A stretch of 64,000 nt of DNA from Jiangella endophytica (lineage in GTDB: Bacteria > Actinomycetota > Actinomycetes > Jiangellales > Jiangellaceae). The position numbers and the translations under genes were made by a program. The notes under the pieces are model-generated. The model was not told the origin of the DNA, ran no database searches, and saw nothing but the letters and a program-made list of their open reading frames with translations. Location of the stretch: positions 124,001-188,000 of the forward strand of contig NZ_QVAI01000001.1 of NCBI RefSeq assembly GCF_003427025.1. The letters run 5' to 3'. Positions 1 to 64,000 of the stretch are shown piece after piece. Each line of letters begins with the position of its first letter. The first letter of the stretch is position 1.

Positions 1-1306
1 GGCGGTTCGAGGTGAGGATCTGGACCACGCCCTCCTCGGCCAGCTGCTCGATGCCGCGGCGGAACTGCTTGGCCTTGCTGGTGTCGGTGGTGCGCGCGGT
101 GACGAAGTGCTCCGGCGCGAACGACGGCATCGGGGGGAACGCGACCGGCGACCCCTCGGCGTACAGGGTGTCGCCGACGGTGAGCGCGTTCGCGTTGACC
201 AGGCCCACGATGTCGCCTGGATAGGCGATGTCGATGGTCTCGCGCTCGCGGCCGAGCATGGTGCGGGCGTACTTGGTGGCGAACGGGCGGCCGGTGGCGG
301 CATGCGTGACGACGGCGCCGCGCTCGAACCGTCCGGAGCAGACCCGGACGAAGGCCAGGCGGTCGCGGTGCGCCTTGTCCATGCCGGCCTGCACCTTGAA
401 CACCAGCCCGGAGAACGGCGCGTCGACCGGCCGCGGCGTGCCCTCGGCGTCGGGCCGGGCGTTCGGCGTCGGGGCCAGCGCGACCAGCGCGTCGAGCAGC
501 TGGCGCACGCCGACGTTCACCACCGCGGCGCCGAACAGCAGCGGCGTCGACGTGCCGGCCAGGAACGTCTCCATCTCCAGGGTGTCGAGTAGCGAGACCT
601 CGTCGAGCGCCGTGCCCCAGGCGTCGGCGTGCCGCTCCTTCGCCTCGGCCGCGGTGAGCACCCGCTCCTCGGCGATGCGCGCGCCGCCCGGTGCCCGCTC
701 GAACGTCGTCATGGTCTCGTCGTCGCGGTCCAGCAGCCCGTGGAACGTGCCGGCCTCGCCGACCGGCCAGTTCAGTGGCGTGGCCGTCAGCTCGATGCGC
801 TGGTCGAGCTCGTCGACGAGCTCGAGGGCGTGCAGGCCCGGCCGGTCCCACTTGTTCACGAACGTGACGACCGGGACGCCGCGGTGCCGGCAGACGTCGA
901 ACAGCTTCAGCGTCTGCGGCTCGAGACCCTTCGCGGCGTCGAGCAGCATGACCGCGCAGTCGACGGCGGCCAGCACGCGGTAGGTGTCCTCGGAGAAGTC
1001 GGCGTGCCCGGGGGTGTCGAGCAGGTTGATGACGTGACCCTGGTACTCGAACTGCAGCGCCGCCGACGTGACGGAGATGCCGCGGTCCTGCTCCATCTCC
1101 ATCCAGTCGGAGATGGTGCCGCGCCGCCCGGACTTCCCGTGCACGGCGCCCGCCTCGCCGATGACCCGCGCGTGCAGCGCGAGCGCTTCGGTGAGCGTGG
1201 ACTTGCCGGCGTCGGGGTGGCTGATGACGGCGAACGTCCGGCGCCGCGCCGCCTCGGCGGCGACGCCGGAGGCAGCAGCCGGCGACGCGGCGGAGGCAGG
1301 GGGCAT
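1..1306 (-). CDS. prfC: Peptide chain release factor 3 (3' end outside window)
   Basis: RF3 is a translational GTPase that removes RF1/RF2 from the ribosome after termination. Reading the minus strand from ATG at 1306 gives an open frame to the window edge: 435 codons of about 530 expected, so the C-terminal end is missing. GTPase motifs are visible: P-loop SHPDAGKST at residues 29-37, DTPGHAD at 97-103 and NKWD at 151-154 (NKxD; the family usually has NKLD). A beta-barrel domain follows from about residue 290 (FSGLVFKVQAG). About 20 Ala/Pro-rich residues precede the G domain and no better internal start exists. The gene is divergent from the hydrolase at 1393, with 86 bases between the two starts. 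Family assignment is secure. Confidence 0.95.
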   Translation of the reverse strand, partial: MPPASAASPAAASGVAAEAARRRTFAVISHPDAGKSTLTEALALHARVIGEAGAVHGKSGRRGTISDWMEMEQDRGISVTSAALQFEYQGHVINLLDTPGHADFSEDTYRVLAAVDCAVMLLDAAKGLEPQTLKLFDVCRHRGVPVVTFVNKWDRPGLHALELVDELDQRIELTATPLNWPVGEAGTFHGLLDRDDETMTTFERAPGGARIAEERVLTAAEAKERHADAWGTALDEVSLLDTLEMETFLAGTSTPLLFGAAVVNVGVRQLLDALVALAPTPNARPDAEGTPRPVDAPFSGLVFKVQAGMDKAHRDRLAFVRVCSGRFERGAVVTHAATGRPFATKYARTMLGRERETIDIAYPGDIVGLVNANALTVGDTLYAEGSPVAFPPMPSFAPEHFVTARTTDTSKAKQFRRGIEQLAEEGVVQILTSNR

Positions 1307-1392
1307 GTCGTCAAGTCTACGGTGACCGGATGTGGCGGTAGATCGGCACGATCCCGCTGGCAGCCGGGGCGGTGGCGGCGCAGCATCGAACC

Positions 1393-1989
1393 ATGAGCAG
1401 AGCACTACTCGTCATCGACGTCCAGGAGTCGTTCCGGCAGCGGCCGAGCTGGGAGCTGATCTCCGATCCCGGCGTGGCCGCGAAGGCGGCACGGCTGGTC
1501 GAGCACGCCCGCGCCCAGGACGACCTCGTCGTCTGGGTGCTGCACACCGAGCCGGGCACCGGCACCGTCTTCGACCCGGAGCTCGGACACGTCCGGCTGC
1601 TGCCCGGCCTGGACCCGCGGCCGGGGGAGCCGGTGCTGACGAAGACCTCGCACAACGCGTTCACGACCACCGGTCTGCAGCAGCTGCTCACCGAGCGGGG
1701 CGTGCGCGAGGTGGTGGTCAGCGGCATCCGCACCGAGCAGTGCTGCGAGACGACGGCGCGGCTGGCGTCGGACCTCGGCTACCAGGTGACGTTCGTCCTC
1801 GACGCGACCGCGACGAACCCGATCGAGCACCCGGACGCGCCGGCCGGGCGGACCAACGCGGAGATCCTGGCCGACCCCCGCACCCTGGGTGTCGAGGAGA
1901 TCCTCACGCGGACGGAGTACGCGCTGGCCGGCCGGTTCGCGACCGTCACGCGAGTGGCCGACGTCGTGGGCGAGCCGGCCACCGTCTAG
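1393..1989 (+). CDS. Isochorismatase-like cysteine hydrolase
   Basis: Cytosolic hydrolase of the isochorismatase/nicotinamidase superfamily, 198 residues, the usual length. The catalytic triad is recognisable: Asp9 in LLVIDVQ, Lys84 in LTKTSHNAF and Cys117 in TEQCCETTARL. The Cys motif differs from nicotinamidases (GxCTxxCV) and there is no clear metal-binding DxH, so a nicotinamidase role is not supported and the substrate is unknown. ATG 1393 is preferred because the family motif MSRALLVIDVQ starts there; an in-frame upstream start at 1372 would add only seven residues. The gene ends just before a long inverted repeat shared with the converging WYL regulator gene. Confidence 0.88.
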   Translation: MSRALLVIDVQESFRQRPSWELISDPGVAAKAARLVEHARAQDDLVVWVLHTEPGTGTVFDPELGHVRLLPGLDPRPGEPVLTKTSHNAFTTTGLQQLLTERGVREVVVSGIRTEQCCETTARLASDLGYQVTFVLDATATNPIEHPDAPAGRTNAEILADPRTLGVEEILTRTEYALAGRFATVTRVADVVGEPATV

Positions 1990-2012
1990 CGTCCTCGTCT
2001 GCCCGGACCTGT

Positions 2013-2070
2013 TCCATGATCATCAAGGATGAGTGGCGCGACCGCACCGCGGATGCTTGATGATCATGGA
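2013..2070. terminator. Long inverted repeat between converging genes
   Basis: TCCATGATCATCAA at 2013-2026 pairs exactly with TTGATGATCATGGA at 2057-2070 around a 30-base centre. It lies between the stop codons at 1989 (+) and 2086 (-), so it probably serves as a bidirectional terminator. The same stem sequence recurs at 45671-45726. No clear T-run follows. Confidence 0.6.
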
Positions 2071-2085
2071 GAGGTGCGGCGGCTG

Positions 2086-2970
2086 CTAGTCGTCGGCGGG
2101 GACCGGGCGGAAGATCTCGCGCACGTCGCGCGGCTCGAACGTCTCGTGAGTCGGCTGCGCCGCCGACACGTGGTCGAGCTGGAACCACCGGCCGGCGTCG
2201 GACTCGCGGCTCCAGACCAGCACGAACCAGGCGCCGCGCGAGTGCGCGAACCCGAGCGGCTCGACCTGCTCGGTCAGCGTCTCGCCCATGTCCGTGTCCG
2301 TGTCCGTGTCCGTGTCCGAGTCTGCGGGCGCGTGGTCGAGCAGGACGACGCGGTGGTCGCGGATGGCGTCGGCCAGGACGGAGCGGACGGTGTCGTCGTG
2401 CGGCGGCTCCGGCTCGCCGGGGCGGATCCAGATGCGCTCGGCGACGGCGGTGACGTCGGCGCGGCGGTCGGGCGCGACCGCACGCAGCACCTTGGCGGCG
2501 GCGGACGACCCGGCCGCCGCGAACGGCTGGTCGGGCACCGCCTGCAAACCGACGACGATGGCCAGCGCCTCGTCGGGGGTCAGGCTGAGCGCGCGCTGCC
2601 CGGACTGGTCGATGACGTAGCCGCCCTGCGGCCCGCTGGACGCCCTGATCGGCACCCCGGACTGCTGCAACGCGATGACGTCGCGCTTCACCGTGCGCGC
2701 GGACACGCCGAGCCGCTCGGCCAGCCACGACGACGTGCGTCCCTGGCGGCCGGCGGCGTGCAGCTCGCGGGCCAGGCTGTCCAGCCGGGTGCTGCGGCTG
2801 GCCCGGCCGCCTGCCTCGCCCACGGCGGGTCGCGCGTCGCCGGACGGCCGCGGGCCGCTCGGGGCGCGCCGAGGCGCCGACGGGGTCTCGGCCGGCCGGC
2901 GCATGCGCGGCAGCCGGGATGGCGCGTCGGTGGTGTCGTGCTGAGCCGTGGCCTGGCCCTGGCTGCCCAT
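2086..2970 (-). CDS. HTH-WYL domain transcriptional regulator
   Basis: DNA-binding regulator of the DeoR-HTH/WYL type, 294 residues. The first ~55 residues are a low-complexity Pro/Arg-rich extension. The winged helix follows at about 58-115 (LAERLGVSARTVKRDVIALQQSGVPI and GPQGGYVID). A WYL-like ligand-binding domain fills the C-terminal half, with WFVLVW in place of the canonical WYL. ATG 2970 has a good ribosome site (GGAAGGA about 10 bases upstream). An acidic Asp-Thr run is encoded by a 6-bp microsatellite at 2288-2320. The gene is divergent from the kinase at 3127. The regulated genes and ligand cannot be inferred. Confidence 0.85.
   Translation of the reverse strand: MGSQGQATAQHDTTDAPSRLPRMRRPAETPSAPRRAPSGPRPSGDARPAVGEAGGRASRSTRLDSLARELHAAGRQGRTSSWLAERLGVSARTVKRDVIALQQSGVPIRASSGPQGGYVIDQSGQRALSLTPDEALAIVVGLQAVPDQPFAAAGSSAAAKVLRAVAPDRRADVTAVAERIWIRPGEPEPPHDDTVRSVLADAIRDHRVVLLDHAPADSDTDTDTDTDMGETLTEQVEPLGFAHSRGAWFVLVWSRESDAGRWFQLDHVSAAQPTHETFEPRDVREIFRPVPADD
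2288..2320. repeat. Hexanucleotide microsatellite inside the WYL regulator gene
   Basis: Four exact tandem copies of TCCGTG (2291-2314) are followed by a degenerate fifth. On the minus strand they encode alternating Asp-Thr. Because the unit is 6 bp, changes in copy number would alter the acidic linker length without shifting the frame. Confidence 0.85.
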
Positions 2971-3126
2971 CGCCGGTCCTTCCCGAGCCGGGCTCCTCGG
3001 CCCGGCGCACCCCCATGATCAATAGTGTTGCGTCATAGCAAAGCACGTCGCGGGCCCACAGACGCGGCGCTCGCTCGGCGTGGCTCACGAATGCCTCGTC
3101 GCGCCCGGGTCGGTTACCGTCTACGT

Positions 3127-4770
3127 GTGGATGCGAGGCCGGCCGAACTCACCCACATCGGCCCGTACCGGGTGGTCCGCCAGCTCGGTGAGGGCGGCAT
3201 GGGGGTCGTGTACTTGGCGACCGCTCCGGATGGCCGCGCGGTCGCGGTCAAGACGCTGCGGCCGTGGCTCGTCGGCGGCACCGACGGCCGGCGCCGGTTC
3301 GAGCGCGAGGTCGCCACGCTGGTCCGGGTGCGCGGCGCCCAGGTCGCGGAGGTGCTCGACGCCGACGTCGCGGCCGAGCCGCCGTACATCGTCACCCGGT
3401 TCGTCGACGGCGTCCCGCTGAGCGCGTGGGTGTCCGAGCACGGGCCGCTGGCCGCCGCCGACCTGCGCATCCTCGCGCGCGGCCTGCTCGAGGCGCTGAC
3501 GTCCGTGCACGAGGCCGGCGTCGTGCACCGCGACATCAAGCCCGGCAACGTCATGCTCGCCGCCGGCGGCCCGGTGCTGATCGACTTCGGCATCGCGCAC
3601 GCCACCGACGACACCCGGCTCACCGCCACCGGCCTGATCTCCGGTACGCCCGGCTACTTCGCCCCCGAGACCGTCCTCGGCCGCGACCCGACGCCGGCGA
3701 CCGACGTGCACGCCTGGGCGGCGACGCTCACCTACGCCGCGACCGGCCGGGCGCCGTACGGCGGCGGCCCCGACCTCGCCGTCCTCGACCGCATCCGGCG
3801 TGGCGAACACGACCTCACCGGCGTCGAGCCGTGGCTCGCCGCGGTGCTCGACGCCGCGCTGCACCCGGACCCGGCCCGCCGCCCCGGCGTCCCCGCGCTG
3901 GTGCACGCCATCGGCTCCGGCGAGCCGCCGACGATCGCCGCCGCGCCACCGGCCGTCGGCGAGCCGCCCACCGTCGCGGCGCCGCCGGCCCTCGACGACA
4001 CCGCGGTCATCGCGCCGGTGCCGCCGCCCCCGCTGCCGGTCACGGCCGCGCCGCCGCCCTACGTCCCGCCGACCCAGGTGCAGCCGCCGCCGTTGCCGGG
4101 CTACGAGCGGCGGGGGCGCGACCCGCGGGCCCGCGAACAGCAGCCGCAGAAGCCGTCGCCGCTGGCGCCGCCGCCGCGCCCGGGCGGCGAGTCACTCGCG
4201 CCGGGCAGCTGGCGGTCCCGGCTGGCCATCGGCCTGGGCGGGCTGTTGCTGGTGTTCCTCGTCGCGGCCGCTCCGTACGCCGGCGCCGTCGCCGCGCTGG
4301 CGATCCTGCTGACCGGCCGCATCGTCTGGCGCATCCAGCGGCGGCTGTTCGAGCGGCGCGAGGTCCGTGGCTCCCAGCGCAACGACTCCGTGGTGGCGGC
4401 GCTGGCCGCGCCGTGGGACATCGTGGCCGCGGCCCTGCCGTGCCTGGCTCAGCTGGTAGTCGCCGCGCTCGGCGCGCTGCTGGTCGGCGGCCTCTTGGAC
4501 CTGCTCGACGTCGGCGGCACCCGCACGCCGTCCATCGCGGCGGCCGTCGTGGCCACCTGGCTGGTGTGGCGCGGGCCCGGCACGGTGCGCAGCCGGCACG
4601 GCATCCGGGCGATTCTCGCCCCGCTGGACCGCTCGCGCGAACTGGCGTGGGTGGTGCTCGGCGTACTGTTCGTCGCCGCGTGCGGCGCGGTGCTCGTCTT
4701 CGACTCGTTCGGGGCCGGTTGGTGGCCGGCCGACCTCTCGTTGAACGACCTGAGCCGGTGGCGCGGCTGA
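3127..4770 (+). CDS. Membrane-anchored Ser/Thr protein kinase (PknB family)
   Basis: Hanks-type kinase of about 547 residues. Glycine loop GEGGMG at 21-26, catalytic lysine K42 in VAVK, HRDIKPGN at 134-141, DFG at 153-155 and GTPGYFAPE in the activation segment are all present, so it should be active. A Pro/Ala-rich linker (~270-390) joins the kinase to several hydrophobic segments (about 400-435, 465-500, 510-525 and 520-545), which place the kinase domain in the cytosol. It lacks PASTA repeats, so it is not a PknB orthologue. GTG 3127 gives a start just before the kinase fold; upstream in-frame starts (3025, 3091) add poorly structured sequence. No ribosome site is obvious. Confidence 0.88.
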   Translation: MDARPAELTHIGPYRVVRQLGEGGMGVVYLATAPDGRAVAVKTLRPWLVGGTDGRRRFEREVATLVRVRGAQVAEVLDADVAAEPPYIVTRFVDGVPLSAWVSEHGPLAAADLRILARGLLEALTSVHEAGVVHRDIKPGNVMLAAGGPVLIDFGIAHATDDTRLTATGLISGTPGYFAPETVLGRDPTPATDVHAWAATLTYAATGRAPYGGGPDLAVLDRIRRGEHDLTGVEPWLAAVLDAALHPDPARRPGVPALVHAIGSGEPPTIAAAPPAVGEPPTVAAPPALDDTAVIAPVPPPPLPVTAAPPPYVPPTQVQPPPLPGYERRGRDPRAREQQPQKPSPLAPPPRPGGESLAPGSWRSRLAIGLGGLLLVFLVAAAPYAGAVAALAILLTGRIVWRIQRRLFERREVRGSQRNDSVVAALAAPWDIVAAALPCLAQLVVAALGALLVGGLLDLLDVGGTRTPSIAAAVVATWLVWRGPGTVRSRHGIRAILAPLDRSRELAWVVLGVLFVAACGAVLVFDSFGAGWWPADLSLNDLSRWRG

Positions 4771-4814
4771 AGATCCACTGGTGACAAGGCGATGCGTGTG
4801 ACACGTCACAGAGT

Positions 4815-4843
4815 GTTCACCGTTTAGCATTCGACCGTTCGCC
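4815..4843 (+). promoter_or_regulatory. PHO-box-like direct repeats upstream of the DUF47-pit pair
   Basis: GTTCACC at 4815-4821 and GTTCGCC at 4837-4843 are exactly 22 bases apart, two 11-base units as in actinobacterial PhoP sites, with a weak middle unit. The position 20-50 bases before a phosphate-transport operon fits. This is inferred from motif and context only. Confidence 0.4.
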
Positions 4844-4864
4844 TACGTCCGACAGAGGAGTTTC

Positions 4865-5476
4865 GTGCGCTTCTCCCCACGAGACAACGCCTTCTTCGAT
4901 TTGTTCGCCGCCTCCGCGCGCAACCTGCGCGAGGGCGTCCGCCTGCTGTCCGAGGCCCTCGCCTCCGACTCCGACCGGGCCGACATCGCGGTCCGGCTCA
5001 AGGAGGTCGAGCACCAGGGTGACGAACACACGCACGAGATCGTCCGGCGGGTGAACTCCACGTTCGTGACACCGTTCGACCGCGAGGACATCTACCGGCT
5101 GGCCGGTGGGCTGGACGACGTGCTCGACGACGTCGAGGCCGCGCTCGATCTCATGGTGCTGTACCGCGTGGGCGACCTGCCGTCCGGCGTGGGCGACCTC
5201 GTCGACGTCCTGGACCGCGCGGCCGAGCTGACCGCCGACGCGATGCCGCGGCTGCAGACCCCGTCGGAGCTGACCGACTACTGGATCGAGGTCAACCGCC
5301 TGGAGAACCAGGCCGACCAGGACTACCGGCGGCTGCTGGCGCGGATCTTCTCCGGCGAGTACGACGCGCTGACGGTGCACAAGCTCAAGGACGTCATCAG
5401 CACGCTGGAGTCCGCGGTCGACGGCTTCGAGACGGTGGCCAACATCGTCGAGCAGATCGCCATCAAGGAGTCGTGA
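4865..5476 (+). CDS. DUF47 (PhoU-like) accessory protein of the Pit transporter
   Basis: A 203-residue all-helical protein of the DUF47/YkaA family (PF01865), distantly related to PhoU. Such proteins are encoded next to Pit phosphate transporters and are thought to modulate them from the cytosolic face. Family-like features are the N-terminal DNAFFDLFAASARNL and the heptad-rich helices around KEVEHQGDEHTHEIVRR and FDREDIYRLAGGLDDVLDDVE. GTG 4865 follows an AGGAG ribosome site at about 4856-4860. The stop is 4 bases before the pit start at 5481, so the two genes are translationally coupled. A PHO-box-like repeat lies upstream. Confidence 0.93.
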   Translation: MRFSPRDNAFFDLFAASARNLREGVRLLSEALASDSDRADIAVRLKEVEHQGDEHTHEIVRRVNSTFVTPFDREDIYRLAGGLDDVLDDVEAALDLMVLYRVGDLPSGVGDLVDVLDRAAELTADAMPRLQTPSELTDYWIEVNRLENQADQDYRRLLARIFSGEYDALTVHKLKDVISTLESAVDGFETVANIVEQIAIKES

Positions 5477-5480
5477 GCGG

Positions 5481-6488
5481 GTGGAGCTCGCGCTCATCCT
5501 GACGGTGATCGTCGTCGCGTTGTCGTTCGACTACACCAACGGGTTCCACGACGCTGCCAACGCGATCGCCACGTCGGTGTCCACCCGGGCACTCACGCCG
5601 CGGGCGGCGCTGCTGATGGCCGCGTCGATGAACCTGGTCGGCGCGTTCCTCGGCACCGGCGTCGCACAGACCGTCGGCGCCGGCATCATCGAGGCGCCGG
5701 ACGGCGACAGCGGCCTGCTGGTGGTGCTCGCGGCGCTGGTCGGAGCGATCGTCTGGAACCTCATCACGTGGTGGTTCGGCCTGCCGTCGTCGTCGTCGCA
5801 CGCGCTCATCGGCGGTCTGATCGGCGCGGCCATCGCGTCGGCGAACACGGTGAAGTGGCCCGGCATCTTCGAGAAGGTCGTCATCCCGATGGTGGTGTCG
5901 CCGATCGTCGGGTTCGTGCTGGCGTTCCTGGTGATGACGGCGATCCAGTGGATCTTCCGGCGGTCCAATCCGGGCCGGGTCAACCGCGGCTTCCGGATGG
6001 CGCAGACGCTCAGCGCCGCCGCCATGGCGCTCGGCCACGGTCTGCAGGACGCCCAGAAGACCATGGGCGTCATCACGCTGGCGCTCGTGGTGGGGCACTA
6101 TCAGACCGGCTTCCACGTCCAGTGGTGGGTCATCGTGCTGGCGGCGACGGCGCTCGCGGCGGGCACGTACGCGGGCGGCTGGCGGATCATGCGCACCCTG
6201 GGCCGGCGGATCGTCCACCTCGACCCGCCGATGGGGTTCGCGGCGGAGTCCGTGGCGGCCGGCGTCCTGTACACGACCGCGTTCGCCTACCACGCCCCGA
6301 TCTCGACCACCCAGACCATCACCTCCGCCGTCATCGGTGTCGGCTCGACGAAACGGCTGTCGGCGGTGCGCTGGGGCGTCGCCGGGAACATCGTCACCGC
6401 CTGGGTGCTCACCATCCCGATGTCGGGTCTGGCGGCCGCACTCTGCTACGGACTCCTCCATCTGCTCCCAGGGCTCAGTTCTCTCTGA
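5481..6488 (+). CDS. pit: Low-affinity inorganic phosphate transporter (PiT family)
   Basis: Cytoplasmic-membrane phosphate symporter of 335 residues with about ten hydrophobic segments. The duplicated PiT signatures are clear: NGFHDAANAIATSVSTRAL near the N-terminus, GLPSSSSHALIGG in the middle, GLQDAQK near residue 190 and PISTTQTITSAVIGVG in the second half. GTG 5481 begins 4 bases after the DUF47 stop. The pair provides constitutive or low-affinity phosphate entry, complementing the high-affinity pst operon at 12.6-16.8 kb in the same window. Downstream is a 1.3-kb gene-free repeat region. Confidence 0.95.
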   Translation: MELALILTVIVVALSFDYTNGFHDAANAIATSVSTRALTPRAALLMAASMNLVGAFLGTGVAQTVGAGIIEAPDGDSGLLVVLAALVGAIVWNLITWWFGLPSSSSHALIGGLIGAAIASANTVKWPGIFEKVVIPMVVSPIVGFVLAFLVMTAIQWIFRRSNPGRVNRGFRMAQTLSAAAMALGHGLQDAQKTMGVITLALVVGHYQTGFHVQWWVIVLAATALAAGTYAGGWRIMRTLGRRIVHLDPPMGFAAESVAAGVLYTTAFAYHAPISTTQTITSAVIGVGSTKRLSAVRWGVAGNIVTAWVLTIPMSGLAAALCYGLLHLLPGLSSL

Positions 6489-6650
6489 CGGCCTGGGCGT
6501 GCCTCACGAATGACCGGGTCTGGGGTCGTGGGACACGGGAGTTGGACGATGCTTCCTGGCGGCGAGCGGTCGGTGATCATTCGAGTCGGCCGCATTCCGG
6601 CGCCTGGCCGCCGATCTCTCGTGGCGCTCGGGCCCGATCCGCGGGTCCGT

Positions 6651-7108
6651 GCTCGGGCTCGGCGGCGCGGTCGGCTTGGTCTGCTGGTGGACCGGCGTTT
6701 CGTGGGCCGGGTGGACGTGTGTTGGGTTCGTGCCGTTCGCCGTCCCCCTGCTGCCCATGTTCTCAGCCGCGCAACCGCGCCTCCAGCGGACTGACGGGCG
6801 CTTCGCGCCGACGAGACCGCTCGACCCACGGCCGCACGGTCGACGAACTGGCAGCTATCAGGGGGACGGGCGAGTCTGGACACACCTCGGGCTCCGCTGG
6901 CGTGGTCCCGGAGTCCGCCCGCCGACCCGTGGCCCCACACGACCGCCGCCCCCGGGCCAACCCTCCCGGAAATGATCACGTTCAGCAGGTGTGCTCCCGC
7001 TCCACCAGGCATGCATGCCTCGCAGAGCGAACACAGTCCTAGGCATGGCCCCCGAATCGCCGGAGAATCTCACTCTGTGGACACCACACCTGCCACGACG
7101 GGCACCGG
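6651..7108 (-). repeat. Dispersed ~460-bp repeat, copy A (inverted copy at 46213-46672)
   Basis: The reverse complement of this block aligns almost base for base, by eye, with 46213-46672, with scattered substitutions and few small indels. It contains a complete 129-base hairpin element (6741-6868), a conserved ~100-base arm ending at AATGATCACGTTCAGCAGG, and a GCATGCAT-centred palindrome (7007-7020). No protein is conserved between copies and no terminal target duplication was obvious. Confidence 0.85.
6741..6868 (-). repeat. Long-hairpin element, copy 1
   Basis: Bounded by CGTCCCCCTG (6741-6750) and its exact complement CAGGGGGACG (6859-6868). Its reverse complement aligns with copies at 7299-7427 and 46449-46577. 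The centre holds GGCGC-GAA-GCGCC, and the arms pair almost throughout, so the element can fold into one extended hairpin as DNA or RNA. Confidence 0.8.
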
Positions 7109-7170
7109 TGGAGCTGAAGCGACGGCCGCCGACAATCCGGCCCACGTCCACGAACGACCGTGACGACGGC

Positions 7171-7360
7171 CTGCGGAGCACGAGGTGTGCCCAGACTCGC
7201 CCCGTCCCCCTGGCAGGCGCCAGTTCTCAGACTGCGCGGCCGTGGGTCAAGCGGTCACCGTCGGCTGCGGAGCACGAGGTGCGCCCCACACCTTCCCTGT
7301 CCCCCTGATAGCTGCCAGCTCTTAGACCGTGCGGCCGTGGGTCAAGCGGTCATCGCCGGC
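7171..7360 (+). repeat. Tandem duplication (~94 bp) containing a half copy of the hairpin element
   Basis: CTGCGGAGCACGAGG starts at 7171 and again at 7265. The left half-unit carries only the 5' arm of the hairpin element (from 7203, through GGGTCAAGCGG); the right unit runs into a full element. The arrangement looks like unequal recombination or slippage that duplicated the 5' arm. Confidence 0.75.
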
Positions 7361-7427
7361 GCGAAGCGCCCCAGCAGGTCCGCTTGAGGCGCGGCCGCGC
7401 GGCTAAGAGAATGGGCAGCAGGGGGAC
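7299..7427 (+). repeat. Long-hairpin element, copy 2
   Basis: GTCCCCCTG at 7299-7307 pairs with CAGGGGGAC at 7419-7427. Inside, CTGCC pairs with GGCAG, CTCTTAG with CTAAGAG, and TCAAGCGG with CCGCTTGA, around the GGCGC-GAA-GCGCC tip. It is the same unit and orientation as the copy at 46449-46577. Confidence 0.8.
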
Positions 7428-7771
7428 GACCAACGGTCACGCCACGCCAACGGCACGAACCCACGGCGAACCGAACCCCGAACCCCCGCAACGCCCCGAC
7501 GGTCGCCAGGCCACCGCACCGCCGATCCCGCCGCTGACCACCGGCGATGCGACCACCTGCGCGACGCGCGATCCGTGGTTCGTGGCCGTCCCAGGCGCTA
7601 CTCGCCAGGGCCGACGTCGGGATCGGCCCGCGAGCCTCGTTCCGCGGCCAGGGGCGGGCGGCATCGCACGGCGGACTCGGTCGCCGGAGCGTCGCTCGTC
7701 GAGGCGGAGACCCGGGGGAGTCGCACCCGAGGCCTTGACAGCACCGAGTGATCAACGACAGACTCGACCGC

Positions 7772-7785
7772 GGTAAGCGCTTTCC
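7772..7785 (+). promoter_or_regulatory. LacI-family operator-like palindrome
   Basis: GGTAAGCGCTTTCC has the AAGCGCTT core typical of LacI/GalR-family operators. It lies 35 bases before the ATG of the large secreted protein, with a TTGACA hexamer at 7735-7740 upstream. This suggests sugar-responsive repression. No LacI-type gene is present in this window, so the regulator would be encoded elsewhere. Confidence 0.5.
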
Positions 7786-7819
7786 GATCGTCCTGACCCC
7801 AGCCTGGACGGAGTCCCGA

Positions 7820-10800
7820 ATGCGCCGATCAAGCCTGCTCTCAGCCCTGTCCGCCAGCATTCTGGCGCTCGCTCTCGCGGGTGCGCCGCCGACGGCGGCC
7901 GCACCCGATCCGCCACCCGACGTCACCGTGGAAGCGCAGTTCCGCGCCCTCGTCTTCGCCAAGGTGACCGGCGAGCCCGCCGAGCCGGTCGCGGCCGGCT
8001 CGGCGCTCATCCAGGAACTCGGGGCCGAGCACGACTTCGAGGTGGTGGTCGACGACTCCACCGAGCTGTTCACCGACGAGGACCTCGCCGGGTTCGACGT
8101 CGTCGTCTTCAACAACACGTCGTCCGACGGCGCCCTGCTCTCCGAGGAGGAGCGGGCCGCGTTCACCCGCTACATCCAGAACGGCGGCGGCTACGTCGGC
8201 CTGCATGCCGCGGCCGCGTCCGAGCCGGACTGGGAGTGGTACGGCGGCCTGGTCGGCGCCAGGGTCAGCGGTCACGCCGACCTCGGCGAGGCGGGCGAGA
8301 CGCTGCCCGGCCGCATCGAGGTGCTGGACCGGGTGCACCCCTCGACCAGCGAGCTGCCGCAACTCTGGGAGCGCTCGGAGGGCTGGGTCAACCTGGACGC
8401 CGACCCGACCGGCGCCGTGCACGTGCTGGCCGAGGTGAAGCTGCGCGACGGCATCCCCGGGCTGAGCTCCGGCCTGAACCACCCGTTCTCCTGGTGCCAG
8501 GTCTACGACGGCGGCCGGTCCTGGTACACCGCCGGCGGCCACGACGAGGCGGCGTTCGCGGAACCGGAGTTCGCCGGCCATCTGCTCGGCGGTCTCACCT
8601 GGGCGGCCGGTGCCGTGCCGGGCGACTGCGGCGCGACCGACGCCGAGAGCTTCGCCATCACGCAGCTCACCGACGACCTCGCCGACCCGTTCGAGTTGGA
8701 GGTGCTGCCGGATCGCCGGGTCATGTACATCCAGCGCACCGGGCAGTTCAAGCTGATCGACCAGACGACGCTCGAGGTCACCACCGTCGGCGACCTGGAG
8801 CTCGGGCTCAGCACGGCCCGGCACTCCGACGGGCTCACCGGCTTCGCGCTGGACCCGGACTTCGCCGAGAACGGCTGGGTCTACGCGATGTACTCCGACC
8901 CGGACGTGGCGAAGATCAACATCTCCCGGTTCACCTTCGACTTCGAGACGTCGCAGCTGGACATGGCGTCCGAGAGCCGGCTGCTGGACTTCCCGACCTG
9001 GCGCGACATCGGCCTGGCCAACGTCCACATGGGCGGCGCCGTCGAGTTCGGGCCGGACGGCAGCCTCTACGCCTCGATGGGCGACAACACCGACTTCTCG
9101 CAGTCGAACAACTACGCGCCGATCGACGAGCGGCCGGACCGCGCGGCCTGGGACGCCCAGGCGACGTCGGCCAACACCAACGACCTGCGCGGCAAGGTGA
9201 TCCGGATCGTCCCGACCGACGACGGCGGATACGCCATCCCGGACGGCAACCTGTTCCCGGAGTCTGCGGACGCCGACGACAAGACCCGGCCGGAGATCTA
9301 CGCGATGGGGTTCCGCAACCCGTTCCGCATGACGGTCGACCAGCAGACCGGCGACGTGCTCGTCGCCGACTACGGGCCGGACGCCACGCAGGCCAACCCG
9401 GCGCGCGGACCGGAGGGCCTGGTCGAGTGGAATGTCGTCAGTGAGGCCGGCAACTACGGCTGGCCGCACTGCGTCGGCAACAATCTCGCCTACATCGACT
9501 ACGACTTCGCCACGGGCCGGTCCGGTGAGCCGTTCGACTGCGTCGGCGGCCCGGTCAACGACTCGCCGCACAACACCGGCCTGCAGCAGCTCCCGCCGGT
9601 GCAGGAGGCGTACGTCTGGTACGGCTACGGCACCTCGCCGAACTTCCCCGAACTGGGCAGCGGCGGTGCGGCACCGATGAGCGGCCCCGTCTACGACTAC
9701 GACCCCGATCTGGAGTCCGACACCAAGTTCCCCGAGTACTACGACGGCAAGTGGTTCGTCTTCGAGTACGCCCGGAGCTGGTACAAGACGTTCACCCGGG
9801 TCGAGGCGGACCAGTCGTTCGAGGACGAGCGGTTCGCCCCGGTCGAGGCCGGTGACCTGCTCTCGATCAACCCGGTGTTCGGCGGCACCACGTTCCGCGG
9901 CGCGTTCGACGCGACGTTCGGCCCGGACGGATCGCTCTACGTCATCGACTTCGGCTCCGGGAGCGGGGCCGGGCGCGGCGACGTCAACGAGGGCGCCGGC
10001 ATCTACCGCATCGACTACGTGGGCGGTGACCGGCCGCCCACCCCGAAGGCGTCCGGCACGCCGACGTCGGGGCAACTGCCGCTGACCGTGCAGTTCTCCA
10101 GCGAGGGCACCGAGCACTCCGCCGGCCTGCCGATGACCTTCCACTGGTCCTTCGGCGACGGCACCACCTCGGACGAGCCGAACCCGTCGCACGTCTACAC
10201 CGAGGCGGGCAACTACACCGCGCTGCTCACCGTCACCGACAGCCGGGACCGCAGTTCGGTGGCCGCGGTGCGGATCTCGGCCGGCAACACCCGGCCGGAG
10301 GTCGGGTTCAGCTGGCCACCGCACGGCGGCTTCTTCGACTGGGGTGACGAGGTCGCCTACGACGTCACGGTCGACGACGTCGAGGACGGCAGCATCGCCG
10401 ACGGCTCGATCGAGTGCGGCGCCGTCACCGTCGGGGCGCTGCTCGGGCACGACCAGCACGCGCACCCGCTGGACAACTACCCGCACTGCACGGGGACGAT
10501 CCCGACCATCACCGATGGCGGGCACGGCCAGGAGACCAACCTCTACTACGTGCTCGAGGCCAGCTTCACCGACGCGGGCGCTCCGGGCGTCGAGCCGCTG
10601 ACCGGCGGCGACGCGGTCCGGCTCAACCCGAAGCGACGTGAGGCCGAGCACTACGCCGCGAGCCAGGGCGTCCAGATCTTCGAGCGGCCGCTGGCCAGCG
10701 CGCGGGCGCGGGTCGGCAGCATCTCGCATGGCGACTGGATCAGGTTCGACACGGTGAACCTGACGAACATCGAGTCGCTCACCGTCGGGGCCTCGTCGGC

Positions 10801-12532
10801 CGCGCACGGCGGCACCATCGAGGTGCGCCGCGACGCACCCGACGGCGACCTGCTGGGCTCGGTGGACGTGCCGGTGACCGGCAACGTCGACACCGTCGTC
10901 GAGCGGACCACCGACCTGGTGGACCCGGGCGCGACGTTCGACATCTACCTGGTGTTCCGCAACGACGCGGTCGGCGCGGGCGGGCCGGACCTGCTGGCGC
11001 TGGACTGGCTGAGGTTCAACGGCGACGGCGTCAGCGTGCCGCAGGCGCCGTGCGGGGACGGCGGCGTCGACGAGTTCGACGGCGACGCGTTGAACCTGTC
11101 CTGCTGGTCGTCGATCGTCCGCCACGACCCGGCCGGCTACCAGGTGGCCGACGGCCGGTTGGTGCTGCCGACGGCGCACGGCGAGCTGACCGGCTCCCGC
11201 GCCGATGCGAAGAACCTCGTCATGCGGCCGGCGCCGGACGGCGGCTGGACCGCCACCACCCGGGTCACCGCCGACGTGAGCACCGCGTTCCAGCAGGCCG
11301 GCCTCGTGCTGCACGCCGGCGACGCGAACTTCGCCAAGGTGGTCGTGATGGCCCGGCCGGACGGCAGCCGGCGGATGTCGTTCTTCACCGTCGCCGGCGG
11401 GCAGGAACGCAACACCTCCGCCGACTACGTCGCGCTGCCGGCCGACTTCCCGGACACGTTCGACCTGCGGCTGGTCAGCGACGGGCTGGAGGTGACGGCG
11501 GAGTATTCGGCCGACGGTGAGCAGTGGACGCCGGTGGGCCGCCCGTACGGCCTGGGCGCGGGGTCGACGTGGAACGTCGGCGTGCTCGCGTTGTCCGGCG
11601 GCAACGGCGACCCGAACATCCCCGTCGTCGACGCCGCGTTCGACCGGTTCGAGCTGACCGAGTCCGAGCCGCAGGTCTGCCCGGACCCCGAGCCGGCCGA
11701 CGGCTTCACCGCCCTCTGGGACGGGAAGACGCTGGACGGCTGGGCGATGGTCGGCAACGGGTCGTTCACCGTCACGTCGGACTGCACCCTGCTCAGCCGG
11801 GGTTCCGGCGGCCTGCTGTGGTACACGCCGCAGGCCTTCGGCGACTTCCACCTGCGGCTGCAGTACAAGATGAACAATCCGTCCGACAACTCCGGGGTGT
11901 TCCTGCGCTTCCCGGCGCCGCTGGACTGGCAGGGCCCGTGGGTCCGTCAGCCCGACGACAGCGTGCGGGGCTACGAGGCGCAGATCCACGACGACCCGGG
12001 CGGCGGTGACCCGCAGAAGACCGGCTCGATCTACAACTTCGCCACGATCACCGACGTCCTGGCCAACCCGATCGGCGAGTGGAACACCTACGAGATCCGC
12101 GCCGTCGGGCAGACCTACACGGTCTGGCTGAACGGGGAGCTGGTGAACACCTACACCGGCGACGGGAGCCGGGCGCTCGAGGGCCACATCGGGTTCCAGA
12201 ACCACCACGACGGCTCCGACGTCGAGATCCGCGACGTCTGGGTGGCGCCGGTGGAGGGCGCCTGCCCGCAGCCGGACCCGCGGGCGACGGTCGTCGTCGG
12301 GACGGTGGACAGCGCCGTGCCGAACCGCGCGGCCGCCGACGGCTGCACCATCAACGACCTCATCGAGGAGGACCGCGACTGGGGATCCTCGGGCGCGTTC
12401 CTCCGGCACGTCGGTGAGGTGCTGGACCAGCTGGTCGCGGACGGCGTGATCGATGCTCGGGAGAGCAGCGCGATCCGGCGGGCGGCAGCCCAGTCCGGCA
12501 TCGGCAGGGTCGGTGCGGTCGCACTGCGCTGA
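7820..12532 (+). CDS. Secreted multidomain protein: ThuA, PQQ-type sugar dehydrogenase, PKD, DUF1080
   Basis: 1570 residues from ATG 7820, which follows GGAG and begins a Sec signal peptide (MRRSSLLSAL to about AAAP). Domains in order: a ThuA-like glutamine-amidotransferase fold (~40-265); a glucose/sorbosone dehydrogenase beta-propeller (~277-733, with HSDGLTGFALDPDF and MGFRNPFRMT); a PKD domain (~736-823, FHWSFGDGTT); a CBM6-like segment (~938-1067); a jelly-roll of the DUF1349 kind (~1083-1280); a DUF1080/3-keto-disaccharide hydrolase domain (~1293-1477, FTALWDGKTLDGW); and a ~65-residue helical tail after a Cys. These are known modules of extracellular 3-keto-sugar or glycoside breakdown. 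The combination suggests an extracellular sugar oxidase/hydrolase; substrate unknown. A LacI-type operator precedes it. Confidence 0.88.
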   Translation: MRRSSLLSALSASILALALAGAPPTAAAPDPPPDVTVEAQFRALVFAKVTGEPAEPVAAGSALIQELGAEHDFEVVVDDSTELFTDEDLAGFDVVVFNNTSSDGALLSEEERAAFTRYIQNGGGYVGLHAAAASEPDWEWYGGLVGARVSGHADLGEAGETLPGRIEVLDRVHPSTSELPQLWERSEGWVNLDADPTGAVHVLAEVKLRDGIPGLSSGLNHPFSWCQVYDGGRSWYTAGGHDEAAFAEPEFAGHLLGGLTWAAGAVPGDCGATDAESFAITQLTDDLADPFELEVLPDRRVMYIQRTGQFKLIDQTTLEVTTVGDLELGLSTARHSDGLTGFALDPDFAENGWVYAMYSDPDVAKINISRFTFDFETSQLDMASESRLLDFPTWRDIGLANVHMGGAVEFGPDGSLYASMGDNTDFSQSNNYAPIDERPDRAAWDAQATSANTNDLRGKVIRIVPTDDGGYAIPDGNLFPESADADDKTRPEIYAMGFRNPFRMTVDQQTGDVLVADYGPDATQANPARGPEGLVEWNVVSEAGNYGWPHCVGNNLAYIDYDFATGRSGEPFDCVGGPVNDSPHNTGLQQLPPVQEAYVWYGYGTSPNFPELGSGGAAPMSGPVYDYDPDLESDTKFPEYYDGKWFVFEYARSWYKTFTRVEADQSFEDERFAPVEAGDLLSINPVFGGTTFRGAFDATFGPDGSLYVIDFGSGSGAGRGDVNEGAGIYRIDYVGGDRPPTPKASGTPTSGQLPLTVQFSSEGTEHSAGLPMTFHWSFGDGTTSDEPNPSHVYTEAGNYTALLTVTDSRDRSSVAAVRISAGNTRPEVGFSWPPHGGFFDWGDEVAYDVTVDDVEDGSIADGSIECGAVTVGALLGHDQHAHPLDNYPHCTGTIPTITDGGHGQETNLYYVLEASFTDAGAPGVEPLTGGDAVRLNPKRREAEHYAASQGVQIFERPLASARARVGSISHGDWIRFDTVNLTNIESLTVGASSAAHGGTIEVRRDAPDGDLLGSVDVPVTGNVDTVVERTTDLVDPGATFDIYLVFRNDAVGAGGPDLLALDWLRFNGDGVSVPQAPCGDGGVDEFDGDALNLSCWSSIVRHDPAGYQVADGRLVLPTAHGELTGSRADAKNLVMRPAPDGGWTATTRVTADVSTAFQQAGLVLHAGDANFAKVVVMARPDGSRRMSFFTVAGGQERNTSADYVALPADFPDTFDLRLVSDGLEVTAEYSADGEQWTPVGRPYGLGAGSTWNVGVLALSGGNGDPNIPVVDAAFDRFELTESEPQVCPDPEPADGFTALWDGKTLDGWAMVGNGSFTVTSDCTLLSRGSGGLLWYTPQAFGDFHLRLQYKMNNPSDNSGVFLRFPAPLDWQGPWVRQPDDSVRGYEAQIHDDPGGGDPQKTGSIYNFATITDVLANPIGEWNTYEIRAVGQTYTVWLNGELVNTYTGDGSRALEGHIGFQNHHDGSDVEIRDVWVAPVEGACPQPDPRATVVVGTVDSAVPNRAAADGCTINDLIEEDRDWGSSGAFLRHVGEVLDQLVADGVIDARESSAIRRAAAQSGIGRVGAVALR

Positions 12533-12542
12533 CGCCGCGCCG

Positions 12543-12630
12543 GAATGATCACGTCAAGTTGGCTGCCTCCCGCTTCCCCAGGCATGCATTCCTGGGGAAG
12601 CGGGAGCAGTCCAACTCAACGTGATCATTC
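12543..12630. terminator. Nested inverted repeat centred on GGCATGCAT
   Basis: The outer arms GAATGATCACGTCAAGTTGG (12543-12562) and 12611-12630 pair with two mismatches. Inside, CTCCCGCTTCCCCAGG pairs perfectly with CCTGGGGAAGCGGGAG around CATGCAT. It lies between converging stops at 12532 and 12644, so it is a likely bidirectional terminator. The core recurs near 7010, 26955 and 46300. Confidence 0.7.
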
Positions 12631-12643
12631 TCGGGCGGGACGG

Positions 12644-13432
12644 TCAGCCGAAGCGGCCGGAGACGTAGTCCTCGGTGGCCTTCACGGTCGGGTTGGTGAA
12701 GATCTTGGTGGTGTCGTCCATCTCGATCAGCTTGCCGGGCTTGCCGGTGCCGGCGATGTTGAAGAACGCCGTGCGGTCGCTGACCCGGGCGGCCTGCTGC
12801 ATGTTGTGGGTGACGATGACGATCGTGTAGTTCTTCTTCAGCTCGCCGATGAGGTCCTCGATGGCCAGCGTCGAGATCGGGTCGAGCGCCGAGCACGGCT
12901 CGTCCATCAGCAGCACGTCGGGCTGGACGGCGATGGCGCGCGCGATGCACAGCCGCTGCTGCTGGCCGCCGGAGAGACCGGAGCCGGGCTTGTCGAGGCG
13001 GTCCTTGACCTCGTTCCACAGGTTGGCGCCCTGGAGCGAACGCTCGACGATGTCCTTGGCGTCGCTCTTGCTCAGCCGGTTGCTGTTGAGCTTCATGCCG
13101 GCCAGCACGTTGTCGCGGATGGACATGGTCGGGAACGGGTTGGGCCGCTGGAACACCATGCCGACCTGGCGCCGGACCGTGACCGGGTCGACGTTGGACC
13201 CGTAGAGGTCCTCGCCGTCGAGCATGACCTTGCCCTCGACCCGTGCACCCGGGATGACCTCGTGCATGCGGTTGAGGGTGCGGATGAAGGTGGACTTCCC
13301 GCAGCCGGACGGGCCGATGAAGGCCGTGACCGAGCGGGGTTCGATGGCCATCGACACGCCCTCGACGGCCAGGAAGCTGCCGTAGTAGACGTTCAGATCG
13401 CCGACGTCGATGCGCTTCGAAGTGCCAGTCAT
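12644..13432 (-). CDS. pstB: Phosphate ABC transporter ATPase PstB
   Basis: ATPase of the high-affinity phosphate importer, 262 residues. Walker [10 protein letters not shown], the Q-loop, signature [14 protein letters not shown], Walker B DVLLMDEP followed by CSALDP, and the H-loop VTHNM are all present. Start at ATG 13432 ([18 protein letters not shown]). The open frame continues upstream through pstA sequence but is meaningless there. It is the last gene of pstS-pstC-pstA-pstB, 17 bases after the pstA stop, and ends before the nested hairpin shared with the converging gene at 12532. Confidence 0.97.
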
Positions 13433-13449
13433 GAGGTCCTCTATCTCTT

Positions 13450-14562
13450 TCAGCGGCCGGTCTTCGGGGCGAACAGGCGGGCGATGAGCCGGGCGACCAG
13501 GTTGAGCAGCATGACGATCAGGATGAGCGTCAACGCCGCGGCCCACGCCCGATCGAAGCTCGGCTGCGGCGACGAGCCGGACAGCGGACGCATGGCCTGA
13601 CTGTAAACGTACGCCGGAAGCGACATCATCCAGTCGGAGAACGGGTTGCTGTTGATCGACGACGTGAAGCCCGCGGTGACGATGAGCGGCGCCGTCTCGC
13701 CGACGACGCGGGCGATGGCCAGCGTGACACCGGACGCGATGCCGGAGATGGCGGTCGGGATGACCACCCGGACGATGGTGCGCCACTTCGGCACACCCAG
13801 CGCGTACGCGGCCTCGCGCAGCTCGTTCGGGACGATCCGCAGCATCTCCTCGCTGGACCGCACGACCACCGGGATCATCAGCACCGACAGCGCGACGGCG
13901 CCGGCGAAGCCGTTGCGGGTGCCGACGCCGAACAGCACCGCGAACAGCGCCGCGGCGAACAGGCCCGCGACGATCGACGGGATGCCGGTCATGACGTCGA
14001 CGAAGAACGTGATCGACCGGGCCAGCCGGCCGCGGCCGTACTCGACCAGGTAGACCGAGGTGAGCAGGCCGATCGGCACCGAGATGATCGTGGCCAGTCC
14101 GGTGATGAGGAAGGTGCCGAGGATGGCGTGGTACGCCCCGCCGATGAACGGCGCGGCGCCCTCGAGCGCCTGCTGGTCGTTCAGGCCGGTGACGTTGCGC
14201 ATCGACGTGGTGAGGAAGTCGACGCTGAACCGCGGCAGGCCGTTGTCGAGCACCGACCAGATGACCGAGATCAGCGGCACCAGCGCGATGCCGAACGCGG
14301 TGTAGACGAGCGCGGTGACCAGCTTGTCGGTGGCCTTGCGCCGGCCCTCGACCACCGCGGACAGCGCGGTGTTGACGACCAGGAACACCAGCACCGAGAG
14401 CACGGCGAACGAGACGACCGAGAACCCGCCGAACAGCGCGGACAGGCCGGCGCCGGCCGCGAACGACAGGACCAGGACGAGCTGGGTGGTGCGGCGGGGC
14501 AGCTGGTTGCGCGCCAGCGAGCTGCTGCCGGCGGGCGGCGCGGGCTTGGTAGCGACGGACAT
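13450..14562 (-). CDS. pstA: Phosphate ABC transporter permease PstA
   Basis: Inner-membrane permease of 370 residues. The first ~85 residues form an extra hydrophobic N-terminal part. The conserved permease core follows ([33 protein letters not shown]), with the EAA loop [23 protein letters not shown] that contacts PstB. Its ATG overlaps the pstC stop by one base (TGATG), indicating translational coupling. Only the phosphate-specific system is encoded around it, so the assignment is firm. Confidence 0.97.
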
Positions 14563-15518
14563 CAGTTGGCCCCCGAGAACTCACTGCGGCGCGACACGAT
14601 CCAGCGGGCGAACATGTTCACGGCCAGCGTGATGGCGAACAGCACCAGGCCGGCGGCGATCAGCGTGTTGGTCTTGAGCCCCGACGACTCGGGGAAGTCC
14701 AGCGCGATCTCCGCGGCGATGGTGTTGTTACCGGCGGTGACCATGGACCAGGTGAAGCCGCCGGTCGAGAGCACCATGGCGACGGCCATCGTCTCGCCGA
14801 GCGCGCGGCCCAGGCCGAGCATGATGCCGGAGATGATCCCCGGACGGCCGAACGGGATGACCGCCATGCGGATCATCTCCCAGCGGGTGGCGCCGAGAGC
14901 CAGCGCGGCCTCCTCGTGCAGCGTCGGTGTCTGCAGGAAGACCTCGCGCGCGATGGCGGTGATGATCGGCAGGATCATCACCGCCAGCACCAGGCCGGCC
15001 GTCATCATGGTGCGGCCGGTGGCCGAGGCCGGGCCGGTGAAGATCGGGATGAAGCCGAGGTTGTCGGCCAGCCAGGACCAGGCCGGCTGCACCTGCGGCG
15101 CCAGCCACTGGATCCCCCACAGGCCGAAGACGACGCTGGGGATGGCGGCGAGCAGGTCGACGATGTAGCCGAGGCCCTGCGCCAGCCGGCGCGGTGCGTA
15201 GTGCGAGATGAACAGCGCGATGCCCAGCGCCAGCGGCGTCGCCACGATCAGCGCGATGACCGCCGCCGCCAGCGTGCCGAAGACCAGCGGCCAGACGTAG
15301 GAGAAGAAGCCCTCGCCGCCGTCGATCTCCGAGGAGTCGGCCGTGAACGTGGGCAGCGCCTCCCGGACGAGGAAGGCGGCCACGCCGGCGAGGATGACCA
15401 GGATCAGGATGCCCGCGACCTGCGCGGACCGGGAGAAGATGCGGTCGCCTGGGCGCGCCTTGGCCCGCGGCGTGGTGGCGGGCCGCTCGGCCGGCGGTGG
15501 TTTGGCGGTGGTGGTCAC
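14562..15518 (-). CDS. pstC: Phosphate ABC transporter permease PstC
   Basis: Inner-membrane permease partner of PstA, 318 residues, six main hydrophobic segments. Family features are the periplasmic loop after the first helix, the segment [19 protein letters not shown] and the EAA loop [22 protein letters not shown]. The start [13 protein letters not shown] at 15518 precedes a basic cytosolic tail. The 122-base gap to pstS contains a strong hairpin (15573-15612) that probably reduces read-through, so the binding protein can be made in excess of the permeases. Confidence 0.97.
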
Positions 15519-15572
15519 GGCGTCAGCTCCGGGTCGTGGAGGTCTCGCGGTTCAAGCCGGTGGTCGTGCGGA

Positions 15573-15612
15573 CGCCGGGCGGTCCGTCCCGCAAGGGACG
15601 AGCCGCCCGGCG
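15573..15612 (-). terminator. Intra-operon hairpin between pstS and pstC
   Basis: CGCCGGGCGG (15573-15582) pairs perfectly with CCGCCCGGCG (15603-15612). An inner stem CGTCCC/GGGACG sits between the arms. There is no T-run on the minus strand. It is best read as a partial terminator or mRNA-stabilising structure that favours pstS expression. Confidence 0.6.
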
Positions 15613-15640
15613 ACGTGGAACTCCGTGCACAGGATAGGAC

Positions 15641-16789
15641 TCAGCCGACCTCGATCGATTCGACGACGGCCTGGACCTCGGACTGCAGCTCCGGCGAGAT
15701 CGGAGCCGAGCCCGCGGCGGCGGCGGCGGCCTGCTGGCCCTCGTCGCTGGCGACGTAGCCGACGTACGCCTTCACCAGGTCGCCGACCGCCGGGTCGGAG
15801 TACGCGGTGCAGACGATGGTGTACGAGATCAGCACGATCGGGTAGGCGCCGGACTCGGTGGTGTCGCGGGCCAGTTCGATGACGATGTCGTTCTCGGCCC
15901 GGCCCTCGGCGCGCGGCGAGGCGTCGACGACGACGGCGGCGGCCTCGGCCGAGTACTCGACGAACTCCGAGCCGACGCCGATGGCGGCGGTCTGCAGGTC
16001 GCCGACGGCGGCGGCGCTGGCGTAGCCGATGGTGCCCTCGGCGGCCTGGACGGCGGCGATGACGCCCGGGGTCTGGGCACCCGCCTCACCCGGCAGCTCG
16101 GAGGGCCACTCGCCGCTGACCTCGTAGGTCCACGCCTCCGGTGCGGCCGCGGCGAGGTACTCGACGAAGTTCTCGGTGGTGCCCGACTCGTCCGAGCGGT
16201 GCACCGGAGTGATGGCGGTGTCCGGAAGGGTGGCGTCGGGGTTGTCGGCGGCGATGGCCGGGTCGTTCCAGGTGGTGATGGTGCCGTTGAAGATGTTCGC
16301 CAGCGTCACCGGGCCGAGCTGCAGGTTGTCGACGCCCGGCAGGTTGTAGGCGACGGCGATCGGGTCGATGAACAGCGGCAGATCGACGGCCGGAGCGCCA
16401 CAGGCCGTCTCGGCGGCGGCCAGCTCCTCCTCGTCGAGGGCGGCGTCGGAGCCGGCGAACGCGACCGCGCCGGAGGTGAACTGCTCGCGGCCGGCGCCGG
16501 AGCCCTCGGGGGCGTAGTTGACCGTCACGTCCGGGTGCTGGCCCTGGAAACCGGCGATCCACGCCTGGACCGCGGACTCCTGCGAGCTGGCGCCGGCGCC
16601 GTTCAGCGTGCCGGAGAGCGACTCGCCGCCGGCGTCGCCGTCGGTGCCCTCGCTGTTCCCGCCGTCCGGAGTGTCTTCGTTCGACGAGTTGCTGGTGTCG
16701 GGGTCCGAGCCGCAGGCAGCCAGCACGAGGGCGGCCGCGCTGGCGACGGCTACGGGTGCCAGCGTGCGGCGCACGATGCTGAGGTTCAC
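15641..16789 (-). CDS. pstS: Phosphate-binding lipoprotein PstS
   Basis: Extracytoplasmic phosphate-binding protein, 382 residues. It has a lipoprotein signal peptide with lipobox LVLAAC (Cys near residue 26), then an acidic Ser/Asp/Gly-rich linker typical of surface lipoproteins. Ligand-binding loops are recognisable: LNGAGASSQ at the start of the mature domain, PEGSGAGREQF, and HRSDESGTTENF. First gene of the pst operon on the minus strand. A clear PHO box lies 80-101 bases upstream of the ATG, so induction by PhoP under phosphate starvation is expected. Confidence 0.97.
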   Translation of the reverse strand: MNLSIVRRTLAPVAVASAAALVLAACGSDPDTSNSSNEDTPDGGNSEGTDGDAGGESLSGTLNGAGASSQESAVQAWIAGFQGQHPDVTVNYAPEGSGAGREQFTSGAVAFAGSDAALDEEELAAAETACGAPAVDLPLFIDPIAVAYNLPGVDNLQLGPVTLANIFNGTITTWNDPAIAADNPDATLPDTAITPVHRSDESGTTENFVEYLAAAAPEAWTYEVSGEWPSELPGEAGAQTPGVIAAVQAAEGTIGYASAAAVGDLQTAAIGVGSEFVEYSAEAAAVVVDASPRAEGRAENDIVIELARDTTESGAYPIVLISYTIVCTAYSDPAVGDLVKAYVGYVASDEGQQAAAAAAGSAPISPELQSEVQAVVESIEVG

Positions 16790-16868
16790 GTCTGGTGTCC
16801 TTCCTGGACCTGTTCGTCCTTGCGTATCGCCTAGAACGTAGGTTTCGGAGGTGACGCCGTTCCCGGCT

Positions 16869-16890
16869 GAGAGTGAACGGGGAATGAACG
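16869..16890 (-). promoter_or_regulatory. PHO box upstream of pstS
   Basis: On the minus strand two adjacent 11-base units begin GTTCATT and GTTCACT. This matches the direct-repeat architecture of actinobacterial PhoP sites (GTTCACC-like units every 11 bases). Its position, about 80 bases before the pstS ATG, is typical. Confidence 0.75.
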
Positions 16891-16993
16891 CCTGGCGCAG
16901 AGCAGGCGACGGATCGCTGACCGCGTGATGGCCGTCACGTGAACAGGCCGCGTGGTCGGTTGCGAGACGGTCACGACCTGCCGTTGAGGGTGG

Positions 16994-17914
16994 TCACAGG
17001 TCGATAACCGGCGCCGGACCGGCGCCGCGCGGCCGGTGCCGCTCGATCGCCACGACGTGGCCGTGCTCGTGGTGCAGGACGGCGAACCCGCCCGGTTCCA
17101 GGCCGCCGTCAGGGTCGGCGCCGGCCGCGTCGAACAGCAGCGGCAGGACCGGGCGGTGCGAGCAGAGCACGGCGGGGCCGTCGCGCAGCAGCGACCGGAT
17201 GATCGCCTCGGCCGGGTGGCGATCGTCGGGGACCCGCAGGCTCTCCTCGGACAGGTGCGGCTCCAGCTCGACCACGAGGCCCTGCTTGCGGGCGAACGCG
17301 CGGACGGTCTCGGCGCACCGCACGGAGTCGCTGGACAGCACCCGCCGCGGGCGGAGCGTGGCGAGCGCCTCGCCGAGCGGATCGAGATCGGAGATCCCCT
17401 CCGGCGACAGGGGCCGCTCGACGTCCGGCCCGGACCACGCGGCGCGCGACACCGCCTTGGCGTGGCGCAGCAGCACCAGCGGTGTCGTGTGCAGCGGCCC
17501 ACGCAGGGCCGTCCGGACCAACTCCGCGTCGCGCTCGTAGGTCAGCCGCCGGACCGCCTCACCGGCCGGCAGGAACACCACCTCGTCGACCTCGTGGTCG
17601 GGCAGTCGCTCGGCCGCGTGCGGGTCGGCCTCGGCCAGCCAGTAGCGCACCGTCTTGGGTCGGCCCGCGACGGTGTAGTGCTGCGGCGGCAGCGGCCGGC
17701 CGAGCGTCACCCGGTGCGCGGTCTCCTCGAACACCTCGCGGACCGCGCAGACCAGCAGCGATTCGCCGGCGTCCAGCTTGCCCTTCGGCAACGACCAGTC
17801 GTCGTACCGTGGCCGGTGCACCAGCCCCAGCTCGACCCGGCCGGACGGCGCGTCCGGCTGCTGGCGCCACAGGATCGCCCCGGCGGCGAGCACCGGGTCG
17901 CGCCTGGACCTCAC
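16994..17914 (-). CDS. mutT1: Nudix hydrolase fused to histidine phosphatase (MutT1 type)
   Basis: Two-domain protein of about 306 residues. The N-terminal half carries a Nudix box (GKLDAGESLLVCAVREVFEE). The C-terminal half starts LVLLRHAKA, the RHG-type phosphohistidine motif of SixA-like phosphatases, and has a second His in VLCSHRP. This is the architecture of mycobacterial MutT1, which hydrolyses 8-oxo-GTP/dGTP and diadenosine polyphosphates. GTG 17914 overlaps the CHAD gene stop as GTGA and follows GGAG; an alternative ATG at 17926 adds four residues. Clustered with ppk as in mycobacteria. Substrate inferred from family. Confidence 0.88.
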   Translation of the reverse strand: MRSRRDPVLAAGAILWRQQPDAPSGRVELGLVHRPRYDDWSLPKGKLDAGESLLVCAVREVFEETAHRVTLGRPLPPQHYTVAGRPKTVRYWLAEADPHAAERLPDHEVDEVVFLPAGEAVRRLTYERDAELVRTALRGPLHTTPLVLLRHAKAVSRAAWSGPDVERPLSPEGISDLDPLGEALATLRPRRVLSSDSVRCAETVRAFARKQGLVVELEPHLSEESLRVPDDRHPAEAIIRSLLRDGPAVLCSHRPVLPLLFDAAGADPDGGLEPGGFAVLHHEHGHVVAIERHRPRGAGPAPVIDL

Positions 17915-19449
17915 GTCTCCATCCATTTGCGCCACTTCGTCCGTCGCACGTTCGGCCAGGCGTCGGCGAACGCGGCCCGGGCCGCGTGCACCAGCGCGCG
18001 CTCGTTGGAGGCCAGCACGCCCAGCGCGAACGCGACGTCGGCGGAGGCGTGGTCGGAGTTGGCCAGCTCGCGGGCCTTCGCGGCGGCCATGGCGGCGTCC
18101 TGGTGCTCGCCGAGAATCTCGGTGATCTTCTCGATCTGCTTGGCGAACGCCTTCGCGTCGCCGCCCAGCACGGGGGCGACGGCCTCGGCGGCGTAGCGGG
18201 CGCGCTTGGCGGCCAGCCGGGCGGCGTGCCACTCGGCGTCGGGAGAGTCGTCGGCGAGGTCCTGAGCGGCGCCGTCGAGCCTCGTCCAGGCCTTCTCGAC
18301 CAGCCGGGGCAGCACGTCGCGGGCCGGCCGCTCGGCGTCGGGCCGGGTCAGCGGCTGGGCGACGGCGCGGACCAGGCGGTCGTGCAGGGCGAGGTAGCGT
18401 TCGTCGTCGAGCAGCTCGCCGACCCGGGTCCGGGCGTCGGCCACCGAGCCGCCCAGTACCTCGGCGAGCAGCAGCTTCACCTCGGTCGCGGGCAGGTCCG
18501 GCGGAAGATCGGCGCAGTGGTGCTCCAGCCGCTCGCGCAGCACGTCGCCCTCGCGGAGGTCGCCGAGGGAGCGGGCGAACCAGGCCAGCTCGGCGCGCAG
18601 CTCCTCGGCCCAGGGCCGGTCCAGCACCGGCCGGAACGAGCGCAGCCCGCTGCGCAACCGGCGCGCGGCCACCCGCAGCTGGTGGACCGCCTCGGGGTCG
18701 GCGGGCTCGCGGCGGAACGCGACGTCGGCCGCGCGCAGCGCCCGCACGTGCAGCGACAGGTACGCGACCAGGGTGTCGTGGGCCGGGTCCTTCGGCCTGG
18801 GGACCGGTAGCTCCGGCACCTCCGGCGGCGCCGTCGCGTTGGGGCCGAGCGCGCGGACCACCTTGGCGACGAACTCGCCGCCGACCGCGCCGGCCTCCGT
18901 GAGGGCCGTCGCGACTGTCGCGATCAGCGGGCCGCCGTGGCGTTCCTCCAGCTCCAGCTCGCGGAACCGGGCGGCGACGGTGCCGTCGGCGCCGACCACG
19001 TGGACGGTGTCGTCGACCAGCTCGCCCGCGTCGTGGTCGCCGGACCGGATCAGCTGCCGGGCCCGGGTGGTGCGCAGCGTCGAGACCAGCCGCAGCGGTG
19101 CCGTCCGGGTGATGACGTGGACCAGTGCGGTCAGTGCCGGCGGCGGCACGTCACCGGCGTCCAGCGGCAGCCGCACCTCGTCGCGGGCGCCGACTCCGCC
19201 GGCCGGCAGCTTCAGGTGCCAGCCCTCGTCGTCGCCGGTGCGCCGGCGCAGCGTGATGCTCTCGCGGGCCAGCCGCAGGTCGTCGGTGTCGTAGTAGGCC
19301 GACTCCAGCTCGGCCACGCCGAGGTCGTCGACGGCCGACACCCCGGGCAGCGTGGAGAGGTCGGGGATGGTGAACAGTCCGTGCACGCGGAACTTCTGCT
19401 CGACCTCACGGGCGGTGTGCGGTCGAGCGGTCTGCTCCGCACGGTTCAC
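17911..19449 (-). CDS. CYTH-CHAD domain protein
   Basis: A 512-residue fusion. The N-terminal CYTH domain (~12-210; [11 protein letters not shown] contains the ExExK-like motif of triphosphate tunnel enzymes, and ELELEE gives the acidic tunnel residues) is followed by a helical CHAD domain (~225-505; [18 protein letters not shown] and [17 protein letters not shown] supply conserved His and basic residues). CHAD domains bind polyphosphate and CYTH domains act on triphosphates, so a polyphosphate-granule-associated or tripolyphosphatase role is likely. GTG 19449 overlaps the ppk stop (GTGA), and its own stop overlaps mutT1: a tightly coupled operon. Confidence 0.92.
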
Positions 19450-21521
19450 GTGGTGGACCTCCGGCGCTGCTTGCGTTCGATGAGCACCTGCTGCATGTCG
19501 GACAGGGGTTCGCCGTCGGGGCCGGTGTGCACCCGTTCCCACGTGCCTTCGGGACTCAGGTGCCAGGACGCGGTGCCGGGGTCGAAGGCGAGGTCGAACA
19601 GGCCCTCGACCTCCTGCCGGTGCTCGGGCCGGCTGAGCCGCACCAGCGCCTCGACCCGGCGGTCGAGGTTGCGGTGCATGAGGTCGCCGGAGCCGATCCA
19701 GTGCTCGGTGTCGCCGCCGTTCTCGAACGAGTAGACGCGCGAGTGCTCGAGGAAGCGGCCGAGGATGCTGCGAGCGCGGATGTTCTCGGACAGCCCCGGC
19801 ACACCGGCCCGGATGCTGCAGATGCCCCGCACCCAGATGTCGACGGGCACCCCGGCCTGGGACGCCTCGTACAGCGCGTCGATGACGGCCTCGTCGACGA
19901 AACTGTTGGCCTTGAACCGGATGCTCGCCGGGCGGCCGGCGCGATGGTGCTCGATCTCGCGCTCGATGCGATCGATGATGCCGCTGCGCAGCGAGTGCGG
20001 CGCCACCAGCAGCCGCTGGTAGTCGGACTCCAGCGAGTAGCCGGACAGCGTGTTGAACAGGTGGTTGAGGTCCTCGGCGACGTCGGGGTCGGCGGTGAGC
20101 AGGCCCATGTCCTCGTAGATGCGGGCCGTGCGCGGGTGGTAGTTGCCGGTGCCGATGTGGCTGTAGCGCTGGATGCCGCCGGCTTCGTCGCGCACCACCA
20201 GGCAGAGCTTGCAGTGCGTCTTCAGGCCGACCAGGCCGTAGACGACGTGCACGCCGGCCTGCTCGAGCTTGCGCGCCCAGGTGATGTTGGCCTGCTCGTC
20301 GAACCGGGCCTTGATCTCGACGACCGCCAGCACCTGCTTGCCCGCCTCGGCGGCGTCGATGAGCGCGTCGACGATGGGGGAGTCGCCGCTGGTGCGGTAG
20401 AGCGTCTGCTTGATGGCCAGCACCCGTGGGTCGGCCGCGGCCTGCTCGACGAAGCGCTGCACGCTGGTCGAGAAGGAGTCGTACGGGTGGTGCACCAGCA
20501 CGTCGGCCTTGGAGATGGCGGCGAACATGTCGGCCGGCGAGGCCGACTCGACGTCGCGCAGGTCGCGGTGGGTGGCCGGCAGGAACGGCCGGTACCGCAG
20601 CTCCGCGCGGTCGAGGTCGGCGATGGCGGTGAGACCGGTGAGGTCGAGCGGGCCGGGCAGCATGAACGTCTCGCCGTCGCTGACGCCGAGCTCGCGCTGG
20701 AGGAGGTCGAGCACGTGGGGGTCGACGGTCTCCTCGACCTCGAGCCGGACCGCCGGGCCGAACCGCCGCCGCATGAGCTCGCGCTCCATGGCGGTCAGCA
20801 GGTTCTCGGCGTCGTCCTCCTCGACCTCGACGTCCTCGTTGCGGGTGACCCGGAACATGTGGTGCTGCAGCACCTCCATGCCGGGGAACAGCTGCGACAG
20901 GTGCGCGGCGATGACGTCCTCGAGCGGCACGAACCGCTGCTCGGCGACCGGCAGGAAGCGCGGGAAGTTCGGCGGCACCTTGACCCGGGCGAAGTGCTCC
21001 GTGGCGTTGCGGGGGTTGCGCACGACGACGGCGAGGTTGAGCGACAGCCCGGAGATGTACGGGAACGGGTGCGCGGGGTCGACCGCCAGCGGCGTCAGCA
21101 CCGGGAAGATCCGCTCGCTGAACAGCCGCCGCAGCCGGATGTGCTCGGCGTCGTCGAGGTCGTCCCACCGGGCGATGTCAATGCCCTCTTTGACCAGCGC
21201 CGGCAGCACGTCACTGCGGAAGCTCTGGGTCTGCCGGGCCATCAGCTCGCGGGTGCGCTCGAGGGTGCGCTCGTGCACCTCGCGCGGCATCATGCCGCTG
21301 ACCGACGGGAACGCGACGCCGGCCGCCATGCGCCGCTTCAGCCCGGCCACGCGGATCATGTAGAACTCGTCGAGGTTGCTGGAGAAGATGGCCAGGAACC
21401 GGGCCCGCTCCAGCAGCGGCACATCGGGATCTTCGGCCAGCTCGAGCACCCGGGTGTTGAAGGCGAGCCACGACAACTCGCGGTCGAGGTAACGCTCTTC
21501 CGGCTTGGTCGGCTCCGCCAT
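19446..21521 (-). CDS. ppk: Polyphosphate kinase 1
   Basis: Makes polyphosphate reversibly from the gamma-phosphate of ATP. About 691 residues from ATG 21521. All PPK1 regions are visible: N-terminal [34 protein letters not shown], the HHPYDSF loop, [19 protein letters not shown] containing a catalytic phosphohistidine region, and [12 protein letters not shown] near the C-terminus. A GTG at 21551 would add ten residues but lacks a ribosome site. It begins 46 bases after the stop of the response regulator gene in the same orientation, so the two-component genes and ppk may be co-transcribed. Confidence 0.96.
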
Positions 21522-21567
21522 GTCCCCATGCTGACACGCGCGAGTGAACACTGGGTAGCGGCGGCGA

Positions 21568-22212
21568 TCACGACTTCAGATAGGCGAGGACGGCCAGGAC
21601 GCGGCGGTGGCCGGTGTCGCCGTGAGCCAGGCCGAGCTTGGCGAAGATGTTGCGGATGTGCTTGCTCACCGCGGTCTCGGTGACCACGAGCCGCCCGGCG
21701 ATGTCGGGGTTGGCCAGCCCTTCCGCCATCAGCGCCAGCACCTCGCGCTCGCGCGGTGTGAGGGTGCGGACCGGGTCGTCGGCGCGGCGCCGGACCATGA
21801 GCTGCGAGACCACCTCGGGGTCCATGACGGTGCCGCCGGCCACCACCCGGTGCAGGGCGTCGAGGAACTGCTCGACCTTGCCGACCCGCTCCTTGAGCAG
21901 GTAGCCGACGCCGTCGGCGCCGCCCGCCAGCAGCTCGGTGGCGTAGCTGTCCTCGACGTAGGCCGACAGCACGAGGACGGGCAGGCCGGGGTGTTCGCGC
22001 CGGGCGGCCGCGGCGGCGGCGATGCCCTCGTCGGTGAAGCCGGGCGGCAGCCGGACGTCGACGACGGCGGCGTCGGGCTGCTCGGCGCGCACGGCGGCGA
22101 GGAAGTCGTCGGCGTTGTCGACCGCGGCGGCCACCTCGATGCCCTCGCCGGCCAGCAGCAGCACCAGGCCCTCGCGGAGGAGGGTGTCGTCCTCGGCGAT
22201 CACGACGCGCAC
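21568..22212 (-). CDS. LuxR/NarL-family response regulator
   Basis: A 214-residue regulator. Receiver domain at ~1-120 with acidic pair EDD (8-10), phospho-acceptor Asp in [11 protein letters not shown] (~50) and a conserved Lys in [10 protein letters not shown] LuxR-type HTH follows at ~148-205 ([25 protein letters not shown], then [14 protein letters not shown]). ATG 22212 overlaps the histidine kinase stop by 13 bases. With the kinase it forms a classical pair located opposite the ABC/FtsX exporter genes, its likely targets; the same transcript may continue into ppk. Confidence 0.94.
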
Positions 22213-23465
22213 GGGATCACCGCCCGCACGACCGTCGGACCGCCGTGCGGGCTGGCGAGGTCGGTGTGGCCGTCGAACGCGGCGACCCGGCGGCGGATGC
22301 CGGCCAGCCCGCTACCGCCGCCGGACTCGTCGGCGCCGCCGTGGCCGTCGTCGCGCACCTCGATCACCAGCGCCTCCTCGTCGTCCGGGTCGGCCGGCGG
22401 ACGCAGCGACACCGTCACCTCGGCATGCTCCGCCCCGCTGTGCTTCGCGGTGTTCGTCAGCGCCTCGGCGACGACGAAGTAGGCGGCGGCCTCGAGCGCG
22501 GCGGGCAGCCGGCGCAGCCCGTCGACGCGAAGCGTGCACGGTACCGCGCAGCGAGCGGCCAGCGCGGCCAGCGCGCCGTCGAGGCCCCGCTCGGCCAGCA
22601 CCGGCGGGTAGATGCTTCGGACGACGTCGCGCAGCTCGCCCAGCGCGTCGGCGGCCTGGTCCTGAGCCCTGAGCAGCAGTGGCAGCGCCGACTCCGGGTC
22701 GCGGCGCAGCGCTCGCTCGGCGATGCCCAGGTGCATGATGACGCCGACCAGGCGGTTCTGGGTGCCGTCGTGCAGGTCGCGCTCGATGCGCCGCAGCTCC
22801 GCGCCGTGCGCCTCGAGCGCGGCCGCGCGGGTCGCCGTCAGCTCGGTGACCCGCTCGCTCAGCCTGACGTCGCGGGTCGGTCGTAGCAGTCTGCGGCCCA
22901 CCCTGGCCTGCCAGCCGGCCAGCAGTGGCACCACCACCAGCGTCAGGATCAGCCAGCCGACGGTGATCGGCACCATGCCCAGCGCGCCGAGCCAGGACGT
23001 CACCGCGTACGGCGCCTCGACCGGATCGTCCGCAGGCATCGCCTTCCAGTACAGCGGCACCACGGCGGCGTTGACGGCGCCCAGTGGCAGCACCGGTGCC
23101 AGCAGACCGGCGACCAGGCCGGTGAGGCCGTGGATCAGCACCCAGCCGAGGTCGCGCCAGGTGGCCGGGTCGGCGAGCAGCGTGCGAGTGCGGGTGGCCG
23201 GGTCGTCGCGGCCGGGCGGGTCGTACGGGGCCGGGACCGGGCGGCCGGTGAAGGCCGCGATCCGGCGGCGTTCGCGGCCGGCCCAGCGGCGCACCGACCG
23301 CACCGTCGACGGGATGGCGAGCCAGCCGATGCCGACGAGCGTGAACGCGGCCACCAGCAGCACCCGGATCAGCAGCACGAGCGCCACCACCGAACTGGGG
23401 AATCCGCGGAGCAGGAACGGCAGTGCGCGCCGCGTCGCCCCGGCCGCCGTCCGCACCCAGCTCAT
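22200..23465 (-). CDS. Sensor histidine kinase (NarL-type partner)
   Basis: Membrane histidine kinase of 421 residues. About four hydrophobic segments at ~20-50 and ~105-195 form a sensor region without a large extracellular domain, suggesting detection within the membrane. The dimerisation motif RRIERDLHDGTQNRLVGV carries the phospho-His. The HATPase_c domain follows with N-box EALTNTAKHSG and G-box EVRDDGHGG. ATG 23465 follows a GAGG ribosome site. It is divergent from the ABC transporter at 23598; such kinase/exporter pairs commonly respond to antimicrobial peptides or envelope stress, which is inference here. Confidence 0.94.
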   Translation of the reverse strand: MSWVRTAAGATRRALPFLLRGFPSSVVALVLLIRVLLVAAFTLVGIGWLAIPSTVRSVRRWAGRERRRIAAFTGRPVPAPYDPPGRDDPATRTRTLLADPATWRDLGWVLIHGLTGLVAGLLAPVLPLGAVNAAVVPLYWKAMPADDPVEAPYAVTSWLGALGMVPITVGWLILTLVVVPLLAGWQARVGRRLLRPTRDVRLSERVTELTATRAAALEAHGAELRRIERDLHDGTQNRLVGVIMHLGIAERALRRDPESALPLLLRAQDQAADALGELRDVVRSIYPPVLAERGLDGALAALAARCAVPCTLRVDGLRRLPAALEAAAYFVVAEALTNTAKHSGAEHAEVTVSLRPPADPDDEEALVIEVRDDGHGGADESGGGSGLAGIRRRVAAFDGHTDLASPHGGPTVVRAVIPCAS

Positions 23466-23597
23466 GTCCTCAGCATGCCCGAGCGGACCCCCGAGAGTCG
23501 GTATACCCAGCACCACCATCGATCGGGGCGTCAGCCGGATCGTCCCCGCCGCGTCTGCTCCATAGCGTCGTGACCAGGTCCTACGAGGGGAAACGAC

Positions 23598-24338
23598 GTG
23601 CACACCATGACGGCACCTGCGGTCCGGCTCGACGCCGTGACCAAGATCTACGGCAGCGGCGAGAACCGGGTGACGGCGCTGCGCGAGGTCGGCGTCGATC
23701 TCGCCACCGGCACCTTCACCGCGGTGATGGGCCCGTCCGGGTCCGGCAAGAGCACGTTCCTGCACTGCGCGGCCGGACTCGACCGGCCGACGTCGGGCTC
23801 GGTCCGGCTGGGCGACACCGAACTGTCCGGACTCTCCGACAACGCGTTGACGGAGGTGCGCCGCGACCGCATCGGCTTCGTGTTCCAGGCCTACAACCTG
23901 CTCTCGTCCTTGACCGTCGAGGACAACGTGTCGCTGCCGCTGCGGCTCGCCAGGCGCAAGATCGACGCCCGCTGGATCGCCCGGGTGGCCGAGTCGGTCG
24001 GGCTCGGCGACCACCTGGACCGTCGCCCGGCGCAGCTCTCCGGCGGCCAGCAGCAGCGGGTGGCCATCGCTCGGGCCCTGGTCACGCAGCCCGACGCGGT
24101 CTTCGCCGACGAACCCACCGGGGCGCTCGACACGCGGACCGGGCGGCAGGTGCTCGAGCTGCTGCGCAGCATCGTCGACGACAGCGGCCAGACGGTCGTC
24201 ATGGTGACGCACGACCCGGTCGCGGCGTCGTTCGCCGACCGCGTGCTGTTCCTGGCCGACGGCCGGCTCACCGGGGTCATGGACGCGCCGACCGCCGAGC
24301 TCGTCGCGGAGCGGATGACGAAGCTCGGGGCGTGGTGA
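23598..24338 (+). CDS. ABC transporter ATP-binding protein (MacB/LolD type)
   Basis: A 246-residue ATPase. Walker A GPSGSGKST, signature [15 protein letters not shown], Walker B DAVFADEPTGALD and H-loop VMVTHDPVAA are complete. The EPTGALDT motif and the FtsX-like partner downstream mark the MacB/LolD/YxlF-type extruder group. GTG 23598 lies 7 bases after GAGGGG; an ATG three codons later is less well spaced. Its stop overlaps the in-frame GTG at 24335 before the permease ATG. Divergent from a two-component system that probably controls it. Confidence 0.95.
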   Translation: MHTMTAPAVRLDAVTKIYGSGENRVTALREVGVDLATGTFTAVMGPSGSGKSTFLHCAAGLDRPTSGSVRLGDTELSGLSDNALTEVRRDRIGFVFQAYNLLSSLTVEDNVSLPLRLARRKIDARWIARVAESVGLGDHLDRRPAQLSGGQQQRVAIARALVTQPDAVFADEPTGALDTRTGRQVLELLRSIVDDSGQTVVMVTHDPVAASFADRVLFLADGRLTGVMDAPTAELVAERMTKLGAW

Positions 24339-24340
24339 CG

Positions 24341-26869
24341 ATGCGAGACATCGCGCGCAAGACCATCAAGGGGCGCAAGGCCGGGTTCGCCGGTGCGTTC
24401 CTCGCCGTGCTGCTCGCGTCGGTGCTGATCACGGCCCTCGGGGTGCTGGTGGAGTCGGGGCTCCGTGGCGGGCTGCCGCCGCAGCGCTACGCCGGTGCCG
24501 ACGTCGTGGTGGGCGGCGTGCAGGCGTTGCCGGTGGTCGAGGACGCCGACCTCTCCCTGCCCGAGCGGGTCCGGCTGCCGGCCGACGTGGTCGACGCGGT
24601 CGCCGAGGTGCCCGGTGTGGCCGAGGCTGTCGGCGACGTGGGTGTGCCGGTGAGCGTGGTGGCCGATGGCGCGGTGGCCGAGCTGCCCCGGCCGGTCACC
24701 GGGCACGGCTGGTCGGCGGCGACGCTCACCCCGTTCACGGTCGCCGACGGCGGCGGCGCGCCCGGGCGCGCCGACGAGGTGGCGCTGGAGGAGGACGTCG
24801 CGTCGTCCCTGGGCGTCGGAGCGGGCGACCGGATCGAGCTGGCCGTCGGCGGGGTCGCGTCGTCGTACACGGTGAGCGGCGTGGTGTCGCGGCCTGGCGG
24901 CGGCGACGCCCGCGACTCGGCGGTGTTCCTCACCGACGAGCGGGCCGGTGACCTGGCCGGCGCCGACGGGCGGTGGGACGCCGTCGGGGTGGTCGCGGCC
25001 GACGGGGTGGCCGCGACTGACCTGGCCCGCCGCATCGCCGACGCCGTGCCCGAGGTCCGCACCCACACCGGAGACGCTCGCGGCCACGTCGAGTTCCTCG
25101 ACATCGGCCGGGCCCGTGGCGAACTGGCGCTCATGGCGCTGTCACTGGCCGGCACCACCGTGCTGATCGCGATGTTCGTCGTGGTGAGCACGATGGCGCT
25201 GTCGATCCGGCAGCGACGGCGCGAGTTCGCGCTGCTGCGGGCGGTCGGCGCCAAACGGCGGCAGGTCCGGCGGCTGGTCGGCACCGAGGTCATGATGCTG
25301 GCCAGCACGGCCGCGGTGCTCGGGGCGGTGCCCGGGTACCTGGTGGGGATCGCGATGGGCCGGGCGTTCGCCGGGTCCGGGCTGCTGCCGGCCGACTTCC
25401 GGCTCGCGATGGGACCGCTGCCGGGGCTCGCGGCGATCGTGCTGTGCCTGCTCACGGCCCGGCTGGCCGGGTGGGTGGCGGCCCGCCGGCCGGCGCGGCT
25501 GAACCCCGTCGAGGCGCTGGGGGAGAGCGCCGTCGAGCCGGCCCGGCTGGGCGCCGGGCGGATACGGACGGGGGCGCTGCTGCTCGTGCTCGGGTTCTTC
25601 GTCTCCGGGCTGCCGCTGCTGGTGCCCGGCACGGTCGGCGTGGCCGGGGCAGCGGGCGGGGCCCTGCTGTTGTCCATCGGCGTCGCGCTGCTCGGGCCGA
25701 AGGTGCTGGGCGCGGCGGCCGGGTTGCTGGCCGCTCCGGTGCGGCGGCTGTCGCCGTCGCACGGGTACCTGGCCACGGCGAACCTGCGGGCCAACTCGCG
25801 CCGGCTCGCGGCGGCCGTCACGCCGATCGTGCTGGCGGTCGCGGTCGTCTCCGTCCAGCTCTTCAGCCAGAGCACGCTGGCGGCCGCGGCCGGCCGGCAG
25901 ACCGTCGACGGCGTCGTGGCCGATCACGTGGTCACCGGCACGGACGGCGGGGTCGGCGCGGCGGTCACGGACGAGCTGCGGCGCGAGCTGGGCGACGACG
26001 CCACCGTGACGCCGGTCGTGCACAGCCAGGTCGTCGTCCGGTACTCCGAGCTGGGCGACCCGGCCCAGGAGATGTTCGCCGCGCAGGGGCTGGACCCCGC
26101 CGGGCTCGGCCGCACCCTCGACCTCGAGGTCCGCGACGGCGACCTCGGCGACCTGGGCGAGGGCACCGTGGCGCTCAGCCGCACCGCGTCGGCCACCTTC
26201 GGTGCCTCGGTCGGCGACACCGTCGAGATCGTCCTCGGCGACGGCACGCCCATCGAACCGACGGTGGTCGCGGTCTACGGCCGCGGCCTGGGCTTCGGCG
26301 ACGTCACGCTGCCGCACGACCAGCTGGCGGCGCACACCACCAGCGGGCTCGACAGCTGGGTGCTGATCGGCGGCGGCGACTCCGCCGCGGTCGCCCGGGT
26401 GGCGGCCGGCCACCCCGGGCTGGTCGCCGCCACGGGCGCCGACCTCACGGCGGCCGGCTCGGCCGAGCGGTCGGCGGAGTCGTCGTCCAGCCTCGTCGCG
26501 ATCCTCGCGCTGCTCGCCTATCTGGCGGTGTCGGTGGTGAACACGCTGGTCATGACCACGGCGGAGCGGACCCGCGAGTTCGCCCTGCTCCGCCTGGCCG
26601 GCGCCGCCCGCCGCCACGTCCTGGCCATGATGCGCGTGGAGGCCGCCGTCATCGTCGTGGTGTCGATCGTGGTCGGCCTGCTGGTCGCGCTCCCGCCGCT
26701 GGTCGGCGTCAGTCTCGGGCTCACCGAGTCGCCGCTGCCGTCCATCTCACCGGCCGGGCTCGGCGGCATCGTGCTGACGACCGCGCTGCTCGGGTTCCTG
26801 GCCACCGGCGTCCCGGCCCGGGCGGCGCTCCGGCAGCGCCCGGTCGACGCCATCGGCCTGCGGGAATGA
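24341..26869 (+). CDS. FtsX-like ABC transporter permease (two MacB/FtsX modules)
   Basis: Membrane permease of 842 residues. An N-terminal helix (~13-35) is followed by a large extracellular domain, then an FtsX module at ~260-390 (FVVVSTMALSIRQRRREFALLRAVGAKRRQVRRL). A second hydrophobic block with another extracellular domain follows, and a second FtsX module ends the protein (NTLVMTTAERTREFALLRLAGAARRHV). The duplicated REFALLR..GA motif is the typical signature. ATG 24341 is used; GTG 24335 overlaps the ATPase stop and is equally possible. With the ATPase it forms an exporter or mechanotransmission complex; cargo unknown. Confidence 0.94.
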   Translation: MRDIARKTIKGRKAGFAGAFLAVLLASVLITALGVLVESGLRGGLPPQRYAGADVVVGGVQALPVVEDADLSLPERVRLPADVVDAVAEVPGVAEAVGDVGVPVSVVADGAVAELPRPVTGHGWSAATLTPFTVADGGGAPGRADEVALEEDVASSLGVGAGDRIELAVGGVASSYTVSGVVSRPGGGDARDSAVFLTDERAGDLAGADGRWDAVGVVAADGVAATDLARRIADAVPEVRTHTGDARGHVEFLDIGRARGELALMALSLAGTTVLIAMFVVVSTMALSIRQRRREFALLRAVGAKRRQVRRLVGTEVMMLASTAAVLGAVPGYLVGIAMGRAFAGSGLLPADFRLAMGPLPGLAAIVLCLLTARLAGWVAARRPARLNPVEALGESAVEPARLGAGRIRTGALLLVLGFFVSGLPLLVPGTVGVAGAAGGALLLSIGVALLGPKVLGAAAGLLAAPVRRLSPSHGYLATANLRANSRRLAAAVTPIVLAVAVVSVQLFSQSTLAAAAGRQTVDGVVADHVVTGTDGGVGAAVTDELRRELGDDATVTPVVHSQVVVRYSELGDPAQEMFAAQGLDPAGLGRTLDLEVRDGDLGDLGEGTVALSRTASATFGASVGDTVEIVLGDGTPIEPTVVAVYGRGLGFGDVTLPHDQLAAHTTSGLDSWVLIGGGDSAAVARVAAGHPGLVAATGADLTAAGSAERSAESSSSLVAILALLAYLAVSVVNTLVMTTAERTREFALLRLAGAARRHVLAMMRVEAAVIVVVSIVVGLLVALPPLVGVSLGLTESPLPSISPAGLGGIVLTTALLGFLATGVPARAALRQRPVDAIGLRE

Positions 26870-26916
26870 CGCTGGCCCGCCCCACGCGGCCGGCTCGGCC
26901 CCCTCCGGAGGCTCGA

Positions 26917-26985
26917 AATGATCACGTTCAGCAGGGGTGTTCCCGCTCTGCGAGGCATGCATGCCCCGCGAAGCGGGAGCACGCC
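26917..26985 (+). repeat. GCATGCAT-centred palindromic repeat, copy 3
   Basis: AATGATCACGTTCAGCAGG, the same arm as at 6970 and 46330, leads into CCCGCT(..)GGCATGCATGCC(..)AGCGGG, a hairpin around a GCATGC palindrome. It lies 48 bases after the permease stop, on the far side from mshD, and may act as terminator for the exporter operon. Confidence 0.7.
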
Positions 26986-27038
26986 TGGGCCGACGGGCCC
27001 GGTGCCGCCGTGCCGATCGACCACGGCGCTGGCGGCCG

Positions 27039-27306
27039 CCCCGCGTCGGTCGGTCGGGCGTCCGCCCCGCGCCGGTCGGTCGGGCGTCCGCCCCGCGCCG
27101 GTCGGTCGGGCGTCCGCCCCGCGTCGGTCGGTCGGGCGTCCGCCCCGCGCCGGTCGGTCGGGCGTCCGCCCCGCGCCGGTCGGTCGGGCGTCCGCCCCGC
27201 GCCGGTCGGTCGGGCGTCCGCCCCGCGCCGGTCGGCCGGGTGTCAGCCCCGCGCCGGTCGGTCGGGCGTCCGCCCTGCACTGGTCGGTCGGGCGTCCGCC
27301 CCGGAC
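27039..27306. repeat. 26-bp tandem repeat array, about ten copies
   Basis: A unit beginning GTCGGTCGGGCGTCCGCCCC repeats with a 26-base period and a few substitutions. The period is not a multiple of 3, so read-through frames cycle through three short peptide motifs and no real protein is implied. The units are directly adjacent with no spacers, so this is not a CRISPR array. It fills most of the 514-base gap between the exporter and mshD. Confidence 0.9.
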
Positions 27307-27383
27307 CGGTCCGCGCGCCGCCGGCGATGACCACGGCCGCTGAGGACCGCCCCGGACCGGACGGGACCGGGGCTCGGCGCTGG

Positions 27384-28286
27384 TCAGTCGCGGCGGTAGG
27401 CGACGTCGACCGCGTGGCGGGTGAAGCCCGAGCGCTCGTACAGGCGCACCGCGGCGGTGTTGTCGCCCTCGACGTACAGGGTGACGGTGCGCACGCCGGC
27501 GACGTCGGCCAGGTGGCGCAGGCCGGCTTCGGTGAGGGCGCCGCCCAGTCCGCGGCCGTGAGCGGCCGGGGCGACGCCGAGGACGTAGACCTCGCCGATC
27601 GGCTCGTCGACGCCGTCGGGGCCCGGGTTCGGATCGTGCGGGTGCACCTTCGTCCAGTGGAAACCGAGCAGCCGGTCGTCGGCGTCGACGGCGAGGAGGA
27701 AGCCGGCCGGGTCGAAGTCGGAGGCCGCCTCGGCGGACCGGATGTCGTCGAGGGTCTGGCCGCCCTGCTCCGGATGCCAGTCGAACGCGGCGTTGTTGAC
27801 CTCCAGCCACGCCGCCTCATCGCGGCCGACGACGAACGGCCGCAGCCTGACACCGTCGGGGAGGACGGGCTCCGGCAGCGAGCCGGGAGCGATCCGGCGG
27901 CGCAGTTGCAGCAGCTCGCGGGCCCGCGCCAGACCATGCCGCCGGGCCAGGGCTGCGGCCGCCGGGTGGTCGCCGTGTGACCAGAGCCACAGCTCACCCG
28001 GTACGGCTGCCAGCAGCCCGGCGAGCAGCTCGCCGCCCAGCCCGTGCCCTCGCAGGGCAGGATCGACGACGAGTTCGGCGGCCAGGCGGTCGCCCTGCGG
28101 GGCCGCGTACGCCGCTCCTGCCAGCGCGCCCGCATCGGAACGGGCCGTCAACGCGGCCGTCGTCGCTCCGGAGCGTGCGGCCGGGAACAGGTCGTCGGAG
28201 AACGGGGCCACGCCGTCGGCCGCCCGGGCCCGCTCGGCGAGCGCCGTGACCTCCGCGATCTCGGCCGCGGTGAACGTCGTCGCCAC
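27384..28286 (-). CDS. mshD: Mycothiol synthase
   Basis: Acetyl-CoA:Cys-GlcN-Ins acetyltransferase, the last step of mycothiol synthesis; cytosolic. 300 residues with the duplicated GNAT fold of MshD. The N-terminal half has a degenerate acetyl-CoA loop (ALRGHGLGGELLAGLL). The C-terminal half has a good one (YVLGVAPAAHGRGLGGALTEAGL), and the family-typical FHWTKVHP and LYVEGDNTAAVRLYERSGF. GTG 28286 begins 2 bases after the stop of the hydrolase remnant in the same orientation, so they share a transcript. The neighbourhood with glnR matches mycobacteria, where mshD adjoins glnR and phoT. Confidence 0.96.
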   Translation of the reverse strand: MATTFTAAEIAEVTALAERARAADGVAPFSDDLFPAARSGATTAALTARSDAGALAGAAYAAPQGDRLAAELVVDPALRGHGLGGELLAGLLAAVPGELWLWSHGDHPAAAALARRHGLARARELLQLRRRIAPGSLPEPVLPDGVRLRPFVVGRDEAAWLEVNNAAFDWHPEQGGQTLDDIRSAEAASDFDPAGFLLAVDADDRLLGFHWTKVHPHDPNPGPDGVDEPIGEVYVLGVAPAAHGRGLGGALTEAGLRHLADVAGVRTVTLYVEGDNTAAVRLYERSGFTRHAVDVAYRRD

Positions 28287-28288
28287 GC

Positions 28289-28519
28289 TCAGCCGGCCGC
28301 GGGCGCGCGACGGACCGGCACCACCGGGTCCTTGGTCAGGGAGTCGAGCACGAGTGTGTTGACCAGCCCCGGCTTGTCTTGCGTGGGGACGTGCGACGTG
28401 CCGGGCACGACGGCCAGCTCGCCGTCGACCATGCCGCCGTGCAGCAGCACCAGCGAGTCGCCGTTGCCGCGCTGGTCGTACCAGGTGCGCGCCGGTCCCT
28501 CGGCCACGTAGCCGGGCAT
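28289..28519 (-). pseudogene. Alpha/beta hydrolase reduced to its two ends
   Basis: A 76-codon frame with a good ribosome site (GGAGGA before ATG 28519). Residues ~1-32 look like the start of an alpha/beta hydrolase (RTWYDQRGNGDSLVLLHGGMVD, with the oxyanion HGG). The next residues read as the very end of such an enzyme (ELAVVPGTSHVPTQDKPGLVN, with the catalytic His region). The nucleophile Ser elbow and the catalytic Asp strand are absent. The simplest reading is an in-frame internal deletion of ~180-200 codons. Ribosomes can still pass to mshD 2 bases downstream, which may be why the frame has stayed open. Confidence 0.75.
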
Positions 28520-28557
28520 GGGTCCTCCTCGCCGTCCGGCAGGAGCGACCCTACCCG

Positions 28558-29325
28558 TCAGTCGGACAGCGTGATGCTCATGCTGCCGCGGTCGGTGGCG
28601 ACCTGGGTGTCGTCAGGGAGCGGAACGCTGGCCGTCGGGCGCCCCGAGCGGCCCTGCTGAGGAGGGACGAACCGGTAGCCGACGTTGCGGACGGTGCCGA
28701 TCAGCGACTCGTGGTCGGCGCCGAGCTTCGCCCGCAGCCGCCGCACATGGACGTCGACCGTGCGGGTACCACCGAAGTAGTCGTACCCCCACACCTCCTG
28801 GAGGAGCTGAGCGCGGGTGAACACCCGGCCCGGATGCTGCGCGAGGAACTTGAGCAGCTCGAACTCCTTGTACGTGAGGTCGAGCGTTCGGCGGGCCACC
28901 TTCGCGGTGTACGTGGCTTCGTCGATGACGAGGTCGCCGGAGCGGATCTCGTCGGGCGCGTCGTCGCCGGCGGCAGCCAGCCGGCCCTGCGCGAGCCGCA
29001 GCCGCGCCTCGACCTCGGCCGGCCCGGCGGAGTCGAGCAGGACGTCGTCGATGCCCCACTCCGCGGTGACGGCGGCCAGCCCGCCCTCGGTGACGATGGC
29101 CATCAGCGGGACGTCGACCCCGGTGGTGCGGATGAGCCGGGTCAGGCCCCGGGCCTGCGAGAGGTCGCGCCGTGCGTCGACCGCGACGACGTCGCCCGTG
29201 GGCGCGTCGACCAGCGCGGAGGCCTCCGCCGGGAGCACCCGGACGTCGTGCAGCAGGAAGCCGAGGGCCGGCAGCACCTCGGCCGAGGGCTGCAACGAAT
29301 TGGTCAGCAGGACGATGGTTGCCAT
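28558..29325 (-). CDS. glnR: GlnR, global nitrogen regulator (orphan OmpR-type)
   Basis: A 255-residue winged-helix regulator. The atypical receiver ([52 protein letters not shown]) closely resembles actinobacterial GlnR as I remember it. That protein lacks a full phosphorylation pocket and works without a cognate kinase. The DNA-binding domain is highly conserved ([48 protein letters not shown]). ATG 29325 follows GGAGG. It controls ammonium assimilation genes such as glnA and amtB in relatives. Divergent from the hydrolase at 29435; the 109-base gap carries direct repeats and a hairpin. Confidence 0.94.
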
Positions 29326-29380
29326 GTCGCGACCTCCAGTCGGCCGGGTCCCACACGAACGCCGGGTCCCACGAACGCAG

Positions 29381-29414
29381 AAGGGACCTGCAGGCATCGT
29401 CGCCCAGGTCCCTT
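29381..29414. other. Hairpin and direct repeats in the glnR/hydrolase divergent region
   Basis: AAGGGACCTG (29381-29390) pairs perfectly with CAGGTCCCTT (29405-29414). Just before it, GCCGGGTCCCAC followed by GAAC occurs twice in tandem (from about 29342 and 29361). The elements lie between two divergent starts, so they may be leader or operator structures rather than a terminator. Confidence 0.5.
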
Positions 29415-29434
29415 GGTGAGAGAGAATAGCTGAT

Positions 29435-30265
29435 ATGCCGGACCTCGACATTTCCGGGGCAGTCACAGAACCCCTGCCGGACGCACGCCCGCAACGTTCC
29501 GGACACTCGCGCCGCCTGCAGGCGGCCGACGGGACGCTGCTGCACGCCCGCTACTTCCCCCGCCGCGACGGCGTCGACGGCGACCTCGCCGTCGTCGTCG
29601 CGCACGGCTTCACCCAGAGCTCGCGCAGCCCGCAGATGAAGCGCATCTCCAACTGGCTCAGCGAGCACGCCTCAGTGGTCCTGCTCGACCTTCGTGGGCA
29701 CGGCCGGTCGCGTGGCCACTCCACGCTGGGCTGGCGCGAGGTGCTCGACATGGACGCCGCCGTGAGCTGGGCGCGAGCCCTCGGCTACCGGCGGGTCGCC
29801 ACGCTCGGGTTCTCGCTCGGCTCCGCGGTCGCGGTCCGCCACGGCGCGCTGCACCGCGGTGTCGGCGCCGTGGCCGCCGTCAGCGTTCCGGGCGAGTGGC
29901 ACTACCGCGGCACCGCCGCCATGCGCACTCTGCTGCGGCTCATCCTCACCAAGCCGGGCCGCATGCTGCTGCGGCTGCTGCGCCGCACCCGGGTCTCGCC
30001 GTCGGGCTGGTCCACGCCCGACCCGATCGACGCGCGGGCCGCGGCCGCCGAGCTGGACGTCCCGCTGCTGGTGGTGCACGGCGACAAGGACGACTACTTC
30101 CCGGTGCACCACGCCTGGCAGGTGCACGCCGCCGCGCCGGCCGGCACGCTCTGGCTCGAGCGCGGCTTCGGGCACGCCGAGGCCGGCGCCACCGAGTCCC
30201 TGGTGACCCGCATCGGCGTCTGGCTCGACGAGCACACGGTCGCGGTCGACCCGATGCGGGCATGA
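29435..30265 (+). CDS. Alpha/beta hydrolase
   Basis: A 276-residue cytosolic hydrolase. Oxyanion segment [11 protein letters not shown], nucleophile elbow GFSLGS (Ser near residue 129), acid HGDKDDYFP and His in GFGHAEAG form a complete catalytic set, so the enzyme should be active. No lid features identify a substrate. It starts at ATG 29435 opposite glnR and is followed after 7 bases by moaD, so the two form an operon. I recall a similar glnR-hydrolase-moaD order in other actinobacteria. Confidence 0.9.
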
Positions 30266-30272
30266 TGGCCTG

Positions 30273-30551
30273 ATGGCGAAGGTGACAGTGCGGTACTGGG
30301 CTGCACTCCGCGCGGCGGCGGGCATCCCCGAGGAGGTCGTCGACGCCGCCACGCTCGCCGAAGCGCTGGCGGCGGCCCGGGCGGCGCACCGCGAGAGCGC
30401 GCGCTTCGCCGCCGTCCTCGACATCTGTGCCGTCGTCGTCGACGACACCCCGGCCGGGACGCGCGACCCCGCCGCCATCGTCCTGCGCGACGGATCGGCG
30501 ATCGAGCTGCTCCCGCCGTTCGCGGGCGGGAGCAGCCCGCGCCGCGGTTAG
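30273..30551 (+). CDS. moaD: MoaD/ThiS-family sulfur-carrier protein
   Basis: A 92-residue ubiquitin-like protein (MAKVTVRYWAALRAAAGIPEE, VVVDDTPAG, IELLPPFAGG). MoaD is normally adenylated and thiocarboxylated on a C-terminal Gly-Gly to deliver sulfur in molybdopterin synthesis. Here PPFAGG is followed by six extra residues (SSPRRG) before the stop, so the Gly-Gly is not terminal. The carrier would therefore need trimming, or the start of an overlap with the converging gene has displaced the stop. Other sulfur carriers with tails cut by a JAMM-type protease exist. The last four bases overlap the end of the lipoprotein gene on the other strand. Confidence 0.85.
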   Translation: MAKVTVRYWAALRAAAGIPEEVVDAATLAEALAAARAAHRESARFAAVLDICAVVVDDTPAGTRDPAAIVLRDGSAIELLPPFAGGSSPRRG

Positions 30552-31963
30552 GGGGTCGTGCGGGGGCCGCCCACCAGGTAGGACGTCTCGCCTACGCCCT
30601 CGCTCAGAGTCGCCACGCCGTGGTCGCCGTCGACGAGGTCGAACGACACGTGCGGCGGGTCGATCGCCTTCGCCTCCGCGCTGGCGAGGTCGATGGTCAG
30701 CGTGCCGTTCTCGGTCGTGCCGAAGAGCGTCGAGTCGTCGATCGCGGATCCGTGGATCTCGAAGTCGGCCGGGACCCGGGTGACGGTGCCGGCGTCGACG
30801 TCGAGGATCAGTGCCTGTGTCGACCAGCCCACGAACAGACGCCGGCCGTCGGGGGAGAGCAGTGCGCCGGTGCTGCTCGGGTTGGAGTCGGCGACGATCG
30901 CTTCCACCCCGGCGAGGTCGGCGGCCGACGGCGTCGCCGGCTCGTGCGTGGCCGAGTCCAGCCAGGCGACCTCGAAGGCGGTGGCGTTCTCGTCAGTCGC
31001 GGTGACGGTCAGCAGGTACGGGCCGACCAGCACCGTCACCTGGGTCGGTCCCTCGGCGAACAGCAGGTCCTCCTCGTTCGGTGTCGACGTGACGGTGTTC
31101 CAGGCCTCGGCGCCGTCGAAGGTGCGGGCCAGCCAGCCGACATAGGTGTCGCCGTCCTCCGCGCCGCCCTCGGTGTAGGCGATGCCGCGGACGTAGGAGA
31201 CCTGCAGGTCGCCGGAGATCCCGGCGAAGGCCTCGTCCAGGTCGTACTGGCCGACGACCATCGGCTCCGGATCGCGGTTGACCGGGACGAACTCGGTGGC
31301 CCCTGGCTTCAGGACGAAGTCGCCGGCCAGCAGGCCTTGATCGGTCCAGGACACCTCGGTGTGGGGATTCTCGCCCTGCGGCACGGTGATGTGCACCTCG
31401 GCCTCGAAGGCGGGGTCCTCGCTGCCGGCGTCGCCGCCCTCGTCGCCGCCGGCGTCGGCCGGCCAGGCCAGGTAACCCCAGGCCGTCGACTCCTCGGTGA
31501 GCGCGTCGCCGGCGTCGTTCTCGGTGACCAGGACGGCCACGCCGGGGTCGCCGTCGACGTCGGTGGCTCGCAGTGCCGACACCTCGCCGGGCAGCACCTC
31601 GGACTTCCACAGGCGGTCACCGGTCTCGGCGTCCAGCGCGATGATGTGGCGTGCCGTCGCGGGGTCGGAGGCGTCGGGCTCGAGGGCGAACACCGTGCCG
31701 TCGATCAGCGCCGGGCGCTCCAGGTCCGGGTGCGCCCAGCAGGCCTCCGGGTCGAGGCCGTCGGGCAGCTCGGCGCTGAGCTCAGGTGGGCAGCTGAACT
31801 GCGGCGTCGTCTCCTCCGGGGTGGATGGCTCGTCCGACGGCGCCTCACTCGGCGCCTCGGTGCTGGTCTCGCCGGCCGACGGCTCGGAGTCGTCGCCGCA
31901 CGCCGTCAGGGCGACCGCGGCGACGGCCAGGAGCGCCGCGACGCGGCCGCGTATGTTCGTCAT
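30548..31963 (-). CDS. Secreted lipoprotein, probable beta-propeller
   Basis: A 471-residue lipoprotein: signal peptide from ATG 31963 (MTNIRGRVAALLAVAAVALTAC, lipobox LTAC), then a long Ser/Thr/Glu/Pro linker. The rest has spaced segments such as HIIALDAETGDRLWKSEVLPGEVSALRATDVDGD and LLSPDGRRLFVGWSTQALILDVDAG, typical of PQQ/WD-type beta-propellers, so it probably forms an extracellular propeller without an evident active site. I do not recognise a specific family. In-frame sequence upstream of 31963 has no signal-like start and is ignored. It converges on moaD with a 4-base overlap and is divergent from the membrane protein at 32157. Confidence 0.85.
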   Translation of the reverse strand: MTNIRGRVAALLAVAAVALTACGDDSEPSAGETSTEAPSEAPSDEPSTPEETTPQFSCPPELSAELPDGLDPEACWAHPDLERPALIDGTVFALEPDASDPATARHIIALDAETGDRLWKSEVLPGEVSALRATDVDGDPGVAVLVTENDAGDALTEESTAWGYLAWPADAGGDEGGDAGSEDPAFEAEVHITVPQGENPHTEVSWTDQGLLAGDFVLKPGATEFVPVNRDPEPMVVGQYDLDEAFAGISGDLQVSYVRGIAYTEGGAEDGDTYVGWLARTFDGAEAWNTVTSTPNEEDLLFAEGPTQVTVLVGPYLLTVTATDENATAFEVAWLDSATHEPATPSAADLAGVEAIVADSNPSSTGALLSPDGRRLFVGWSTQALILDVDAGTVTRVPADFEIHGSAIDDSTLFGTTENGTLTIDLASAEAKAIDPPHVSFDLVDGDHGVATLSEGVGETSYLVGGPRTTP

Positions 31964-32156
31964 GTCCAGTGGATCCTCTCGAACGACCTGCGCGGTGTGC
32001 CCGTTACATAAAACGATGTGCCATATACCGTAGGGGACCGGCAGGAGTCCAGCAGGCGAGACCGAGATCACGCCGTGCCTCCGGGGCGGCCGGACTGTTG
32101 TGGAGTTGTTGTCATTTCGGCGTGGGTGGGCGGTCCGCGTCTGCAAGCATTCAAAG

Positions 32157-32990
32157 GTGCCCTCCGTTCATGCCTCGCTGGCCGTCGCCGCCCTCGCGGG
32201 CGTGCTGGCGCTCGCCTCGGCGTCGGGGAGCACTCTCCTGGCCGGTGGCATCGCTCTGGTCATCCTGATCTTCACGCTCGGCGGCGTGGCCGCGGCCAGG
32301 GTCGGCGCGGCGCGCTGGTCGGCCGGTGTCGCGCTGGCGGCCGGGCTCGGCGCCCTCGGGTGGACGTGGGCCGAGGGCGGCTCCGACCTCACGCCCATGG
32401 CGGCGGTGCTGGGCCCGACCCTGGTGGCGTCCATCGTGGTCCAGCTGCTGCGCCGGGACGGGCGGCCCGGGCTGACCACGTCGCTGGCCATGTCGGTCAC
32501 GTCGTGCGTGCTGGCGGTGCTGCCGGTCGCGTGGCTGGCGCTGCGCGAGTCCGGCGACGGCGAGTTCCCGGCCGGGCTGGCGCTGCTGGGCGTCGGGGCG
32601 GTCGGCCTGGCCGAATCGCTGCCGCTGTCGCGGGCGGTGCGCCGGCTCATCGGTGTGCTGCTCGCCGCGCTCGGCGCTGGCGCGCTGGTGCTCACCACCG
32701 ACTGGGTGGGCGACGCCGTGCCCGCCGTCAGCGCCGTCGTCATCGCCACGTTCGCCGGCCTGCTGGCCGCCGTCGCGTTCGCCGCCGTCGACCGCCTGGC
32801 CGACGAGTTCACGCCGCAGCCCGAGCCGGTCGCCGTCCAGGTGGGCGCCGCCGCGCCGGTCGCCGAGACCTCCGCCGAGGTCGCGGCCGTGCCGCGTGGC
32901 GCGGCCGCGTTCCTGCCGCTGCGCGTCAGCCTGCCGTTCATCGCCGCGGCCCCGGTCGCCTACGTGCTGGGCCGCATCTTCGTCGGCTAG
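32157..32990 (+). CDS. Multi-pass membrane protein of unknown function
   Basis: About 277 residues with roughly seven or eight hydrophobic segments in pairs, then a short Pro/Ala-rich hydrophilic stretch (~215-245) and a last hydrophobic helix. There are no catalytic motifs. The start is uncertain: GTG 32157 puts the first helix at the N-terminus, while GTG 32100 in the same frame adds 19 residues; neither has a convincing ribosome site. It precedes the membrane-anchored thioredoxin-like gene, a neighbourhood that suggests, but does not show, an envelope redox role. Confidence 0.7.
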   Translation: MPSVHASLAVAALAGVLALASASGSTLLAGGIALVILIFTLGGVAAARVGAARWSAGVALAAGLGALGWTWAEGGSDLTPMAAVLGPTLVASIVVQLLRRDGRPGLTTSLAMSVTSCVLAVLPVAWLALRESGDGEFPAGLALLGVGAVGLAESLPLSRAVRRLIGVLLAALGAGALVLTTDWVGDAVPAVSAVVIATFAGLLAAVAFAAVDRLADEFTPQPEPVAVQVGAAAPVAETSAEVAAVPRGAAAFLPLRVSLPFIAAAPVAYVLGRIFVG

Positions 32991-33113
32991 GGGTGGCCGA
33001 CGGATCTTCGGCGGGCGGCGTCCAGGAGCCGGCATCCGCCGATATCCGTCAGACACTCCATCCCGTCCGTTCCGGTGGGAATCCACCGGACGGGTGGGCG
33101 CGTTGTCCCCGGT

Positions 33114-33518
33114 GTGACAGGACTGGTGGTCGTTGCCGCCGTGCTCGCGGCCGCCACGGCGTTCGGGCTGTGGCGGCGAGCCCGCGACGGCCGGGTGGTG
33201 GAGGCGAGGGTGGACGAACAGCCGCTGGGCCCCGACGAACTGGGCGCGCCGCTGGGCGAGCGGGCCACGCTGGTGCAGTTCTCGACGGCGTTCTGCCAGC
33301 CGTGCCGAGCGGCCCGCGCCACCCTGGCGCACGTCGCGGCCGACACCGAGGGCGTCGTCCACGTCGAGATCGACGCCGAGCACCACCTCGACCTCGTCCG
33401 GCGGCTGAACATCCTGCGTACGCCCACCACTCTGGTCCTCGACGGCACTGGCCGCATCGTCCGCCGGGCGACCGGCGCGCCGCGGCTGGCGGACGTCCGC
33501 GCCGCCCTCCCTGCCTGA
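33114..33518 (+). CDS. Membrane-anchored thioredoxin-like protein
   Basis: A 134-residue protein: one N-terminal hydrophobic helix (VTGLVVVAAVLAAATAF) and then a thioredoxin fold with active site FCQPCRAARA and the cis-Pro segment NILRTPTTLVLDGTG. Both redox cysteines are kept. GTG 33114 places the helix at the start; no good ribosome site is seen. As I recall, a similar single-helix thioredoxin (ThiX, Rv0816c) adjoins the cysA2-sseC2 genes in mycobacteria. A role in extracytoplasmic thiol chemistry is likely. Confidence 0.88.
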   Translation: MTGLVVVAAVLAAATAFGLWRRARDGRVVEARVDEQPLGPDELGAPLGERATLVQFSTAFCQPCRAARATLAHVAADTEGVVHVEIDAEHHLDLVRRLNILRTPTTLVLDGTGRIVRRATGAPRLADVRAALPA

Positions 33519-33599
33519 TTTGGCCGGATCCCGAGACGACATATCTCGTTATTTGATACGGACGGTGACGACGTGGGGTCGTCGCCGTACGCTCGTGTC

Positions 33600-33674
33600 A
33601 TGTTCCGCACAGAGCTCTGGAAGCGCCGCGCCATCGACTTCGGTCGCGCCGCGTCCATGCTCTGTCTGCCCTGA
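33600..33674 (+). CDS. Cysteine-containing leader peptide of the sulfur operon (24 aa)
   Basis: ATG 33600 to TGA 33674 encodes 24 residues: MFRTELWKRRAIDFGRAA then SMLCLP. The R-x-IDxxRxAS-x-LC pattern is that of the actinobacterial putative leader peptides found upstream of sulfur-assimilation genes. TACGCT at 33588-33593 lies 6 bases before the ATG, with TGACGA at 33566-33571 as a possible -35, so the mRNA probably begins at the ATG (leaderless). Two small hairpins follow at once, then the DUF4395-sulfurtransferase-sseC operon. Cys-dependent translation of the leader could set expression of the operon. Confidence 0.75.
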   Translation: MFRTELWKRRAIDFGRAASMLCLP

Positions 33675-33710
33675 CGGGGAACGGCCCCGCCGCGCGGTCT
33701 GAATCCGCGC
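33675..33710 (+). promoter_or_regulatory. Possible attenuator hairpins after the Cys leader peptide
   Basis: CGGGG/CCCCG (33675-33679 with 33685-33689) and GCGCGG/CCGCGC (33692-33697 with 33705-33710) form two short stems directly after the leader stop codon. No T-run follows, so control may act at translation or Rho level. The segment lies 59 bases before the DUF4395 start. Confidence 0.5.
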
Positions 33711-33768
33711 CCTTCGGCCTGTAGCCGTTCCTGACGATCGTCTCCGTTCCGTCCACGTCAGGAGGACC

Positions 33769-34212
33769 ATGCCGACTCGAATCGACCCCAGGGGTCCCCG
33801 ATTCGCGGCCGTGCTCACCACCGTCGTCCTCGCGGTGGTCCTGGTCACCGGCAGCGCGTGGCTGCTGGCGATCCAGGGCCTGGTGTTCGCGGCCGGAGCG
33901 CTGTTCGGGCTGCCGCGGGCGCCGTACGGGCTGCTGTACGCGAAGCTCGTCCGGCCCCGGCTCGGTCCGCCCGGCGAGCTCGAAGACGCCGCGCCGCCGC
34001 GGTTCGCCCAGGCTGTGGGGCTGGTGTTCGCCGTGGTCGGCGTCATCGCCTTCGCCGCCGGGCTCACCGTCGTCGCGTACGTCGCCGTCGCGGCCGCCCT
34101 GGCCGCGGCGTTCCTCAACGCGGCCTTCGGCTTCTGCCTCGGCTGCGAGTTCTACCTCGCCTACCGGCGTCTGTTCCCATCCCAACCCAACACCACGGAG
34201 GTCGCGTCATGA
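33769..34212 (+). CDS. DUF4395 membrane protein
   Basis: A 147-residue protein with two pairs of hydrophobic helices (~13-45 and ~80-118) and a conserved cytosolic or interfacial CxxC (FGFCLGCEFYLAYRR) near the C-terminus, as in the DUF4395 family. Such genes adjoin rhodanese-type sulfurtransferases and thioredoxins, so the Cys pair may take part in sulfur or redox transfer at the membrane. Start at ATG 33769 with AGGAGG just upstream. Its stop overlaps the sulfurtransferase ATG (ATGA), showing coupling. Confidence 0.9.
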   Translation: MPTRIDPRGPRFAAVLTTVVLAVVLVTGSAWLLAIQGLVFAAGALFGLPRAPYGLLYAKLVRPRLGPPGELEDAAPPRFAQAVGLVFAVVGVIAFAAGLTVVAYVAVAAALAAAFLNAAFGFCLGCEFYLAYRRLFPSQPNTTEVAS

Positions 34213-35057
34213 GCCGCGAGTCCAGCCTCGTCTCGGCCGACTGGGTCGAGCAGAACCTCGACAACCCGAAGGTGGTGCTCGTCGAGGTCGACGAGGACAC
34301 CGCCGCCTACGACAAGAACCACATCCGCGGTGCCGTGAAGGTCAACTGGTCGACCGACCTGCGCGACCCGGTCCGCCGCGACTTCGTGAACAAGGAGCAG
34401 TTCGAGGCGCTGCTCGGCGGCCTCGGCATCGCCAACGACGACACCGTCGTGCTCTATGGCGGCAACAACAACTGGTTCGCCGCGTACGCGTACTGGTACT
34501 TCAAGGTCTACGGGCACGGCGACGTGCGCCTGCTCGACGGCGGCCGGAAGATCTGGGAGCTGGAGAGCCGCGAGCTGGTCGACGCCGCGCCGTCTCGCGA
34601 GGCCACCACCTACACCGCGCAGGACCCGGACAACTCCATCCGCGCCTTCCGCGATGAGGTCGTCTCCGCCATCGGCGCGCAGAACCTGGTCGACGTCCGC
34701 TCGCCCGACGAGTACGCCGGTCGGCTGCTCGCGCCGGCCCACCTGCCGCAGGAGGTGTCGCAGGTCCCGGGTCACATCCCGACCGCGGCGAACGTCCCGT
34801 GGAGCAAGGCGGCCAACGACGACGGCACCTTCCGCTCCGACGACGAGCTGCGCGCCCTCTACGGCGACGTCGGCGTCGACTTCGGCAAGGACACCATCGC
34901 CTACTGCCGCATCGGCGAGCGCTCGTCGCACACCTGGTTCGTGCTGCGCGAGATCCTCGGCATCCAGAACGTGAAGAACTACGACGGCTCGTGGACCGAG
35001 TACGGCTCGCTGGTCGGCGTGCCGGTCGCCACCGGCGACGAGCCCGGGACGGCGTGA
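34209..35057 (+). CDS. Thiosulfate sulfurtransferase (rhodanese, CysA2/SseA type)
   Basis: A 282-residue tandem rhodanese that transfers sulfane sulfur from thiosulfate to thiol or cyanide acceptors in the cytosol. The N-terminal rhodanese repeat (DKNHIRGAVKVNW, LYGGNNNWFAAYAYW) is non-catalytic. The C-terminal repeat has the active Cys in IAYCRIGERSSHTWF. LVDVRSPDEYAG and PGHIPTAANVPWSKA are typical linkers. It matches the mycobacterial CysA2/CysA3 group by pattern. ATG 34209 overlaps the DUF4395 stop, and sseC follows after 4 bases, forming the sulfur operon downstream of the leader peptide. Confidence 0.95.
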   Translation: MSRESSLVSADWVEQNLDNPKVVLVEVDEDTAAYDKNHIRGAVKVNWSTDLRDPVRRDFVNKEQFEALLGGLGIANDDTVVLYGGNNNWFAAYAYWYFKVYGHGDVRLLDGGRKIWELESRELVDAAPSREATTYTAQDPDNSIRAFRDEVVSAIGAQNLVDVRSPDEYAGRLLAPAHLPQEVSQVPGHIPTAANVPWSKAANDDGTFRSDDELRALYGDVGVDFGKDTIAYCRIGERSSHTWFVLREILGIQNVKNYDGSWTEYGSLVGVPVATGDEPGTA

Positions 35058-35061
35058 TCTC

Positions 35062-35358
35062 ATGTGCGGAGCCACCACCGGCGGCGTCTCGCTGGACGAC
35101 GTCGACGTGACCAAGGAGACCGTCATCCAGGGCGTCGTCCACCGTGACGACGCGCCCCTGGGGGGCGCCTACGTGCGGCTGCTCGACGCCACCGGCGAGT
35201 TCACCGCCGAGGTCCCGACCAGCGCGACGGGCCAATTCCGGTTCTTCGCCGCGCCCGGCACCTGGACCCTGCGCACGCTGGCGCCGGGAGCGGAGACGGT
35301 CGACCGCTCGGTCGTCGCCCAGGTCGGCATCACGGACGTCGACGTCTACGTCGGCTGA
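35062..35358 (+). CDS. sseC: DUF1416 protein (SseC family)
   Basis: A 98-residue protein beginning MCGAT, with two beta-rich segments (VIQGVVHRDDAPLGGAYVRLLDATGEF, GQFRFFAAPGTWTLRTLAPG) resembling a small carboxypeptidase-regulatory-like beta-sandwich. In mycobacteria the sseC genes sit directly after the CysA-type sulfurtransferase, as here (4-base gap), and are expressed with sulfur metabolism genes; the molecular role is not known. The conserved Cys2 is noteworthy. A strong terminator hairpin follows at 35371-35400. Confidence 0.93.
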   Translation: MCGATTGGVSLDDVDVTKETVIQGVVHRDDAPLGGAYVRLLDATGEFTAEVPTSATGQFRFFAAPGTWTLRTLAPGAETVDRSVVAQVGITDVDVYVG

Positions 35359-35370
35359 TCGATCACGCGC

Positions 35371-35400
35371 GAACGGGGCCGGCACTCGCCGGCCCCGTTC
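35371..35400 (+). terminator. Terminator of the sulfur operon
   Basis: GAACGGGGCCGGC pairs perfectly with GCCGGCCCCGTTC around a 4-base loop, 12 bases after the sseC stop. A 13-bp G/C-rich stem of this kind is the usual actinobacterial terminator, even without a long T-run. Confidence 0.85.
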
Positions 35401-35483
35401 CGCTCCCCGCGGGTCGTCTGCTACCTCAGCAGCGCGGCGACCTGGTGCAGGGCGACACCCAGGATGGAGAACGCTCCCGCAAT

Positions 35484-35515
35484 CAGGGGCCAGATCCCTC
35501 AGGATCCGGCCCCTG
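35484..35515 (-). terminator. Terminator downstream of the DsrE-like gene
   Basis: A 14-bp stem (CAGGGGCCAGATCC with GGATCCGGCCCCTG, one wobble pair) with a 4-base loop. It lies just beyond the duplicated tail of the DsrE-like gene on the minus strand. Confidence 0.7.
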
Positions 35516-35523
35516 CTCAGCAC

Positions 35524-35637
35524 TCAGTAGACGAGGGCCTGGACGCCGTCGGCCATGATCTCCTCGACGAAGGTCGGGACTCAGTAGACGAGGGCCTGGA
35601 CGCCGTCGGCCATGATCTCCTCGACGAAGGTCGGGGC
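35524..35637 (-). repeat. 57-bp tandem duplication of the DsrE gene tail
   Basis: 35524-35580 and 35581-35637 are identical except at the last-but-one base. The unit is exactly 19 codons including the stop, so the functional gene ends at the stop in the right-hand copy (35581-35583) and the left-hand copy is an untranslated duplicate of the C-terminal coding sequence. The near identity points to a recent event or local assembly artefact. Confidence 0.9.
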
Positions 35638-35943
35638 GCCGGCGATGCGGACGCCCTCGATGACGTCGTCGGGGCCGATGCCGCGGCGTGCTGCGCACTG
35701 GGTGCACAGCGTCACGGAGCCGCCGGCCAGCAGCGCCTCCAGCAGGTCGGGCAGCGGCGCGGCGTGCGGCAGTTCGAACTCGGCGGCCCGGCCGGGCAGC
35801 GCGAACCACGCCGACTCGCCGGTCAGCCACAGCGACACCGTGGCGCCCGCCGCGAGCGCCGTCGTCGCGACGGTGAACGCCTGCGAGCAGCGCTCGGGTG
35901 CGTCCGAGCCGGCGGTGACCTTGACCACGAGGGTGCGCTCCAT
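35581..35943 (-). CDS. DsrE-family protein
   Basis: A 120-residue protein of the DsrE/TusD fold (MERTLVVKVTAGSDAPERCSQAFTVA, VSLWLTGESAWF, CTQCAARRGI). The Cys in VTLCTQCAARRG matches the conserved region of DsrE-like sulfur-relay proteins, so it may carry persulfide; its place beside the sulfur operon agrees. ATG 35943 starts the conserved core; longer in-frame starts run into remnant sequence. The last 19 codons are duplicated downstream (see repeat). Catalytic role unproven. Confidence 0.85.
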   Translation of the reverse strand: MERTLVVKVTAGSDAPERCSQAFTVATTALAAGATVSLWLTGESAWFALPGRAAEFELPHAAPLPDLLEALLAGGSVTLCTQCAARRGIGPDDVIEGVRIAGAPTFVEEIMADGVQALVY

Positions 35944-35985
35944 GCAGGCAAGCCTAGGACGCGCTGGCGACCGGCCGCGAGGTCG

Positions 35986-36117
35986 TCTACTGGGCTCCGC
36001 GGCACCGATGGGCTGCGGCGCGGCCCGGGCGGCTGGACGATCGCGCACGAGCACGTCTCGCTGCCGGTGGAGTTCCCGCAAGGGACCGCGGCGATGGATC
36101 TCGTGCCGCCCGGCTAG
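35986..36117 (+). pseudogene. C-terminal scrap of an NTF2/SnoaL-like gene
   Basis: About 43 codons ending in TAG at 36117 read GLRRGPGGWTIAHEHVSLPV and onward to LVPPG. The pattern LRR..GGW.IAHEH.S.P is characteristic of the C-terminus of SnoaL/SgcJ-like (NTF2 fold) proteins of ~130-150 residues. No start or upstream portion remains; the sequence runs directly into the DsrE start region. I read it as a deletion remnant. Confidence 0.55.
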
Positions 36118-36126
36118 AATCGCCGG

Positions 36127-36228
36127 GTGCTCGAACTCGTCTTCACCAGCATCCTCGTCCTGGTCACGATCGCCGCCGGCCTCATGGGCGGGCTCGTGGT
36201 CTACAAGCTGTTCAAGGGTCAGGCCTGA
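36127..36228 (+). CDS. Single-helix membrane microprotein (33 aa)
   Basis: GTG 36127 to TGA 36228 encodes 33 residues: a hydrophobic helix (FTSILVLVTIAAGLMGGLVV) followed by a short basic tail (YKLFKGQA). It ends 7 bases before the nitrobindin-like gene, so it may be coupled to it. The composition and the helix-plus-positive-tail design suggest a real small membrane protein, not chance, but there is no ribosome site I would rely on. Function unknown. Confidence 0.5.
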   Translation: MLELVFTSILVLVTIAAGLMGGLVVYKLFKGQA

Positions 36229-36235
36229 GTCCGTC

Positions 36236-36754
36236 GTGATCGAGATCCCCGACGACCTCCACCCGGCCTGCCTGCCGATCGCGTGGCTGCTCGGCCGCTG
36301 GGAGGGCGCCGGCCTCGGCGACTACCCGACGATCGAGGCGTTCCGGTTCGGCCAGGAGGTCGAGTTCGGCTACGTGCCGGACAAGCCGTTCCTCACCTAT
36401 CGCAGCCGCAGCTGGATCCTCGACGACGACGGCAACCTCGTACGGCCCGCGGCGCGCGAGACCGGCTATTGGCGGCCGCAGGAGAACGACGAGATCGAGG
36501 TGCTGCTCACGCACCCGACCGGGTTCGTCGAGATCTACATCGGCCAGACCGAGCCGGCCCGCGTCGAGTTGGCCACGCGGGGCGTGCTGAAGACCGAGAC
36601 CGCCAAGGACTACCGCACCGGTCACCGGCTCTATGGGCTGGTCGACGGCGCCCTCATGTACGTCTACGAGATGTCGGCCATGGGCCACGAGTTGCAGCCG
36701 CACCTGTCGGCCGAGCTCAAGCGGGTCGCCGGCGCGAGCGAAGCCCGGGACTGA
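36236..36754 (+). CDS. Nitrobindin / FABP-like heme-binding protein
   Basis: A 172-residue ten-stranded beta-barrel protein of the DUF1794/THAP4-like family. The signature GRWEGAGLGDYP (GxWxGxGxxxYP) and C-terminal MGHELQPHLSAELKRV, which contains the His that ligates heme in nitrobindins, are both present. It probably binds ferric heme and scavenges or isomerises peroxynitrite/NO species in the cytosol. GTG 36236 is the start. As I recall, the mycobacterial homologue Rv0813c likewise follows sseC2, so the gene order is conserved. Confidence 0.92.
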   Translation: MIEIPDDLHPACLPIAWLLGRWEGAGLGDYPTIEAFRFGQEVEFGYVPDKPFLTYRSRSWILDDDGNLVRPAARETGYWRPQENDEIEVLLTHPTGFVEIYIGQTEPARVELATRGVLKTETAKDYRTGHRLYGLVDGALMYVYEMSAMGHELQPHLSAELKRVAGASEARD

Positions 36755-36782
36755 TTCGCGCTCTCCGGGCGTTGGGACCTAT

Positions 36783-37757
36783 ATGGATGCCTACCGCAGC
36801 CCGCTGCTCGACCTTCACGGAGCCGTCGCGGCCACCGAGCCCGACGAAGGCGTCGCCGCGCACTACGGCGACCCGTTCCGCGAGCAGCGTCGTCTCGTGG
36901 CCGGCGAGGGCGCCGTCGATCTCTCGCACCGCGGCGTCCTGCGAGTCAGCGGCCCCGATCGCCTGACGTGGTTGCATCAGCTGATCACTCAGCACGTCGA
37001 GCACCTCGCGCCGCACCGGGCCACGTCCGCGCTGGTCCTCGACGCCAACGGCCGCGTCGAGCACGCGCTCTACGGCGTCGACGACGGCGAGGCGTTCTGG
37101 TTCCACGTGGAGCGGTCCTCCGCCGAGCCACTGCGCGACTACCTGGAGAAGATGAAGTTCTGGTCCCAGGTCGAGGTCGCCGACGTGACCGACGAGTACG
37201 CCGTCGTCTGGGAGCCGGTGACAGCACCGTCCGGCCGCCACCTCGCCCGGGTCACCGAGCGCGGCCGCGACGTGTTCGTGCCGCGCGCCGAGCTGGCCGC
37301 CTACGTCGCCGAGCCCGCCGGCGTCTGGGCGTACGAGGCGCTGCGCATCGAGGCGCACGAACCGCGCCAGGGCCTCGACACCGACGACCGCAGCATCCCC
37401 CACGAGGTCGGCTGGATCGGTACCGCCGTCCACCTCGACAAGGGCTGCTACCGCGGCCAGGAGACCGTCGCGCGCGTGCACACGCTCGGCCGGCCGCCGC
37501 GCCGCCTCGTGCTGCTGCACCTCGACGGCTCCGTCGACACCCTCCCCGAGCACGGCGACCCCGTCGAGTTCGACGGCCGTACCGTCGGCACCGTCGGCTC
37601 GGCCGCCCGCCACCACGAGCTGGGCCCCGTCGCGCTGGCCGTGGTGAAGCGGAACACCCCGGTCGACGCCCAGCTGCTGGCCGGCGGGGTGGCCGCCGGC
37701 CAGGAGGTCGTCGTCGACCCCGAAGCCGGCCTGCACGTACGGGCCCAGCTCCGCTGA
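36783..37757 (+). CDS. ygfZ: Folate-binding YgfZ/GcvT-like protein
   Basis: A 324-residue protein of the GcvT superfamily, involved in iron-sulfur cluster assembly or repair with tetrahydrofolate. The diagnostic KGCYRGQETVARVHT motif with the conserved Cys is present near residue 222, and LRVSGPDRLTWLHQLITQ gives the N-terminal folate-binding strand. ATG 36783 fits the family length. It follows the nitrobindin gene by 28 bases, as in mycobacteria (Rv0811c nearby), and converges with the dehydrogenase gene at 37762 with only 4 bases between stops. Confidence 0.94.
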   Translation: MDAYRSPLLDLHGAVAATEPDEGVAAHYGDPFREQRRLVAGEGAVDLSHRGVLRVSGPDRLTWLHQLITQHVEHLAPHRATSALVLDANGRVEHALYGVDDGEAFWFHVERSSAEPLRDYLEKMKFWSQVEVADVTDEYAVVWEPVTAPSGRHLARVTERGRDVFVPRAELAAYVAEPAGVWAYEALRIEAHEPRQGLDTDDRSIPHEVGWIGTAVHLDKGCYRGQETVARVHTLGRPPRRLVLLHLDGSVDTLPEHGDPVEFDGRTVGTVGSAARHHELGPVALAVVKRNTPVDAQLLAGGVAAGQEVVVDPEAGLHVRAQLR

Positions 37758-37761
37758 GCCG

Positions 37762-38607
37762 CTACGACGTCCGCCAGCCGAACCGCGGCTCGTAGCCGAG
37801 CACGCGGCGGGCCTTCTCGATCGACAGCAGGGTCTCGTGGTCGCCGAACTCGCGGCGCCGCTCCACACCCGGGAACACCTCGTCCAGCAGCTCGCCGTTG
37901 GGCCGCTCCATGACGGTGTCGGCGTTGGCGATGACGAACACGTCGGCGCCGGTCAGCGGGGCCTCGAGAGCCAGCCTGATGGCCTGCGCGGCGTCGCGGG
38001 CGTCGATGTAGCCCCACAGGTTCCACTTCCGCAGCAGCGGGTCGTCCTGGAACGACGCGAACCGCGCGTAGTCCTCCGGGTCCATGACGTTCGACAGCCG
38101 CAGCCCGATGATCTTCCGCTCCGGGTCCGACCGGCAGAACTGCTCGGCTATCGTCTCGCCGACCAGCTTGGACAGCGAGTAGGCCGTCTCCGGCCGGCCC
38201 GGGTACCCCTCGTCGACGGGGACGTACGGCGGCGGGGTGTCGAACGGCAGCCCGAGCACCGTCTCGCTGGACGCCCACACGATGTTCTTGATGTCCAGCT
38301 GCCTGGCCGCCTCGAAGACGTTGTAGGTGCTCAGCGTGTTCACCGAGAACGTGACGGGGTTGGGCGCCAGCCCCGGCGCGCGGATCGCGGCCAGGTGCAC
38401 GATGCCCGTGACGCCGTCGACGCGGTCGTCGATGCCGGCGAACGCCGCCACCGTCTGCCCGTAGTCGGCGAGGTCGACGCGGCTGTGCCGGACCGACGGG
38501 TCGGCCGGCGGCGCGAGGTCGACCGAGACGACGTCGTAGCCGTGCGCCGTCAGGTCGGCGATGCAGGCCCGGCCGGCCTGGCCGCTGCCACCGGTCACGA
38601 TGATCAT
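37762..38607 (-). CDS. NAD-dependent epimerase/dehydratase (extended SDR)
   Basis: A 281-residue extended short-chain dehydrogenase. N-terminal dinucleotide loop VTGGSGQAG, VHLAAI after strand 4, active-site YSLSK (YxxxK) near residue 146 and a substrate-binding C-terminal half (RLSNVMDPEDYARF). It is related to nucleotide-sugar epimerases or uronate dehydrogenases; the substrate cannot be told. ATG 38607 at the first codon of the Rossmann strand is the only sensible start. Followed upstream on the same strand by dtd after a 22-base gap. Confidence 0.9.
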   Translation of the reverse strand: MIIVTGGSGQAGRACIADLTAHGYDVVSVDLAPPADPSVRHSRVDLADYGQTVAAFAGIDDRVDGVTGIVHLAAIRAPGLAPNPVTFSVNTLSTYNVFEAARQLDIKNIVWASSETVLGLPFDTPPPYVPVDEGYPGRPETAYSLSKLVGETIAEQFCRSDPERKIIGLRLSNVMDPEDYARFASFQDDPLLRKWNLWGYIDARDAAQAIRLALEAPLTGADVFVIANADTVMERPNGELLDEVFPGVERRREFGDHETLLSIEKARRVLGYEPRFGWRTS

Positions 38608-38629
38608 GGGGTGTCCTTTCGGGCGAGGA

Positions 38630-39061
38630 TCAGGTGTCGAGGAGCAGCGTCACCGGGCCGTCGTTGACCAGGCTGACCCGCATGTCCGCGCCGAAGACGC
38701 CGGTCTCGACCGGCGCGCCGAGCCCGCGCAACGCGGCGACGAACTCGGCCACGAGCGGTTCGGAGACCGGCCCCGGCGCCGCCGCGCCCCACGACGGGCG
38801 GCGGCCCTTCGCGGTGTCGGCGTAGAGGGTGAACTGGCTGACCACGAGGATCGGCGCGCCGACGTCCGACGCGGACCGCTCGTCGGCCAGGATCCGCAGG
38901 CCCCAGACCTTGCGGGCCAGCTTGGCGGCGCTGCCGGGGCTGTCGTCGTGGGTCACGCCGACGAGGACCAGCAGGCCCTGCCCCTCCGGCTCGATCGCGC
39001 CGACCACCTCGCCGTCCACCGACACCGATGCCGACGTCACCCGCTGCACGACCGCTCGCAT
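38630..39061 (-). CDS. dtd: D-aminoacyl-tRNA deacylase
   Basis: Removes D-amino acids (and misloaded Gly) from tRNA. 143 residues, the usual length. N-terminal [18 protein letters not shown], the active-site [17 protein letters not shown] and C-terminal [11 protein letters not shown] that forms the cross-subunit Gly-cisPro type pocket are well conserved. ATG 39061 is chosen because the family starts [11 protein letters not shown] 39070 adds three residues. Divergent from the SDR at 39151. Confidence 0.96.
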
Positions 39062-39150
39062 GGCACGCATCGTCGCACGGCCGCGCGGGCCCGAACGCGG
39101 CGGCCGATGGCCGCCAGCAGCGCCCGGAGCGCCACCGGAGGATCGAGGGC

Positions 39151-39792
39151 ATGAACACGCGACTCCCTCTGGACGGCCGAGTGGCCATGGTGATCGGCGG
39201 CAGCCGCGGCATCGGCGCGGCGGTGGTCCACCGGCTGGCCCGCGATGGCGCCGATGTCGGTTTCACCTATCTCAGCGACACCGTCGCCGACCGGTTCGGC
39301 CGGCTCGACATCCTGGTCAACAACGCCGCGCGCTACCCGGTCGGGCCGATCGACGAGTTCGGCGTCGAGGAGTTCGACCGCACCGTCGCGGTGAACGTCC
39401 GCGCCCCGTTCGTCGCGGCGACGGCGGCCGCCCGGCACATGACCGGCGGCGGCAGCATCGTCACCGTCGGCAGCCTGGTCGCCGACCGGACCGTGTTCCC
39501 CGGCTACGGGCTGTACTCGATGAGCAAGACCGCTCTGGTCGGGCTGACGAAGGGGCTGGCGCGTGACCTCGGCGGACGGGGCATCCGGGCCACGCTGGTC
39601 CATCCCGGGCCGACGGACACCGACCTCAACCCGGCGGACGGGCCGTACTCCGACGTCATCCGGTCGCACACCGCGCTGGGCCGGTACGCCGCCCCGGACG
39701 AGATCGTCGCGACCGTCGCCCACCTCGCCGGCGACGAGGGCCGCTTCATCACCGGATCGTCGGTGCTGGTGGACGGTGGTTTCACCATCTGA
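39151..39792 (+). CDS. Short-chain dehydrogenase lacking its second Rossmann unit
   Basis: Classical SDR motifs: nucleotide loop [15 protein letters not shown], Ser in [14 protein letters not shown] catalytic Tyr/Lys, and [10 protein letters not shown]. The protein is only 213 residues against ~245 normally. After DVGFTYLS the sequence jumps to [16 protein letters not shown], so roughly 35-40 residues (helix B to helix C, including the adenine-binding Asp strand) are missing in frame. ATG 39151 follows GGAGG. Reading frame, start site and catalytic residues are intact, so it is kept as a CDS, but cofactor binding is doubtful. Confidence 0.8.
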
Positions 39793-39861
39793 CGGCCGGG
39801 CCGGCCCGCGGCTCGTGACAGGATCGTCGCACCCGATAGCGCCGAGAAGACGAGGAGCGAC

Positions 39862-40824
39862 ATGCACGCGGGCGACGCCGTCCTGATGGCTGAGGTGGTC
39901 CGGTCGGGGCTGGTGGAGTCCCGGCACCGCGGCTCGGTGGTCGCGCTGGCTGCCGACGGGTCGGTGGCGTTCGCCGCCGGCCGCGCCGACGCGCCGATGT
40001 ACCCGCGCTCGTCGAACAAGCCCGTGCAGGCGGCGGCGATGCTCCGGCTGGGGCTGCCGCTGGACGGCGAGCTGCTGGCGCTCGCCGCGGCCAGCCACTC
40101 CGGCGAGCCGATCCACCTCGACGGCGTGCGGCGCATCCTGGCGCTCGGCGGCCTGGACGAGTCGGCGCTGCGGAACACCCCGGGCTTCCCGATCGACCAC
40201 GACACGATGGTCGACTACGTGCGCAAGAACGGCGAGCCGTCGTCGCTGACCGCCGACTGCTCGGGCAAGCACGCCGCGATGCTGCTGACCTGCGTCGTCA
40301 ACGAATGGCCGACGGAGTCCTACCTGGCCCCGGCGCATCCGCTGCAGGTCGCGATCCACGACACCGTCGGCGCGCTGGCCGGCACGCCGGTCGCCCACAC
40401 GGGCGTCGACGGCTGCGGCGCGCCGCTGTTCGCCGTAGCTCTCGTCGACCTGGCGCGGATGTTCCGGTCGCTCGCGCTGGCGCCGCAGGGGACGCCGGAA
40501 CGGCGGGTGGCCGACGCGATCCAGGCACACCCGGAGTACACGAGCGGTACGACGCGCGACGAGGTGCGGCTGATCCGCGGGGTGCCCGGCCTGTTCGCCA
40601 AGGGCGGCGCCGAGGCCGTCCTCGCCGCCGCGCTCGACGACGGCCGCGCCGTCGCCGTCAAGATCGACGACGGCGACGCTCGCGCCCGCATGCCGGTCCT
40701 GGTCGCCGCCCTCCGGCGCCTCGGCGTGGAGGCGCCGGTGCTGGACGAGCTCGCCACCGCCCCCGTCCTCGGCGGTGGCCACCCCGTCGGCACCCTCCGC
40801 CCCGCCGTCGACTGGCCCGCCTGA
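39862..40824 (+). CDS. L-asparaginase II family protein
   Basis: A 320-residue asparaginase of the thermolabile Rhizobium-type family (PF06089), unrelated to E. coli AnsA/AnsB. Conserved blocks: RHRGSVVAL, YPRSSNKPVQAAAML with the nucleophilic Ser-Lys region, ASHSGEPIHL, LTADCSGKHAAMLL and GVDGCGAP. It hydrolyses L-asparagine to aspartate and ammonia in the cytosol; no signal peptide. ATG 39862 has GAGGAGCGAC upstream. Its nitrogen role would fit GlnR control, but no site was recognised. Confidence 0.93.
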   Translation: MHAGDAVLMAEVVRSGLVESRHRGSVVALAADGSVAFAAGRADAPMYPRSSNKPVQAAAMLRLGLPLDGELLALAAASHSGEPIHLDGVRRILALGGLDESALRNTPGFPIDHDTMVDYVRKNGEPSSLTADCSGKHAAMLLTCVVNEWPTESYLAPAHPLQVAIHDTVGALAGTPVAHTGVDGCGAPLFAVALVDLARMFRSLALAPQGTPERRVADAIQAHPEYTSGTTRDEVRLIRGVPGLFAKGGAEAVLAAALDDGRAVAVKIDDGDARARMPVLVAALRRLGVEAPVLDELATAPVLGGGHPVGTLRPAVDWPA

Positions 40825-40854
40825 ACGGCGTCGATCAAGGGGTTGGTTGTGACG

Positions 40855-41195
40855 TCAGCTGGCAGGGTCGTACTGGAACGCGCGCACCTCCTGCGCGCAC
40901 CGGCAGGCGGTCGCGATCTTCGCGGCCCATTCCCGTGCCGCCTCGCGGGAGGCACCTCGAGGACCGTGTAGCCGCCTTCGAGCTGCTTCGTCTGCGGGTA
41001 CGTACCCTCGGTCACCGTGCCGTCGCCGTCGACCAGGACAGGCGGAACGCTCTCGTCGATTCCGCCGCCGAACACCCAGACTCCGGCGTTCTTCGCCTCC
41101 TCCACCACCGCGTGCGACGCATCCGACATCGCCTGCAGATCCTCGTCGCGAAGGACCATCGCGCCGCTCGGGAACGAGATCGGGTACTTCGTCAT
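40855..41195 (-). pseudogene. YCII-related domain gene with a 1-base frameshift
   Basis: From ATG 41195 (GAAGGAG upstream) the frame reads KYPISFPSGAMVLRDEDL and on to QLEGGYTVLEVP, a good YCII-domain (DGPF-type) protein. Near 40946-40951 the frame must shift by one base to continue the family ending: EAAREWAAKIATACRCAQEV, then RAFQYDPAS and TGA at 40855-40857. The whole stretch is 341 bases, one short of 342, and the slip is in a run of C (CCTCCCGCG on the coding strand). Without the shift the protein runs on as junk. Either a true pseudogene or a single-base sequencing error. Confidence 0.8.
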
Positions 41196-41326
41196 CGCGC
41201 CGACTCCTTCATCGCACGTCAGGGATCGGACACATCGTCCTCGACCCGGGCGCGCGACGCGCACGAGACTCGCACGCGCACTCCTCGCACGCCGAGTCGC
41301 ACCGGGAGCTGTGGGAGAGTGGGCCG

Positions 41327-41908
41327 GTGAGTGACCTGCGCGCCCGCCGGCACCTCGCGACCCGCGGCGAGATCGTCGAGGCCGGGCTGCGGCTGTTCGA
41401 CGAGCGGGGCTACGACGCGGTGACGATGGAGCAGATCGCGTCCGCCGCCGGGGTGTCGCGGCGGACCCTGTACCGCCACTTCCCGACCAAGGACCGCATC
41501 CTGCTGGACCTCCCGGTCGAGTGGATGACGATGTGGGACGAGGTGGTCGACGACGTCGAGGCCGACCTGCCGGCGCGAGCCGTGATCGAGCGCGCCGCCC
41601 GCGTCATCGGGGAGCGGCTGGACGCCGAGAGCACGCGCATCCGGACCGCCTGGCGGATCATCGACGCCGTTCCCGCCCTCGAGGCGGCCTTCCTCGCCAA
41701 CCCGGCCTGGATCGCTCGGGTGGTCACGGTCTTCGAGGATCCGGCGCGGGGAGCGGCGCTCGACCGGCGAACCGCCGTGGTCGTCGCGGGCGCCTACCTG
41801 GGGGCGTTGGACGCGGCGATGATGCACTGGGCGGCCGGGGGCGGCGACGGCACCGTCACCGACGCCGTCGAACTGATCCTCGACCGGCTGGCACCGATCT
41901 GGACGTGA
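41327..41908 (+). CDS. TetR-family transcriptional regulator
   Basis: A 193-residue repressor-type regulator. N-terminal HTH (IVEAGLRLFDERGYDAVTMEQ, IASAAGVSRRTLYRHFPTKD) and a helical ligand-binding C-terminal domain (~65-190). GTG 41327 is the start. It precedes DUF6463-like and DUF2867 genes in the same orientation after a 45-base gap that contains a TGGCAC palindrome (41929-41952), the probable operator. The ligand is unknown. Confidence 0.93.
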   Translation: MSDLRARRHLATRGEIVEAGLRLFDERGYDAVTMEQIASAAGVSRRTLYRHFPTKDRILLDLPVEWMTMWDEVVDDVEADLPARAVIERAARVIGERLDAESTRIRTAWRIIDAVPALEAAFLANPAWIARVVTVFEDPARGAALDRRTAVVVAGAYLGALDAAMMHWAAGGGDGTVTDAVELILDRLAPIWT

Positions 41909-41928
41909 CCGGGGGTCGTTGACGAACG

Positions 41929-41952
41929 TGGCACATCGTGCCAGAGTGGCAC
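41929..41952 (+). promoter_or_regulatory. TetR operator candidate (three TGGCAC half-sites)
   Basis: TGGCAC-ATC-GTGCCA (41929-41943) is a perfect inverted repeat, and a further TGGCAC direct half-site lies at 41947-41952, two bases before the ATG at 41954. TTGACG at 41919-41924 could be the -35 element. Binding here would block transcription or translation start of the downstream pair. Confidence 0.65.
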
Positions 41953-41953
41953 T

Positions 41954-42370
41954 ATGACGCATGCTCGCCACCGTCCCCTCGTCGGCTGGTCTCTGCTGGG
42001 CATCGCCGCCGTTCACGTCCTGGTCGCGCCGGCGCTGTACCCCGAATCGCTGCGCTCGACCTGGGAGGCCGGGGTCCTGCTGGCGGTCGAGAGCGACGCC
42101 GTGCTGATCGCCGAACGCGGGGTGGGCTTCTGGTACGTGACGGCCGGGCTCGGCATCGGACTGCTGGGCTGCATGGTGCTCGCCTTCGAACGTCGGGGCG
42201 AGCCACTGCCCCGGGGGCTCGGCTGGGGGCTGCTCGCGCTGATGGCGTGGGGCGTCGCCCTCATGCCGGCCTCAGGCTTCTGGGCGTTCGCCGTCCCCGC
42301 CGTGCTCGCCCTGCGCCGGGCCCCGGCGACGCGGCCGTCCCCGACGAACGTCCGAGGAGCAACGCCATGA
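41954..42370 (+). CDS. Small membrane protein, DUF6463-like
   Basis: A 138-residue protein with four hydrophobic segments (~9-28, ~55-80, ~88-105, ~105-118) and short polar loops; resembles small DUF6463-type membrane proteins encoded next to TetR regulators, from memory only. No catalytic motif. ATG 41954 directly abuts the operator half-site and lacks a leader, so translation may be leaderless. Its stop overlaps the ATG of the DUF2867-like gene (ATGA). Function unknown. Confidence 0.75.
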   Translation: MTHARHRPLVGWSLLGIAAVHVLVAPALYPESLRSTWEAGVLLAVESDAVLIAERGVGFWYVTAGLGIGLLGCMVLAFERRGEPLPRGLGWGLLALMAWGVALMPASGFWAFAVPAVLALRRAPATRPSPTNVRGATP

Positions 42371-42972
42371 AGCTGCCGATCGAGGCACACACCGGCCGCC
42401 CCTGGCTGGTGCACGAGATCGCACCGGAGTTCCAGGTCGAGGACGTGTGGGCGCTGCCCACGCGGGGCGGGCCGGACGACTTCCCGCGGCTGGTCGAGGC
42501 GTTCGACACGCTGCCGTTCCCCGAGCAGGCGCCGCTGCCGATCCGGGCGCTCTGGGCGGCGCGCTGGAAGCTGGGGGAGCTGTTCGGGTGGGACGACCCC
42601 TCGAGCGCGGTCGGCGCACGGGTGCCGTCGCTGCGCGAGCGGCTGCCGGCCGGCGCCGAGGCGCCGGCGGAGGACGGCGCGTTGTCCGGGACGCCCTTCG
42701 AGACGGTGTACGTGCGGCCGTTCGAGTACGCGGCGGAGATGGCCAACGAGACCGTGCACGCCGTTCTCCACCTCGGCTGGGTCGAGGACGGCGCCGGCGG
42801 CCACCGTGGCCAGCTGGCCGTCCTGGTGCGACCGCACGGCCGGCGGGGTGCGTTCTACCTGGCCGCCATCAAGCCGGTGCGCCTGGCGCTGGTCTACCCG
42901 GCGCTGCTCCGGCTGCTCGGCCGGCGCTGGCGCGAGCTCACGGACGAGGCCGCGGCACGTCCCGCGCGCTGA
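42367..42972 (+). CDS. DUF2867 family protein
   Basis: A 201-residue soluble protein of the DUF2867 type, best seen in HAVLHLGWVEDGAGGHRGQLAVLVRPHGR followed by YLAAIKPVRLALVYPALLRLLGRRW. The fold is probably of the Bet v1/START-like kind, suited to binding a hydrophobic ligand, but activity is unknown. ATG 42367 overlaps the preceding stop and follows GAGGAGC. It is the last gene of the TetR-controlled group and converges with the permease gene at 42985, 12 bases between stops. Confidence 0.85.
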   Translation: MKLPIEAHTGRPWLVHEIAPEFQVEDVWALPTRGGPDDFPRLVEAFDTLPFPEQAPLPIRALWAARWKLGELFGWDDPSSAVGARVPSLRERLPAGAEAPAEDGALSGTPFETVYVRPFEYAAEMANETVHAVLHLGWVEDGAGGHRGQLAVLVRPHGRRGAFYLAAIKPVRLALVYPALLRLLGRRWRELTDEAAARPAR

Positions 42973-42984
42973 TCGGCCGCGCGG

Positions 42985-44238
42985 TCACGGCCGGGTACGC
43001 CGCCGCAGAGCCCAGCGCAGCAGCATCGTGACGGCGAGGACGGCCGCACCCGCCACCACCGTGCGCCAGGGCAGCGACGCCGCCAGCAGCACGCAGGACG
43101 CCAGTCCGGCGGCGGACAGCCAGCGCGGCCACCGGCGCTCGGCGGGGGCCAGCCGCCATGACGCGGTATTGGCGACGGCGTAGTACACGAGCACGGCGAA
43201 CGCGCTCGCCGCGAGCGTCGTCGCGAGGTCGCCGATCAGCACGAACAGCACCGTGACGACGGCCGAGACGAGCTCGGCGACGTGGGGGACGTGGCGGCGG
43301 GAGTCGACGGTGGCCAGCCGGCGCGGCAGGTCGCCGGACGACGCCATCGCGAATGCCGTCCGCCCGACCCCCGCCTGCAGGGACAGCAGCGCCCCCAACG
43401 CCGCCACCGCCGCACCCGCGGCCACGACCGGCTCCAGCCAGCCGGCGCCGGCGGCCGCCGCCACCGCCCGCAGCGGCTGCGCCGACTCCGCCGTCCCCGA
43501 CGCGCCGAGCACCAGCAGCACCGTCAGGCCGACCACCGCGTAGAGCACCAGCGTCGCCGTCAGCGACACCACCACGGCGCGGGGGATCGCCGCCGGGTCG
43601 CGCACCTCCTCGCCCAAGGTCGTGATGCGCGCGTACCCGGCGAACGCGTAGAAGAGCACCGCGGCGGAGCCGAGCACGCCCAGCACCCCGCCCGCCGACG
43701 CGGGACCGTCCGGCCACGACGGCGCCACGCCCGCACCGGCCAGCCCGGTCACGACGACCACCACCAGCACGGCGACGACGGCCGCGACCAGCGCCGCGCC
43801 GACCCGCGCCGTCTTCGTCACCCCGGCCAGGTTGACCGCCGTCACCACCACGACCGCGGCCAGTGCCACCGGCACCGGACGCGCCGGCCACAGGTATGCG
43901 CCCGCCGCCAGCGCCGCCGTCGCGCACGACGCCGACTTCCCCAGCACGAACGCGTACCCCGCCAGCGCGCCCCACGCGTCGCCGAGGCGCTGCCGGCCGT
44001 AGTGGTAGGCGCCGCCGGCCTGCGGGTGCACGGCGGCCAGCTGCGCCGTCGACGTCGCGTTGCAGAACGCGACGAAGGCGGCGACGGCCAGGCCGGCCAG
44101 CAGCCACGCGCCGGCGGCCGACGCCGCCGGCTGCCACGCGACGAAGACGCCGGTGCCGATCATCGCGCCGAGCCCGACGGCGACGGCGTCTCCGGTGCCG
44201 AGGCGTCTGGCCAGCCGCGAGTCCGGTTCTCGTGTCAC
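42985..44238 (-). CDS. APC-superfamily amino-acid permease
   Basis: A 417-residue transporter with about twelve hydrophobic segments. APC motifs are visible: GLGAMIGTGVF in the first helix, QAGGAYHYGRQRLG before helix 3, and FYAFAGYARITTLGEEVRDPAAIPRA in the helix 6-7 region. It probably imports an amino acid or a related amine; no substrate can be assigned. ATG 44238 gives a short basic tail before helix 1. Divergent from the GH15-like gene at 44343. Confidence 0.92.
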   Translation of the reverse strand: MTREPDSRLARRLGTGDAVAVGLGAMIGTGVFVAWQPAASAAGAWLLAGLAVAAFVAFCNATSTAQLAAVHPQAGGAYHYGRQRLGDAWGALAGYAFVLGKSASCATAALAAGAYLWPARPVPVALAAVVVVTAVNLAGVTKTARVGAALVAAVVAVLVVVVVTGLAGAGVAPSWPDGPASAGGVLGVLGSAAVLFYAFAGYARITTLGEEVRDPAAIPRAVVVSLTATLVLYAVVGLTVLLVLGASGTAESAQPLRAVAAAAGAGWLEPVVAAGAAVAALGALLSLQAGVGRTAFAMASSGDLPRRLATVDSRRHVPHVAELVSAVVTVLFVLIGDLATTLAASAFAVLVYYAVANTASWRLAPAERRWPRWLSAAGLASCVLLAASLPWRTVVAGAAVLAVTMLLRWALRRRTRP

Positions 44239-44342
44239 GGCACCATCCTCTGCCGCGGAAGCAACGCCAGGGGAACGGGCGGCGACCGAACCGTGACCGG
44301 GTGGCGAACGCCGCAGAGGTCTGGACCACGTACGCTGGTTGG

Positions 44343-45662
44343 GTGCGATCGTCCCGCCGCCTCGGGTGGCGCATTGGGCTGCCGGCGGTGATCCTCATCA
44401 TCGCCGCACTCAGCATGGCCCCGTCGCGCGGGACCGTCCTCCCACTACGAGCCGACGGCGTCATGGTCGAGCCTGGTGGAGCCATGGCCACCGTCCCGGC
44501 CGGCTCCGACGCCGCGTTCGTCCCCGGCACCAGCGTGCTCAGCACCGAGGACCGCTCCGACCCCGCCGTCGCCGCCCGCATCGACGACGATCGCCGCTGG
44601 CTGGCCGGCGGCGAGATTCCCGGCCACGGCTCCCGCTATCACGCGATGTCCGAGCGGGCGCTGCTCGACCTGCGTGCGCTGACGTCGCCGACCGGCGCGC
44701 TGATGGCCGCCCCGGTCACCGCCTGGCGCCACGTCTGGCCCCGCGACGCGTCGTTCGCGGCCGCCGCCTACGCCGTCACCGGGCACGACCAGGAGGCCGC
44801 CGACGTGCTCGGCTTCCTCGCCCGCGTCGCCCCGGCCGACGGCGAGTGGGAGGCCCGCTACCTCGCTGACGGCTCCGGCCCGCCCGACGACCGGCCCAAG
44901 CAGCTCGACAGCGCCGGCTGGGTGCTGTGGGCGGTCTGGCTGGTGTCGCGCACGGCCGAGCCGGACGTCGCCGCCGAGGTGCTCGAGGACCTGCGGCCCG
45001 CCGTCGTCGCGTCGGCCAACGCGATCGTCCGCTCCCTGGAGGACGACGGCCTGCCGGAGCCGTCGTCGGACTACTGGGAGAAGGAGGAGACGGAGCTGAC
45101 GCTCGGGGTGGCGGCGCCGCTGTCGCTCGGGTTGCGTTCCGCGCTCGCGCTGGCGCCGCTCATGGGCGTCGACGACCCGTTCGTCTGGAGCAACGCCGCC
45201 CGCCGCCTCGACGAGGCGATCGTGCGCGAGTTCGGCGCCCAGGGCTACCCCCGCACCCTGCCCGACGGCGGCGCCGACGCCGCGGTGACGTTCCTCGCCC
45301 CGCCGTTCGCGCCGTCGACGCCGGAGGTGAGCTCCGCGGTGCGGGCGACCGAGCTGGCGCTGCGGGTCCCCAACGGCGGCCACCGCCCGGGCGAGGCCTG
45401 GCGCAAGGACGTCGACGTCGCGTGGACGCCCGAGACCGCGCTGCTGGCGCTCGCGCTGGCCGGCAACGGCGACCACGAGGACGCCGACCGGCTGCTGACG
45501 TTCCTCGACAGCTACCGCACGCCACTCGGCTCACTGCCTGAGAAGGTCGACTCCGAGGCCACTCCGGCCTCCGTCGCCCCCCTCGCGTGGACGTCGTCGC
45601 TGGTGCTGCTCACGCTCGCCGAACTGGAGGACGGCCTCCCGGTCGTGCCGGCCGCGCATTAG
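44343..45662 (+). CDS. Exported GH15-like glycoside hydrolase
   Basis: A 439-residue protein with an N-terminal signal anchor (VRSSRRLGWRIGLPAVILIIAALSM) and an alpha/alpha-barrel of the GH15 glucoamylase kind: WRHVWPRDASFAAAA, the aspartate-containing substrate-binding motif, LDSAGWVLWAVW, and KDVDVAWTPETALLALAL near the C-terminus. It is shorter than true glucoamylases, lacks a starch-binding domain, and the second catalytic Glu is not certain, so the substrate is open. GTG 44343 is the start. A long inverted repeat follows 8 bases after the stop. Confidence 0.82.
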   Translation: MRSSRRLGWRIGLPAVILIIAALSMAPSRGTVLPLRADGVMVEPGGAMATVPAGSDAAFVPGTSVLSTEDRSDPAVAARIDDDRRWLAGGEIPGHGSRYHAMSERALLDLRALTSPTGALMAAPVTAWRHVWPRDASFAAAAYAVTGHDQEAADVLGFLARVAPADGEWEARYLADGSGPPDDRPKQLDSAGWVLWAVWLVSRTAEPDVAAEVLEDLRPAVVASANAIVRSLEDDGLPEPSSDYWEKEETELTLGVAAPLSLGLRSALALAPLMGVDDPFVWSNAARRLDEAIVREFGAQGYPRTLPDGGADAAVTFLAPPFAPSTPEVSSAVRATELALRVPNGGHRPGEAWRKDVDVAWTPETALLALALAGNGDHEDADRLLTFLDSYRTPLGSLPEKVDSEATPASVAPLAWTSSLVLLTLAELEDGLPVVPAAH

Positions 45663-45670
45663 TCGCCGTT

Positions 45671-45726
45671 CCATGATCATCAACCGTTGGCGACGTCATG
45701 GCGTCGCTGACGGTTGATGATCATGG
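45671..45726 (+). terminator. Near-perfect long hairpin after the GH15-like gene
   Basis: CCATGATCATCAACCGT (45671-45687) pairs with ACGGTTGATGATCATGG (45710-45726), and GCGACG pairs with CGTCGC inside, giving about 24 paired positions. The outer stem has the same sequence as the repeat at 2013-2070. Probable terminator and member of a repeat family. Confidence 0.7.
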
Positions 45727-45769
45727 TGGGTGCAGGGTTCCGGCCGGTTGGGGACGTGGGCTTCTCGTT

Positions 45770-46090
45770 TGGCCGGCGCGCCGGTGCGCCGTGTGTTCGG
45801 TGCGCCAGTGCGCCGGCGCGACGGTGGGCGGGGTGCCCCAGTGCCCCAGTGCGCCGGCGCGACGTGGGTCGGTGGGTCGGTGGGCGGGTGCCCCCAGTGC
45901 GCCGGCGCGACGGTGGGTCGGTGGGCCGGCGCGACGTGGGTCGGTGGTCCGGTGGGTCGGTGGGCGGGTGCCCCAGTGCGCCGGCGCGACGGTGGGTCGG
46001 TGGGCGGGTGCTCGTTGCGGTCGGTGGGCGGGTGCGTCGGTCGGCGGGTGGGCCGGTGGGCGGGTGCTCGCTGCGGTCGGTGGTCGTCGA
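45770..46090. repeat. Degenerate low-complexity repeat region
   Basis: Short modules such as GTGCGCCGGCGCGAC, GGTGGGTCGGTGGGCGGGTG and CCCCAGT recur many times in shuffled order. All six frames are open over long distances because of the repeat, not because of coding constraint. Together with 46090-46212, where I see nothing, it fills the left half of the 1.25-kb gene-free gap between 45663 and 46913. Confidence 0.75.
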
Positions 46091-46212
46091 TCGCCGTTGT
46101 CGGGTGTGGCGGTCGTTGGTGGGCGTGGGGCGGGCGTCTCGTTCTGGAGGTCGGCGCGACGGTGCCCGTCGCTCGGGTGTCGGCTGGGTTGGCTGTGGTT
46201 CCCGGGCCTCGT

Positions 46213-46672
46213 GGTGCCCGTCGCGGCAGGTGTGGTGTCCACGGAGTGAGATTTTCCGGCGATTCGGGGGCCATGCCCAGGACTGTGTTCGCTCTGCGAG
46301 GCATGCATGCCTGGTGGAGCGTGAGCACACCTGCTGAACGTGATCATTTCCGGGAGGGTTGGGCCGGGGACGGCGGTCGCGTGGGCCCACGGTCGGCGGG
46401 CGGACCGGGACCACGCCAGCGGAGCCCGAGGCGTGTCCAGACTCGCCCCGTCCCCCTGATAACTGCCAGGTTCTTGGCCGCGGAATCGCGGGTCAAGCGG
46501 TCATCGTCGGCGCGAAGCGCCCAATGGTCCGCTTGAGGCGCGGTTGCGCGGCTGAGAACATGGGCAGCAGGGGGACGGCCAACGGCACGAACCCAACACA
46601 CGTCCACCCGGCCCACGAAACGCCGGCCCACCAGCAGACCAAGCCGACCGCGCCGCCGGCCCGAGCCACCGA
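46213..46672 (+). repeat. Dispersed ~460-bp repeat, copy C (inverted relative to 6651-7108)
   Basis: Aligned with the reverse complement of 6651-7108, this block keeps in order the GGCATGCATGCC palindrome (46299-46312), the CTGCTGAACGTGATCATT arm, a ~90-base linker ending CCAGACTCGCCCC, a full 129-base hairpin element (46449-46577) and about 95 bases beyond it. Its left end lies in unrelated low-complexity sequence and its right end in a 13-bp array, so the repeat boundaries are real. Confidence 0.85.
46449..46577 (+). repeat. Long-hairpin element, copy 3
   Basis: CGTCCCCCTG and CAGGGGGACG form the ends. Next inward, GTTCTTGGCC pairs with GGCTGAGAAC, where copy 2 has CTCTTAG with CTAAGAG; both arms have changed while pairing is retained. 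TCAAGCGG with CCGCTTGA and the GGCGC-GAA-GCGCC tip are kept. Confidence 0.8.
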
Positions 46673-46846
46673 GCCGGGCCACCGAGCCGGGCCACCGAGC
46701 CGGGCCACCGAGCCGGGCCACCGAGCCGAGCCGCCGGCCCGAGCCGCCGAGCCGCGCCGCCGAGCCGGGCCGCCGAGCCGCGCCGCCGAGCCGGGCCGCC
46801 GAGCCGCGCCGCCGAGCCGCGCCGCCGAGCCGGGCCGCCGAGCCGC
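46661..46846. repeat. 13-bp tandem repeat array
   Basis: About fourteen units of GAGCCGGGCCACC, drifting to GAGCCGCGCCGCC, lie directly adjacent to one another with a 13-base period. It ends 68 bases before the XRE regulator start. No spacers, so not CRISPR; no coding meaning. Confidence 0.9.
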
Positions 46847-46875
46847 TCCCACTCACTCCTCTCCGCTAACCCCCG

Positions 46876-46893
46876 CTTGCAAATGCTTGCAAG
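46876..46893 (+). promoter_or_regulatory. Operator candidate upstream of the XRE regulator
   Basis: CTTGCAA-ATGC-TTGCAAG is a perfect 7-bp inverted repeat, unusually A/T-rich for this DNA, ending 20 bases before the ATG at 46914. The position suggests autoregulation by the XRE protein. Confidence 0.6.
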
Positions 46894-46913
46894 AGTTAGC
46901 TACCGTCGTAGGT

Positions 46914-47273
46914 ATGACGAAGGCAGGGATCGGTGAGTTCCTCCGCGAGCAGCGGCGCACCGCGCAGCTCTCGCTGCGGCAGCTGTCCGACCTCGCCGGC
47001 GTCAGCAACCCGTACCTGAGCCAGATCGAGCGTGGCCTGCGCAAGCCGTCGGCCGAGGTGCTCCAGCAGATCGCGAAGGCGCTGCGGATCTCCTCCGAGG
47101 CGCTCTACGTCCGGGCCGGGCTGCTGGACGAACCCAGCGGCGACCACAGCGTCGAGGACGCCGTCCTGGCCGACCCGGGCCTCGACGAGCAGCAGAAGCG
47201 TGCGCTGCTCGACGTGTACGCGTCGTTCCGTGCGGCCAACGCCGCGTGGCACGGCACCGAGAGAGAAGGGTGA
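46914..47273 (+). CDS. XRE-family transcriptional regulator
   Basis: A 119-residue regulator: an N-terminal Cro/CI-type HTH (~5-65; EFLREQRRTAQLSLRQLSDLAGVSNPYLSQIERGLRKPS) followed by a helical C-terminal part. The genes downstream, a HbhA-like coiled-coil protein and a DUF2516 membrane protein, give the order seen in M. tuberculosis as Rv0474-Rv0475-Rv0476. ATG 46914 follows a TTGCAA palindrome that is probably its own operator. It ends 5 bases before the next start. Confidence 0.92.
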   Translation: MTKAGIGEFLREQRRTAQLSLRQLSDLAGVSNPYLSQIERGLRKPSAEVLQQIAKALRISSEALYVRAGLLDEPSGDHSVEDAVLADPGLDEQQKRALLDVYASFRAANAAWHGTEREG

Positions 47274-47278
47274 TCCCC

Positions 47279-47758
47279 ATGACCACCGACACCACCCAGC
47301 CCACCACCCAGCCCACCACCGACCGCAAGCCGCTCTTCGCCGCCGCCGGCGCCGCCGAGGCAGCCGTCGATGCGCTGCGCCACCTGCCCGGCCGCGTCGC
47401 CGAGGCCGTCAACGACGAGAAGCTGCGCGCTGAGTTCCGCACCCGGTTCGCCGACCTGCCGGCCGACGTGAAGGTGTTCCGCGAGGGCCTGCCCGACCTC
47501 CTGCTGTCGGCTCAGGCCAAGGCCGCCGACCTGCCGCAGAAGGTGCGCGATCTGTTCGCCGACGCCGGTCGCGAGGCCGGCAGGGCCTACGAGGAGTTCG
47601 CGACCCGCGGCGAGGGCGTCATGACGAAGTTCCGCGCCGAGTACGGTCCGGCGGTCGAGAACGCCGTCGCGAACGTGCGCGGCCGGGTGGCCGACGCCGC
47701 CGACGAGGTCGCGGAGATCACCGAGAAGGCCGCCGACGACCTGAAGACCAAGCGCTGA
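47279..47758 (+). CDS. HbhA-like amphipathic coiled-coil protein
   Basis: A 159-residue highly charged, Ala-rich helical protein. In mycobacteria HbhA in this position is a heparin-binding adhesin and lipid/cell-envelope-associated protein. The coiled-coil body (~20-150; ALRHLPGRVAEAVNDEKLRAEFRTRFADLPADVKVFREGLPDLL) is comparable, but the Lys/Pro/Ala repeats that bind heparin are missing: the C-terminus is just EKAADDLKTKR. An adhesin role is therefore unlikely and an envelope/lipid role more plausible. ATG 47279 follows GAGAGAAGGG, and the gene is coupled to the XRE regulator. Confidence 0.82.
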   Translation: MTTDTTQPTTQPTTDRKPLFAAAGAAEAAVDALRHLPGRVAEAVNDEKLRAEFRTRFADLPADVKVFREGLPDLLLSAQAKAADLPQKVRDLFADAGREAGRAYEEFATRGEGVMTKFRAEYGPAVENAVANVRGRVADAADEVAEITEKAADDLKTKR

Positions 47759-47827
47759 CCTGGGCGATCGGCGGCAGATCAGCGGTTCAGCGGCCGCCGC
47801 CGATCACGTAGAGTGGGAGAGGTGAAT

Positions 47828-48154
47828 ATGTTCGGGGATTTTCAGTCCTGGATCCTGATCCTCTTGGGCATCGGTGCGCTGGGGCTGAAGGGGTACGCCT
47901 TCATCGACGCGCTCCGAGTCCCCACGCAGGCGTTTCCGGCCGCGGGCAAGTGGACCAAACCCATCTGGCTGGGCATCCTCGGCGTCGCCCTGCTGGTCGA
48001 GATCGCACTGTTCCCCACGCCACTGTTCTTCGTGAACCTGCTGGGTGTGGTGGGTGCGGCGGTGTACCTCGTCGACGTGCGGCCGGCCGTGCGGCAGTTC
48101 GGTGGCGGCCGCCGCAACGGCAACACCCACGACGGGCCCTACGGCCCCTGGTGA
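47828..48154 (+). CDS. DUF2516 membrane protein
   Basis: A 108-residue protein with three hydrophobic helices (WILILLGIGALGLKGYAFIDAL, PIWLGILGVALLVEIALF, FVNLLGVVGAAVYLVDVRP) and a polar Gly/Asn-rich tail. The DVRPAV motif after the last helix is typical of DUF2516. ATG 47828 follows GGGAGAGG; a GTG two codons earlier is possible. Third gene of the conserved XRE-hbhA-DUF2516 group; function unknown. Confidence 0.92.
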   Translation: MFGDFQSWILILLGIGALGLKGYAFIDALRVPTQAFPAAGKWTKPIWLGILGVALLVEIALFPTPLFFVNLLGVVGAAVYLVDVRPAVRQFGGGRRNGNTHDGPYGPW

Positions 48155-48186
48155 CCAGGTAGCAGCAAGGCCTGCCGGCCAGGTCC

Positions 48187-49257
48187 TCAACGCCGGCGAG
48201 GGGTGGGGGACAACAGCGCGAACGCGTCCTCGCCCAGCGCGAAGAAGGCGTCGTGATCGGCCAGGGCTGTGGAGGACGACGCCGCGGCCTGCATGACGAA
48301 CACGTACCGCTCGCCGTCGGCCCGCTCGCCGTACCACGACGCCGTCACCACGCCGGGCGCGCTGCCGCCCTTGTAGCTGACGTACGGCCAGTCGCCGTTG
48401 TCGATGGTCACGCCGCGGTTCTGCCCGAGCACGGACCGCAGCACCTCGTCCGGCCCGCGAGCGTGCAGGGCCGCCTGCGCCGCGCACACGTCGCTCGCGG
48501 AGCCGAACCAGTCGACGCCGGAGTCCCAGGCCGGATCGGCGATGTCGCGCCCGGTCACCAGCAGCGGCCCGCCGGGCAGCGCGGCCAGCATCCGCGATCG
48601 TGCCGCCGCGCCCGCCCGCGCCCAGTCGTCGCGCAGGTTCAGCGGCCCCCAGCCGACGGTGAAGAACTCGCGGGTGGTGAGGAACGGACGGTTGAGGTCC
48701 GGCCGTGCGTGCCCCATCGTCGTCATCGCGTCCTCGACGGCGGCCCGCCCGACGCGGTCCATCAGCAGTTCCGCCGCGGTGTTGTCACTGATCGCGATCA
48801 TCGCCGTGGCCGCACGACGCACCGTCACCCGGGTGCCGTCGGGCTCGTCCTGCAGCTCGCCCGACGGCAGGCTGCGCAGCCCGCCGCCGACGGTGAGCTC
48901 GTCGTCCCAGGAGAGCTCACCGGCGTCGACGGCGGCAGCGACGGCGCCGAGCACGTACAGCTTGAAGATGGACGCCATCGGCCGCTCCGTGCCGGGGTCG
49001 AGCTGTGCCACCGCTTCGCAGCTGCCGTCGTCGGCGATGCGGGCCGCCAACATGCCGACGTCGGCGTCCAGCGCGGTCAGCCGGCCGCTCAGCTCGTCCC
49101 AGGACGTGGCGGGAGCCGGGGCCGCCGAGGTGGCGGAGGACGAGGTCGGGGAAGGTGTGGGGGCCGCCAGGGTCGGCGTGGGCGCCGGTGCGTCGTCCGT
49201 CGCACAGCCCGCCGCCAGTGCCACGATCGCCGCGAGTGTGACGGCGGTGCGGCGCAT
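48187..49257 (-). CDS. Class A beta-lactamase-like serine hydrolase (lipoprotein)
   Basis: A 356-residue secreted lipoprotein: signal peptide with lipobox LAAGC (Cys near 18), a Pro/Ser/Thr linker, then a penicillin-binding-type fold. Motifs SIFK (SxxK nucleophile), SDN and YKGG (KTG-like triad) are all in order, so acyl-transfer chemistry is expected. The Omega-loop Glu of true class A beta-lactamases (ExxLN) is not evident, so a cell-wall or other peptidase is as likely as antibiotic hydrolysis. Divergent from clpC at 49494 across a 236-base gap. Confidence 0.87.
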   Translation of the reverse strand: MRRTAVTLAAIVALAAGCATDDAPAPTPTLAAPTPSPTSSSATSAAPAPATSWDELSGRLTALDADVGMLAARIADDGSCEAVAQLDPGTERPMASIFKLYVLGAVAAAVDAGELSWDDELTVGGGLRSLPSGELQDEPDGTRVTVRRAATAMIAISDNTAAELLMDRVGRAAVEDAMTTMGHARPDLNRPFLTTREFFTVGWGPLNLRDDWARAGAAARSRMLAALPGGPLLVTGRDIADPAWDSGVDWFGSASDVCAAQAALHARGPDEVLRSVLGQNRGVTIDNGDWPYVSYKGGSAPGVVTASWYGERADGERYVFVMQAAASSSTALADHDAFFALGEDAFALLSPTPRRR

Positions 49258-49275
49258 CCGGCCACTCTACGGAAC

Positions 49276-49290
49276 TTCGCCCGCAGCGAA
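49276..49290 (+). promoter_or_regulatory. ClgR-like box upstream of clpC
   Basis: TTCGC-CCGCA-GCGAA, an inverted repeat with 5-bp arms, resembles the actinobacterial ClgR site (CGC-N5-GCG core), which controls clp genes under protein stress. It lies 204 bases before the clpC ATG and 19 bases from the start of the divergent lipoprotein gene. One expected position does not match. Confidence 0.45.
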
Positions 49291-49493
49291 CTCCGGGGTC
49301 AACAGGCCCATCGAGTGGAACATCGGGTACCCGGCGTGGTGTTCTTGCAGGCACAGTAAGTACGAAGGATCCGCTACCCCCGTCTCGTTCCAGGACCTCC
49401 GCGGAGAGAGAAGCGGCCGGCGGATATAGCATCGAATGGTCAGATGTGGAGTCCCCGTCTCCACAGCCGACCGCTCGGCAAGGAGCGCCACTG

Positions 49494-52037
<2,544 letters not shown>

Positions 52038-52049
52038 CGGCGTCACAGG

Positions 52050-52083
52050 AACGGCCCCGGAGCATCCGTGCTCCGGGGCCGTT
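52050..52083 (+). terminator. clpC terminator
   Basis: AACGGCCCCGGAGCA pairs perfectly with TGCTCCGGGGCCGTT around loop TCCG and is followed by TTCGCG. A 15-bp stem placed 12 bases after the clpC stop; strong intrinsic-type terminator. Confidence 0.88.
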
Positions 52084-52110
52084 TCGCGTGCTGAGCGCGA
52101 GCCGTCAGGC

Positions 52111-52464
52111 TCAGCTGTTGATGTCGATGTCGCACTCGTCCTGAGCGTGCTGGGTGATGTTCTCCATCGCCGTCATGAACGCCTCGGGGTCGTCAGCCGC
52201 GGCTGCCTCCGGGTCCTCGATGGCAGTCGCGAACGTCTCCCAGTCGGCCTTGATGTCGTCGGGAGCGGCGTCGACGACCTCCTGGACGCGGTTGGCGGCC
52301 TCTTCCATCGCCGCCTCGTCGCTGGGGTCGAAGTCGGACAGCCCGCTGTCGTCGCTGAGCAGGTCGCAGTAGTCAGAACCGCCGTCGCTGCTACACGCGG
52401 TCAGGCCGAGGACGAGGGCGGCCGCCGCACCGAGCAGCGAGGCGGACCGGGTGGATCGAGACAT
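52111..52464 (-). CDS. Small acidic lipoprotein
   Basis: A 117-residue lipoprotein: signal peptide MSRSTRSASLLGAAAALVLGLTAC (lipobox LTAC), mature part small, acidic and helical (Asp/Glu/Ala-rich) with two Cys (SDYCDLL, QDECDIDI) that could form a disulfide bridging both ends of the mature domain. ATG 52464 follows GGAGTTCC. No family recognised; similar small acidic actinobacterial lipoproteins are common and uncharacterised. It converges with clpC across the terminator. Confidence 0.85.
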   Translation of the reverse strand: MSRSTRSASLLGAAAALVLGLTACSSDGGSDYCDLLSDDSGLSDFDPSDEAAMEEAANRVQEVVDAAPDDIKADWETFATAIEDPEAAAADDPEAFMTAMENITQHAQDECDIDINS

Positions 52465-52569
52465 AGTGGAACTCCTGTGTGGGGTGTCATGATTGGTCAA
52501 ACCCCGGCGACATTACCCGATCTGTCCGACAGGGTGGGCACGAACCCTGAAGGTCCTAGAGTGGTGCGC

Positions 52570-53346
52570 GTGAGCGACCGCGAAATCGAGTGCTGGCTGA
52601 CCGACATGGACGGCGTCCTCGTGCACGAGGACCGCGCCATCCCCGGGGCCGCGGATTTCCTGCGCCGCCTCGTCGATCGTGAGCGCCGGTTCCTGGTGCT
52701 CACCAACAACTCCATCTACACGCCCCGCGACCTCGCCGCCCGGCTGGCGCGCAGCGGGCTCGACCTCCCCGAGCAGTCCATCTGGACCTCCGCTCTCGCG
52801 ACGGCGCAGTTCCTCGACGACCAGCACCCGGGCGGCACGGCGTACGTCATCGGCGAGGCGGGGCTGACGACGGCGCTGCACGAGATCGGCTACGTGCTGA
52901 CCGACATCAAGCCCGACTACGTCGTGCTCGGCGAGACCCGCACGTACTCCTTCGAGGCGATCACCAGGGCGATCCGGCTGATCGGCGACGGCGCCAGGTT
53001 CATCGCGACCAACCCCGACTCCACCGGTCCGTCGCAGGACGGCCCGCTGCCGGCCACCGGCGCCGTCGCCGCCATGATCACCCGGGCCACCGGCCGCGAC
53101 CCCTACTACGTGGGCAAGCCGAACCCGATGATGTTCCGCAGCGCGATGAACGCCATCGAGGCGCACTCGGAGATGACGGCGATGGTCGGCGACCGCATGG
53201 ACACCGACGTCGTCGCCGGCATGGAGGCCGGGCTGCGCACCTACCTGGTGCTGACCGGCTCGACCGCCCGCGCCGACATCGGCCGGTTCCCGTTCCAGCC
53301 GAACCACGTGGTCAACTCGGTGGCCGACCTCATCGACGTGATCTGA
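52570..53346 (+). CDS. HAD-IIA phosphatase (NagD type)
   Basis: A 258-residue HAD-superfamily hydrolase. Motif I DMDGVLVHED near residue 11, motif II LTNNS near 46, Lys in VGKPNPMMF and motif IV VGDRMDTDV are typical of NagD/4-nitrophenylphosphatase subfamily IIA with a large cap domain. Acts on small phosphorylated metabolites; substrate unknown. Start GTG 52570 (VSDREIECWL); two further GTGs at 52564 and 52561 are possible. The 3' end overlaps the converging serine hydrolase gene by 17 bases. Confidence 0.92.
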   Translation: MSDREIECWLTDMDGVLVHEDRAIPGAADFLRRLVDRERRFLVLTNNSIYTPRDLAARLARSGLDLPEQSIWTSALATAQFLDDQHPGGTAYVIGEAGLTTALHEIGYVLTDIKPDYVVLGETRTYSFEAITRAIRLIGDGARFIATNPDSTGPSQDGPLPATGAVAAMITRATGRDPYYVGKPNPMMFRSAMNAIEAHSEMTAMVGDRMDTDVVAGMEAGLRTYLVLTGSTARADIGRFPFQPNHVVNSVADLIDVI

Positions 53347-55069
53347 CCCAGCCGTCGGCGACGAACCGGTCCGCGTGCCGCTCGCCGTCGAACACCGGCT
53401 TGCCGCGGGTGCGCACCTTGACGTCGTCGACGTAGACCCCACGGCCCTGGTAGAGCGCGTCGGTGACGTAGCGCCAGCGCAGGATCGTGTCGCCGTCGCC
53501 GGGCAGGCCCGCGCGCACGGTCCACCACTGCCGGCCCTGGTCACCGCTGACGACGCCGTCGGCGGCGTCGAGGTGGTCGCGACCGGCGCGGGCGGTGAAC
53601 GGCACCGGCGTCCAGGTGGCGCCGTCGTCGGTGGACCGCTCCAGCGTGAGCCGGTCGGTCGACTCGGTGTCGACGAACAGGTCGAACAGCAGCGTCGAGC
53701 TGCCGGACAACTCGACCGGCAGGCTGAGCGTCGACGTCGTCGCGTCGGCCTCATGAGCCCGCCAGGCGTCGTCGCCGGAGCGCGGCTCGACGGACAGCGC
53801 GTAGGCCAGCTCGTGCGCGACCGCCCGCCGGGCCGGGTTGATCGTGCCCCAGCTGCGCGACGGGTGCACGCGGTTGGTCAGCAGGATCACGAACGAGCGC
53901 GACTGCGGATCGATGACCATGCTCGTTCCGGTGAAGCCGGTGTGCCCCGCCGTCGACGGTGACGCCAGCGCGGCCATGTACCAGCGCTGATCGAGCTCGA
54001 AGCCCAGCCCGTGCGCGTTGCCGGGGAAGGTGGTGTTCTCGTCGGTGAGCATCGCCTCGACGGTGTCCGGCCGCAGGATCCGCTCGCCGCCGTAAGCGCC
54101 CCCGTTGAGGATCGCCTGCGCCAGCCGAGCGAGATCCTGCGCCGTGCCGAACACGCCGGCGTGCCCCGCGACGCCGTTCAGGGACCAGGCGTTCTCGTCG
54201 TGCACCTCGCCGCGGACGATGCCGCGCGGTGGCGCCGCCTGGAACTCCGTCGCCGCGATGCGGTCGAGCTCGGACGCGGGCGGGTTGTAGCCCGTGTCGG
54301 TCATGCCGAGCGGCCCGGTGACGCCGCCGGCGACCAGCGCGTCGAGCGTCTCACCCGTGACGGCCTCGGCGATCAGCCCGGCGGTGATCATGTTGAGGTC
54401 GGAGTAGAGGTACGTCGTGCCGGGCGGGTTCGCCGGGGTGGTGTTCAGGACGGCGGCGATCCGCGCCTCCGGCGTCGGCCAGTCGCGCCACAGCGGCAGC
54501 CAGGAGACCAGCCCGCTGGTGTGCGTCAGCAGCTGCCGGACGGTGATCGCCTCCTTGCCGTTGGCGGCGAACGCCGGCAGGTACCGCGTGACCGGGGCGT
54601 CGAGGTCGACCCGGCCGGCCTCGACCTGCTGGAGCACGACGATCGTGGTGAACAGCTTCGACACCGACGCGAGGTCGTAGATCGTGTCGGTGCCGGACGC
54701 GACCCACTCGTCCCGCGGCAGCTCCGCGCCGGCGCCGTCGGCGAACCGCAGCGCCCAGCCGGCGGCGTCCTCGGCGACGACCCGGCCATCGTGCGCGGCC
54801 AGCACCGTCATGCCGGAGTACAGCGGATGCGTGCCGCCCGGCGGGGTCTCGGTGTACCCCGCGGCCGCGTCGACCAGCGCGTCGACGCGGTCCGGGTCCA
54901 GGCCGACGTCCGCGGGCGCGGCCGCGCGCAGCGTCGTCCGGGCGGACATGAAGTCGTCGTGCGGGCGGTCGAACCGGCCGGCGTCGTCGCCGTGCGCGTT
55001 CGCCGGCGCGCCGGCCCCGAGCATGGCGGCAGCGAGAAGGGTCACGAGGACGATTCTGCGCCCCGTCAT
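53330..55069 (-). CDS. Secreted serine beta-lactamase-like hydrolase (AmiE-like position)
   Basis: A 579-residue exported protein. Signal peptide MTGRRIVLVTLLAAAMLGAGAPANA; beta-lactamase/AmpC-type domain ~45-405 with SVSKLF (SxxK) and YSDLN (YxN) plus HTGFTGTSMV near the third motif; then a ~160-residue beta-sandwich (STDDGATWTPV) that may bind carbohydrate. ATG 55069 overlaps the NamZ stop. In Bacillus the NagZ-NamZ gene pair is likewise joined by an AmiE-type serine hydrolase, so this protein may cut the lactyl-amide bond or peptide of muropeptides. The equivalence is by position and fold only. Confidence 0.88.
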   Translation of the reverse strand: MTGRRIVLVTLLAAAMLGAGAPANAHGDDAGRFDRPHDDFMSARTTLRAAAPADVGLDPDRVDALVDAAAGYTETPPGGTHPLYSGMTVLAAHDGRVVAEDAAGWALRFADGAGAELPRDEWVASGTDTIYDLASVSKLFTTIVVLQQVEAGRVDLDAPVTRYLPAFAANGKEAITVRQLLTHTSGLVSWLPLWRDWPTPEARIAAVLNTTPANPPGTTYLYSDLNMITAGLIAEAVTGETLDALVAGGVTGPLGMTDTGYNPPASELDRIAATEFQAAPPRGIVRGEVHDENAWSLNGVAGHAGVFGTAQDLARLAQAILNGGAYGGERILRPDTVEAMLTDENTTFPGNAHGLGFELDQRWYMAALASPSTAGHTGFTGTSMVIDPQSRSFVILLTNRVHPSRSWGTINPARRAVAHELAYALSVEPRSGDDAWRAHEADATTSTLSLPVELSGSSTLLFDLFVDTESTDRLTLERSTDDGATWTPVPFTARAGRDHLDAADGVVSGDQGRQWWTVRAGLPGDGDTILRWRYVTDALYQGRGVYVDDVKVRTRGKPVFDGERHADRFVADGWVRSRR

Positions 55070-56346
55070 CGCCGGCCCCGGTACAGCAGGTACGGCTGGC
55101 GCCGGCGGTCGAACTCGGCCAGCTCGTCCTGCCACGACGCGACGATCTCGTCCGTCGACGCCCCGCCGTCGACCATCACCCGCAGCCGCTCGGACCCGTG
55201 CAGCTTGTGGATGAAGCCGTCGCTGGTGCCGCCGCCGCGCCACGCGAAGGCGTCCGGGTAGCGGTGTTTCGCCGTGACCAGCATGGCGACTCCGGTGCGG
55301 ACCGGGTCGAACGCGGCCGGGTCGGTCACGTGCAGCTGGACGCCGCCGTTGACCACGCCGACGTTCTTGCTGATCCACGGCACGAAGTAGGCCTCGCGGA
55401 AGTCGACCCCGGGCAGCCCGGCCGCGTTGAGGTCGTCGGCCCAGTGGTAGGTGCCGTACGGCGCGCCGATCAGCTCGAACGGCCGCGTGGTGCCGCGGCC
55501 CTCCGACGCCGTCGTCCCCTCGAACACGCAGGTGCCCACGTAGACCTGCGCGGTGTCGGGCGTCGGCACGTTCGGGCTGGGCAGCACCCACGGCAGGCCG
55601 GTGTCGGCGTAGCGGGAGTCCGGCCGCCACCGGCGCATCGTCACGACCTCGAGGTCCTCGACGGAGGCGCCGGCGTCGTCGGGCAGGAACTCGGTGTTGA
55701 AGAACCGGGCCAGCTCGCCGACGGTCATGCCGTGCTGCTGGACGATGTAGCGCTGCCCGATGCCCGACTCGAACCCGGGGAACAGCATCGGCCCGGCCGC
55801 CGTCCCCCCGACCGGGTTCGGCCGGTCCAGCACGACGAACCTCAGGCCCATGCGGGCCGCCGCTCGCATCGCCGACCACATGGTCCAGATGTAGGTGTAG
55901 AACCGGGCGCCGACGTCCTGGATGTCGAAGACCACGACCTCGACGTCCGCCTCGGCGAACATCCGCATGAAGCCGGCCTCCTGCGCGCCGTACGCGTCGT
56001 ACACCGTCACGCCGGTACGGGGGTCGATCGTGGTCTCCTCCGCCTCACCGGCCTGTGCCGAGCCGCGGAACCCGTGCTCCGGGCCGAACACGCCGGCGAT
56101 GTTCACGTTGCCGGAGGCGACCATGCTGTCGACGATGTGCGACCCGTCCGGCAGGATCCCGGTCGGGTTCGAGATGACGCCGACGCGATGGCCGGACAAC
56201 GCCGTCCAGCCGTCGTCGGCCAGCCGCTGTGCGCCCGTCAGCACGGCTCGGGCCGGGTCGTTGCCGGCCGCGAACGCGACTGACGGTGCGGCGACGACGG
56301 CGGCACCGGCAGCGCCGGTCGAGGCGATGAACGTACGGCGGTCCAT
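55066..56346 (-). CDS. namZ: Exo-beta-N-acetylmuramidase NamZ (DUF1343, GH171)
   Basis: A 426-residue exported protein of the DUF1343/YbbC family, shown in Bacillus to cleave terminal MurNAc from cell-wall glycan. Twin-arginine-like signal DRRTFIASTGAAGAAV. Core motifs: VISNPTGILPDG, GPEHGFRGSAQAGE, VFDIQDVGARFYTYIWTM, VLDRPNPVGG and SPNVPTPDTAQVY are well conserved, and the Glu of PEHGF is the proposed catalytic residue. ATG 56346 starts the signal. It lies between nagZ (29-base gap) and the serine hydrolase (4-base overlap). Confidence 0.93.
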   Translation of the reverse strand: MDRRTFIASTGAAGAAVVAAPSVAFAAGNDPARAVLTGAQRLADDGWTALSGHRVGVISNPTGILPDGSHIVDSMVASGNVNIAGVFGPEHGFRGSAQAGEAEETTIDPRTGVTVYDAYGAQEAGFMRMFAEADVEVVVFDIQDVGARFYTYIWTMWSAMRAAARMGLRFVVLDRPNPVGGTAAGPMLFPGFESGIGQRYIVQQHGMTVGELARFFNTEFLPDDAGASVEDLEVVTMRRWRPDSRYADTGLPWVLPSPNVPTPDTAQVYVGTCVFEGTTASEGRGTTRPFELIGAPYGTYHWADDLNAAGLPGVDFREAYFVPWISKNVGVVNGGVQLHVTDPAAFDPVRTGVAMLVTAKHRYPDAFAWRGGGTSDGFIHKLHGSERLRVMVDGGASTDEIVASWQDELAEFDRRRQPYLLYRGRR

Positions 56347-56375
56347 GGGGGCTCCTCGGGATGGTCGGGCGGGGG

Positions 56376-58193
56376 TCACCAGGTGAGGCCGTGGCCGATC
56401 GGGTAGAGCACGGTGCCGTCGGCGGCCGGGACGACCACCGGCAGCCGGCCGGCGGGGGAGAGCTCGCCGGTGAGCACCTTCGCGACGCTGCGCATCGACA
56501 CCGTCGTCGATGAGTAGGCGGCGAGGAAGCCGGCCGACTCGGGCAGGTACGCGACGTCGTAGGCGTTGCGCGCGGCGACCGCGACGACAGGGTGCCCGGT
56601 GGCGGCCAGCTCGGCGACCAGCCGGCGCTGCCGTCCCTCGGGGTCCGTCGTGACGGTGTCCCAGGCGTTCGAGGTGATGACGACGGTGAGGTCGTGCGCG
56701 GGCGCGGCCTGGACGGCGGCCGCGATGGCGGCGTCGCTGGGCCTGGTGCCGACGGCTTGGACGTCGACGCTCGCGCCCCCGCTGCCGCGGAGGGCGGCGG
56801 CGAGGTCGTTGCCGGCGGCGGTGTTCGTCGTGACGACGTTGATCCTGCTCGCCGGGTCGACGGGCAGGATGGCCGCGCCTTCGCCGTCGGTGTTGCGCAG
56901 GGCGGTGACCGTCGGGTCGGTGATGCGCTGCGCGGCGGCCTGGTGCGCGCGGACGCCGACCGTGCGGGCCACCCGGTCGACGTCGACCTGCTCGGCGTCG
57001 GTGAGACCGCGCTTCCACTTCAGCTCGAGGATCCGCTCGACGCTCTCGTCCAGCCGGTCCTCGCTGATCTCGCCGTCGCGGACGGCCTGCAGCACCGCCT
57101 GGTACATGACGTCCATGTCGCCGTCCTTCGGGACCAGCAGCTGGTCGACGCCGGCCTGCAGCGCGAGCACCGGGACCCGGGCCGGGCCGAAGCCCTGGCG
57201 CACGCCCTCCATGTTCAGCGCGTCGGTGACGACGACGCCGTCGTAGCCGAGCTCGTCGCGCAGCAGCCCGGTGATGATCGGCGCGGACAGCGTCGCCGGG
57301 ACTCCGGTGGGGTCGAGGCTGTCGACGACGATGTGCGCCGTCATGATCACGTCGATCCCGGCGTCGATGGCCGCCTCGAACGGCGGCGCGTCGATGGTCT
57401 CCCACTCCTGCCGGGTGTGGTCGATCTCCGGCACGCCGTAGTGGCTGTCGGTCGTGGTGTCGCCGTGGCCGGGGAAGTGCTTCGCGGCCGCCGCAACGCC
57501 CTGGCCGGCCTGGTAGCCGGCCACCTGCGCGGTGACGTAGTCCGCTGCCACCCCGGGGTCGGAGCTGAAGCTGCGCACGCCGATGACCGGGTTCGCGGCG
57601 TTGACGTTGACGTCGGCGACCGGCGCGAAGTTCTGGTTGATGCCGACGGCGCGCAGCTCGCGGGCGGTGATGCGGGCCGCCTCGCGGGCGGCGTTCGTGC
57701 TGCCGCCGGCCGCCAGCGCCTGCGCGCCCGGGAACTGCGTCGCCGGGGCCGGCATCCGGGCGACGATGCCGGTCTCCTGGTCGGTCGAGACGATCAGCGG
57801 CGGCCCGCCGGTCGCGGTCGCCGTCCGTTGCAGGTCGTTCGAGAGCTGGGCGATCTGCCCCGGGCTGTTGACGTTGCCCGCCCACGCGAAGTAGATGACG
57901 CCGCCGAGGTGGTACTTCTCGACCACGTCGGCCGGGGTGCCGACGCCGTAGGCGGCCTGGTTGCTGGCGCGCTGAGCGGCGGTGACGGTGTGCGCGTCGG
58001 CCCCGTACACCTGCACGACGAACAGCTGGCCGACCTTCTCCTCCAGCGTCATGTCCGCCAGCTGGGCGGCGACCCACTCGGTCCCCTCGTCGTCCGCGGC
58101 CGCTGGGCCGGCCAGCGTCGGCGAGACGAGGAGCGCGGCTGCGGTCGTGGCGACGGCGGCGCGTAACAGGCTGCGACGGTGAATCCGGGGCAT
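56376..58193 (-). CDS. nagZ: Exported GH3 beta-N-acetylglucosaminidase (NagZ type)
   Basis: A 605-residue exported GH3 enzyme that removes terminal GlcNAc from peptidoglycan fragments. Signal peptide of twin-arginine character (PRIHRRSLLRAAVA). NagZ signatures: KHFPGHGDTTTDSHYGVP with the His of the catalytic dyad, and VVTDALNMEGV with the nucleophile Asp. A C-terminal (alpha/beta)6 sandwich domain (~430-600) is present as in YbzD/NagZ of Bacillus. ATG 58193 follows GGGAGG. First gene of the nagZ-namZ-hydrolase operon, with a clear promoter at 58250-58278. Confidence 0.94.
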   Translation of the reverse strand: MPRIHRRSLLRAAVATTAAALLVSPTLAGPAAADDEGTEWVAAQLADMTLEEKVGQLFVVQVYGADAHTVTAAQRASNQAAYGVGTPADVVEKYHLGGVIYFAWAGNVNSPGQIAQLSNDLQRTATATGGPPLIVSTDQETGIVARMPAPATQFPGAQALAAGGSTNAAREAARITARELRAVGINQNFAPVADVNVNAANPVIGVRSFSSDPGVAADYVTAQVAGYQAGQGVAAAAKHFPGHGDTTTDSHYGVPEIDHTRQEWETIDAPPFEAAIDAGIDVIMTAHIVVDSLDPTGVPATLSAPIITGLLRDELGYDGVVVTDALNMEGVRQGFGPARVPVLALQAGVDQLLVPKDGDMDVMYQAVLQAVRDGEISEDRLDESVERILELKWKRGLTDAEQVDVDRVARTVGVRAHQAAAQRITDPTVTALRNTDGEGAAILPVDPASRINVVTTNTAAGNDLAAALRGSGGASVDVQAVGTRPSDAAIAAAVQAAPAHDLTVVITSNAWDTVTTDPEGRQRRLVAELAATGHPVVAVAARNAYDVAYLPESAGFLAAYSSTTVSMRSVAKVLTGELSPAGRLPVVVPAADGTVLYPIGHGLTW

Positions 58194-58249
58194 GCGGGCC
58201 TCCCAGCGGGATGGGCGGTTGCCGTTTTCAGCGAGCCGGCTTGTGGCGG

Positions 58250-58278
58250 AACGTAGCGAAATGATTACCGGCGGTCAA
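58250..58278 (-). promoter_or_regulatory. Promoter of the nagZ operon
   Basis: On the minus strand TTGACC (58278-58273), a 17-base spacer and TACGTT (58255-58250) form a good sigma-A-type promoter, 57 bases before the nagZ ATG. The spacer contains an A/T-rich stretch (GGTAATCATTTC) that may be an operator; no matching regulator is in the window. Confidence 0.65.
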
Positions 58279-58336
58279 GAGTGGTCACGCCGGGAGCCTC
58301 CGCCCTCGCCCTCCGCCGGCTTCGCGCCACCTCTTG

Positions 58337-59209
58337 TCAGCCGGTCGGGGACGAGGCGGGGAGGCGGAAGAGGTCGCCGTCCAGAGGCTCGACCAGGCCG
58401 TCCGCGACCAACGCGTCCAGCGCGCGTTCCCGCTGCACCGGCTCGGCCCACGTCGCGTCCAGCAGGCGCTTCGGCACCGGGCCGGTCGATTCGCGCAGCA
58501 CCGCCATCAGCCGGCCGCGGACCTGGCGGTCGGTGCCGTGCCACGCCTGGCCGCGCCGCGGCGGACCGTCGTCGGGAGGGGAGCCGGCCAGGCGCCAGGC
58601 GCACGACGCCGCGAGCGGGCAGGACGAGCACCGTGGCGAGCGAGCCGTGCAGACCAGCGCGCCCAGCTCCATGACGGCGACCGCCCAGCGCGGCGCCGTC
58701 TCCGCGTCGGGGACCAGCTCCAGCGCCATGCGCCGCTCGGCGGCCGTGGGTGCCGTCGGCGGGTACTGGGTGCCGGTGACGGCGCGCGCGAGCACGCGGC
58801 GGACATTCGTGTCGAGGACGACGTGCCGGGCGCCGAACGCGAACGACGCGACGGCGGCCGCCGTGTAGTCGCCGATGCCGGGCAGGGCGATCAGGTCGTC
58901 GTAGGACGCGGGAACGTCGCCGCCGTGTCGCTCGACGATGGCACCCGCGGCCGCGTGCAGCCGCAACGCCCGCCGCGGATAGCCCAGCCGCCCCCAGGCG
59001 CGGATCGCCTCGCCCGGTTCCTCGGCGGCGAGATCGGCCGGTCGCGGCCACCGGCGCAGCCACTCGTGCCACACCGGCTCGACCCGCACGACGGGGGTCT
59101 GCTGCAGCATGATCTCGCTCACGAGTACGCCCCACGGCGTCCGGTCGGGCGCGCGCCACGGGAGATCGCGCGCGTGCGCGGAGTACCAGGACAGGACGGC
59201 GGTGTGCAT
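58337..59209 (-). CDS. mutY: A/G-specific adenine DNA glycosylase MutY
   Basis: Removes adenine mispaired with 8-oxoguanine. 290 residues from ATG 59209 (MHTAVLSWYSAHARDLPW). Helix-hairpin-helix LPGIGDYTAAAVASFAFG is followed by catalytic VLDTNVRRVL (Asp), and the 4Fe-4S cluster loop has four Cys (C-x6-C-x2-C-x5-C). The C-terminal recognition domain is short, as in actinobacterial MutY. In-frame upstream sequence to 59275 is less plausible. With the MutT1-like gene in this window it supports oxidised-guanine defence. Confidence 0.95.
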   Translation of the reverse strand: MHTAVLSWYSAHARDLPWRAPDRTPWGVLVSEIMLQQTPVVRVEPVWHEWLRRWPRPADLAAEEPGEAIRAWGRLGYPRRALRLHAAAGAIVERHGGDVPASYDDLIALPGIGDYTAAAVASFAFGARHVVLDTNVRRVLARAVTGTQYPPTAPTAAERRMALELVPDAETAPRWAVAVMELGALVCTARSPRCSSCPLAASCAWRLAGSPPDDGPPRRGQAWHGTDRQVRGRLMAVLRESTGPVPKRLLDATWAEPVQRERALDALVADGLVEPLDGDLFRLPASSPTG

Positions 59210-59301
59210 CGGACCCGAGTCTAAGCGCGCTCGGAGAGCGACCCACAAGGGGCAGAAAGGGACATTCCAAAACATCCTTCGACGACGTTTCGTAATGGTC
59301 G

Positions 59302-59331
59302 TTGACTCATGATCAGTCTCGTAGTTAGCGT
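59302..59331 (+). promoter_or_regulatory. Promoter of the secreted-protein gene
   Basis: TTGACT (59302-59307), an 18-base spacer and TAGCGT (59326-59331) precede the gene at 59422 by 90 bases. The region is A/T-richer than the surrounding DNA, as expected of a strong promoter; the RBS GGAGAAGGAGC follows. Confidence 0.6.
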
Positions 59332-59421
59332 CACTGACGCGCGTTCATATCTTCGCGCAAGGATAAATCCGGACTTTGTCCTCATCGAGGCCGGAAAAGG
59401 GTAAGTGGAGAAGGAGCAAGT

Positions 59422-60645
59422 ATGACTCTGGAAGCGACTGACCGGCGGCGTGTGCGTCGTGGTGCGGTCAAGGTGGCAGCGGGTGTGGCCGGCGCTGCGC
59501 TGGCCTGCTCGGCCGCCGGACTGCAGGCACAGGCCGCCGAGTCCGGCCAGGCCGGGCCGGACCAGCGCTCCGGCGAGTTCAGGATCGTGGCGGACGGCTA
59601 CTACGCCACCGCTCAGGTGCGGACCGGCGCGCAGGTGCCGCTTCCGGTCCCGGTGCCGGAGCTCGACGCGCACGTGACCGTCGGGCAGATCGAGTCCGAG
59701 GCGAACTCGGCCGGCGTCGAGGGTGAGGACGAGGGCGTCTTCTCCCGGGCGTTCGGCACCATCGCCAGCATCGGCGGCGCGGGCGCCGAGTTCGACGTCC
59801 CGTACCTGGTCGAGCAGGTCGCGCTGCCGGAGGAGGCGGACACCGCCACCTACGGCCTGCACGGCCTCGAGGTGCCGATCCTCGGCAACCTCGACGCGAT
59901 CTCCGGTGAGGTCAAGGCCAACTGGAACGACGACCTCGTCACCGAGGGCAGTGAGGGCGGCGTGCTGACGTCGCTGTACTCCGGCGTCGGCGAGGTCGAC
60001 CTGATCGATGTCGCGGACCTGGGCGCGGTCGCGGACCTGCTGCCGATCGAGCTGCCGGTCGGCAGCCCGGTCGTCACGGTCGGTGCGGGCCAGCTGCTGC
60101 AGGAGACCGGCACCTTCCCGAAGGAAGACGGCTCGCTCGGTGCGTACGCCGAGGTCAGCGGCCGGTTCGCGGACCTGAGCGTCCTGGGTGGTGCGGCCAA
60201 CGGCGGCATCTCGCTGGGCTTCGCGGGTGCTGACGACGGCGAGACCCCGAACGCGTGGGGCCGCCTCGAGGCGACCGGTGAGCCGGGCGGTGCGGGCTTC
60301 GACTACGAGCTGCCGGCCCTCGAGCTGCACGTCGGCGACAACGACGTCATCCACGTCGAGCCGGGCTTCGACGAGACGTTCGACCTGGGCGGCCTGTCGG
60401 TGAACCTGAACTTCGCCGACTACCGCGACTCCGACACCGTCCTCGCTGAGGACGGCACGGTCGCGTCCGCCTCGGGTGGCGGCCTGTCGGTGCGCGTCGC
60501 GGTGAACGTGCCGATCCCGGTTCTCGGCGACGTCGAGGTGGCCAGCGCCGAGGTCGGGCTGCTGAGCTTCCCCGAGCTGAGCGTCGAGGTGCCGCAGGGC
60601 GGCATCACCGGAGCCGCCGCCGCGGAGGCCGCGCGCTCGCTGTGA
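59422..60645 (+). CDS. Secreted acidic protein of unknown function
   Basis: A 407-residue exported protein with a signal peptide of twin-arginine-like character (RRRVRRGAVKVAAGVAGAALACSAAG, cleavage near AQA-AE). The mature part is acidic, beta-rich and low in Lys/Cys, with internally similar turns such as PLPVPVPELDAHVTV and VNVPIPVLGDVEVASAEVGLLSFPELSVEVP. No transmembrane anchor, LPXTG or catalytic motif. Good promoter and ribosome site (GGAGAAGGAG) suggest abundant expression. A hairpin terminator follows. I do not recognise the family; a surface or matrix protein is likely. Confidence 0.85.
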   Translation: MTLEATDRRRVRRGAVKVAAGVAGAALACSAAGLQAQAAESGQAGPDQRSGEFRIVADGYYATAQVRTGAQVPLPVPVPELDAHVTVGQIESEANSAGVEGEDEGVFSRAFGTIASIGGAGAEFDVPYLVEQVALPEEADTATYGLHGLEVPILGNLDAISGEVKANWNDDLVTEGSEGGVLTSLYSGVGEVDLIDVADLGAVADLLPIELPVGSPVVTVGAGQLLQETGTFPKEDGSLGAYAEVSGRFADLSVLGGAANGGISLGFAGADDGETPNAWGRLEATGEPGGAGFDYELPALELHVGDNDVIHVEPGFDETFDLGGLSVNLNFADYRDSDTVLAEDGTVASASGGGLSVRVAVNVPIPVLGDVEVASAEVGLLSFPELSVEVPQGGITGAAAAEAARSL

Positions 60646-60696
60646 GACCCGCCACGGCGGCTCCACCCGCTGCCGTGACTGGAGAATGAGAATGAC

Positions 60697-60740
60697 CTCG
60701 TGGGTCCGGTCCCTTCGCGAGAGGGAACCGGGCCCACGAG
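60697..60740 (+). terminator. Hairpin terminator after the secreted-protein gene
   Basis: CTCGTGGG-(T)CCGGTCCCT pairs with AGGGA-ACCGGG-CCCACGAG around a short loop, 52 bases after the stop and just before the next start. Strong G/C-rich stem, likely intrinsic terminator. Confidence 0.75.
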
Positions 60741-60763
60741 TCCGTCTCCGGCACAATGCCGGG

Positions 60764-61378
60764 GTGACGACGCTGCTGCTGGTCCACGGCGGGCTCTGGG
60801 AACCGGGCATGGACGCCGGCGCCTTCTGGCGGCGGCCCGGCGTCGTCGCGGCGCTGGAGGAGCGCGGGTTCGACGTGCTCGCGCCGGACCGGTCGGTCCG
60901 GGCGCCGTCGTGGCCGATCGAGGCGGAGCACCTGGCGGGGACTCTGCCCGCTCAGCCGGTGACCGTCGTCGCCGGGTCGAACGGCTGCTCGGCGGCGATG
61001 CGGCTGGCACTCGCCCGGCCCGATGCGGTGGCCCGCCTGCTGCTGGCCTGGCCGGCGACGGCTGGCGACGCCCGCATCGATGCTCGGACGGCGGCCGCGC
61101 TGGCCGCGGCGGGCGCGACGCCCGAGACCGTGACGGCGCTGCTGGCCGGCGAGACGCTGCGCGGCGTGACCGAGCCTGAACTTGCCGGGCTGACGCCGCA
61201 GCTCGGGCTGGTGCCGGCGGACCCTCCGGACCCGTTTCATCAACGCCGGACGGTGGACGCGCTGGCCACGCTGGTGCCGGGCGCGACCGTCCTGCCCGGC
61301 TGCACGGAGTCGCCGCGTCCGGACTTCGGCCCGGACCTGGACCGGTTCGCGGACGCGGTCGCGGCCTTCGCCGGCTGA
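60764..61378 (+). CDS. Small alpha/beta hydrolase
   Basis: A 204-residue alpha/beta hydrolase fold protein: oxyanion VHGGLWEPG, elbow VAGSNGCSAA (small-x-Ser-x-Gly: the Ser of AGSNG as possible nucleophile) and a C-terminal His/Asp region that is not clear. GTG 60764 is the start, directly after the terminator hairpin. The short length and weak acid/His motifs leave activity uncertain. No operon partner; disA converges from the right. Confidence 0.78.
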   Translation: MTTLLLVHGGLWEPGMDAGAFWRRPGVVAALEERGFDVLAPDRSVRAPSWPIEAEHLAGTLPAQPVTVVAGSNGCSAAMRLALARPDAVARLLLAWPATAGDARIDARTAAALAAAGATPETVTALLAGETLRGVTEPELAGLTPQLGLVPADPPDPFHQRRTVDALATLVPGATVLPGCTESPRPDFGPDLDRFADAVAAFAG

Positions 61379-61501
61379 CGGGCCGGCTCGGCGGGATGCG
61401 CGCTGGCTCGGCCCGGGTGTGGTCCCCGCCCGGCTGGGAGGGAGTCCCACCCTACGGGCGGGCGCCGACAGTCACCGTCCGCCCTGGAACGAGGGCCGGC
61501 G

Positions 61502-62596
61502 TCAGACGTAGCGTTCGAGGATGCTGGACTCGGCCAGCCGGGACAGTCCTTCGCGGACGCTGCGGGCGCGGGACTCGCCGACCCCCTCGACGGCCTGGAG
61601 GTCGTCGACGCTGGCGGCGAGGAGCTTCTGCAGGCCGCCGAAGTGCTCGACCAGGCGGTCGATGACGCTGTCGGGCAGCCGAGGCACCCGGGCCAGCAGC
61701 CGGAACCCGCGCGGGCTCACCGCGGCGTCGAGCTGCTCGCCGCCGCCGGGGAAGCCGAGCGCCCGGGCCACCGCACCGAGATCGAGCAGCTCGGTGCCGG
61801 ACAGCGTGTCGAGTGCGCTGATGGCCTCGCCGAGGCTGCGCTTGCGGCGTCCGGACGGCGCCGGCAGGTAGTCGCGTATCACCAGCTCGCGATCGGAGTC
61901 GACGCCGGCGACCAGCTCGTCGAGCTGAAGGCTGAGCAGCCGGCCGTCGGTGCCGAGCTCGACGACGTAGCCGTCGATCTCGACCGAGATGCGCCGCACC
62001 ATCTCCAGCCGCTGTGCCACCGAGACGACGTCGCGGACGGTGACGAGATCCTCGATCTCGAGCGCCGACAGCGTGCCGGACACCTCGTCGAGGCGCAGCT
62101 TGTAACGCTCGAGCGTGGCCAGCGCCTGGTTGGCACGCGACAGGATCTGCCCGGCGTCCTCGAGCACGTAGCGGATGTCGTCGACGTAGATGGCGACGAT
62201 GCGCATGGACTGGCTGACGGAGATGACCGGGAAGCCGGTCTGCTTGGCCACCCGCTCCGCCGTGCGGTGCCGTGTGCCGGACTCCGTCGTCGGGATGGAC
62301 GGGTCGGGCACCAGCTGGGTCGCGCACTTGAGGATCTTGGTGCAGTCGCGGTCGACGACGATGGCGCCGTCCATCTTGGCCAGCTCGCGCAGCCGGGTGG
62401 CGCTGAACTCGACGTCGAGGCTGAAGCCACCGGTGGACATGGCCTCGATGGTCTTGTCGTATCCGAGGACGACCAAGGCGCCGGTGCGGCCGCGCAGGAT
62501 GCGCTCGAGGCCCTCGCGCAGCGCCGTGCCTGGCGCCACCGCTGCCAGAGCCAGGCGCAGTTTCGCGTCGGCGCCGGCTCGATCGATGCCTTGCAC
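61502..62596 (-). CDS. disA: DNA integrity scanning diadenylate cyclase DisA
   Basis: Makes cyclic di-AMP from two ATP and senses branched DNA. 364 residues. DAC domain at ~1-145 with the DGA motif (KMDGAIVVD) and [11 protein letters not shown] (RHR); linker ~150-280; helix-hairpin-helix DNA-binding domain ~285-364 ([22 protein letters not shown]). GTG 62596 is the start. It lies 156 bases downstream of radA on the same strand, the usual actinobacterial order, in which RadA restrains DisA. Confidence 0.97.
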
Positions 62597-62752
62597 GTGA
62601 CCCCTGTCGTGACCCGGACGGCTTCTCGTGATGAACAGTGTACGGTCGCGCGTCGCTGCCCCGGAGAGGGACGGCGGACGACGCCGGATAGAACAGTCTA
62701 GGGCGTGATGTGCTGGTGCGCGGCGACGATCACGTCAATACCACGCAACGAT

Positions 62753-64000
62753 TCAGGTCTGCTGGGGCGATTCCGCAGCCAACCCGGCATTGCGGCCGGA
62801 CGCGGCCAGCGCCTGCCCGACATCGGCGACCTCGACGACGCGGATGCCGCCGGGCACCGGGCCGGGATCGGCCGGCACCAACGCCGTGGTGAACCCCATG
62901 CGTTCGGCCTCGGCCAGCCGCCGGTTGAGCCCGGAGACCCGGCGGATCTCGCCGGCCAGCCCGACCTCGCCGAGCGCGGTGAGCCCGGCCGGCAGCGGCG
63001 TGCCGGACGCCGCGCTGGCGACGGCCAGCAGCAGCGCGAGGTCGGTGGACGGCTCGGACAACTTGGCGCCGCCGACGGTGGAGGTGTAGACGTCGCTGTT
63101 GCTGAGCCGGACCTGCCCGCGGCGCTCGAGCACGGCCAGCACCATGGCGACCCGCGAGGAGTCGAGACCGCTGTTCGCCCGCCGCGGCGTGGCCAGCGCG
63201 GACGTGGCGACCAGCGCCTGCACCTCGCCGAGCAGCGGGCGCCGGCCCTCGAGTGTCACCGTGATGCAGGTGCCCGGGACCGGCGTGGCGTGGCGGGACA
63301 GGAACAACCCGGTGGGGTCGGCCAGCGAGCTGATGCCGGTGTCGGTGAGGTCGAAGCAGCCCACCTCGTCGGCCGGGCCGAACCGGTTCTTCACCGTGCG
63401 CACCATCCGCAGCCGGGAGTGGCGGTCGCCCTCGAAATGCAGCACGACGTCGACCAGGTGCTCGAGGACGCGCGGGCCGGCGATGCTGCCGTCCTTGGTG
63501 ACGTGGCCGACGAGGAGGGTGGCGATGCCGCGGTCCTTGGCCACCCGGATGAGCGACGCGGCCACCTCGCGGACCTGCGTGACGCCGCCGGCCGCGCCGT
63601 CGACGGCTGGGCTGGACACCGTTTGCACGGAGTCGAGGACCAGCAGCGACGGCCGCACCTCGTCGATGTGCCCGAGGACGGCGGACAGGTCGGTCTCGGC
63701 GGCGAGGTAGAGGTGATCGGCGACGGCGCCGGTGCGCTCGGCCCGCAGGCGGACCTGGGCCGTGGACTCTTCACCGGTGACGTAAAGCGCCCGGCCGGCC
63801 TCGTGCGCCCACCGCGCCGTGACGTCGAGCAGCAGCGTGGACTTGCCGACGCCGGGCTCGCCGGCCAGCAGGATGACGGCGCCTTGGACGAGGCCGCCGC
63901 CCAGCGCGCGGTCGAACTCGTCGACGCCGGTGGGCCGGGACCGCGCCGCCTCGAGGGTGACCGAGCCGATGGGCCGGGCCGCCTCGGTGACCGGGCCGGC
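62753..64000 (-). CDS. radA: DNA repair ATPase RadA (5' end outside window)
   Basis: RecA-like branch-migration helicase (also Sms). 415 codons are visible; the N-terminal zinc-finger part lies beyond base 64000, so a full length near 450-460 is expected. Walker A GEPGVGKST, LLVLDSVQT (Walker B), the RadA-specific KNRFG motif (VKNRFGPADEVG) and a Lon-type C-terminal domain (DLALLLAVASAASGTPLP, LGEVGLAGEIRRV) are present. It precedes disA on the same strand, the conserved pair that monitors DNA repair and cyclic di-AMP. Confidence 0.97.
   Translation of the reverse strand, partial: AGPVTEAARPIGSVTLEAARSRPTGVDEFDRALGGGLVQGAVILLAGEPGVGKSTLLLDVTARWAHEAGRALYVTGEESTAQVRLRAERTGAVADHLYLAAETDLSAVLGHIDEVRPSLLVLDSVQTVSSPAVDGAAGGVTQVREVAASLIRVAKDRGIATLLVGHVTKDGSIAGPRVLEHLVDVVLHFEGDRHSRLRMVRTVKNRFGPADEVGCFDLTDTGISSLADPTGLFLSRHATPVPGTCITVTLEGRRPLLGEVQALVATSALATPRRANSGLDSSRVAMVLAVLERRGQVRLSNSDVYTSTVGGAKLSEPSTDLALLLAVASAASGTPLPAGLTALGEVGLAGEIRRVSGLNRRLAEAERMGFTTALVPADPGPVPGGIRVVEVADVGQALAASGRNAGLAAESPQQT

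Follow-up and report, generated by a model that had tools for sequence, protein, structure and literature searches.

A single-cysteine leader peptide before a Jiangella sulfurtransferase operon as a probable cysteine-responsive translational attenuator

The window analyzed here, by which we mean the whole 64,000-nt stretch of DNA, comes from a host genome of 7.85 Mb in 89 contigs and carries a short leader open reading frame encoding MFRTELWKRRAIDFGRAASMLCLP on the plus strand (33600..33674), with 24 sense codons up to 33671 and a TGA stop codon at 33672-33674. Direct reading bears out this 24-codon frame as initially annotated, including its ATG at 33600 and the TACGCT six bases 5' of it, and places the sole Cys codon of the leader, TGT, at 33663-33665. 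The genes that follow on the same strand match the operon that had been assigned to the leader, as their domains attest. The first structural gene (33769..34212), which starts 94 nt after the leader stop, encodes a DUF4395 protein (PF14340; E 1.1e-46), whose closest named relatives found are in Jiangella anatolica and J. muralis (95% and 94% identity, respectively). It overlaps by ATGA the gene of a two-domain rhodanese, a 3-mercaptopyruvate or thiosulfate sulfurtransferase (34209..35057), and the latter is followed by a DUF1416 gene (PF07210; E 3e-38; 35062..35358), whose name SseC we take to come from mycobacteria. Upstream of the leader lie a thioredoxin-like gene (33075-33518) and, 3' of it, a terminator-like stem with a T-rich tail on the plus strand (33532..33548, a pattern match only), so that the leader probably opens its own transcript. 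Beyond the operon, two 100% identical copies of a 57-base unit (35522-35635) cover the end of a minus-strand DsrE-like gene (35581-36081), which leaves a second copy of the 3' end of this gene behind its stop codon.

The leader peptide is highly conserved among close relatives. All 24 residues were identical in 7 of the 60 genomes searched (the host's included), residues 1 to 22 were identical in 6 further genomes, 2 of which belong to another genus of the Jiangellaceae, and one additional genome had a peptide 96% identical; some match at E <= 1 was present in 44 of the 60. In an alignment of 20 family members, identity was 0.90 in leader columns versus 0.63 in intergenic columns. Within the genus (12 species), the changes in the 17 motif codons were all synonymous (pN 0.000, pS 0.087), and over 44 genera the core of the leader had a pN/pS of 0.32. 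As judged from these comparisons, the peptide is under selection. It is a divergent, single-Cys relative of the NCBI Ms5788A leader family (NF042933), against which it scored 19.9 bits (E 0.00043), below the curated cutoff of 45. Its score against NF042934 (cis_reg_atten), with which it shares the actinobacterial R-x-V-D-x-x-R...C motif, was 17.0 bits, below the curated cutoff of 27, and annotation by NF042934 alone would therefore omit this leader.

Relatives were collected by a class-wide search for the sulfurtransferase, which matched 249 of 296 genomes at E <= 1e-70. Upstream DNA was taken for 146 of the best 150 sulfurtransferase places (G067, G081, G100, and G172 were omitted), and these best-scoring matches are not a random sample, weaker ones lying outside it. 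A leader with the motif preceded 138 of the 146 regions; the eight others, without a leader by motif, were L084, L094 (a contig end), L113, L133, L158, L163, L169, and L184. We analyzed 137 leaders, leaving out L121 despite its leader, and resolved the first gene for 130 of them after reassigning the starts of L120, L137, and L162. Three loci with doubtful starts (L080, L112, and L144) were kept outside the permutation and ten-window tests of DUF4395-first operons and inside the synonymous-shuffle and accessibility tests. The accessibility test covered 111 leaders, and the 44 genus representatives of the synonymous test were drawn from the 118 leaders that combine a terminal LC with a TANNNT start and a resolved gene. 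A second, named set held 80 loci, 26 of them without a leader by motif (15 of these labelled Streptomyces or Actinacidiphila), which left 54; it possibly overlaps the first set in species.

The relatives share the consensus LTKRRAVDxCRVATxLCRxx, in which L, R, D, R, and C are invariant among the 44 genus representatives; the search motif required R, D, R, and C and left L(-7), the codon choices, and the pairings described below free. NF042933 and NF042934 each matched 43 of the 44 representatives at E <= 0.01. This comparison with actinobacterial leaders supports the sulfur-leader motif recognized in the initial annotation. From the first R of the motif to the stop, 26 of the 137 leaders have one Cys codon and 71 have two, and the survey suggests that such a device, in most cases carrying one to three Cys codons, stands before the sulfurtransferase operon in most actinobacteria examined.

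A leaderless start at 33600, claimed earlier from the -10-like TACGCT (33588..33593, plus strand), fits the spacing in the window and finds support in the relatives. A TANNNT stands 4 to 9 nt before an in-frame ATG or GTG in 133 of the 137 leaders (at a distance of 6 to 9 nt, and at 6 or 7 nt in 126 of them), compared with a mean of 1.3 of 137 at displaced positions, and in 51 of the 54 leaders of the named set; a Shine-Dalgarno-like stretch precedes the chosen start in only 7 of the 137. From this spacing, we infer that the leader mRNA starts at the A of its ATG. A possible -35 element, GTGACG (33565..33570, plus strand), was recognized by eye 17 nt before the -10, and visual inspection of family members showed GTGAC or ATGAC recurring at roughly the corresponding position; a sigma-70 consensus scan found no promoter. 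In the host genome, the TANNNT spacing occurs in 3 of 12 leader-like frames, the window's included, so leaderless starts are not general there, which counts against the attenuator proposed below. Four of the host's leaders without the spacing (L008, L010, L011, and L014) have, upstream of their starts, TAGGAA followed after 9 to 10 bases by a possible start codon. This may be a different promoter element or the site of a regulator.

The codon choice at the Cys positions is unusual. The Cys nine residues after the Asp (D+9), positioned 3 to 5 codons before the stop in 123 of 129 terminal-LC leaders, is encoded by UGU in 135 of the 137 leaders and in 54/54 of the named set, and the next base is C in 128 of the 137 (53/54 in the named set). 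The other frequent Cys (D-x-C-R) is encoded by UGC in 105 of 111 leaders (46/46 in the named set), and the first structural genes, as far as covered, use UGC 152 times versus UGU 19 times. In the host genome, UGU occupies the Cys position in the 12 leader-like frames examined. Within one short peptide, the two Cys positions thus differ in their codon, nearly always UGU at one and UGC at the other, and this rule calls for an explanation. Both Cys codons are read by a single tRNA-Cys with the anticodon GCA, and the codon is probably held as UGU because this tRNA reads UGU by wobble, hence more slowly. Slow wobble decoding is the explanation that we favor for UGU at D+9. Judging by this pattern, the Cys of the leader is special as a codon, beyond its amino acid.

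Two pairings, both on the plus strand, involve the leader mRNA. In the first, R1 (ACAGAGC, 33609..33615, leader codons 4 to 6) pairs with R2 (GCUCUGU, 33659..33665), which holds the predicted stall codon UGU (33663-33665). Swapping R1 and R2 between genera never gave as good a result (0/1000 with 47 genera; 0/2000 in the named set), nor did synonymous shuffles (0/300), and at several other loci CGACAGAGC pairs with GCUCUGUCG as the counterpart of R1:R2. The criterion for R1, the best helix over the 5' part of the leader, was looser than that for the other elements, so that the register of R1 differs between families. The idea that UGU is kept merely for pairing with R1 was rejected, since UGU persists in 42 of the 44 leaders that lack a strong R1:R2 helix.

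In the second pairing, CCUGACG (33670..33676), an anti-Shine-Dalgarno element that spans the leader stop codon, is the exact complement of CGUCAGG (33756-33762), about 80 nt downstream in the Shine-Dalgarno region of the DUF4395 gene (CGUCAGGAGG, 33756..33765), the predicted masked site. Counterparts from other families, which differ in sequence and still pair (G-U pairs allowed), are GGCUCCUGAAC with GUUCAGGAGCC in L125, UUCCUGAGGG with CCUUCAGGAG in L123, CCUGACGGG with CCCGUCAGG in L109, and UGUCCCUAGG with UCUGGGGACA in L164. Over 35 genera with DUF4395-first operons, the mean helix was 6.96 for native partners versus 5.93 for partners swapped between genera, and none of 2,000 permutations equaled the mean of the native partners. 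Of ten transcript windows, the co-variation signal was confined to the two containing the stop codon, and synonymous shuffles of the leader destroyed it (0/300 as good). The swap test repeated on the named set gave 2/2000 as good (28 genera). RNAalifold, run on the family alignment, predicted six of the seven pairs of each helix unprompted. Peptide conservation, the UGU, the leaderless promoter spacing, and the two pairings are all properties that the compared sequences themselves display.

Some comparisons count against the attenuator proposed below. The sulfurtransferase-first operons (16 genera) showed no co-variation between the leader tail and the Shine-Dalgarno (898/2000), and neither did family f26 alone, with four DUF4395-first genera (180/2000); the co-variation result thus covers DUF4395-first operons, and not evenly. 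Within the Jiangellaceae alone, no pair was changed on both sides and no co-variation was found, since both helices are nearly invariant there. A swap test on ten leaders of the host genome was not convincing (316/5000). The sulfurtransferase-first leaders (e.g., L172, L175, L178, and L197) have the same type of peptide and the UGU with no sign of tail pairing, so the output step may differ in these operons.

The RNA of the window locus has a minimum fold of -79.5 kcal/mol (z -2.65; 3/200 shuffles as good). In this predicted fold, GGGAACGGC (33677..33685, plus strand) pairs with GCCGUUCCU (33724-33732) in a helix continuous with the anti-Shine-Dalgarno helix. The two small hairpins noted earlier after the leader, CGGGG/CCCCG (33675-33679/33685-33689, plus strand) and GCGCGG/CCGCGC (33692-33697/33705-33710, plus strand), can both form, and the minimum-energy fold keeps only the second, longer-range pairing replacing the first. 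We rejected them as the control structure; on sequence grounds, the relevant RNA elements are probably the stop-region:Shine-Dalgarno helix and R1:R2. No Rfam family reached its gathering score anywhere in the 64,000 nt. Intrinsic termination was rejected as well, since a scan of 33480-33800, to which Rho sites are invisible, found no T-run terminator from the leader to DUF4395. A second possible anti-Shine-Dalgarno copy, UUCCUGACG (33728..33736, plus strand), can pair with 33756-33764. In this region (33724-33736), GUUCCUGACG is kept in all 12 aligned species of the genus and is absent in that form from the 8 other aligned members of the Jiangellaceae.

We consider it probable that the leader is a cysteine-responsive translational attenuator placed before DUF4395-sulfurtransferase-SseC. 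With ample Cys-tRNA, ribosomes would complete the 24-codon leader and depart. On the vacated leader, CCUGACG (33670-33676) would pair with CGUCAGG (33756-33762) and hide the Shine-Dalgarno of DUF4395, and ACAGAGC (33609-33615) would in the same masked state pair with the GCUCUGU of the Cys-codon region. With scarce Cys-tRNA, a ribosome would wait with UGU (33663-33665) in its A site, where the conserved nascent residues before the Cys (L, RR, D, and R) may prolong the pause. When a stalled codon occupies the A site, the front edge of the ribosome lies about 13 nt downstream; the footprint of the stalled ribosome would cover the leader stop region and free the Shine-Dalgarno region, allowing DUF4395, the sulfurtransferase, and SseC to be translated. 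The stall, the cysteine signal, the unmasking, and the effect on the operon are the steps that we infer here. The initial annotation was right in outline about what is a real observation: control by cysteine through a stall at the C-terminal Cys codon agrees with the comparison. It had given no route from the stall to expression, for which the evidence favors unmasking of the ribosome-binding site.

Simulated stalling is consistent with such unmasking in part of the loci. With a ribosome placed at the Cys codon of DUF4395-first loci, the mean probability of an unpaired Shine-Dalgarno core went up from 0.18 to 0.30, and 38 of 73 loci rose by more than 0.1; when the block was set nine codons earlier, 3 of 73 did so. 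The corresponding figures for sulfurtransferase-first loci were 6 of 38 and 3 of 38. Among the Jiangellaceae, the effect was weaker: 10 of 20 loci rose by more than 0.1 and 3 (L059, L065, and L070) fell by more than 0.1. In the window itself, the rise was modest (0.20 to 0.30), which counts against the attenuator. So does the second anti-Shine-Dalgarno copy UUCCUGACG of the genus, which in the model could keep the site masked; GGGAACGGC, beside the stop codon, may hold this second copy away when only the first is blocked. One control codon is also few for a starvation sensor, and the scores of the peptide below both NCBI cutoffs likewise speak against the attenuator. A more far-reaching version, which we put forward tentatively, is that one slow UGU is enough: it would be the sensor of a class-wide arrest-peptide attenuator in which the invariant L..RR.VD..R.....C primes the ribosome and the mRNA also serves as a switch in three parts, its 5' codons pairing with the Cys codon and its stop codon with the Shine-Dalgarno. 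If this is true, the mycobacterial polycysteine form would have been elaborated late, from an older device with a single UGU.

The alternative that survives best, although we regard it as rather improbable, is an arrest peptide, whose nascent chain would itself halt the ribosome. The signal on the ribosome-nascent-chain complex would then be cysteine, Cys-tRNA, or some sulfur metabolite, and all steps after the stall would be shared with the cysteine-responsive attenuator. The invariance of L, R, D, R, and C in the 44 genus representatives while their codons vary speaks for it, as do the Asp-to-Cys spacing of nine residues (seen in 124 of 129 terminal-LC leaders), the zero pN over the motif within the genus, and the fact that one Cys codon suffices here. 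Against it, the invariance of UGU speaks for a role of Cys-codon decoding, and the mycobacterial members with contiguous Cys codons are reported to depend on cysteine availability (PMC9031893). Two points are now open to ordinary mutants, namely, any effect of the synonymous choice at the hungry codon on sensitivity and any share of the conserved peptide in the stall.

We think it unlikely that the leader acts through transcription, for example by Rho-dependent termination before DUF4395 once the ribosome leaves. A weak prediction of this kind for mycobacterial cys leaders appears in PMC1262725, and something other than Shine-Dalgarno masking may act in the sulfurtransferase-first operons, where the Shine-Dalgarno shows no co-variation. 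This route gives no purpose to the co-variation of the stop region with the Shine-Dalgarno in DUF4395-first operons, and the interval has no T-run terminator in a scan that is blind to Rho sites. Still less credible is a device for translational coupling or reinitiation for which the RNA structure and translation of a short frame would be sufficient, with no cysteine signal. Leader genes have been proposed to raise downstream translation by reinitiation (PMC4833913), in a proposal that rests on a distance peak at 10 to 11 bp; here the distance is 94 nt. Reinitiation would also leave unexplained the sulfur genes and the contrast of UGU at one Cys position with UGC at the other. A +1 frameshift at UGU-C upon starvation, carrying ribosomes through the stop region, can practically be dismissed: a C follows UGU in 128 of 137 leaders, and UGU-C is reminiscent of hungry-codon shift sites, but the length of the +1 frame that follows the Cys codon does not clearly exceed that in shuffled sequences (median of 108 versus 87 codons in DUF4395-first operons and 50 versus 47 in sulfurtransferase-first ones), and in the window this frame ends after 12 codons.

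The cysteine-responsive attenuator resembles known systems. In the trp and his attenuators, a stalled ribosome changes the RNA pairing, and the logic proposed for the window leader is similar; unlike them, it has no intrinsic terminator, a single control codon, and a strongly conserved upstream peptide. In 2020, Canestrari et al. reportedly described polycysteine leaderless short ORFs of Mycobacterium smegmatis, in which ribosome pausing frees the downstream ribosome-binding site, and the Ms5788A family (NF042933) is presumably named after one of these. Like Ms5788A, the window leader has a predicted leaderless start, the LxxRRAVDxxR motif, a C-terminal Cys, and DUF4395 downstream, and it would attenuate by a pausing ribosome that frees the ribosome-binding site. 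It differs in having one Cys codon instead of a Cys run, as reflected in its 19.9 bits against a cutoff of 45. In three of the five loci of family f4 (L173, L185, and L194), which have a polycysteine leader before DUF4395 and come from one other genus, the Cys run itself pairs with the Shine-Dalgarno, whereas in the window the anti-Shine-Dalgarno is centered on the stop codon; f4 would be Mycobacteriaceae-like. Cysteine attenuation has so far been worked out in mycobacteria with Cys-codon runs, and the window leader is a single-Cys form of this known kind of attenuator; what is new are the rules around the leader revealed by comparison.

Candidate cys leaders were described in Mycobacterium, Propionibacterium acnes, and Bifidobacterium longum by Seliverstov et al. 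in 2005 (PMC1262725); these leaders contain runs of Cys codons, no conserved hairpin was found, and the mode of regulation was left open. The window leader resembles them in being a short ORF with a Cys near the stop, before sulfur genes, and differs from these leaders in that a pairing partner was found: the stop-region pairing supplies the RNA partner that this earlier comparison had not found. Leaderless ORFs with contiguous cysteine codons attenuate downstream translation (PMC9031893), cysteine-rich regulatory short ORFs are present in M. tuberculosis (PMC9094748), and cysteine genes under translation attenuation are described in PMC13236596. Among the eight leader peptides of Streptomyces lividans listed in PMC8079986, cysteine is assigned to none. 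Among the titles returned by a literature search that covers few subscription journals, we noticed none on the UGU rule or on the pairing of a stop codon with a Shine-Dalgarno.

Other leaders of this type are present in the host genome. In the eight downstream proteins scanned for domains, we found a nitrite/sulfite reductase domain, a cysteine dioxygenase, and peptide-type and NMT1-like solute-binding proteins, together with a dicarboxylate-type symporter, a class II aldolase, a zinc carboxypeptidase, and a gene with a Trans_reg_C domain. These targets are consistent with a single signal, borne by the ribosome, that sulfur and transport genes would share. In L013 (contig C9, 1543-1669), a leader-like frame lies, by eye, before a solute-binding-like protein, and its Cys-codon region GCGCUCUGUCG can form 11 base pairs, including a single G-U, with CGACGGAGCGC at the Shine-Dalgarno; here, masking may be performed directly by the sensor codon. 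Finally, the leader peptides L007 and L011 (contig C89, 243385-243657) are encoded back to back on opposite strands, and one of them precedes the gene with the Trans_reg_C winged-helix domain.
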